Below, one piece after another: positions 1 to 27,766 of a stretch of 27,766 nt of DNA (the first letter of the stretch is position 1; each line of letters begins with the position of its first letter). Under the pieces are notes generated by a model. That model was not told the origin of the DNA. It was given only the letters and a program-made list of their open reading frames with translations, and did not search any database. This DNA comes from a virus, in IMG/VR virus record IMGVR_UViG_3300028548_001146, positions 1 to 27,766 of that record. The stretch is one strand, 5' to 3'. Made by a program: the position numbers and the translations under genes.

Positions 1-186
1 CCTCTCCATAGGGAAACAGATTTGTAGGTCAGGGAAGCCTTTTACATAACCTGTAGCCTTAGCCTTCACAGCTTGTTTAAATGATGTCCTGATACCTCCT
101 AAAGAAGCACAGTACATTACTTTAGGGTACTTAAGCTTTAGGTAAGTGATTACGCTTTTTTGTACTTCTTCTTCTTGATTTCTCAA
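1..186 (-). CDS. VRR-NUC domain nuclease, N-terminal part (runs off the left edge)
   Basis: The minus-strand frame stays open from base 186 to the window edge and reads RNQEEEVQKSVITYLKLKYP, then an SLGGIRTS motif, then GYVKGFPDLQI. This is the usual N-terminal layout of VRR-NUC nucleases: E..Q....YL...YP, a G-R segment, then G(F/V)PDL holding the catalytic Asp. The second half of the fold (the ExK strand) lies outside the window. The first in-frame ATG (base 117) would remove the first helix of the domain, so I prefer the TTG at 186. That start lies inside the end of the upstream membrane-protein gene, overlapping it by 56 bases. Family members are Holliday-junction resolvase-like or nicking enzymes, and here it may process recombination or replication intermediates. 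The family call is fairly sure and the start is not. Confidence 0.75.
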   Translation of the reverse strand, partial: MRNQEEEVQKSVITYLKLKYPKVMYCASLGGIRTSFKQAVKAKATGYVKGFPDLQICFPMER

Positions 187-367
187 CTTTAGTTTTTTTA
201 ATTGATTGCTTGATTTCTCTACGAATCTCCATCATCTTATTGTAGACTTTGATTTCTAACTCTGCATTATCTAATCCGAGTTCAATGATTTCTTCCTGAG
301 CTTCTCTTAGTCTTAGGTTGAGGTAGATGCAATAGAACAGTACAACTACAAACAGTATGATTTCCAT
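131..367 (-). CDS. Small membrane-anchored coiled-coil protein, unknown function
   Basis: 78 residues. Residues 2-18 form a hydrophobic helix that looks like a single N-terminal membrane anchor. An acidic, heptad-like helix follows (about 20-50, with EAQEEIIELGLDNAELEIKV), and then a very basic tail rich in Lys and Arg. The layout predicts an inner-membrane protein with its charged part in the cytoplasm. I recognise no family. It follows the 79-residue gene closely, and its last 56 bases overlap the probable start of the VRR-NUC gene. It is probably one of the small accessory early genes of the phage. Confidence 0.6.
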   Translation of the reverse strand: MEIILFVVVLFYCIYLNLRLREAQEEIIELGLDNAELEIKVYNKMMEIRREIKQSIKKTKVEKSRRRSTKKRNHLPKA

Positions 368-378
368 ATATTGTTTAT

Positions 379-618
379 TTAATAATTAGTATTTCCATAT
401 TGACCTTCAACATAGATGCTCTTGAACATGATGTCCATTTCTTTATTCCCTGATTTTAACTGCCTTATGATTCTTGCATTAATATTAGCATCCTTCTTAA
501 TCATCTCAATGTTATCAGTTAAGACAAATGTATCAATTCTTTTGAACTTATAGTGCATTGCCGAACCTTTCTTGCGATAACCATACTCTATCATAACCCT
601 ATAGATAGGGCTAGACAT
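379..618 (-). CDS. Hypothetical protein, 79 residues
   Basis: A short basic protein starting MSSPIYRVMIEYGYRKKGSA, with no visible membrane segment, cysteine cluster or known motif. Its ATG sits inside the end of the 54-residue gene before it: the upstream frame stops as GTC TAG while this one starts ATG TCT AGC, an 8-base overlap. That tight coupling, plus the good fit of the frame to the gap between neighbours, is the main support for it being real. No function can be given from sequence. Confidence 0.6.
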   Translation of the reverse strand: MSSPIYRVMIEYGYRKKGSAMHYKFKRIDTFVLTDNIEMIKKDANINARIIRQLKSGNKEMDIMFKSIYVEGQYGNTNY

Positions 619-775
619 TAATTTCTTTTAATCTGTCTTGAGTTATTTCGCAAAGCTCATTGCCATTTTCATCCTGCAATATATCCTTATACATTCCGTT
701 CTGATACCACTCACTAACAACAGTTAGCACCTCTTGTTCAGTTAGCTTTAATCTTTCAATTATATTTTCTTCCAT
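611..775 (-). CDS. Hypothetical acidic small protein, 54 residues
   Basis: Reading the minus strand from the ATG at 775 gives 54 codons ending in TAG at 611-613. The protein begins MEENIIERLKLTEQEVLTVV and is acidic and mainly helical in appearance, with no membrane segment and no family I recognise. It fills the only space between the DUF3310 gene (stop at 780) and the 79-residue gene, which it overlaps by 8 bases. Gene spacing and the intact frame support it. Length alone would not exclude chance. Confidence 0.6.
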   Translation of the reverse strand: MEENIIERLKLTEQEVLTVVSEWYQNGMYKDILQDENGNELCEITQDRLKEINV

Positions 776-779
776 ATAG

Positions 780-1091
780 CTATTCTTTAATTTTCTCTAA
801 CTCGAACTCTAAGTGAGCTATAGCTTTGGTAAGGCAGTCAATAGGTGTGTCGTGCTTATGATAAGCTCTCAAGATGTAGGTAGTGGCTGTGGCAAGGTGG
901 TAAGGTAAGTCAAAGTTATCACAAACCTTTCTAGCTTCATACCCGTTCTTTCCTTTATAGTAACTTGGAACTCTTTTGTCCCATAATCCTAACTCCTCTT
1001 TAGTTAGTTTCATCTTAGGATTAACCCCCCACTTGTTATCCTTATCACTAACTACTACATCTTTCCAATCTTCAATTTTATTGTCTTTCAT
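780..1091 (-). CDS. DUF3310 (SaV-like) protein
   Basis: 103 residues. From about residue 43 the protein has the DUF3310 pattern: PSYYKGKNGYEA, then a short helix, then LPYHLATATTYILRAYHK and a closing helix with LTKAIAHLEFELEKI. This small domain is common in phages of Firmicutes and Bacteroidetes and is often called nucleotide kinase-like, but no biochemical role is settled. The N-terminal 40 residues are polar and may be a linker. The start overlaps the end of the 63-residue membrane gene by 14 bases, and the stop lies 4 bases before the next ATG, so it sits in a tightly packed early operon. Confidence 0.8.
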   Translation of the reverse strand: MKDNKIEDWKDVVVSDKDNKWGVNPKMKLTKEELGLWDKRVPSYYKGKNGYEARKVCDNFDLPYHLATATTYILRAYHKHDTPIDCLTKAIAHLEFELEKIKE

Positions 1092-1269
1092 TTAATCTAT
1101 CATTTTCTAGTCCTCCTGTTCGTGTAACAACTCTATCCCTTTTATCCATTTGATCCATCCTCCATATAATCTTTTCATTTCTTTTGCTCCTTATTATTCC
1201 CTCAATAATACTCATAAATATAAGCATAGAAATTATAAAAACTATAACACATCCTATTAATAATATCAT
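1078..1269 (-). CDS. Small single-span membrane protein
   Basis: 63 residues. Residues 1-26 are almost wholly hydrophobic (MILLIGCVIVFIISMLIFMS), then comes a strongly basic and polar tail with RSKRNEK. This predicts one membrane helix with the tail in the cytoplasm under the positive-inside rule. Its ATG overlaps the stop of the 59-residue gene upstream (AAATGA), and its end overlaps the DUF3310 start by 14 bases. I see no holin or spanin signature, and its place among early genes argues against lysis. Function unknown. Confidence 0.6.
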   Translation of the reverse strand: MILLIGCVIVFIISMLIFMSIIEGIIRSKRNEKIIWRMDQMDKRDRVVTRTGGLENDRLNERQ

Positions 1270-1445
1270 TTTGTTAAGATTTTTAGTAATTGGCTTGAGG
1301 TATATATTCTATCCTCGCCTGAATAATTCTCATATATCATTGTAAAGTTATCATCTTTCCAAGTCCATAAAGACCTTACATTCTTTTTGATATTGTCTTT
1401 CAATATCCACTTAATTGTTTTGTATGTTCTTTCTAGTTCGGCCAT
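1266..1445 (-). CDS. Hypothetical protein, 59 residues
   Basis: The minus-strand frame from the ATG at 1445 runs 59 codons to TGA at 1266-1268, overlapping the next start as ATGA. The protein begins MAELERTYKTIKWILKDNIK and has a segment SLWTWKDDNFTMIYENYSGE, with many aromatic residues, which is unusual for a random frame. I do not recognise a family. The leader upstream is A/T-rich like its neighbours. The coupled stop-start is the strongest evidence that it is translated. Confidence 0.6.
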   Translation of the reverse strand: MAELERTYKTIKWILKDNIKKNVRSLWTWKDDNFTMIYENYSGEDRIYTSSQLLKILTK

Positions 1446-1487
1446 ATTACTATTATATTCATTATTACTATTTTAGTTAATTGTATT

Positions 1488-1509
1488 GGGGAGGTAACCA
1501 CACCCCCCC
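1488..1509 (-). other. GC-rich hairpin in an AT-rich intergenic gap
   Basis: As minus-strand RNA, seven G, an 8-base loop and CCUCCCC form a 7-bp stem with one G-U pair. As plus-strand RNA the same place would be an A-C mismatch, so the fold suits the transcribed strand. No U-run follows, so it is not a normal terminator. The 120-base gap (1446-1565) also holds a perfect 12-bp palindrome, TAAAAGCTTTTA at 1533-1544, and a direct repeat of AGACCT. It may be an mRNA-processing or stability element between the Zn-ribbon gene and the 59-residue gene. Confidence 0.4.
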
Positions 1510-1565
1510 TCTACTACTCAGGTCTGAAAAATTAAAAGCTTTTAGGTCTTACCCTATATTTATTA

Positions 1566-1730
1566 TTAGTTATTTCCTGAGTGTTCTGTATATATTATTA
1601 CTGATTCAACATCACATTCTTCATTAAAGCAGGTGCTGTTAGAAACTATACCATCTCCTTCCCTTCCATAATCTTCATAGTCATTATCTCCACCCCATAT
1701 TAGTTCTTGTTCGCATTTTGGACATTTCAT
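1566..1730 (-). CDS. Small zinc-ribbon protein
   Basis: The frame from the ATG at 1730 encodes 54 residues and ends in TAA. It starts MKCPKC and carries a second pair, CFNEEC (Cys3, Cys6, Cys34, Cys39), which gives a four-cysteine zinc ribbon. Between the pairs is an acidic, Gly- and Tyr-rich stretch (LIWGGDNDYEDYG). Small proteins of this type are common in phage replication regions and have no settled function. It lies 14 bases after the DnaC-like gene and probably shares its transcript. The cysteine pattern makes a chance frame unlikely. Confidence 0.75.
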   Translation of the reverse strand: MKCPKCEQELIWGGDNDYEDYGREGDGIVSNSTCFNEECDVESVIIYTEHSGNN

Positions 1731-1744
1731 ATTATTATTGTTTT

Positions 1745-2323
1745 TTATTTTCTTAAACTATCTCCCTTCATAAAAACTACCTTGCACAATCTTCTTATTC
1801 TATCATATATTCTATCTCCGTACCTCTCCTTAATAGAACTCGCATCCAAATTAGATGTCAATAATAGTAATTTTAAATCATCTTCAGCCTCAAATATTGC
1901 ATTTTCTACTGCATCTATCTTAGTCCCATAGTTATTTACAATTTCTTCTGTGCCAATATCATCAATTACAATGAACGGAGTTTTGTATTCTGTAACTGTA
2001 TGTAACTTCCTAGCAGGAATAGGCTTTAGTATCTTACCTATCCTAGCATTGAATATCAATGGTATAACTCCTGTAAGTATTATAGACTTACCTCTACCAC
2101 AGTTTCCTATCAAGAACAATCCCTTACCATCTGTATCTGACAACCAATCTATAACATTATCATACTCAGGTAGATGCTCGTATTCTTTAATTGTTTTATC
2201 CACTAACATAAACGCTTCAATGAATAATGCTTTACATTCCTCCTTGCTACCAAAGGAATATCTTTTGTAATCCCTAATGTGAATGTGAGTTGCGTTCTTT
2301 AATGTTTCCTCTAGTGTTCTCAT
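1745..2323 (-). CDS. DnaC/IstB-like AAA+ ATPase, putative helicase loader
   Basis: 192 residues, somewhat shorter than host DnaC. The AAA+ core is clear: Walker A GNCGRGKS (73-80), Walker B FIVIDDIG (117-124), sensor-1 LLLLTSNLD (152-160) and an arginine-finger helix RIYDRIRRL (171-179), with GDSLR near the end as in DnaC and IstB proteins. Such proteins load the replicative helicase at an origin. No helicase gene is seen here, so the host DnaB is the likely client. The start overlaps the nuclease stop as ATGA. Together with the replisome-organiser-like gene upstream it forms the initiation module. Confidence 0.88.
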   Translation of the reverse strand: MRTLEETLKNATHIHIRDYKRYSFGSKEECKALFIEAFMLVDKTIKEYEHLPEYDNVIDWLSDTDGKGLFLIGNCGRGKSIILTGVIPLIFNARIGKILKPIPARKLHTVTEYKTPFIVIDDIGTEEIVNNYGTKIDAVENAIFEAEDDLKLLLLTSNLDASSIKERYGDRIYDRIRRLCKVVFMKGDSLRK

Positions 2324-2739
2324 GATTTAATTCTAATTAGATTTTTGATTAATACTTTAACAAGTTGTTCTTGATCAAATGTACTTCCTTCTCTTACTTT
2401 TCTACCACCATAATAAAAGATTCCTTTTAAGTTGTTTATTCTCTCATAGACAATAGCATCATCAAATGCCCATAAAATAGCTACAGGTAAATTACTCTGT
2501 ACTTGTAGCATTTGACCTCTTACTATCTTCCTCATTGAAACTATAACATCATTAGAATCCTCTATGCTTTTATGAACTCCTTTTACTTCTGCAAATCCTA
2601 TAAGACTTCCGTTATTATAAAGTGCTGCATCTATATGAGCATACTCAGGATGTTTAGCAAATGTCAATCCAAAATGATTACTAAATATTTTAAGGGTTTC
2701 TTGTTCCCTTAACTTATTTTCTTTGTTTTCAAACTTCAT
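2320..2739 (-). CDS. PD-(D/E)XK-like nuclease
   Basis: 139 residues. A strand with HIDAALY (Asp near residue 37) is followed by a turn and GFAEVKG (ExK near 50-52), which is the metal-binding pattern of the PD-(D/E)XK fold. Later strands (LPVAILWAFDDAIVY) fit the rest of a small nuclease domain. The size suits a Holliday-junction resolvase or recombination nuclease acting in the cytoplasm. It is coupled at both ends: one base overlaps the 61-residue gene before it, and its TGA overlaps the helicase-loader ATG. The exact reaction cannot be read from sequence. Confidence 0.65.
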   Translation of the reverse strand: MKFENKENKLREQETLKIFSNHFGLTFAKHPEYAHIDAALYNNGSLIGFAEVKGVHKSIEDSNDVIVSMRKIVRGQMLQVQSNLPVAILWAFDDAIVYERINNLKGIFYYGGRKVREGSTFDQEQLVKVLIKNLIRIKS

Positions 2740-2924
2740 TATTGTAAGTAATCCATTATATGTCCATAAACATAATCTCCATCTTCATTAAGTTGATCTA
2801 ACTGCTTAGCAGTCATTGGAACACCATCATAGTCGGCACTTGATATGTATGCATCACAGAAGTCAGGATAGTCTTTAGTATCTATTCCATCTATTTCAAT
2901 ATTGTCTATTTTTTTATAGTCCAT
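2739..2924 (-). CDS. Conserved acidic small phage protein, 61 residues
   Basis: A strongly acidic protein with the run DGIDTKDYPDFCDAYI, then LDQLNEDGDYVYGHIMDYL at the end. From memory, small proteins with the pattern DYPDFCDAY...LNED...VY occur widely in phages of Bacteroidetes and other hosts, with no assigned role. It has no membrane segment. It sits between the replisome organiser (1 base away) and the nuclease (1-base overlap), so it is co-translated with replication genes. Its acidity would suit a DNA-mimic or a regulator, but that is only a guess. Confidence 0.75.
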   Translation of the reverse strand: MDYKKIDNIEIDGIDTKDYPDFCDAYISSADYDGVPMTAKQLDQLNEDGDYVYGHIMDYLQ

Positions 2925-2925
2925 T

Positions 2926-3549
2926 TTAAAATTTATTATAATCTTTATTAGCTAATTGTTTTCTGCCTGACTTGTCTTTAATTGTATTTTTCTCCCAAGT
3001 CCTAACACAAGCTCTCCAATCCTTCATCTTTCCTTTACCTATCATCCAACCTTTACTCGCATAGAAGTCTACAAAAGTATCAGCACAGACCTTGTTTTTT
3101 CTCTCATTGCAGTATTCATGTACTTCTTCTACTGTAGGTTCCTTAAATCGCTTTATAATAGGCTTCTTTATCTCGTTAGGAAGTCCTGCTACATCAACAG
3201 GGCTAATACCTTCAATGTTATATACATCATACTTGTCTAATGCTTTTATAACTGACTGATGAACTCTTGAATTTTCATTTAGATTTACATATTGAAAGTC
3301 AATAAAGCTTGGAATAAACCATTTGTTTCCTCCATCAAATATCTTTATCTGACTAGCCATTACAGTAACAGCTTCAGCTTCAGTTATCTTACTTCCTATT
3401 CTTATTGATGCTACCTCAAAATCAGTTTCCCATATTCCTGCATGGGTACAATCATCTAATATGTATAGCCAAAACAGTTTATACTTAGGAACTAGTCCTC
3501 TTATGAAACCTTTCTTCCATTTGTCTGAGTCTGTCATTCTTTTTGCCAT
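2926..3549 (-). CDS. Replisome organiser-like DNA replication initiation protein
   Basis: 207 residues. The N-terminal half (about 1-100) resembles the winged-helix domain of phage replication initiators, with KLFWLYILDDCTHAGIWETD, an AxxRIGSKIT helix and WFIPSFIDFQY. The C-terminal part has the small helical region typical of such proteins: EVHEYCNERK, DTFVDFYASKGW, and MKDWRACVRTWEKN. In related phages this protein binds the origin and recruits the helicase loader, which agrees with the DnaC-like gene downstream. The start is preceded by a leader with TAACTATTAACTA and AAAACACA. A GC-rich hairpin separates it from the SSB-like gene. Confidence 0.75.
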   Translation of the reverse strand: MAKRMTDSDKWKKGFIRGLVPKYKLFWLYILDDCTHAGIWETDFEVASIRIGSKITEAEAVTVMASQIKIFDGGNKWFIPSFIDFQYVNLNENSRVHQSVIKALDKYDVYNIEGISPVDVAGLPNEIKKPIIKRFKEPTVEEVHEYCNERKNKVCADTFVDFYASKGWMIGKGKMKDWRACVRTWEKNTIKDKSGRKQLANKDYNKF

Positions 3550-3584
3550 TGTGTTTTCTTTAATTAGTTAATAGTTAGAATATA

Positions 3585-3607
3585 AGGGGGAGTAGTTAAT
3601 TCCCCCT
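3585..3607 (-). other. Intergenic hairpin between SSB-like and initiator genes
   Basis: AGGGGGA and TCCCCCT form a perfect 7-bp stem around a 9-base loop. The outer ATAT/ATAT can extend it past a single bulged T. It sits 8 bases after the SSB-like stop and about 36 bases before the next ATG. The bases after it in the minus direction are only moderately T-rich (TATATTCTAACTATT), so termination, if any, would be partial. An mRNA processing or stability role is equally possible. Confidence 0.5.
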
Positions 3608-3614
3608 ATATTAT

Positions 3615-3866
3615 TTAAAAAGGTAAGTCATCTTCTTGTTTAACTTTATCTGAAGTTGTTTCCTTTGGTGGTTCGTAAGTATTCTCATAAGCATAATGTG
3701 TTGCTCCTTTTTCTGAAGGCTCTCTCCTTTCTGCTATTGTAATGTTTACCCAACCTCTTTTAGCGATTTTCTGCAACTCATCCATCTTAAAGTTTGCATT
3801 AAATAAATCTCCATACTGCGTAGTTACTTTCTTAATACTACTTACTACATAATTTTTTTCTGCCAT
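3615..3866 (-). CDS. SSB-like single-stranded DNA-binding protein
   Basis: 83 residues. The end, QEDDLPF, matches the acidic C-terminal tip by which bacterial SSB proteins bind their partners. The rest is too short for a full OB fold of host SSB length but has alternating strands (YVVSSIKKVTTQYGDLFNANF and WVNITIAERR) and a polar linker before the tip. The likely role is coating single-stranded phage DNA and recruiting replication or recombination enzymes. The sequence directly before the ATG, ataaaaagtaaaaaaatg, is repeated exactly before an internal ATG in the protease gene. The SSB tip is clear, while the fold itself is inferred. Confidence 0.65.
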   Translation of the reverse strand: MAEKNYVVSSIKKVTTQYGDLFNANFKMDELQKIAKRGWVNITIAERREPSEKGATHYAYENTYEPPKETTSDKVKQEDDLPF

Positions 3867-3877
3867 TTTTTTACTTT

Positions 3878-4312
3878 TTATTTATTAATTAATTTACTCT
3901 TATACTGCTCTTTCTTTTCCAACAAATCATCAAGCTTTTTATACAACTCATCAATCTTTCTCTCTATGTTTACTATCTCGTGTATATAGTAATTATCATC
4001 CTCTATAAGCATAGCTTCAATTTCTTCAAAGTTTAACCTATAAGATTTTAATATTTTTATAAAGTTGTTGTGTTGATTTACATTATGAAGTATTGTAGCA
4101 TGATTCTTGTTAAGTATCTTTGCTATTAGAGTATATGTAATTCCAAATGTATTTCTTAATATTCCACAATACATTCTCCTAGCATCTACTACAAGTCTTA
4201 CTCTACTCTTAGACTCTATACTAATCCAACTTACATCATACCTTCTGCATATCTCAGATTTGATTTTATCATCTCTTTCTTTAGTAAGTTCAAATGAATA
4301 ATTACGCTTCAT
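3878..4312 (-). CDS. Stand-alone DnaA domain-IV-like DNA-binding protein with coiled-coil tail
   Basis: 144 residues. Residues 18-90 match the DNA-binding domain IV of DnaA: a basic helix RLVVDARRMYCGILRN, the turn GITYTLIAKILNKN, and the signature KNHATILHNV (compare DnaA RDHTTVLHA). The AAA+ part of DnaA is absent. Residues 110-140 form a charged coiled coil (ERKIDELYKKLDDLLEKKEQ). It could bind DnaA-box-like sites in phage or host DNA, either to mark an origin or to compete with host DnaA. The start overlaps the end of the HTH gene by 11 bases. Domain assignment is good and the role is inferred. Confidence 0.75.
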   Translation of the reverse strand: MKRNYSFELTKERDDKIKSEICRRYDVSWISIESKSRVRLVVDARRMYCGILRNTFGITYTLIAKILNKNHATILHNVNQHNNFIKILKSYRLNFEEIEAMLIEDDNYYIHEIVNIERKIDELYKKLDDLLEKKEQYKSKLINK

Positions 4313-4616
4313 CTTTTCTCTCTTTAATCATTTGATCTACACCTTTATAGCCTTCCTCTCCTTCTACCACAATAACCTCTCCTTTTAAATCAACTTCTAT
4401 TATGTCAATAATATCTTTTACATCTACATTTAAAAATTGTGCAAGTCTTTGCATTTGGTAGTACCTTAAGTGATATGGGTTATCTAAATATTTTTCAATG
4501 GTTGAGCCTTTAATATTTAATATTCTTCCAAATCTTTGTTTTGATATACCTCTTATTCTGAGGATTGCTTCAAGTTCGTTTCTTGAAGTTCTTACTTTAT
4601 CGTAATCATTATTCAT
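4302..4616 (-). CDS. HTH (XRE-like) DNA-binding protein
   Basis: With the ATG at 4616 the protein has 104 residues. That start lies one base after the TAA of the upstream gene; an ATG at 4646 would give 114 residues but force a 29-base overlap. The segment ELEAILRIRGISKQRFGRIL...STIEKYLDNP...QRLAQFLNVDVKDII follows the five-helix Cro/CI pattern. The tail is acidic and then basic. It is likely a regulator of the replication region or a small initiator accessory. No repressor-style partner gene is seen on the opposite strand. Confidence 0.7.
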   Translation of the reverse strand: MNNDYDKVRTSRNELEAILRIRGISKQRFGRILNIKGSTIEKYLDNPYHLRYYQMQRLAQFLNVDVKDIIDIIEVDLKGEVIVVEGEEGYKGVDQMIKERKDEA

Positions 4617-4617
4617 T

Positions 4618-4881
4618 TTAATATTGTTTTTCGTTAAACATTCCATTTTTTCTCATTGCTTCATACTGATGTTTTGGGTCGGAGTGAACTTCATTTTCTT
4701 TTATATACTTAATAATTTTATCTGCTTCTAAGTCTGTCATATCTATTAAAGAATTAAGTATCTCGTTCTGTTCTGATGTAGAAATAGATGTTCGGTGTAC
4801 GAGGTTCTCAATATATCCTATCTTCCACATCTCTGCTTCCAATGGTTTTCCATCAAGAACCTCATCCATCCAATCACTCAT
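4618..4881 (-). CDS. Hypothetical protein, 87 residues
   Basis: A small acidic helical protein beginning MSDWMDEVLDGKPLEAEMWK and ending in EAMRKNGMFNEKQY, with no membrane segment and no known motif. Its ATG overlaps the stop of the annealing-protein-like gene (TAATG), and it is followed after one base by the HTH gene. The close coupling suggests it works with the recombination protein made just before it, perhaps as an accessory factor. That is inference only. Confidence 0.6.
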   Translation of the reverse strand: MSDWMDEVLDGKPLEAEMWKIGYIENLVHRTSISTSEQNEILNSLIDMTDLEADKIIKYIKENEVHSDPKHQYEAMRKNGMFNEKQY

Positions 4882-5435
4882 TAGTTATCCATTTCATCTT
4901 GACCCTTCACTCCTTGTGCATACAGTCCACAAATTTTTAGAACAGCTCTACTCATACCTCTTTTTTCTGCCATAGCAACAGGAAATTTCTTACCACCTCC
5001 AATTAAGTTGTCATCACTTGCTTCTCCAAAAGTCATTACATTTCTAACATCATGCTCTCCTGTTCCTGTTCTCATACTAGCAATAACCTTTACAACTACC
5101 CAAACTGTTATTTTTTTGGTTTCAGGGTCAATCTCTCTTATCATTTTTATAGGCTCGTATGCTACTTGAATGTTTTGTTTAGCAACAATCTTATCAATTC
5201 CTTCTCTTTTGATAGTCGCAAAACCTCTAGGGTCTTTATAAACATCATCCTTAATTAAGCCATTCTCTAGGAATAATCTTTTTAATGTTTCTTGTTTGGT
5301 TTCTTTTACCATAGTTGCTTCTTCTACATTTACTTTTTTCACTTTATTATTGATTTGGTTAATACTCTCTTTTGGTTCTAAGTTATATTGCATTTCTTCT
5401 TGCATTTGGATGTACTGTTCTTTCATCTTTCCCAT
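4881..5435 (-). CDS. Putative single-strand annealing (recombination) protein
   Basis: 184 residues. The first 55 are polar and probably flexible. The remainder has strands TVWVVVKVIASM and VRNVMTFGEAS, then GGKKFPVAMAEKRGMSRAVLK, and an acidic end. The pattern GEAS...P.AMAEKR..SRA.LK..G resembles Rad52-superfamily-like annealing proteins of phages, which pair complementary single strands. The neighbouring SSB-like and nuclease genes fit a recombination module. It is the first gene after the 228-base repeat gap and has a promoter candidate at 5472-5503. The family assignment is from pattern memory and needs a profile search. Confidence 0.45.
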   Translation of the reverse strand: MGKMKEQYIQMQEEMQYNLEPKESINQINNKVKKVNVEEATMVKETKQETLKRLFLENGLIKDDVYKDPRGFATIKREGIDKIVAKQNIQVAYEPIKMIREIDPETKKITVWVVVKVIASMRTGTGEHDVRNVMTFGEASDDNLIGGGKKFPVAMAEKRGMSRAVLKICGLYAQGVKGQDEMDN

Positions 5436-5471
5436 TTTAAATTGTGTTTTAGTTAATAGTTAATTTCTGTG

Positions 5472-5503
5472 CAAATAAACAATTAATTTATTAACCTACC
5501 AAA
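5472..5503 (-). promoter_or_regulatory. Candidate Bacteroidetes-type promoter for the replication operon
   Basis: The minus strand reads TTTG, a 20-base spacer, then TTTATTTG, one mismatch from the Bacteroidetes -7 consensus TAnnTTTG, with spacing inside the accepted 17-23 range. The predicted start near 5466 would leave a leader of about 30 bases before the ATG at 5435. It is the only good candidate in the gap, but AT-rich DNA gives such matches by chance. Confidence 0.4.
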
Positions 5504-5552
5504 CTATTTACAATGTTTCTTTAAAATAATATTAGAAAAGTTGATATTTAAC

Positions 5553-5621
5553 CTAGTCTTTATCTTTAACCTTAGCTTTAACTTTAGCTTTAGCTTTATC
5601 TTTAATGGTATAGAACACCAT
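5553..5621 (-). CDS. Possible 22-residue lysine-alternating micro-ORF
   Basis: From the ATG at 5621 the frame reads MVFYTI and then KDKAKAKVKAKVKDKD before TAG. The eight hexamer repeats are therefore lysine codons alternating with Asp, Ala or Val codons. The only change in the lysine codons is AAA to AAG, which is silent, and the last Asp codon changes GAT to GAC, also silent. This hints at selection on the peptide. The ATG lies in one arm of a 7-bp hairpin. The alternative is that the hexamers are a noncoding array and the frame is accidental. Very short, so confidence is low. Confidence 0.35.
   Translation of the reverse strand: MVFYTIKDKAKAKVKAKVKDKD
5558..5605 (-). repeat. Eight tandem hexamers (AAAGNT-type) upstream of the replication operon
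   Basis: On the plus strand the units are CTTTAT, CTTTAA, CCTTAG, CTTTAA, CTTTAG, CTTTAG, CTTTAT and CTTTAA, in exact 6-base phase. They lie between the metallophosphoesterase gene and the replication operon. They may be protein-binding iterons, slippage products or codons of the micro-ORF covering them. Confidence 0.85.
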
Positions 5622-5623
5622 TA
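5603..5623 (-). other. Hairpin enclosing the micro-ORF start codon
   Basis: TAATGGT and ACCATTA form a perfect 7-bp stem with a 7-base loop. The ATG of the possible micro-ORF is in the first arm of the transcript, so folding could hide the start. The hairpin directly abuts the 11-mer repeats on one side and overlaps the hexamers on the other. Confidence 0.5.
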
Positions 5624-5656
5624 GTTAAGGGTTTATAAAGGGCTTGTAAAGGGTTT
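5624..5656 (-). repeat. Three tandem 11-mers (AAACCCTTTAC type)
   Basis: On the minus strand the units are AAACCCTTTAC, AAGCCCTTTAT and AAACCCTTAAC, with no bases between them. A spacing of 11 bases is about one DNA helical turn, so a protein could bind the same face at each repeat. They lie just after the metallophosphoesterase stop, next to a CTTTTAAAAG palindrome at 5661-5670. This makes the gap a candidate operator or replication origin. Confidence 0.75.
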
Positions 5657-5663
5657 AATTCTT

Positions 5664-6746
5664 TTAAAAGTAGTGAACTAGTCTTGCTATCTGACCTGAG
5701 CTTTTTGAATGAATAAATCCTTCAACTGCAGGAGATGAAATGAATCCTTTACCTGCGTGCCAACTATCAGCAGCAGAAGGACTACGCATATACTCAACAG
5801 TACAACCTATAAAGTCTTTTCCATCTAACCACTTATACTTAACTTTATGATGTATGTGATGTAGATACCAATATCTATGACTTGTTTCTGACCATTCTTT
5901 TGGCTTCTCATTAGCCATTAACATAGGAAGTAAATCCATCTTAGCACCATCTCCATGTTCTAAACCTATAAGATTAGAGCCATACTTGTAATACTTACGA
6001 TTAGCAACTGATATGTCAAAAGAAACATCATCAGCTTTTCTAAACCAAGATTGTAATGCGTGAGCTAAATGGAATCCACTTTGGAAGTCGTGATTAGACA
6101 TTGAATGAACAACATCTACAGGTGCAACTTGTCTAAGAATCTCAACACATTTAACATAAAGCTCTAATGCTATCTCATAATGTTGCCACCATTTCTTATC
6201 TGTGTCCTGATATGTACCTCTAGTAGTTGTAGAAAGAACGCCATCTGTATGTAGTATGTCATTACCAATACAGAATAATACCCTATCAACATTAAATCCT
6301 TGAGATTTGCTTATAAGACCTTCAATGCCTTCTAATACTCTAGCACAGGCTATCTCTGTATTATAATCTTCTCCTGTTTCTGAAGCAACTGCTAGTTTTC
6401 CAATATGAATATCAGCAGGATTTATGATCAATAAATTATCCCCCTTTACTCTTTTGATTTTAGGGTAAGTAGGTGCGTGATTATCTATAAGAGCTTTAAC
6501 ATCTTCTAATAAATCTGTTTGTTCAATAGCAGATTGCTCTTTAGTTACTATAGAAAAGCGTAAATCCCCTCCCATATTCTGCCAATGTTTAACGCTTACT
6601 ACATTTTTTTTATCTATACCTCTGTCCTGTAAGTGTAGGTCTAAAGCAGTATTACCATTAATATTTTGTAAATTTTCTCCTCTTGATTCATTGATTAATT
6701 CAACCTCATCAGATGATAATCTTAGTCTTTTTCCTAATTTTCTCAT
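5664..6746 (-). CDS. Calcineurin-like metallophosphoesterase
   Basis: With the ATG at 6746 it has 360 residues; a TTG two codons earlier is also possible. Motifs of the fold appear in order: ADIHIGK (Asp112, His114), IGNDILHTDG (Asn162, Asp163), SNHD (218-220), GLEHGDG (His264) and LHHIHH (296-300). These bind the two metals of SbcD/Mre11-like nucleases and related phosphoesterases. The N-terminal 60 residues look like a small helical DNA-binding region. Related phage proteins are commonly labelled DNA repair exonucleases, though activity is rarely shown. It stands alone between the late terminator and the repeat gap. Confidence 0.85.
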   Translation of the reverse strand: MRKLGKRLRLSSDEVELINESRGENLQNINGNTALDLHLQDRGIDKKNVVSVKHWQNMGGDLRFSIVTKEQSAIEQTDLLEDVKALIDNHAPTYPKIKRVKGDNLLIINPADIHIGKLAVASETGEDYNTEIACARVLEGIEGLISKSQGFNVDRVLFCIGNDILHTDGVLSTTTRGTYQDTDKKWWQHYEIALELYVKCVEILRQVAPVDVVHSMSNHDFQSGFHLAHALQSWFRKADDVSFDISVANRKYYKYGSNLIGLEHGDGAKMDLLPMLMANEKPKEWSETSHRYWYLHHIHHKVKYKWLDGKDFIGCTVEYMRSPSAADSWHAGKGFISSPAVEGFIHSKSSGQIARLVHYF

Positions 6747-6749
6747 ATT

Positions 6750-6780
6750 CAAATTTAATAAAAATTACTATAGATACAAA
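6750..6780 (-). promoter_or_regulatory. Candidate promoter overlapping the late terminator
   Basis: The minus strand reads TTTG, 19 bases, then TAAATTTG, a full match to TAnnTTTG with ideal spacing. The -33 TTTG is the end of the terminator T-run. Only three bases separate the -7 box from the ATG at 6746, so transcription would start at or inside the first codon. A real promoter here would mean a leaderless message. Confidence 0.45.
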
Positions 6781-6813
6781 AAAAAAGTGAGAAGTTATTA
6801 ACCCCTCACTCTT
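6778..6813 (-). terminator. Strong intrinsic terminator at the end of the late region
   Basis: The minus-strand RNA folds as a 14-bp stem (three G-U pairs) with loop AAU, followed by a U-run. The T-run in DNA is nine bases, four of them in the stem. The G-U pairs mean that the fold is good only on this strand. It lies about 57 bases after the holin-like stop. Confidence 0.85.
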
Positions 6814-6870
6814 AACTACTAACTATTACCACAATGAAAACACTCATAAAGGTAATGCAAATGTAATGAT

Positions 6871-7062
6871 TTATTTCTTAATATCTGCAATTCCTTGACC
6901 TAATATTAAAACAAGCAATGCTTGAAATAATTGAGTAGCAGTTTCAGTATCTACTCCTAAGTATGTTACTAAAGCAGGTACTACTACAGAACTAATCATA
7001 TACCAAAACTTTTTGGATTTAATCATTTTACCGATAAGGTATTTTTCTAAAAACTTTTTCAT
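6871..7062 (-). CDS. Holin-like small membrane protein
   Basis: 63 residues. A basic start (MKKFLEKYLIGKMIKSKKFW) is followed by two hydrophobic stretches, MISSVVVPALVTYLG and ATQLFQALLVLILGQGIA, with DTET between them, and a short basic end. This gives one or two membrane helices. The position directly after the M15 peptidase and before the late terminator is typical of a lysis module, so a holin role is likely: opening the inner membrane so the peptidase can reach the wall. Holins share little sequence, so this rests on topology and place. Confidence 0.6.
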   Translation of the reverse strand: MKKFLEKYLIGKMIKSKKFWYMISSVVVPALVTYLGVDTETATQLFQALLVLILGQGIADIKK

Positions 7063-7076
7063 CTTTTTTTTTTAAA

Positions 7077-7496
7077 TTAATAATAATGCCAAGTAACATC
7101 TTGACTTTTCGTTTTATCTGTGTCCAAATGTAGGAAATTCTTTCCTATTCCAATGCGATTTATGCCAACTTTTATAGCTGCTGACATTATAAGGAATCTA
7201 GTTTTACTGTCATCTGCTTTAATATCCACAGCACAACAAGGTATATTCATGTGAGATGAACTTTTAACCCCACCAACCATACTATTATGAAAGGGAGTTC
7301 TATATCCGGAATTTACTTTAAATGGAATACCTGCTATTTCTCTAGCTTCATCTAATTTTCTAACAAAATTAATATCCATATTATCCCCTGAACCAATATC
7401 ATCAGGACTATCAAACTCAGATAAATTAAAATATTTTACTGTTCTAGGTGGAGATTGATTTCTTTGAATATCGTAATAGCTTCTGTCTTTTGCCAT
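7077..7496 (-). CDS. M15 peptidase-type endolysin
   Basis: 139 residues, a typical single-domain length. The M15 motifs are clear: VNSGYRTPFHN (61-71), GGVKSSSH with metal His82, CCAVDI with metal Asp91, and NRIGIGKNFLHLD with metal His123. The end, VTWHYY, is also typical. The enzyme would cut peptide cross-links of the cell wall (D-Ala-D-Ala or L-Ala-D-Glu type) at the end of infection. There is no signal peptide, so it would need a holin to leave the cytoplasm. It shares one base with the coiled-coil membrane gene before it. Confidence 0.9.
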   Translation of the reverse strand: MAKDRSYYDIQRNQSPPRTVKYFNLSEFDSPDDIGSGDNMDINFVRKLDEAREIAGIPFKVNSGYRTPFHNSMVGGVKSSSHMNIPCCAVDIKADDSKTRFLIMSAAIKVGINRIGIGKNFLHLDTDKTKSQDVTWHYY

Positions 7497-7729
7497 TATG
7501 ATGTGAATAGCTTTATTAAAGCACCTAAAGTTATACTATATATAACCCACATAGCCTTTACCAAAACCTTTCTCATTGCTGTATTTCTATTAACCCTAGC
7601 TGTAACCCCTGTATCAGGATTTAACAGTTTCTCAGTTAGCATATCTAGCTTTGAATCTATACTGTTCATTTTACTATTAATAGAGCCTATATCTTTTTTC
7701 ATTGACATTATTTCTTCCTTTGTGGTCAT
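7496..7729 (-). CDS. Coiled-coil membrane protein of the lysis module
   Basis: 77 residues. Residues 1-38 are a heptad-like helix (MKKDIGSINSKMNSIDSKLD), then come NPDTGVTARVNRNTAMRKV and one hydrophobic C-terminal helix (VIYSITLGALIKLF). This tail-anchored shape is common beside phage endolysins and may be a second holin, a holin regulator or a spanin-like factor. It overlaps the neighbouring genes by one base at each end (TAATG), which implies coupled translation with the minor virion gene before it and the peptidase after it. Confidence 0.6.
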   Translation of the reverse strand: MTTKEEIMSMKKDIGSINSKMNSIDSKLDMLTEKLLNPDTGVTARVNRNTAMRKVLVKAMWVIYSITLGALIKLFTS

Positions 7730-8373
7730 TAGAATGTTGTAGTCTGAATAGATAGGTTCATAAATATTGTTGAACCTGCTTCTCCACTAGACTCCTTTAT
7801 CATTGGAAATATAATATCTCCCTCTGCTAATGATGCTGTAGCTATGGTCGAGTCATTAATCCTGATAAGGTTATTATTATTACCACCTCCAACTACAGTA
7901 ATCTCATCAATTACAATAGGGACTACTGCAGTAGTAACTTCTGTAACAGGAGTAACCTTACATATAGCAATTACAATAGAATTTGTTGAATTAGAAGTAA
8001 TCCAACCATCAATAGAAGTAACTGAAGAAACTTCAGGTATCGTACAAGATTGACCAATTCTGAAAAGCTCTGCAGGAAGAATACTTCCTTCACTAACAGT
8101 AGAACTTCCGTAACTAACAGACATCTCAAAAGGCGACCTAGTATCTGCTATATCCTCTCCGTATTTGTAATTTGCATTTCCTGTAGTATATCCCTGCATC
8201 TTGTGATTAGTTACGCCCATAGTAGACCTAGATGCCCATTGTAATTGTCCATCTCTAGCAGCATAACTTGACCCTTCTCCTTTAGAAAGTACCGTTTCAT
8301 TAGCAGCTCGTTCATATCCTAAAGGATTATGCCTATTAACATCTAGTAAATTTTTGTGTTCGTTTGCAGCCAT
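7729..8373 (-). CDS. Minor virion protein, conserved in marine and Bacteroidetes phages
   Basis: 214 residues. The N-terminal part, MAANEHKNLLDVNRHNPLGY...ETVLSKGEGSS, and the motif MGVTNHKMQGYTTGNANYKYGEDIADT are familiar from phage structural proteins that lie near the portal and lysis genes. The C-terminal half is beta-rich with small residues and no charged helices (ITVVGGGNNNNLIRINDS), like a fibre or decoration domain. The role is likely on the virion surface. Memory of similar proteins supports the call, but I cannot place it in a structural family. Confidence 0.55.
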   Translation of the reverse strand: MAANEHKNLLDVNRHNPLGYERAANETVLSKGEGSSYAARDGQLQWASRSTMGVTNHKMQGYTTGNANYKYGEDIADTRSPFEMSVSYGSSTVSEGSILPAELFRIGQSCTIPEVSSVTSIDGWITSNSTNSIVIAICKVTPVTEVTTAVVPIVIDEITVVGGGNNNNLIRINDSTIATASLAEGDIIFPMIKESSGEAGSTIFMNLSIQTTTF

Positions 8374-8384
8374 ATTATATTATT

Positions 8385-8987
8385 TTAACAATTACAATTT
8401 GATTTACCCCTTACATAAGGATTTCCACAGCTATAACAACCATCAACACCATTATAACCATATATACTATCATAGAATATCATTCCATGATTCTTATATG
8501 TATCACTCATACTCTTAGGTCTATTACTAGCAAATGTAGGGTATAGTCCTGTTTGGTCAGTACCATTCAAAAAGTCCATCATATCGTTAGCAAATATATC
8601 TGCCTTTCTATATGTGTCTTGCTTGAATGTATTATACGTATCTTGACTTATTATTCTTGAGAACTCATCTATATTATTAACTACTCCACTAGATGATATA
8701 TTACTCATAATATCATTAACAACCTCAAACCTAACAAACCAAGACAAGGTATCTTCTAGGTAATAAGTCATAAACGCCTGATTATTAACACTTAAAGTTC
8801 CTGTATCATGTTGAAGTTTTAATTCTGCATAAAACTTTTCTCCTAGTAAAGGTCTGATATGAGCTAACTCAGACAATACAATAGTGTTCTCTGAAACTAA
8901 TACAGGGTCTGTATTCTTGTTAGTGAAGGTTTTATCAATTACTTCTCCTGCACTTACTAGCGTTTTATATTGTTTAGTGTTACCCAT
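8385..8987 (-). CDS. Head-tail connector-like protein
   Basis: 200 residues. The segment VIDKTFTNKNTDPVLVSENTIVLSE followed by IRPLLGEKFYAEL and a long helical region with FMTYYLEDTLSWFVRFEVV is typical of gp6-like adaptor proteins that sit under the portal. It follows the portal gene by three bases, as expected. The last 25 residues are cysteine-rich (GCYSCGNPYVRGKSNCNC), which suggests a small metal site or disulphide cluster not usual for connectors. Confidence 0.6.
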   Translation of the reverse strand: MGNTKQYKTLVSAGEVIDKTFTNKNTDPVLVSENTIVLSELAHIRPLLGEKFYAELKLQHDTGTLSVNNQAFMTYYLEDTLSWFVRFEVVNDIMSNISSSGVVNNIDEFSRIISQDTYNTFKQDTYRKADIFANDMMDFLNGTDQTGLYPTFASNRPKSMSDTYKNHGMIFYDSIYGYNGVDGCYSCGNPYVRGKSNCNC

Positions 8988-8990
8988 ATC

Positions 8991-10319
8991 TTATTGTTCT
9001 ACTGTTATTTCTTTTCTTTCTACCTCTCCATCTCCATCATCATCTTTTTCAACCACTATAACCTCTCTGTCTGCAACAAACATATCTCCATCTTCTAGCA
9101 TTGGTAAATCCTCATCTATCAATCTTCTTTGTTCGTTTATAGTTAAAACTTGTTTTATGTCTACATCATTAGAATAAGAGATTGGTGGCTCATAATGAAT
9201 CTTTAAGTCTTTAGGGTCATAGCCTAACTCATTGTAAAGAACTGTTCTGATACCATTTAATAATAACTCAGAAGTATCTCTAATTACTGTAGTCATTACT
9301 AAGTCGTAAGCTATTCTAATTTCACTTCCTGTGTTGTTCATTTTACCTGAGCTAACAATACCTGAAAGTGATGGCTGCCATCTATTAGCAGTTATAATAT
9401 TTTGGTCGGTAATTTGTTGTAAATCAATCCAACTACCCTCTTGATCATCTTTAATGATTTGAACATTGGCAGGAGATGTATCTCCATTCTTTACTATAAA
9501 CAATATCTTCCCATTATTTCCTTCTCCTACAAACTTCTTTTGAGCTTCGTGAACCATTTTCTGAGCTTCCTCCTCTCCCATATCTCCACTAATCTCAACG
9601 ATAGCTGAAGGCTGAAATCCGTTTAAGAATTTAGTGTGATTCCATTTTCCAATTTCGTAATCAACACAGATATGCTCTAGTGCTGCTACATAATCAGGAA
9701 GTCCGTAAAAGTTAAATGTAGGCTCGTAATCCTTAAAGTGAATTACAAACTTGTTATGTGCTACTCTAGGGTATATAGGTAGTCTTTTTATTTTTTTATC
9801 TTGATTCCAATACTTACACCAATCAGGGTTTACATAAACCTCTTTCTTAGTCTTAGACATTCTTACAGTAGTTGCATCTAAATGGTAAAGATTTACACCT
9901 CCATCATATATAACGCACTCCATATAAGCATTACCAAAAGTATAGTAATCATCTGCTAATTTCTTAAATACATCTCTTAAAGATTCTTTATCAGCATTAA
10001 CATCCTCAATAAATTCTCTTAGGGATTCGTTCTCACAAACAAATTTAGCTCCACTTGTAAACACAGTCTTTTGAGCCAATACACTTCTATGTGTAGAGGA
10101 CTTTCTCTTTAATTCTGCTAAATACTGAGGAAATAGATTATCATCTCCAAAAGGAACCCAATCGTTATTAAGCGATTTAAGGTCTTTTACTTCAGTAATA
10201 CTAGGTGGAACTGTTAAATCAAATACTCCGAACTCAAAAGTGTTATTCTTCTTCTGAGTTTTTCGTAATTGTTGTTGCTGCTTTTTTGGTTGTTGATTTG
10301 TTGGTTGTTGCTTTTTCAT
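8991..10319 (-). CDS. Portal protein
   Basis: 442 residues, a normal portal length. Portal features appear in order: WVPFGDDNLFPQYLAELKRKS, HRSVLAQKTVFTSG, DDYYTFGNAYMECV, and FNFYGLPDYVAALEHICVDY with WNHTKFLNGFQPSAIVEI, followed by the long stem and crown helices. It forms the ring at one head vertex through which DNA moves. The N-terminus is a Gln/Lys-rich tail (QQPTNQQPKKQQQQ), probably disordered. That tail is encoded in a 77-base overlap with the upstream gene. Unlike most phages, the portal gene lies after the capsid gene. Confidence 0.85.
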   Translation of the reverse strand: MKKQQPTNQQPKKQQQQLRKTQKKNNTFEFGVFDLTVPPSITEVKDLKSLNNDWVPFGDDNLFPQYLAELKRKSSTHRSVLAQKTVFTSGAKFVCENESLREFIEDVNADKESLRDVFKKLADDYYTFGNAYMECVIYDGGVNLYHLDATTVRMSKTKKEVYVNPDWCKYWNQDKKIKRLPIYPRVAHNKFVIHFKDYEPTFNFYGLPDYVAALEHICVDYEIGKWNHTKFLNGFQPSAIVEISGDMGEEEAQKMVHEAQKKFVGEGNNGKILFIVKNGDTSPANVQIIKDDQEGSWIDLQQITDQNIITANRWQPSLSGIVSSGKMNNTGSEIRIAYDLVMTTVIRDTSELLLNGIRTVLYNELGYDPKDLKIHYEPPISYSNDVDIKQVLTINEQRRLIDEDLPMLEDGDMFVADREVIVVEKDDDGDGEVERKEITVEQ

Positions 10320-10497
10320 TTACTTTATCAGTTTTATCTATATAATCAGTCATATTTAATTCTTCATAAGCGTAAGCTAACTGAGCTTGACTCATTTCTC
10401 CTCTAAAATCTACAAACTCCTTACCAAGACTTTCCTTATCCCTTCCTGAAAGAACTAATCCTTTAGGAGCTTTGTCATTTACTTTGTATTCTGCCAT
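10243..10497 (-). CDS. Hypothetical protein upstream of the portal, 84 residues
   Basis: I choose the ATG at 10497 (MAEYKVNDKAPKGLVLSG) over an ATG at 10551, because a full Bacteroidetes-type promoter lies between them and would leave the longer frame untranscribed. The protein has a compact helical part (ESLGKEFVDFRGEMSQAQLAYAYEEL) and a Thr/Lys-rich tail. It overlaps the portal start by 77 bases in another frame. Its place suggests a small head or neck factor, but I recognise no family. Confidence 0.55.
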   Translation of the reverse strand: MAEYKVNDKAPKGLVLSGRDKESLGKEFVDFRGEMSQAQLAYAYEELNMTDYIDKTDKVNEKATTNKSTTKKAATTITKNSEEE

Positions 10498-10515
10498 TTC
10501 CGTATATATATTTAT

Positions 10516-10543
10516 CAAAATTAAACTTTTTTCTGTATTACAA
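10516..10543 (-). promoter_or_regulatory. Candidate promoter for the portal-lysis segment
   Basis: The minus strand reads TTG, 17 bases, then TAATTTTG, which matches TAnnTTTG fully with allowed spacing. The predicted start near 10511 leaves about 14 bases before the ATG at 10497. It lies directly after a terminator-like hairpin, so portal and lysis genes may have their own transcript. Confidence 0.5.
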
Positions 10544-10567
10544 TCACACATAATGTAAAAGATATTA

Positions 10568-10600
10568 ATAAGGAAGTGTTATTAACTAACACCTCCTTAT
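10568..10600 (-). terminator. Terminator-like hairpin after the second tail-tube-like gene
   Basis: The minus-strand RNA has a 13-bp stem, AUAAGGAGGUGUU with AACACUUCCUUAU, one G-U pair and a 7-base loop. On the plus strand that pair would be an A-C mismatch. The following bases (TAATATCTTTTACATT) are only partly T-rich, so stopping may be incomplete. Confidence 0.6.
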
Positions 10601-10607
10601 ATATAAT

Positions 10608-11255
10608 TTATGAATCTGTTTCCAAAGTTAAACCTGTAGTTCCAAGAGTTATAGAACCCGTATAAGCTCTAGGTATTTCAAATTGCCTAGCAACAAGAGT
10701 TACCGTAACACCAATCTCATCAGAGAAAGCTGATCCTGTACCACCTTCAACTGACTGAAGTCTACACCATTGCTGAGTTCTCTGAGGATTAGTATCTTCA
10801 GGTAATGCTACTGTACTGTCCTGATTTGATAAAGTTCCTGAAACCCCTATTACCTTATTGTGAAGTTGATTTGAACTAGGTGGTGTCGTTCCTGAAGTTG
10901 TATCATTATTATCTACAATTAGAGCCATTAAACAAGCTCCATCAAAATCATATAATGATTGAAATTGTACTGTTGTTAATCCCGGAATAAACCAAGATAA
11001 AGTACACTCGTAAGTTGAAAATTCTTTACCCTCGTTAGTACCTGATATTGTTAAAGAAGAAGATTCAATTCTAGTTTCAAATACACCCCAAACTGCAGCT
11101 GTGTTTGCAGGTTGCTCTATATCTATAATAGTGTGTAAAGTATTGTCAAAGGTAACTACATCTGTACCTTCAAACTTCCTTACTGCTATCCATCTTGTTC
11201 CCCCTACTGCTTGTAAGTCAGAACAATTAATTGCCATTCCATCTGCTATTGCCAT
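10608..11255 (-). CDS. Tail-tube-like virion protein, copy 2
   Basis: 215 residues. It is a paralogue of the gene directly upstream: both start MAI..G..I.CSD...GG.R, share YEC(T/S)L and L..L.D.C(L/M)M near the middle, and end with P R.YTG and a short strand. The strand-rich pattern and lack of long helices fit a tail-tube or baseplate-type beta-barrel protein. Both copies share the same leader just before the ATG (aaaaaataaaataaa). A terminator-like hairpin follows. The family call is by pattern and place between capsid and portal, not by a firm motif. A head-decoration role is the main alternative. Confidence 0.5.
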   Translation of the reverse strand: MAIADGMAINCSDLQAVGGTRWIAVRKFEGTDVVTFDNTLHTIIDIEQPANTAAVWGVFETRIESSSLTISGTNEGKEFSTYECTLSWFIPGLTTVQFQSLYDFDGACLMALIVDNNDTTSGTTPPSSNQLHNKVIGVSGTLSNQDSTVALPEDTNPQRTQQWCRLQSVEGGTGSAFSDEIGVTVTLVARQFEIPRAYTGSITLGTTGLTLETDS

Positions 11256-11282
11256 TTTATTTTATTTTTTAATTATTAATTA

Positions 11283-11873
11283 TTATGTTGTAGTAGATGT
11301 TCCTGTTCCTGAACCTGTATTAGTGTATAATGCTAAAGTACCTGTATAAAGTCTAGGAGCTTCCCATTGCTTACATCCCATTGTTACAGTCCAACCATTA
11401 TCATCATTTATTCCTGCTCCTGTAGCACCTTCAGCTCCTGTCATACTAGCATAAGTTTGATTACGAAGCATAGCCTTTTCATTACTATACTTCTGACTTA
11501 CTCCTAAAACATAAGCTTTTCCATTGTTACCAACAGCTATTACCATCATACAAGTGTCCATAAGGGCTTGTAATCCTGCTGCCTTAGGATTATCCATCTC
11601 AGGCATCATAAAGTTTAAACTACACTCATAAGAGGTAGAGCCATTTTCTCTTGCTGCAGTAACGGTTAACGAAGGTAATTCTTGCTTAAACTCATAATTA
11701 AACCACTCAGCATTATTAGTACTATTCTTAATACTTGTTATTTCGTGAGTTATATTGGTATTACCATATAATACTATATCATCAGTTTTCCAAGTTCTGA
11801 TAAGAACATTTCTGATCCCACCTGCACCAATCATATCAGAACATTCTATATTAATTCCTTTTGTTATTGCCAT
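11283..11873 (-). CDS. Tail-tube-like virion protein, copy 1
   Basis: 196 residues beginning MAITKGINIECSDMIGAGGIR. It has SYECSLNFMMPEM, the hydrophobic MVIAVGNNGKAYVLGVS, NGWTVTMGCKQWEAPRLYTG, and a Thr/Gly/Ser-rich tail. The strand-turn-strand repeats with a short central helix resemble tube proteins such as lambda gpV. It is the first gene after the major capsid gene and is separated from it by a GC-rich hairpin, which may set the ratio of the two products. If one paralogue forms the tube, the other may cap it or mix with it. Confidence 0.5.
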   Translation of the reverse strand: MAITKGINIECSDMIGAGGIRNVLIRTWKTDDIVLYGNTNITHEITSIKNSTNNAEWFNYEFKQELPSLTVTAARENGSTSYECSLNFMMPEMDNPKAAGLQALMDTCMMVIAVGNNGKAYVLGVSQKYSNEKAMLRNQTYASMTGAEGATGAGINDDNGWTVTMGCKQWEAPRLYTGTLALYTNTGSGTGTSTTT

Positions 11874-11906
11874 TTTATTTTATTTTTTAAAATTAATAAA
11901 AGTATT

Positions 11907-11930
11907 TAGGGTGGAATTTCTCCCACCCTA
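11907..11930 (-). terminator. Terminator-like hairpin after the major capsid gene
   Basis: TAGGGTGG and CCACCCTA form a perfect 8-bp stem with an 8-base loop, 12 bases after the capsid stop. The following bases (AAATACTTTTATTAATTTT) are T-rich but broken by A, so it may attenuate rather than stop transcription or may protect the capsid message from decay. Confidence 0.6.
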
Positions 11931-11942
11931 TTTACTGTTAAA

Positions 11943-13070
11943 TTACGCTGTTAATGTTACTCCGTAAATCAAATTAGTCCATCCGTATTGGAAGCCCATT
12001 GTGAAGTAAGAACGAATTTTCATTTCTTCATCTGACTCATCATAGAACATTTTTAACTCATTCTCAGGTGCAGTAACATCTGTACCAATAAATAAATTAG
12101 CTGTAGCTGTATAGATAACTCCTTGCTTAGTGTTTACTGCTGCTGCTGCTGAATCCTGTACTGTAAAGATAGCAGGTAAATCTGCTCCTGTTCTTACCGT
12201 TAAAGCTGTGTCCCACTCATACATAGCAACAACTTCTACTCCTCTAAAGAATAATCTTGATTTTCCTGCTTGAGCTTCTGAATGTCCGTAATCAACTGCT
12301 CCTGTTTGAGCTACTAAAGTTAAAGAAGCGTAGTAAGCATTGTAAATATTTGGTGTAACAAACATTCTTTTTTCTCCTGCAGCTACTTGCTGTAATTCAG
12401 CAGGTGCGCCTGCAAAAGCTTTGTCTAATAATTTAGCAACATCTACAATATTGATAGTACCTCCAACTGTTTCGTAAGCTGCAGTTATTTGTGCTGCTCC
12501 TAATACTGTTCCTTTTACTGTAGCTAATTTATTTGCACCTGCAAAGTTATTATCTGCAGCAAGTAAGTCCCAAAGACCTGCTCCCATAGAAGTATAAGTA
12601 CAGTCTGCTACTGCAGGTATTCCTGCTCCTGATGCCATTCCTGCCCACATATTTCGTACCATATCAGACTGAATACCTGTTCTTACTCTATCAATAATAA
12701 CTTGAGCTAACTGAGTCCCTGTTAAGTCAGGCATATTGATGCCATTCTTATAAGACTCTACTATAACTTGGTCTTTAAACTCCTTCCAACATTGAACTTG
12801 CTTTACAGAAACATTTTCAACTGTTATAGTTTTTTGTGTTACTTCAAATGTAGTACCTAAACAATTAGTATTGGCTCCACAACCTTCATTAAGAGCTGTA
12901 ATACTCTTTAAAGATGGTGCCATTAAAATATTTTGCTTGTACTTTACATTTGGATAGATAGTATAATTTCTCATTATATCATCTGAATGGAACATTGGTT
13001 CTAATAAGATTTTTGATGCGTAAGTACCATTGTACGCTGCACCAAGACCATTTTGTGCTATATTTGCCAT
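11943..13070 (-). CDS. Major capsid protein
   Basis: 375 residues, soon after the protease-scaffold gene, which is the usual place. It is rich in Ala, Gly, Thr and Val, with many GCT and GCA codons that set it apart from its AT-rich neighbours, as is common for a highly expressed shell protein. Features that fit an HK97-like fold include a long spine helix region (LAQVIIDRVRTGIQSDMVRN), a strand-rich core and AEKRMFVTPNIYNAYYASL. Several cysteines are present near the N-terminus (CGANTNC). No catalytic motif is seen. The assignment rests on place, size and composition. Confidence 0.75.
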   Translation of the reverse strand: MANIAQNGLGAAYNGTYASKILLEPMFHSDDIMRNYTIYPNVKYKQNILMAPSLKSITALNEGCGANTNCLGTTFEVTQKTITVENVSVKQVQCWKEFKDQVIVESYKNGINMPDLTGTQLAQVIIDRVRTGIQSDMVRNMWAGMASGAGIPAVADCTYTSMGAGLWDLLAADNNFAGANKLATVKGTVLGAAQITAAYETVGGTINIVDVAKLLDKAFAGAPAELQQVAAGEKRMFVTPNIYNAYYASLTLVAQTGAVDYGHSEAQAGKSRLFFRGVEVVAMYEWDTALTVRTGADLPAIFTVQDSAAAAVNTKQGVIYTATANLFIGTDVTAPENELKMFYDESDEEMKIRSYFTMGFQYGWTNLIYGVTLTA

Positions 13071-13088
13071 AATTTTATTTTTTTAATT

Positions 13089-13463
13089 TTATTTTAAATT
13101 CATTTTAGATACAATTCCATTCCAAAATTTAGTATCATTACCTTCTACTTTGTTTTCTACTACTACTGCAGGGTCGCCATCTGTAGAAATTTCAGTTCCC
13201 TTTGCATTTGATTTACTTAATAAACCATTAAGTCTTTCAACTTCCATAGTAAGAGTTTCTTTTTCTCCTTCTAATTCAGTTACAGACCCACTAATTTCTG
13301 CTACTTTTGTTTCAAAATCTGAAAATTTATTTAAAATTTCAGCTTCATCCGACATAGTAACCTCAACATTTGATTTAGAATCAGTATCAACATTTTCACT
13401 TTTTACTCTAGCGATAATATCTTCAACTTTCCCATTAAACCAAGCTTTTAACTCATCAGTCAT
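13089..13463 (-). CDS. Possible in-frame internal product: free scaffold protein
   Basis: The ATG at 13463 in the same frame would give 124 residues starting MTDELKAWFNGKVEDIIARV. The 18 bases ending in this ATG, ataaaaagtaaaaaaatg, are identical to those at the start of the SSB-like gene. The codons before it encode a Lys/Ile/Asn-rich linker, where constraint on the protein should be low. Phages with fused protease-scaffold genes often make the scaffold from such a nested start. No direct proof of use is available. Confidence 0.4.
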   Translation of the reverse strand: MTDELKAWFNGKVEDIIARVKSENVDTDSKSNVEVTMSDEAEILNKFSDFETKVAEISGSVTELEGEKETLTMEVERLNGLLSKSNAKGTEISTDGDPAVVVENKVEGNDTKFWNGIVSKMNLK

Positions 13464-14087
13464 TTTTTTACTTTTTATATTAATACTCAATTTATTTTTA
13501 ATTTCCTTGTTTGTTATATTTTTAAACTTAGAAACATCATATTTGGCTGCCACTTTAATAGCATCCGAGATAGAATCAATAAATCCTAGTTCTAATGCTT
13601 CTTCAGCATTTAACCAAGTTTCTTCATCCATCATTTCTTTTACCTTGTCATAAGGTAATTTTGTTTTTTTAACATATATATCAGCAATCTCTCCACTAAT
13701 CTTATCTAAAAGCTTCGCTGTTTTTTTCATTTCTTTAGCTTCTCCCATTGCTCCACCCCAAGCGTTGTGGATCATAAATAAAGAGTTCTCAGCCATAACT
13801 ACATTATCAGCAGCTAAAGCAATAACACTACCCATACTAGCAGCAATGCCTTCAATGTAAACTGTAGTCTTTGCAGTCCTTTTCTTTATAATATTGTAGA
13901 TAGCCATTCCATCAAATACATCTCCACCCACACAATTAATGTGCAAATTCATTGGGGAGTCCTTAAAAGATTTGATTTCTTCAATGAATCCTTGAGCATT
14001 AACTCCACCCATTCCTATCTCATCAAAAATATAAACATCAACTACTTTAGATGCTTTTGAATTTATGTTATACCAATTTTCATTCAT
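13089..14087 (-). CDS. ClpP-type prohead protease fused to a scaffold-like domain
   Basis: 332 residues in two parts. Residues 15-190 are a ClpP-like serine protease: VGGDVFDGMAIYNII, the nucleophile Ser84 in GIAASMGS, His107 in MIHNAWGG, and the closing DEETWLNAEEALELGFID. Residues 209-332 are acidic and coiled-coil-like (ITELEGEKETLTMEVERLN type), as expected of a scaffold that is cut away during head maturation. An internal ATG at residue 209 may give the scaffold alone. The third catalytic residue seems to be Glu or Asp in DEET. The gene precedes the capsid gene by 18 bases. Confidence 0.88.
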   Translation of the reverse strand: MNENWYNINSKASKVVDVYIFDEIGMGGVNAQGFIEEIKSFKDSPMNLHINCVGGDVFDGMAIYNIIKKRTAKTTVYIEGIAASMGSVIALAADNVVMAENSLFMIHNAWGGAMGEAKEMKKTAKLLDKISGEIADIYVKKTKLPYDKVKEMMDEETWLNAEEALELGFIDSISDAIKVAAKYDVSKFKNITNKEIKNKLSINIKSKKMTDELKAWFNGKVEDIIARVKSENVDTDSKSNVEVTMSDEAEILNKFSDFETKVAEISGSVTELEGEKETLTMEVERLNGLLSKSNAKGTEISTDGDPAVVVENKVEGNDTKFWNGIVSKMNLK

Positions 14088-14142
14088 AGCAACAAAAATA
14101 AATTTATGTTATGACAATCTTACGCAACTTTTGGAACAAATT

Positions 14143-14463
14143 TTAATATGTGATATTTTCTGACTTACTTTGCTTTCTCCTCTCCTTGTAAACCACACTC
14201 TGAGCCTGTCTTTCAGATATATCATATTTGATAGATAAGTCCATAAAAGTATGAGTTCTATTGCCTTCATTGAATCTAAGCATACAGTCAAAATCATAGA
14301 TTATCATATAATTCCTAAGAATCTTTGGAGCTATAATTCCTTTCTCAATAAGATGCCTTATAGTATCTTTAGATGTAGGATCTATAAATCTTAAAGTAAC
14401 CTCATCATTTAATAAATCCATGTATTCTTCAACCACATCTATAGTGTTTTGCTTCTTAGCCAT
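14143..14463 (-). CDS. Helix-turn-helix protein, possible small terminase subunit or regulator
   Basis: 106 residues. The C-terminal third has a clear HTH layout: FMDLSIKYDISERQAQSVVYKERRK. The rest is helical (VVEEYMDLLNDEVTLRFIDP...TIRHLIEKGIIAPKILRNYMI). A small terminase subunit is possible because it lies just before the protease, but no large subunit is nearby, so a late-gene regulator is equally likely. It follows the 107-residue gene by three bases. Confidence 0.5.
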   Translation of the reverse strand: MAKKQNTIDVVEEYMDLLNDEVTLRFIDPTSKDTIRHLIEKGIIAPKILRNYMIIYDFDCMLRFNEGNRTHTFMDLSIKYDISERQAQSVVYKERRKQSKSENITY

Positions 14464-14466
14464 AGT

Positions 14467-14790
14467 TTATTTTTTAGATAAAACTTTCTTCTTTTTTTTG
14501 CTTTTAACCTTGACAGTTTCAGGTACTATTTCTTTTTTAATTCTCTCGTTAGAAACAAAGTCAGCAACTCTACTATAAAACTTAATAACAGTTTTTCTAC
14601 ATCCCTTACAATTTATGCTTTGTCTTACACTAGGAAAGTGTATAGCCCATAATCTAAAAAACTCATTTAATGTAGGAGTGCTATAAAGATTATTCCTCAT
14701 TTGAATATCATTAGCAGACTTTAAACTTACAATTAAATCTTTTTCTTCTTCTGATAATTTTGATGCAACAGTTTCAATAGGGTTTTCCAT
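14467..14790 (-). CDS. Hypothetical protein with basic tail, 107 residues
   Basis: The core contains LYSTPTLNEFFRLWAIHFP and CKGCRKTVIKFYSRV, with one CxxC pair. The end is very basic (KSKKKKKVLSKK). There is no membrane segment. The CxxC pair and basic tail would suit nucleic-acid binding or DNA packaging, but that is a guess. It lies between the Zn-binding gene and the HTH gene and is spaced as one operon with them. Confidence 0.5.
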   Translation of the reverse strand: MENPIETVASKLSEEEKDLIVSLKSANDIQMRNNLYSTPTLNEFFRLWAIHFPSVRQSINCKGCRKTVIKFYSRVADFVSNERIKKEIVPETVKVKSKKKKKVLSKK

Positions 14791-14808
14791 TTTATTATTA
14801 TTTAATTA

Positions 14809-15009
14809 TTATTCTTTCCATTTGTCTAAAGGACATTCTCCAAGATACTCTTTAGTGAGAGTTGTTTTAGCATCTAGGAAGCAACTGCATTTACCACATC
14901 TTGCTCCCTTAGTCCATTTAGGGTACTTCAGCATTGCGAAGTTCCTGTAAAAGTCGCATTTTTTACAGACATCTATTCTATCTTTCTTTACTTTTTTACT
15001 AACAAACAT
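14809..15009 (-). CDS. Small cysteine-rich Zn-binding protein (DUF6171-like)
   Basis: 66 residues with six cysteines: Cys15 and Cys18 (CKKC), then Cys38, Cys41 and Cys43 (CGKCSC), and Cys59 (ECPLDKW). The order CxxC...CGKCGC/SCxxxxK...CPxxxW is typical of a small phage family that I recall as DUF6171. It probably binds one or two zinc ions. It lies between the tape measure and the head genes. Its role in the virion or in late regulation is unknown. Confidence 0.65.
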   Translation of the reverse strand: MFVSKKVKKDRIDVCKKCDFYRNFAMLKYPKWTKGARCGKCSCFLDAKTTLTKEYLGECPLDKWKE

Positions 15010-15028
15010 TTGTTTATTTTTTTAATTA

Positions 15029-18000
15029 TTAAAAACTTGCGTTATTTTGAATTACACTAACTGTTGATTGGCTATCTGTTATGTCAGCTTCTACGACAAC
15101 TACTTTTCTTTGACCTTGCATAGCTCCTAACATTTGAGATTGATTAGATGCGTTAAAATTAGCTTCAGTAAATGAAGGAGAACTAAGTAGTCCACCATCA
15201 GCAAACTTAACACCTCCACCTGCCTCATTCATAGATGATAATTGACCTCTGAACATTGCTGTACTTCTTTTATTTATAACAGCTTCTCCACCCTCTAATT
15301 CATTTACTCTACCACCTACTGCAAACTTAACTCCTCCATTCGCATGACTTGCTCCATGAACCATTCCTCCATTAGCAAATTTATTACCATCATCAATTAT
15401 ACCTCCATCTTCAAACATCTTCATAACCTTCATAACCATAGCAGCCATAGCTACCATAGCAATTATACCGAAAGCCCCTAACCCTTTAGCAGATCCTAAA
15501 ATAACACTTGTAGCTTTTGGAGCTAGACCGACAGTTTCAACCATAGTTTCAGTTGTTGTTGCTGCAATATTTGCTGTTGTAGCTTTTACTCCAAGTAATT
15601 TAGCTACTGTAGACTTACCTTCAATAATAACTCCTATTGATTTTTCAAAATTAAATAAAGCTTCTGCTAATGCTGCTGCTTTAGTGATAGCTTCTCCTGC
15701 TTTTTTAACGCTATTTAAAGCTTTGTTTTCTCCTGCAACATCCTGCAATGCACTTCCTAAATCCCCTAAATCTTTTAAATGTTCCTCTCTACTTTTAGCT
15801 TGTTTTTTATTATTCTTATCTTCTTCTTTTATGCCTTTCATCTTAAGGTTTTGAATCTTAGTTTCAAGGTCTAAACGAATATGTAAATTACTTTCTAGAA
15901 TAGGCAATAAAGCTAATTCGGCTTCAGCTCTACTTATAGCTGCATTTCTTAATTCAACCTCTGCCTCTTTTAGTGTTTTAGTTCCTGCTAAATAATCTTT
16001 CATTACATCTATTCTCTCCTGAGATATAGTATTTTGTAGGTCTTGGTTTTTTTTATCTTCTGCTTCTGAATTTAATTTAGCTTGTCCTTTAAGTCTTAAA
16101 GACATAATCTTATTATCTATAGCACTAATATCTTCTGAATAATTAACCATTATTTTTCTCATTTTTCTAAGATGAGTTATTTCTCCATTCAAAAGATTAT
16201 TATCAAATTCTTCTTTTGTTGTTGTACTGTTAAGGTATTTTTTTTGTTCTGCTTCTATTGATTCTCTAAATCTAATATCTTCAGCTTCTTTCTCGCCTTT
16301 AAAAGCTTTCTCTAGGGCTTCCCTTCTAATTTGACCCTCCTTTGCTATAATCCTTAGCTTTTTATCTTCAAACTCCTTAATTGTTGCATCACTATCTTTT
16401 ACCGTTTTTGCTGCTGCTGCACGTTCTGCTTCGAATACTCCGGCCAATGTTCCTCCCCTAGTTGCATCTTTTGCTAACATCATCTCCCATTTACCTTTGT
16501 CTTTACCAAGTAAGTTTGTCCACTTACCTATAAATTCATCTTCTATTTCTGTCTTTTTATTGCTAAACGATTTTATCCATTTATCTGCTTTATCTAAAGC
16601 AGGTTGTATTTGGTCTAATGATGTTGGAAGTCCTTCTCCAAGAGCTTTATTAAGTTTATCTTGTGCTTTTGTAGTTTGTTCTAACTCTCCTCTATAAGCT
16701 TCCATTCCACTTGACATACCACCCATTGCATCACTAGCAAAAAAGAATTTTTCTGCTAGAACACCCAATCCCACTACTAAAGCACCAACACCTGTTCTTA
16801 TCATACTAGCTCTAGTAATTATAAGCTGTCTATTGAAAAGTTTAGTAGCATTAGTGGCTATAATTGCAACTCCTGTATAAGCCATTGTACCTAACTTATA
16901 AAGACCTATCCATTTAACAGCATCTACTAGAAGTTTAATCATTTTAACAATACTGTCTGAATTTTTTGTCATTGCATTAATAGCTAGAGCTATATTATTG
17001 ACAAAATCTTGCAAACCACTACCTAGTTTATCAACAAGCTCTATAGACAGACCTTGCGTTGCTGATGTTAATCTTAAGAAAGCCCCCTGAAGTGTATCTC
17101 CAATAATACTTGCTGCTTCTTTAGCTGCACCTTCAGCTTCTTTTAAATCTTTTGTTAATTGAATGACTCTTGCACTACCTTTAACCATTACATTAAATGC
17201 AGCAACTTGTCTTATATTAACAAGCCCATCTAGAGTATCACTACTAGCAGTATTTAATTTAAGTAAAGCTTTCTCTAAATCATCAGAACTCCTTACTGTA
17301 AATCCTAAAAACTTAGATAAGTCAGATGATGAATCTTTCATCTTTAAGAATATATTCCTCATAGATGTACCTGCAATAGAGGCTTCAATACCTGCATCCG
17401 TAAGAGTACCCATAATAGCTGCAGTATCTTCTATCTCTATATTCATTCCTGCTGCAATAGGAGCAACTTTAGTCATAGATGTTTGCCATTTCTCAATATC
17501 TAGTGCAGATGAGTTAAATGCAAGTGTCATTACATCAACCACTCTGTTAGTTTCACTAGCATGTAATCCAAAACCTCTAACTGCTGCTCCTGCTACGATT
17601 GCTGCCCTTGCTAAATCACTACCTGTTGCAGTAGCTAATAGTAATGTTGCTTCTTGTGCATTTAATATTTCACTTGTTGTAAATCCTAATTTAGCAAAAT
17701 TAGTTTGAAGTTCAGCAACTTGCTGTGCAGTAAAAAATGTTGTACGACCTAAATCTTGAGCTGTTTGAGATAATTTTTTAAATTCCTGTTCACTAGCTCC
17801 TGTTATTGCTTTAACTTTAGCCATCTGAAACTCAAACTCTGTAAATGTATTCACTACTCCACTTAAAGCTCTACTTACCATTCTAAACGCACCCACTACA
17901 ATTCCAATAGCTGCAGCACCTTTAATGAACTGCTTTGCCATTCCATTAGATGACTTAGTGGCTGCTTTTGTTGCTTTAGTAGAACCACTTAAATCTTTCT

Positions 18001-18208
18001 TTAGATTTCTTAAATCCTTAGATTGATTTTTAATTGCTTTAGAAGAATCTATATATCCTTTTGTAGATTCTTTGGTAGCTTTCTTCCCGTTAGCGATTTC
18101 TTTTTCATAATCGCTAGTTTCTTTTCTTAATTCTTTTAATGATTTCTTTAAATCAGCAACCTGCTTAATGTTTTTGATTTCTACCTCTATTGCTACCTTA
18201 CTTGCCAT
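15029..18208 (-). CDS. Tail tape-measure protein (TP901 family-like)
   Basis: 1059 residues. The N-terminus is a basic coiled coil. Residues about 115-330 hold the TP901 core: ITGASEQEFKKLSQTAQDLG, AQQVAELQTNFAKLGF, VVDVMTLAFNSSALDIEKW and GIEASIAGTSMRNIFLKM. Long charged helices follow. A hydrophobic stretch (FGIIAMVAMAAMVMKV) and Gly-rich repeats such as FADGG, FANGG and FAVGG close the protein. It sets tail length and spans the tube. At about 0.15 nm per residue the tail would be near 160 nm. It lies upstream of the head genes, opposite to the normal order. Confidence 0.9.
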   Translation of the reverse strand: MASKVAIEVEIKNIKQVADLKKSLKELRKETSDYEKEIANGKKATKESTKGYIDSSKAIKNQSKDLRNLKKDLSGSTKATKAATKSSNGMAKQFIKGAAAIGIVVGAFRMVSRALSGVVNTFTEFEFQMAKVKAITGASEQEFKKLSQTAQDLGRTTFFTAQQVAELQTNFAKLGFTTSEILNAQEATLLLATATGSDLARAAIVAGAAVRGFGLHASETNRVVDVMTLAFNSSALDIEKWQTSMTKVAPIAAGMNIEIEDTAAIMGTLTDAGIEASIAGTSMRNIFLKMKDSSSDLSKFLGFTVRSSDDLEKALLKLNTASSDTLDGLVNIRQVAAFNVMVKGSARVIQLTKDLKEAEGAAKEAASIIGDTLQGAFLRLTSATQGLSIELVDKLGSGLQDFVNNIALAINAMTKNSDSIVKMIKLLVDAVKWIGLYKLGTMAYTGVAIIATNATKLFNRQLIITRASMIRTGVGALVVGLGVLAEKFFFASDAMGGMSSGMEAYRGELEQTTKAQDKLNKALGEGLPTSLDQIQPALDKADKWIKSFSNKKTEIEDEFIGKWTNLLGKDKGKWEMMLAKDATRGGTLAGVFEAERAAAAKTVKDSDATIKEFEDKKLRIIAKEGQIRREALEKAFKGEKEAEDIRFRESIEAEQKKYLNSTTTKEEFDNNLLNGEITHLRKMRKIMVNYSEDISAIDNKIMSLRLKGQAKLNSEAEDKKNQDLQNTISQERIDVMKDYLAGTKTLKEAEVELRNAAISRAEAELALLPILESNLHIRLDLETKIQNLKMKGIKEEDKNNKKQAKSREEHLKDLGDLGSALQDVAGENKALNSVKKAGEAITKAAALAEALFNFEKSIGVIIEGKSTVAKLLGVKATTANIAATTTETMVETVGLAPKATSVILGSAKGLGAFGIIAMVAMAAMVMKVMKMFEDGGIIDDGNKFANGGMVHGASHANGGVKFAVGGRVNELEGGEAVINKRSTAMFRGQLSSMNEAGGGVKFADGGLLSSPSFTEANFNASNQSQMLGAMQGQRKVVVVEADITDSQSTVSVIQNNASF

Positions 18209-18219
18209 ATATATTTATT

Positions 18220-18744
18220 TTAACCTATTGTTAATTTAATTTCTTTCTTTACTAATTCTTTATCTACAATACCTTGAACATCTTTCACTATTGAATCTTC
18301 TATCCTTTTAATTGCTCCACTTTTCTTCCAACTTTCTCTTGCAAAATCTATAAAGAAATACCTTCTTTTTGCAACTACTTTACCTCCTTCAGTATAATAT
18401 CCATCTTCTAGTTTCTCCTTAACACTACTTACAAAATTAGCCCTTTCATGTTCACTACCAAATGTTAGCTCTCCATTTTTTTCCTTATCATAAGTCCAAT
18501 TGTCTATAGCATTATAACTAGCATTAACACCTGTAGATTTTCCATCATTAACTAACCACATATAAGGAGTGTCATTAAGAATTTGAAGTGAAATTGAATC
18601 AGTCCTATTTACTATGTTATAATAAAATCCATCTCTCAATGTACCTTTTCCTATATGCTTTTGAAGGGTAAGTTCTTTTTTTAAAGCATCAATAATTGTC
18701 TTATTTTCTGTAGCTAAGGCTTGTTTTATTTTTAATAAATCCAT
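18220..18744 (-). CDS. HK97 gp10-like tail/neck completion protein
   Basis: 174 residues. A leading helix (IKQALATENKTIIDALKKEL) is followed by strands, the motif LNDTPYMWLVNDGKSTG (compare Y..~VE.G in gp10 proteins), and a final AKRRYFFIDFARESW helix. Proteins of this type sit at the head-tail joint or help end the tail. It shares one base with the gene before it and stands 11 bases before the tape measure. The match is by pattern, so moderate confidence. Confidence 0.55.
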   Translation of the reverse strand: MDLLKIKQALATENKTIIDALKKELTLQKHIGKGTLRDGFYYNIVNRTDSISLQILNDTPYMWLVNDGKSTGVNASYNAIDNWTYDKEKNGELTFGSEHERANFVSSVKEKLEDGYYTEGGKVVAKRRYFFIDFARESWKKSGAIKRIEDSIVKDVQGIVDKELVKKEIKLTIG

Positions 18745-19475
18745 TAATCAGTATAAGGAGGCTCTCCTTTATCTAATGGTATAGTAGCACTACCCCTCCT
18801 CCTTAATACCTTTGAAATTCCAACTAAAATTATATCAGAAACAACAGGCATTTTATATTCTTTTTTTTCTTTAACGCTAATTGAAGATATATCAACTGAA
18901 TTTCCATCAACAGTAGATTCAAAAGTAATACAAATAATATCTGCAGTACTGTAAGCTTTAAAATTAAAAGTTAATTCACTTGAAGGTATTTCATAAGATT
19001 TTATTTCTGACTCGAGTAAGGGATAAGGAAATCGTGAGGATTTATAAACTGTTGAAACCTTTACAGTTCCTATCTTTGTGTTTTGGTGTAAGTTTATAGT
19101 GGCAGAATATTCAGATCCTTTGTATAATTGTTTTAATTCTTGAAATACTCCTGAAACACTAGAAACTCCCTCTATAGCTGCTGAACTAATCTTTATGATA
19201 TTATCAACTGATATTGGAGGGGTAACAGAGGTTTGTGAATTTCCATTTGAAGAAAATCTAAACCAACCTGAACCACCATTATAAGTAGGTAGATTAGCCA
19301 ACGCCACAGCTTCTGTAGCATAAGCAACAGTTGAGGTTTCTATGTTTTCAACTGATAGCGTTGAAGGTATGAACGAAGAACCATAAGATGAATATTCTCC
19401 TGATAAGAATGGTGCAGATATGAATACATCTAAACCATCTTCTAATGCTTGCCCTCTACTATTTATTTGTTCCAT
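18744..19475 (-). CDS. Tail-associated protein with a carbohydrate-binding-like insert
   Basis: 243 residues. Residues about 75-215 follow the jelly-roll layout of CBM4/9-like modules: WFRFSSNG, LYKGSEYSATINL, IGTVKVST, FNFKAYSTADIICITFES and a final VDISSISVKE. This region is flanked by unrelated ends, MEQINSRGQALEDGLDVFIS and RRRGSATIPLDKGEPPYTD, as if the module had been placed inside a smaller virion protein. A role in binding host surface glycans is plausible. The host protein of the insert is not recognised. Confidence 0.5.
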   Translation of the reverse strand: MEQINSRGQALEDGLDVFISAPFLSGEYSSYGSSFIPSTLSVENIETSTVAYATEAVALANLPTYNGGSGWFRFSSNGNSQTSVTPPISVDNIIKISSAAIEGVSSVSGVFQELKQLYKGSEYSATINLHQNTKIGTVKVSTVYKSSRFPYPLLESEIKSYEIPSSELTFNFKAYSTADIICITFESTVDGNSVDISSISVKEKKEYKMPVVSDIILVGISKVLRRRGSATIPLDKGEPPYTD

Positions 19476-19477
19476 TT

Positions 19478-22400
19478 TTAATTATTATTAAATGATGTGT
19501 CAGCAGACAGAAATCCCAAATCCTGCCAAAGAACTAATTCAACTTTAGTGACTTCATTATTATTTGGTCTATAGTCTATAATGTTGTTTATCCTGTAATA
19601 ATACCCATCAATATAAACTAACCTTCTTAAATCTAAAGTATTTATATCAGATAATTTAAGATTAATATATACTGTTTTAATTCTAGGATTTGACTTAACC
19701 TGTTCTATCATTTTTTGATAGTAAGTTTGATATAATCCTTTAAAAGGAATGGGAGATGTAACTGTATTATTAGCCCTCACAAAAGTACCTTGATTAAGAC
19801 TATTATATGTTAATGGTTGTCTAGGATTAACAGAATCGGTAAGCGAATCATAACTAGAAGCTACACAAAGAAATTTATATTGATTAGTACCTGTAAATCC
19901 GGGCTTTAAATAAAACTGCTCAGTAGATCCCCAAGACTGAGTCCTTGTTTGAAATCTTTCAGGAGAAGGAGGAGTAACATAGTCACTCATTTTGACATAA
20001 TTAAGAAGTCTAGGCATAAAGTCATAAGCATAAGGAGGTCTACAGGAACTTCCGGGAGTTGGAATAGCTCCTGTATCACAAAGACCCCAAAGATTAGCTC
20101 TATATGGTGTTAATGGTGCCATATTTCCAAGCCTAGTACCATAATAACTCTCTCCATCCTGAGAGCTATAACTTCCTGCAAAGAATGGGTTTTCAAATAA
20201 GGTAGTACCTATTTTAAACTCGGAGCTAAGAAATTCTCTGTAAGGGTGTTCATCATGTATTCCATCCCAATAAGTATCTCCATGAGCTTCTACTACCTTA
20301 TCATTAGAATCCGATTTATATTTAAAAATAAACTCTCTACTTAATTCAGACTGAATCCATTTATCATCTTGTATTCGAGATAAATCTACCTTATAAGTCC
20401 AATCTATAGCTTCATTTTGATTGCTATAGAAATCATCAAATGGTTCCATATAAACAATCTTTGAAACTGCGTCTGTTGTGAGCTGAAGATTAAAAGCGTG
20501 TATAACTCCCTTCAAAAAACCCATCTGAGTGCTTGAGTTATCTATAACATTTTTCAAGTCAAATGTTTGCCCATACTCAACCCTCTCTCCCTTGTGAATT
20601 ATACTTATACGACCATTAATAGATGAACTATTACCTGATCCATATCCTGTTGGAGATGAACCACCCCAAATAGACAAATCATAACCTATAGTTGCTGATG
20701 TAGGTGGATTAAGAATATTTGAATCTGCCCATTCTGCTTGTTTCATACATCTAAATCTAACTCTATCTCCTTTATTAAGCCATACATCATCTAGTGTAAT
20801 CCCTGAAAAATTAAAAGATTTATCAGCAGCAGGAGGTAGTCCACCGGGATCAGAACAAGTTTGAGTATAAGGGTAAGCTGTTTGAGGAAACCCATCCATT
20901 CTACCAATATCCACCCATGATGTTGCTGTAGACTGCCCTGCTGTTTGTACTTCAATTCTAATTTGAACATAACCAATTGTTTGGTATGCATATGCAGAAC
21001 TTGTTCCTTCGCATATTGAATTTAACCAACCACCAATATCCGTTGCACTTATCTCATAAAATCCATATTCTTTAATAGTAAAAAATCCACTACCTGTACT
21101 ATACATAGAGCCATCATCAATAATATTCATATTTCCTCCTGCGTTCCACTCAATAGTAGATGCACTCCATTCAGGGTCGCCTTGACCCACAGGAGTAGTT
21201 AAGAGAAAACCTTTTTCTGCTACATAACCATTACCATCAAATGACATATAAACACTATTATCTGAAATTCTTTTACTTACATTGTTGTGGAGAAAATTAG
21301 GAAGAAGCATTACTAGTTTTTTAAAATTTGCTTTTAATCCTGATGCACTCGTTTCTTCCATAAATTTAGAAACAAGAGTATACCCTTCTTGCAAAAATAT
21401 TTGCTTCATAATATCATAAATAAATATAGCAGGTCGCCAATTCATTTGAGGTGTTGGAGTTTCCATTTTAACTCCATTATTATAGTGACCTGCATAACCA
21501 ATCTTTGCTGCAATACCATTCCACATCTGAGAAGCAGTCATAAGAAGTTGTAGAGAACCTGATATACCTCCTACATTTGTAGCTCCATAACCTACTTGAG
21601 GGTAAGTTATAGGATTATCGTTTACAGATACAGTTCCTGAAGTATTAGTCTTTGATGTAGCACTATCTGCATCCCAAGATTCTATTATTTTATCTCTATT
21701 AGCTTTAAGTCCTATTCCTGAATTTCCTGTTCTTCCATTAAGATTATCCCAACCACTTCCATCTTGAATACTATTAACACTTAAATCCATTAATAGTTTA
21801 TTGTCTAATGATGCAGCCCAACTAACATTATTTCCATAAAAAACACAAGAATAATACTTAGGTTCATTTGCCTTGCTTATTTGAGTTACCTGAAGCAATC
21901 CTACTATAGATAGATTACTATCAACAATTATTCTGCATGGTTTTTGATTTGATATTGAATTGGTTCTCAAATAAGACCCTTCTTCATAAGAAGATTTCAA
22001 AATTATATTATTGTTCTTTGTAGCAGGTATTTTAAATGTCTTACTGTATGTTCCTGTCCTTGAATCTAAATTCCTTGCTTCAGATATAGAAAAACTCAAT
22101 GCAAGAGGAAAATCCTCTGAATCTCCAACATCTAAACTACCTATAACACTTTCATCCCAATTAATACCATTTCTTTTGGTTACTCTACAGGTTATAGTTC
22201 CTGCTGCAGAAGATTGTGCAAAAATTCTAATACCTTGACTCCCTGCTGCAGTAAAAAACTCAGAATTTGTACCATTACTTGCTCTACGCATAGAACTACT
22301 AACTCCAATTGCAGTTGTAGCTGAACCAATAGTAGAAATACCTATATCTCCTGCTCCTGACTTATTTGAAATAGTCATTGATATTTCATATACTGCACCA

Positions 22401-22576
22401 TCAATTAGATTTCCTGTGCAAGGGGTAATAAATCTAGCAGAAGAACCTCCTGTAGTTATAGATGCAGCTCCATCATTAAGTATAGTCCAAGTGCTAGTGC
22501 TAGTAGCAAGACTAAAATTTAATTGATTATTAGAGAAATCATCATATTTGTAATCTAAAAGCTGTATATCAATCAT
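19478..22576 (-). CDS. Large tail (baseplate or distal tail) protein with inserted sugar-binding-like module
   Basis: 1032 residues. The start, MIDIQLLDYKYDDFSNNQLNF, and the later DFPLALSFSISEARNLDSR with YSKTFKIPATKNNN match a family of Bacteroidetes phage tail proteins. Between them (about 26-137) lies a jelly-roll-like insert with WTILNDGAAS, LIDGAVYEISMTI and GIRIFAQSSAAGTI. The remainder includes MGFLKGVIHAFNLQLTTDA and KIVYMEPFDDFY, which resembles tail-hub type sections, and long Ser/Gly/Tyr-rich parts. It probably forms the tail tip and may contact the host. The stop lies two bases before the next gene. Confidence 0.6.
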   Translation of the reverse strand: MIDIQLLDYKYDDFSNNQLNFSLATSTSTWTILNDGAASITTGGSSARFITPCTGNLIDGAVYEISMTISNKSGAGDIGISTIGSATTAIGVSSSMRRASNGTNSEFFTAAGSQGIRIFAQSSAAGTITCRVTKRNGINWDESVIGSLDVGDSEDFPLALSFSISEARNLDSRTGTYSKTFKIPATKNNNIILKSSYEEGSYLRTNSISNQKPCRIIVDSNLSIVGLLQVTQISKANEPKYYSCVFYGNNVSWAASLDNKLLMDLSVNSIQDGSGWDNLNGRTGNSGIGLKANRDKIIESWDADSATSKTNTSGTVSVNDNPITYPQVGYGATNVGGISGSLQLLMTASQMWNGIAAKIGYAGHYNNGVKMETPTPQMNWRPAIFIYDIMKQIFLQEGYTLVSKFMEETSASGLKANFKKLVMLLPNFLHNNVSKRISDNSVYMSFDGNGYVAEKGFLLTTPVGQGDPEWSASTIEWNAGGNMNIIDDGSMYSTGSGFFTIKEYGFYEISATDIGGWLNSICEGTSSAYAYQTIGYVQIRIEVQTAGQSTATSWVDIGRMDGFPQTAYPYTQTCSDPGGLPPAADKSFNFSGITLDDVWLNKGDRVRFRCMKQAEWADSNILNPPTSATIGYDLSIWGGSSPTGYGSGNSSSINGRISIIHKGERVEYGQTFDLKNVIDNSSTQMGFLKGVIHAFNLQLTTDAVSKIVYMEPFDDFYSNQNEAIDWTYKVDLSRIQDDKWIQSELSREFIFKYKSDSNDKVVEAHGDTYWDGIHDEHPYREFLSSEFKIGTTLFENPFFAGSYSSQDGESYYGTRLGNMAPLTPYRANLWGLCDTGAIPTPGSSCRPPYAYDFMPRLLNYVKMSDYVTPPSPERFQTRTQSWGSTEQFYLKPGFTGTNQYKFLCVASSYDSLTDSVNPRQPLTYNSLNQGTFVRANNTVTSPIPFKGLYQTYYQKMIEQVKSNPRIKTVYINLKLSDINTLDLRRLVYIDGYYYRINNIIDYRPNNNEVTKVELVLWQDLGFLSADTSFNNN

Positions 22577-22577
22577 A

Positions 22578-24413
22578 TTAGTTTCTTTGAGTTAAAACTC
22601 CTTGAGATTCTGTATATTCTATATTAAACATTACTAATCCTTTTTCTTGGTCTAAAGATACAACTTCTGAATTAGTTATTATAACAGGTTTATACATTGT
22701 TTTATCAGGTCTTAAATATGTGTTTAATGACTGAAGATGATAGGCAGCATCAGCTCTATAGTCCTCCTCCTCTACAAATGCACTCCTTTCTTCTATCCAA
22801 ACATTAGGGGATTGAAGGATTTCTCGTAGCCATTTAGATTCTACTGCAGTTAATGGTTCTGTATATGCACTACCATTTATTTTCGCATCAACACTTAGAA
22901 CCTCTGTACCACCTTGATAAGTATTCCAACCTCTCATTCCATCATTATAATAATCTCCTGTACCTAAAGCAGTACCTCCACTTGTATCATCTTGCATAAA
23001 AAATCTATTAGGTAATTTAGTTTCCATGAATGATTTATTTGAGCTTATAGCTTCAACTACATTCCTCCTAGCAATATAAGTATCTATTCCTCCTGCTGTG
23101 TTAAGCCAATGAAATGTAATTGGTTGAAATAATTCTTTTTTATCTGAATTGCTATTATCTTCTCTATTTATAGAAAACCAATAAACAGAACTATGCCTCT
23201 TAGCTTCCCATACATTAGGGCTACCTACATTAGTGTTATAGTTTCCTCTAACATAAACTCTATAATGACTTGTATTTGCTGTTATTGGAGTTACTGTAGT
23301 TGAATAAGGATAAATAGAATTTTGTGGTGCGTAAGCGTGTGAATTTATATAATCAGGAGCAACATTCTGAACAGCTACCTGATTTTGGTTGTGTTTAAAA
23401 GCAGTTGCACCTTGTAATTGAAAAGTATGAGATATATCCGAGCATATTATATCAGTTCCTGCAGAATTGTTCCAATTACTACCCAATACAAAATTTGCTC
23501 CAACGCTTCCATCTTTATTATACGCTTGACCATAAACTTCGTACAGATTATAAAAATCTGTGTCATCAGAACCGTTTAAAGCTTCTTTAACATAGAAGTA
23601 TAAATTACAAGATTGACTTGTAGGGTTTAAAGGAAGCATATATTCGGGAGCGCTGTCTACTATTCTTGTAGAATTTGGACAATTGGTCATAGCCCTCCTT
23701 CTGCTTGTTACAGATGGAGCATTTCTATTTAACACTCTCATTTGATTTAAGTATGGATTTTCACTAAAAGAAGGTACGCTGTTTATAACCCTTATTTTAT
23801 CTGCTGAAGCTAAGTTATTAGAAGCTAACACTAATTCCCCATTAGCATCTAAAACTTCAAAATCAACATAAACCTGTATAGTTCTATAACATCCGTTTGC
23901 AGTAACATTATAAGGACTTACAGCTTCTGTAACATTATCCTGCTTTTGTTTTCCTCCATTCATTCCACCCCAATCTGATGTTTCCCACGAACCTTTACCA
24001 ATAGGGACTAACGAATAAGATAATTGGTCTGCAACCATTCTCTGTATATCTATAGTGAATCTTTGACCTGTAGCTATTGTACCATTTACTATATTATTGT
24101 TGGGTATATCCCTAGACTTTCTTATCTCTCCAATAAAATCCCAATTAGCGTTCAATCCTGTAGGAGTAGGGTATTTTGAAGTTCCAAATACTCTAAATAA
24201 AGCATTAACAACATCTCCTTCTGCAGTAGGTATTGACATTTCATCTATTATAGTACCTGATGTTGTTTTCCATATTACCTGATAAATAATAGGCATATTA
24301 GCTGATACTAAATAATTACCATTAAAACTTTCCTGTTGATTATACATATCATCTCCTGAACCCCATATTGGTTGCTGACCATATATTACTGTACCTCTTA
24401 TTGCTGTTGCCAT
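22578..24413 (-). CDS. Large virion (tail) protein, 611 residues
   Basis: Strand-rich and low in charged helices, with many Asn, Ser, Thr and Tyr residues. Recognisable stretches include VIYGQQPIWGSGDDMYNQ near the N-terminus, a central cysteine pair region (TNCPNSTRI, SQSCNLYFYV), and a C-terminal LVMFNIEYTESQGVLTQRN. No enzyme motif is visible. Its place between the LamG protein and the large tail protein, with only 1-3 bases between genes, makes a tail-tip or fibre role likely. I do not recognise a family. Confidence 0.55.
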   Translation of the reverse strand: MATAIRGTVIYGQQPIWGSGDDMYNQQESFNGNYLVSANMPIIYQVIWKTTSGTIIDEMSIPTAEGDVVNALFRVFGTSKYPTPTGLNANWDFIGEIRKSRDIPNNNIVNGTIATGQRFTIDIQRMVADQLSYSLVPIGKGSWETSDWGGMNGGKQKQDNVTEAVSPYNVTANGCYRTIQVYVDFEVLDANGELVLASNNLASADKIRVINSVPSFSENPYLNQMRVLNRNAPSVTSRRRAMTNCPNSTRIVDSAPEYMLPLNPTSQSCNLYFYVKEALNGSDDTDFYNLYEVYGQAYNKDGSVGANFVLGSNWNNSAGTDIICSDISHTFQLQGATAFKHNQNQVAVQNVAPDYINSHAYAPQNSIYPYSTTVTPITANTSHYRVYVRGNYNTNVGSPNVWEAKRHSSVYWFSINREDNSNSDKKELFQPITFHWLNTAGGIDTYIARRNVVEAISSNKSFMETKLPNRFFMQDDTSGGTALGTGDYYNDGMRGWNTYQGGTEVLSVDAKINGSAYTEPLTAVESKWLREILQSPNVWIEERSAFVEEEDYRADAAYHLQSLNTYLRPDKTMYKPVIITNSEVVSLDQEKGLVMFNIEYTESQGVLTQRN

Positions 24414-24416
24414 ATC

Positions 24417-26333
24417 TTAATATATTTTATATTTTTTATTTAAGTAATCTTGTATCTTTGAGATTTCAGATGTACTTAAAGCTCTATTGTAAATTATTAT
24501 CTCTTGAATATTTCCATCTAAATATCCTAAATGCGTTCCACTTCCTATTTTAAATTTAGCAGAATTATATGTTTGTGAAGGGTTGTAACCCGACATAGTG
24601 CTACTCATAGTTTCAGCATTATTATACTGAAGGCTTAAATTAGCAGTCGCTGAGTCTAGCTTCATAGTTGATATATGATATTTTGAACTATCTCCATTAG
24701 ATATTCTTCTAGCGTTCCATTCTCCTGCAGCACCTGCACCATCATTTACATGACAATATATTCTCTCAGAAGAACTCCCTAAACATAACTCTACATTTCC
24801 AAATTCATAAGAAAAATATGAACCTTCTTCTGAGTTAGGAGAAAAATCTATTATACTTGAAGCAGACATATTTGTCATAGTTGCATCATTAGAATTTGTA
24901 CTATCATCAGGTATTGTAGGGAATACAGCACCATCTCCCATTCTCCACCAACCAATAAGGTTTGAAGAACTAGATGTTAAAGCTGTTAAGTCATTAGGAT
25001 TTTTTGAATTATAAATCTCAATAACCTCAGCATTACTTAATTGTTTATCGTAAACACTACACTCATCTAAAAGTCCAACATAAGGATTGGTGTTACCTTG
25101 ACCTAAGTCAAGATTAGATGTGGTTTGTTGCATACTATTGTAAGTACCAACGGTAGAAGGAGCATCTTGAGATTCTACTCCATTTATATATATTCTCATT
25201 CCTGCAGCAGTACCACTACCATCATAAGTAGCTGTATATAACTCCCATTCCCCTTTCTGCTGACTAGGAGTTACTTTAGCCTGTATAAGTCCTCCTGTTG
25301 CATTATCAAAAATTCTAAACACAATTTGTCCATTTGAATAACCCGGATTAAAAGAATATTCTTTATTATTAGCTTCCCATTTTTCTAGCCACCCTCTCCA
25401 TGGTTGTGTAGGGTCATTGTTAGCCCAAACATTAAGACTAAATGGTTTATCAGTCCCTGCTCCATCATTAAATGAAAAAAGCTGACCTCCTGAGCCTCCT
25501 GCAGGATTTCCACAAGTAACAAATTCAGTATATCCTAAAAATCTTGTAGAATATTTATTTTCAAATGCAGGAGTTACGGGGGTTGCTTGTGCAACTGTAA
25601 ATACAGTTAAGTCAGTATTTATAGGGCTATTATTAACTGATTCTAATTCATCAGTACTCCCATTAAACTTTATTCTTGTTTTATCTGAAGCTCCCCCACC
25701 ATAAGTATATCTTAATGGTTGTCCACTTGAAGATAATTGTGCTACTCCATTAGCATTCCCTGAACCATCTCCAATAGCACTTACTTTTTTAGTAGGAATA
25801 CTAAATGTAACATTACTATCTGCCCTTAACCAAGAAGCTAAACCACTTATTTGATTTGGGTAGTTAGATACAGGTGCAAAGCACTTACTGAAGATTCTGT
25901 ACCCAAAATTCATCTTTAATTGAAGAAGTTGGTCATTAGCAACCTCTTTTTTTCTCTCAATAACTAAACTGCCATCCATTAAGTAAGCTATAGTTGATAC
26001 ATTGCCTGTAGCTCCCCTCATGTAGGTCTTGAGGAACATATCTAGCCACTCGTTAGCTAAATCCTGAAGATTATCCCATCTCTGCTCTATACTTTCGTTT
26101 TTTTGTGCTGTTCTGTTATATAAGTCTGAAAAATAAACCTCAAATGAGTATTCCTCCCAACCATTTCTAGGAGTTAATTCAGGGTAAACTGAATCAGGTG
26201 GAGTTATAAGTAAAGAAGGGTACTGAGTATTATGATTATCGTTAAATTCATCCGTATATCCAAAGAACTTATCTCCATAAGTCCATTTATCCTTCATTGT
26301 TGATACTATATCTGTTAATCTTACTATTGCCAT
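24417..26333 (-). CDS. Virion adhesin with one LamG-like domain nested in another
   Basis: 638 residues. Residues 1-155 look like a tail-terminator type anchor (FEVYFSDLYNRTAQKN, LANEWLDMF). Residues 160-252 (LASWLRADSNVTF ... RIKFNGSTDEL ... LTVFTVAQATP) are the first half of a LamG/concanavalin-like domain. Residues about 255-500 are a complete second LamG domain (FSLNVWANND, GEWELYTATYDG, MRIYINGVES, LLDECSVYDKQLSNAEVIEIYN, GWWRMGDG). Residues 501-638 complete the first domain and end with IQEIIIYNRALS...IQDYLNKKY. Likely binds host surface sugars or proteins. Confidence 0.75.
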   Translation of the reverse strand: MAIVRLTDIVSTMKDKWTYGDKFFGYTDEFNDNHNTQYPSLLITPPDSVYPELTPRNGWEEYSFEVYFSDLYNRTAQKNESIEQRWDNLQDLANEWLDMFLKTYMRGATGNVSTIAYLMDGSLVIERKKEVANDQLLQLKMNFGYRIFSKCFAPVSNYPNQISGLASWLRADSNVTFSIPTKKVSAIGDGSGNANGVAQLSSSGQPLRYTYGGGASDKTRIKFNGSTDELESVNNSPINTDLTVFTVAQATPVTPAFENKYSTRFLGYTEFVTCGNPAGGSGGQLFSFNDGAGTDKPFSLNVWANNDPTQPWRGWLEKWEANNKEYSFNPGYSNGQIVFRIFDNATGGLIQAKVTPSQQKGEWELYTATYDGSGTAAGMRIYINGVESQDAPSTVGTYNSMQQTTSNLDLGQGNTNPYVGLLDECSVYDKQLSNAEVIEIYNSKNPNDLTALTSSSSNLIGWWRMGDGAVFPTIPDDSTNSNDATMTNMSASSIIDFSPNSEEGSYFSYEFGNVELCLGSSSERIYCHVNDGAGAAGEWNARRISNGDSSKYHISTMKLDSATANLSLQYNNAETMSSTMSGYNPSQTYNSAKFKIGSGTHLGYLDGNIQEIIIYNRALSTSEISKIQDYLNKKYKIY

Positions 26334-26334
26334 G

Positions 26335-26646
26335 TTACATTATTTTGTTTGGATTGTGAATTTTCTCTTGAACCTTAGACTCGTATGTGTTTTTTGCTGT
26401 TACCCAACTAAGGTATGTCATAACATTATAAAGATTAGTATCTTTTACACTATCTATACCATTTTTACCATTTATATTGAATACAGCTTTCTCGGCTAAC
26501 ATATAAAGACTGTTAAGCCAACCAAATGGAGCTATATATGCTTTATATAATCCTGTTGTATTCACAGTTCCTGTACTTGTAGTTTTTTCTCCGAATATGT
26601 ACGGAAAAGTGTCGTTAATTTTTCGCTTTGATGAGTCAAAAAAAAA
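26335..26646 (-). CDS. Frame -1 extension of the tail-assembly chaperone (made by frameshift)
   Basis: The -1 frame is open from a TAA about 50 bases before the T-run to the TAA at 26335. It has no ATG in its first 50 codons, only a TTG. After the slip it adds 100 residues (DSSKRKINDTFPYIFGEK...AYIAPFGWLNSLYMLAEKAVF) to the first 211-212 of the upstream frame, giving a protein of about 312 residues. The pair resembles lambda gpG and gpGT in logic, though not in sequence. The next gene starts one base after the stop. Independent translation from the TTG is the alternative. Confidence 0.6.
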   Translation of the reverse strand, partial: FFFDSSKRKINDTFPYIFGEKTTSTGTVNTTGLYKAYIAPFGWLNSLYMLAEKAVFNINGKNGIDSVKDTNLYNVMTYLSWVTAKNTYESKVQEKIHNPNKIM

Positions 26647-27272
26647 CTGAACTCCCAAATAATATCCATTGTAAGTTTTCTGAATTTATCTGCCTTTTCA
26701 GGTATTAGTTCTTCATCATACTCCTCATCTGCTCTCCTGCATAGTATCGCCATCTGTTCAGGAAGAATATCATACCTTCCGTTCTCCATATCAGTAATAT
26801 ACATTTCTAATTGAGTAGATTCAATAAAATCTCCATAAGTTTCTTTTCTAAAAAACTCAGAAGGGAAATTATAAGTTTCTCCATCAAATTCAAATGACTT
26901 CATTCCTTTAGGCTCGTATTCCTTAGTCAATGTATTTATACATCCTATAACTTCTGTAATTTGACTCACATCAATCAGATCAACTTCTTCTTTTGTTAAT
27001 CCTGTTATATATGAGAATATATCTGCATTCATTCTCAGTATTTGTGAGTTATTAAGCTCTACACTATCATTTAAAACTGACATGTAGTTATCACTAATAA
27101 GTTCATGAGTCTTATCTTTCTTTACTCCTGATTCTTCAGAAGCTCTTTCATAATGTTTCTTTATTATTGTAGATAATTCCCCCCAATACTTAACAGATAT
27201 ATCTTTCCATTCAACAGGAATTACTACATCTCTCTCTATATTTTGGCTTTTCAGGCTAATTGTTATGCTCAT
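26562..27272 (-). CDS. Putative tail-assembly chaperone, zero-frame product
   Basis: 236 residues, acidic and helical, with KYWGELSTIIKKHY, FSYITGLTKEEVDLID, and a late LDIIWEFSFF-type segment at the slip site. In siphophages a gene of this kind precedes the tape measure and is made in two forms, a short one and a longer -1 frameshifted one. Here the frameshift signal is present, but five virion genes stand between it and the tape measure. It overlaps the preceding gene by 17 bases. The leader carries TAACTAACC and AAAACACA, like two replication genes. Confidence 0.6.
   Translation of the reverse strand: MSITISLKSQNIERDVVIPVEWKDISVKYWGELSTIIKKHYERASEESGVKKDKTHELISDNYMSVLNDSVELNNSQILRMNADIFSYITGLTKEEVDLIDVSQITEVIGCINTLTKEYEPKGMKSFEFDGETYNFPSEFFRKETYGDFIESTQLEMYITDMENGRYDILPEQMAILCRRADEEYDEELIPEKADKFRKLTMDIIWEFSFFLTHQSEKLTTLFRTYSEKKLQVQEL
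26638..26646 (-). other. Slippery T9 run for -1 frameshifting
   Basis: On the minus strand nine T follow AG and precede GAC. In the zero frame this reads AGT TTT TTT TTG, holding T TTT TTT and T TTT TTG in the correct X XXY YYZ phase. A slip of -1 leads into the open 100-residue extension. I saw only weak RNA pairing downstream, so transcriptional slippage on the run is also possible. Confidence 0.6.
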
Positions 27273-27684
27273 TCTGTGTTTTTTGGTTAGTTAGTATTTC
27301 TCTCTGTATTTCTTCTTTTTGCTGAATATCATCTAGTATATCTGTTGTTTCTCCTACAAAATCTACTGTTGTTTCAAACAAATCTTCTGATAATTCATTA
27401 ATTAAATCGCTGTTTTCATCATTTTTCACTCCCTCCAAGAAACCAATAGTAGCATAAAGCATTAAATTAGGAGTCATATAAGCCCATTCAGTCCTCCTGT
27501 TGGATGAAACCAACATATTGTTAAATGAATTAGTGTATGTTATGATATTTGCTATTATCTCATTGAAACCTAAGAATTTACTACTCTCATACCCTTCAGT
27601 AGCAGTATATACAGTACCTTGAACAAACTTCACATATTTGTGTATCATTTCTTCGTGTTTACCATTTAAACTACTTACATCCAT
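27256..27684 (-). CDS. Hypothetical protein at the head of the tail module, 142 residues
   Basis: A mostly helical protein starting MDVSSLNGKHEEMIHKYVKF, with a more hydrophobic middle (EWAYMTPNLMLYATIGFLEG) and a strongly acidic then polar tail (DDIQQKEEIQREILTNQKTQ). No known motif was found. It overlaps the chaperone gene by 17 bases, so it is part of the same tail operon. It may be a small tail-completion factor, but this is only from position. The leader before the ATG is A-rich with GGAATAAATT. Confidence 0.5.
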   Translation of the reverse strand: MDVSSLNGKHEEMIHKYVKFVQGTVYTATEGYESSKFLGFNEIIANIITYTNSFNNMLVSSNRRTEWAYMTPNLMLYATIGFLEGVKNDENSDLINELSEDLFETTVDFVGETTDILDDIQQKEEIQREILTNQKTQNEHNN

Positions 27685-27766
27685 AATTTATTCCTATTTC
27701 TTCGCAATTATATGACTTTTTTTCTTAACAACCTAGTAAAATTAGTAAATCAAGAAAAATAAACTA

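Follow-up and report, generated by a model that had tools for sequence, protein, structure and literature searches.

Operator sets bound by regulators of the Cro/C1 type (XRE) are known in phages, OL/OR of phage lambda being an example. The phage SPP1 has two replication origins about 13 kb apart, each of which consists of direct repeats and an AT-rich unwinding element and is bound by gp38 (PMC6316719). Sigma-A promoters of flavobacteria are characterized by the -7 consensus TAnnTTTG (PMC9723704). Here we describe, in a viral DNA of 27,766 nucleotides (positions 1 to 27,766 of the IMG/VR record IMGVR_UViG_3300028548_001146, the whole of which is called the window), a conserved, paired and orientation-independent element that stands before the early promoter and, in most relatives examined, before the late promoter as well. 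Like OL/OR, it combines palindromic sites with regularly spaced neighbours in two distant clusters, with a Cro/C1-type helix-turn-helix (HTH) protein encoded nearby and promoters adjacent; unlike OL/OR, its clusters are about 10 kb apart and lie upstream of the promoters instead of overlapping them, its boxes are a mixture of direct and inverted ones with an attached hexamer array, and its candidate sites are known from sequence. On balance, the element is probably a paired operator, or upstream cis-acting control element, at the early and late promoters, and the likely ligand would be this HTH protein of 114 aa, termed HTH114.

The first copy (site 1) extends over 5547-5657 within the gap 5436-5663, and the minus strand is the coding strand for the genes neighbouring it. 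Read along this strand, the 362-aa exonuclease gene (phrog_704; 5664-6752, minus strand) ends just ahead of the element with its stop at 5664, and is followed by the boxes, the palindrome, the hexamers, the motif ACTAGGTTAAA, AT-rich DNA, a promoter and, from 5435, the 184-aa gene (4881-5435, minus strand), the first of the early operon in the window. The three boxes, ACCCTT (5649-5654), GCCCTT (5638-5643) and ACCCTT (5627-5632), with AAGGGT on the other strand, are set at an exact spacing of 11 bp within 5627-5657 (minus strand). The palindrome TAATGGTGT-TCT-ATACCATTA (5603-5623, no strand being assigned) has the consensus AGGGTAT-N3-ATACYCT among relatives, and forms seven perfect outer pairs followed by a G.T and a T-A pair, nine pairs in total. 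About eight tandem TAAAGN hexamers (approximately 5558-5605, minus strand; 7.8 copies according to TRF), the number of which varies among relatives, lead to the conserved end motif ACTAGGTTAAA (5547-5557, minus strand), a related AGGTTAA end being found at site 2. The product of the 184-aa gene matches no family, and contains an annealing-protein-like AMAEKRGMSRAVLK stretch.

The three tandem 11-mers, the 7-bp hairpin and the eight tandem hexamers were correctly recognized in the original prediction, as was their location just ahead of the replication genes, the array lying between the exonuclease gene and the early/replication operon. The gap, said there to be the longest of the window, measures 228 bases, a length which is equalled at 26334-26561 unless a TTG-started ORF of 107 aa, which covers part of that second gap, is real. 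The hexamer periodicity is strong, the lag-6 signal (35/42 matches) being equalled in 0/1000 shuffles of the gap and 0/60 shuffles of the whole window. Taken by itself, the lag-11 signal is weak (reached by 6/1000 gap shuffles and 6/60 whole-window shuffles), and we accept the 11-bp periodicity as real because the phasing of the boxes is conserved in relatives, not on the shuffle statistics.

Relatives were gathered from IMG/VR by searches with the exonuclease, the 184-aa protein, the HTH protein and the replication protein, together with an exact scan for TAAAGATAAANACTAGGTTAAA. The scan matched 52 places, 47 of which are true element loci, and all 47 lie directly after the exonuclease stop where the contig extends that far; the matches in L128, L131, L139, L154 and L162 were discarded as chance occurrences in coding DNA of other phages. 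When the gap was compared in related phages, as had been proposed earlier, the boxes were found to keep their 11-bp phasing in 63 distinct relatives: boxes of the ACCCTT type occur at offset -11 from the palindrome in 51/63, at -22 in 48/63 and at -33 in 10/63, while the palindrome itself is found in all 63 distinct site-1 gaps, being degenerate in a few. A search of the isolate collection gave no DNA match for the 4-kb stretch around the element. The gaps of exonuclease relatives that have no array (L011-L081) hold a different conserved hairpin, ACTAGACAAGC...CCTAG, and, adjoining the promoter, TTGTnnATAA repeats spaced about 12 bp apart; when the contigs of these phages were compared with themselves, a second copy of their gap element was not evident. 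Several related phages without the array (L025, L040, L046, L065, L071 and L078) encode a 25-aa hydrophobic micro-protein, e.g. MEESQSTNIFLMYMLIILVILLLNL, which keeps the same character among them and starts on the exonuclease stop (TAATG).

Downstream of the element, the promoter form TTTS-N18-22-TWNNTTTG is present in 63/63 distinct gaps (shuffled mean 0.4). In the window it is a relaxed match of the Bacteroidetes type (5472-5503, minus strand), with the -33 box TTTG at 5500-5503 and the -7 box TTTATTTG at 5472-5479, placed to serve the early operon. The early promoters of 51/63 relatives fit the strict form TTTG-N18-20-TANNTTTG exactly and in this resemble the flavobacterial sigma-A promoters (PMC9723704), from which the window and the late promoters differ by their relaxed -7 box TTTATTTG; the late promoter at site 2 reads TTTCGTAGG ... 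TTTATTTG. Palindromic sites are thus found near promoters, some 60-110 bp ahead of the -33 box, and the palindrome centre is 103-138 bp from the -7 box at site 1 and 84-111 bp at site 2; at both, the distance varies and the helical phase is not kept. At 84-138 bp from the -7 box, however, the palindrome neither overlaps nor abuts the promoter to be controlled, which is far for a classical operator and counts against our explanation; therefore, our claim is that the element works like an operator, of an upstream type, and not that it is a member of that class. Elsewhere in the window, directly ahead of the exonuclease start, there is a terminator-like hairpin (6813-6783) and, after it, a match to the promoter form TTTG-N19-TAAATTTG (6780-6750); on this ground the exonuclease may be transcribed as a separate unit, the leader of which is very short.

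Two same-strand copies of the element, 8-11.5 kb apart, are present in the near-complete relatives G026 and G028-G032 and in the further genomes G002, G016, G037 and G038. The second copy (site 2) immediately precedes the opening gene of the late (terminase/structural) operon, a few genes ahead of the large terminase (phrog_38, E 4e-96). In G016, the proteins of which are essentially identical to those of the window wherever the two overlap, it is found at G016:16695-16754, about 2.8 kb past the right end of the window, and its alignment with site 1 of the window scores 43, the shuffled maximum being 34. G033 and G027 have kept the late promoter and lost the boxes there, and therefore site 2 is dispensable. 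In the divergent genome G036, to which L265 belongs, an exact 18-mer, AACACTTAAACAACCCTT, stands at site 1 and its reverse complement at site 2; this 18-mer is missing from the usual form of the element, so that both sites have changed together, and its being common to both points to one trans-acting factor.

Three proteins encoded nearby had been put forward as binders, i.e. the HTH protein, a DnaA domain-IV-like protein and the replisome organiser; the first is now the best supported, the replication protein comes second, and the DnaA-like protein has become unlikely. HTH114 (4302-4646, minus strand; HTH_26, Pfam PF13443) is the most likely binder, as a candidate singled out by sequence comparison. 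Its AF2 model has a pLDDT of 85-93 across residues 21-80, and Foldseek returned weak matches, many of them to HTH regulators and none with E < 0.001; no match to it was found in the isolate collection searched, nor did a scan of bacterial genomes by peptide pattern find relatives. Wherever an array carrier offers enough sequence, it also has the genes for HTH114, the 87-aa and 83-aa proteins and replication, and HTH114 was not detected in those exonuclease relatives that lack the array. The distance between palindromes correlates with that between HTH cores (r 0.55; partial r 0.49 given the N-terminus of the replication protein), with that of the replication protein (r 0.41; partial 0.30) and with that of the neighbouring exonuclease (0.61, the HTH core retaining 0.33 after controlling for the exonuclease), correlations that are confounded by gene linkage and do not prove binding by HTH114. 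In the lineage L261-L265, the boxes have changed to AGAGTT forms and the HTH helices are altered while the replication N-terminus is still about 90% identical to that of L182; between L265 and L182, the replication N-termini are 91% identical, the HTH proteins are 67% identical and the boxes are different. Changes in the boxes thus seem to go with those of the HTH protein more than with those of the replication protein.

The 207-aa putative replication protein (2926-3549, minus strand), the second candidate, has an N-terminus that is not confidently folded in its AF2 model. In most carriers, the DnaA domain-IV-like protein shares 30-67% identity with that of the window, with just 30-35% in some, and it was rejected as a binder because it is absent from the array-bearing clade L117/L134/L141/L144. 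In L157, L134, L141 and L144, a short unrelated gene (MTEE...) takes its place between the HTH and 83-aa genes. The 83-aa protein (3615-3866 in the window) ends in an acidic, SSB-like EDDLPF tail and matches no family.

We consider it rather unlikely that the same upstream control element is bound by something else, which could be a regulator of the host or one of the other early proteins of the phage, e.g. the conserved 87-aa protein. The evidence at the sites would be identical in that case, since it names no binder, and the 87-aa and 83-aa genes co-occur with the array equally well as HTH114. However, apart from the dispensable DnaA-C-like protein, HTH114 is the sole tested conserved early protein with a recognized operator-binding domain, and the fact that boxes and HTH helices change together within particular lineages is more easily reconciled with a binder from the phage than with one from the host.

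In the favoured explanation, the element upstream of the early-operon promoter acts in cis as DNA, as does its second copy upstream of the late-operon promoter in the near-complete relatives and G016. A sequence-specific phage protein, most likely HTH114 made from the early operon, would bind the AGGGTAT boxes, the palindrome being occupied by a dimer and additional protomers sitting on the neighbouring boxes, which through their 11-bp phasing lie on one face of the helix; the earlier suggestion that an 11-base period suits protein binding agrees with this. One regulator would thereby coordinate the early and late transcription units, be it by repression or by activation. As the distance between palindrome and promoter is variable and unphased, occlusion or a fixed activator contact seems less likely than bridging or looping between the sites or spreading along the hexamers, either of which would fit the variable spacing better. 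That a single phage protein bridges or connects the two promoters, early and late, across about 10 kb through the phased boxes and the hexamers, with the sites evolving in concert, is a tentative and rather doubtful extension, in which the length of the hexamer array would be free to change. Among the roles originally proposed, i.e. origin, operator or micro-gene, that of an operator is best supported, by the 11-bp-phased boxes, that of an origin is less likely, and that of a micro-gene fails.

The question of twin origins was taken seriously because two such origins are known from SPP1, the gene set of which is similar. On this reading, which is distinctly unlikely, the direct repeats of both sites would be bound by the 207-aa replication protein, which would melt the adjoining AT-rich DNA. 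Both SPP1 (PMC6316719) and the present phage encode an exonuclease, a replication protein and a helicase loader, and both have two similar direct-repeat elements beside AT-rich DNA at a distance of about 10 kb; moreover, the elements here, 8-11.5 kb apart, are orientation-independent and have no helical phasing to the promoter, the replication genes follow site 1, and the replication N-terminus co-occurs with the array. Unlike the SPP1 origins, however, the element here has a palindrome and a promoter just downstream, and this is so at both sites; box changes track the HTH protein above the replication N-terminus; G041 has this N-terminus and no array in the part read; and the phage has a separate locus that is a better candidate. 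This locus, which follows a 66-aa gene where the early operon ends, is a cluster of 3-4 iterons of 17-18 bp with the core TGAAACTGC, usually beside a T-rich tract, and in G016 it forms the largest non-coding gap seen (G016:20022-20744, minus strand), about 0.4 kb past the left end of the window. It is conserved in 14/15 contigs covering that region, with degenerate iterons in G027, two iterons in G035, and G031 and G037 being the same there. Site 1 also has repeats beside AT-rich DNA, yet the iteron locus is the clearer case and likely the replication origin, site 1 being less likely. The GC-skew check that had been suggested for an origin gave no switch at either site in seven near-complete genomes, which is not decisive. 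As had been observed before, site 1 holds no clear DnaA box (TTATCCACA is absent from the gap sequence read), and none was found in the iteron gaps, so that a DnaA-dependent bacterial origin is not supported at either.

In L197, L201, L202 and L225, the element has been inverted as a whole while the exonuclease, the promoter and the early genes are unflipped, which speaks for a DNA element working in either direction. It is very improbable, and by these inverted copies already largely refuted, that the palindrome acts as an RNA structure in the exonuclease transcript (a terminator, attenuator or stability hairpin): the stem is preserved by compensatory changes (T-A to G-C) and G.T pairs, but its fold energy does not surpass that of shuffles on either strand (z 0.05 and 0.48), it has no U-tract and no Rfam match, and the sense transcript of the four inverted relatives has A.C in place of the G.T pair. 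An intrinsic terminator at site 1 was rejected for the missing U-tract, and a scan of 4800-7600 reports one only at 6813-6783. A micro-gene for the 22-aa lysine-rich peptide MVFYTIKDKAKAKVKAKVKDKD (5553-5621, minus strand; judged no gene) deserves next to no credence, for although its ATG-started frame is open in the window, L006 and L007, and a 48-aa frame overlaps site 2 in G016, the ATG is AAG in L005, the frame is lost in L003, L008 and L010, changes fall mostly at second codon positions and the element is inverted at four loci. The inversions, together with the lost start and frame, leave neither a micro-gene nor a sense-RNA hairpin.

Judging from the promoter type and the nearest isolates, the hosts of these phages are probably marine Bacteroidetes; the searches yielded no host isolate for the group. 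The analysis also indicates a separate candidate replication origin for them. With the element described here, two control sites have been defined and a candidate regulator has been named for a large group of uncultured phages, and the early-late switch of these phages therefore becomes testable.
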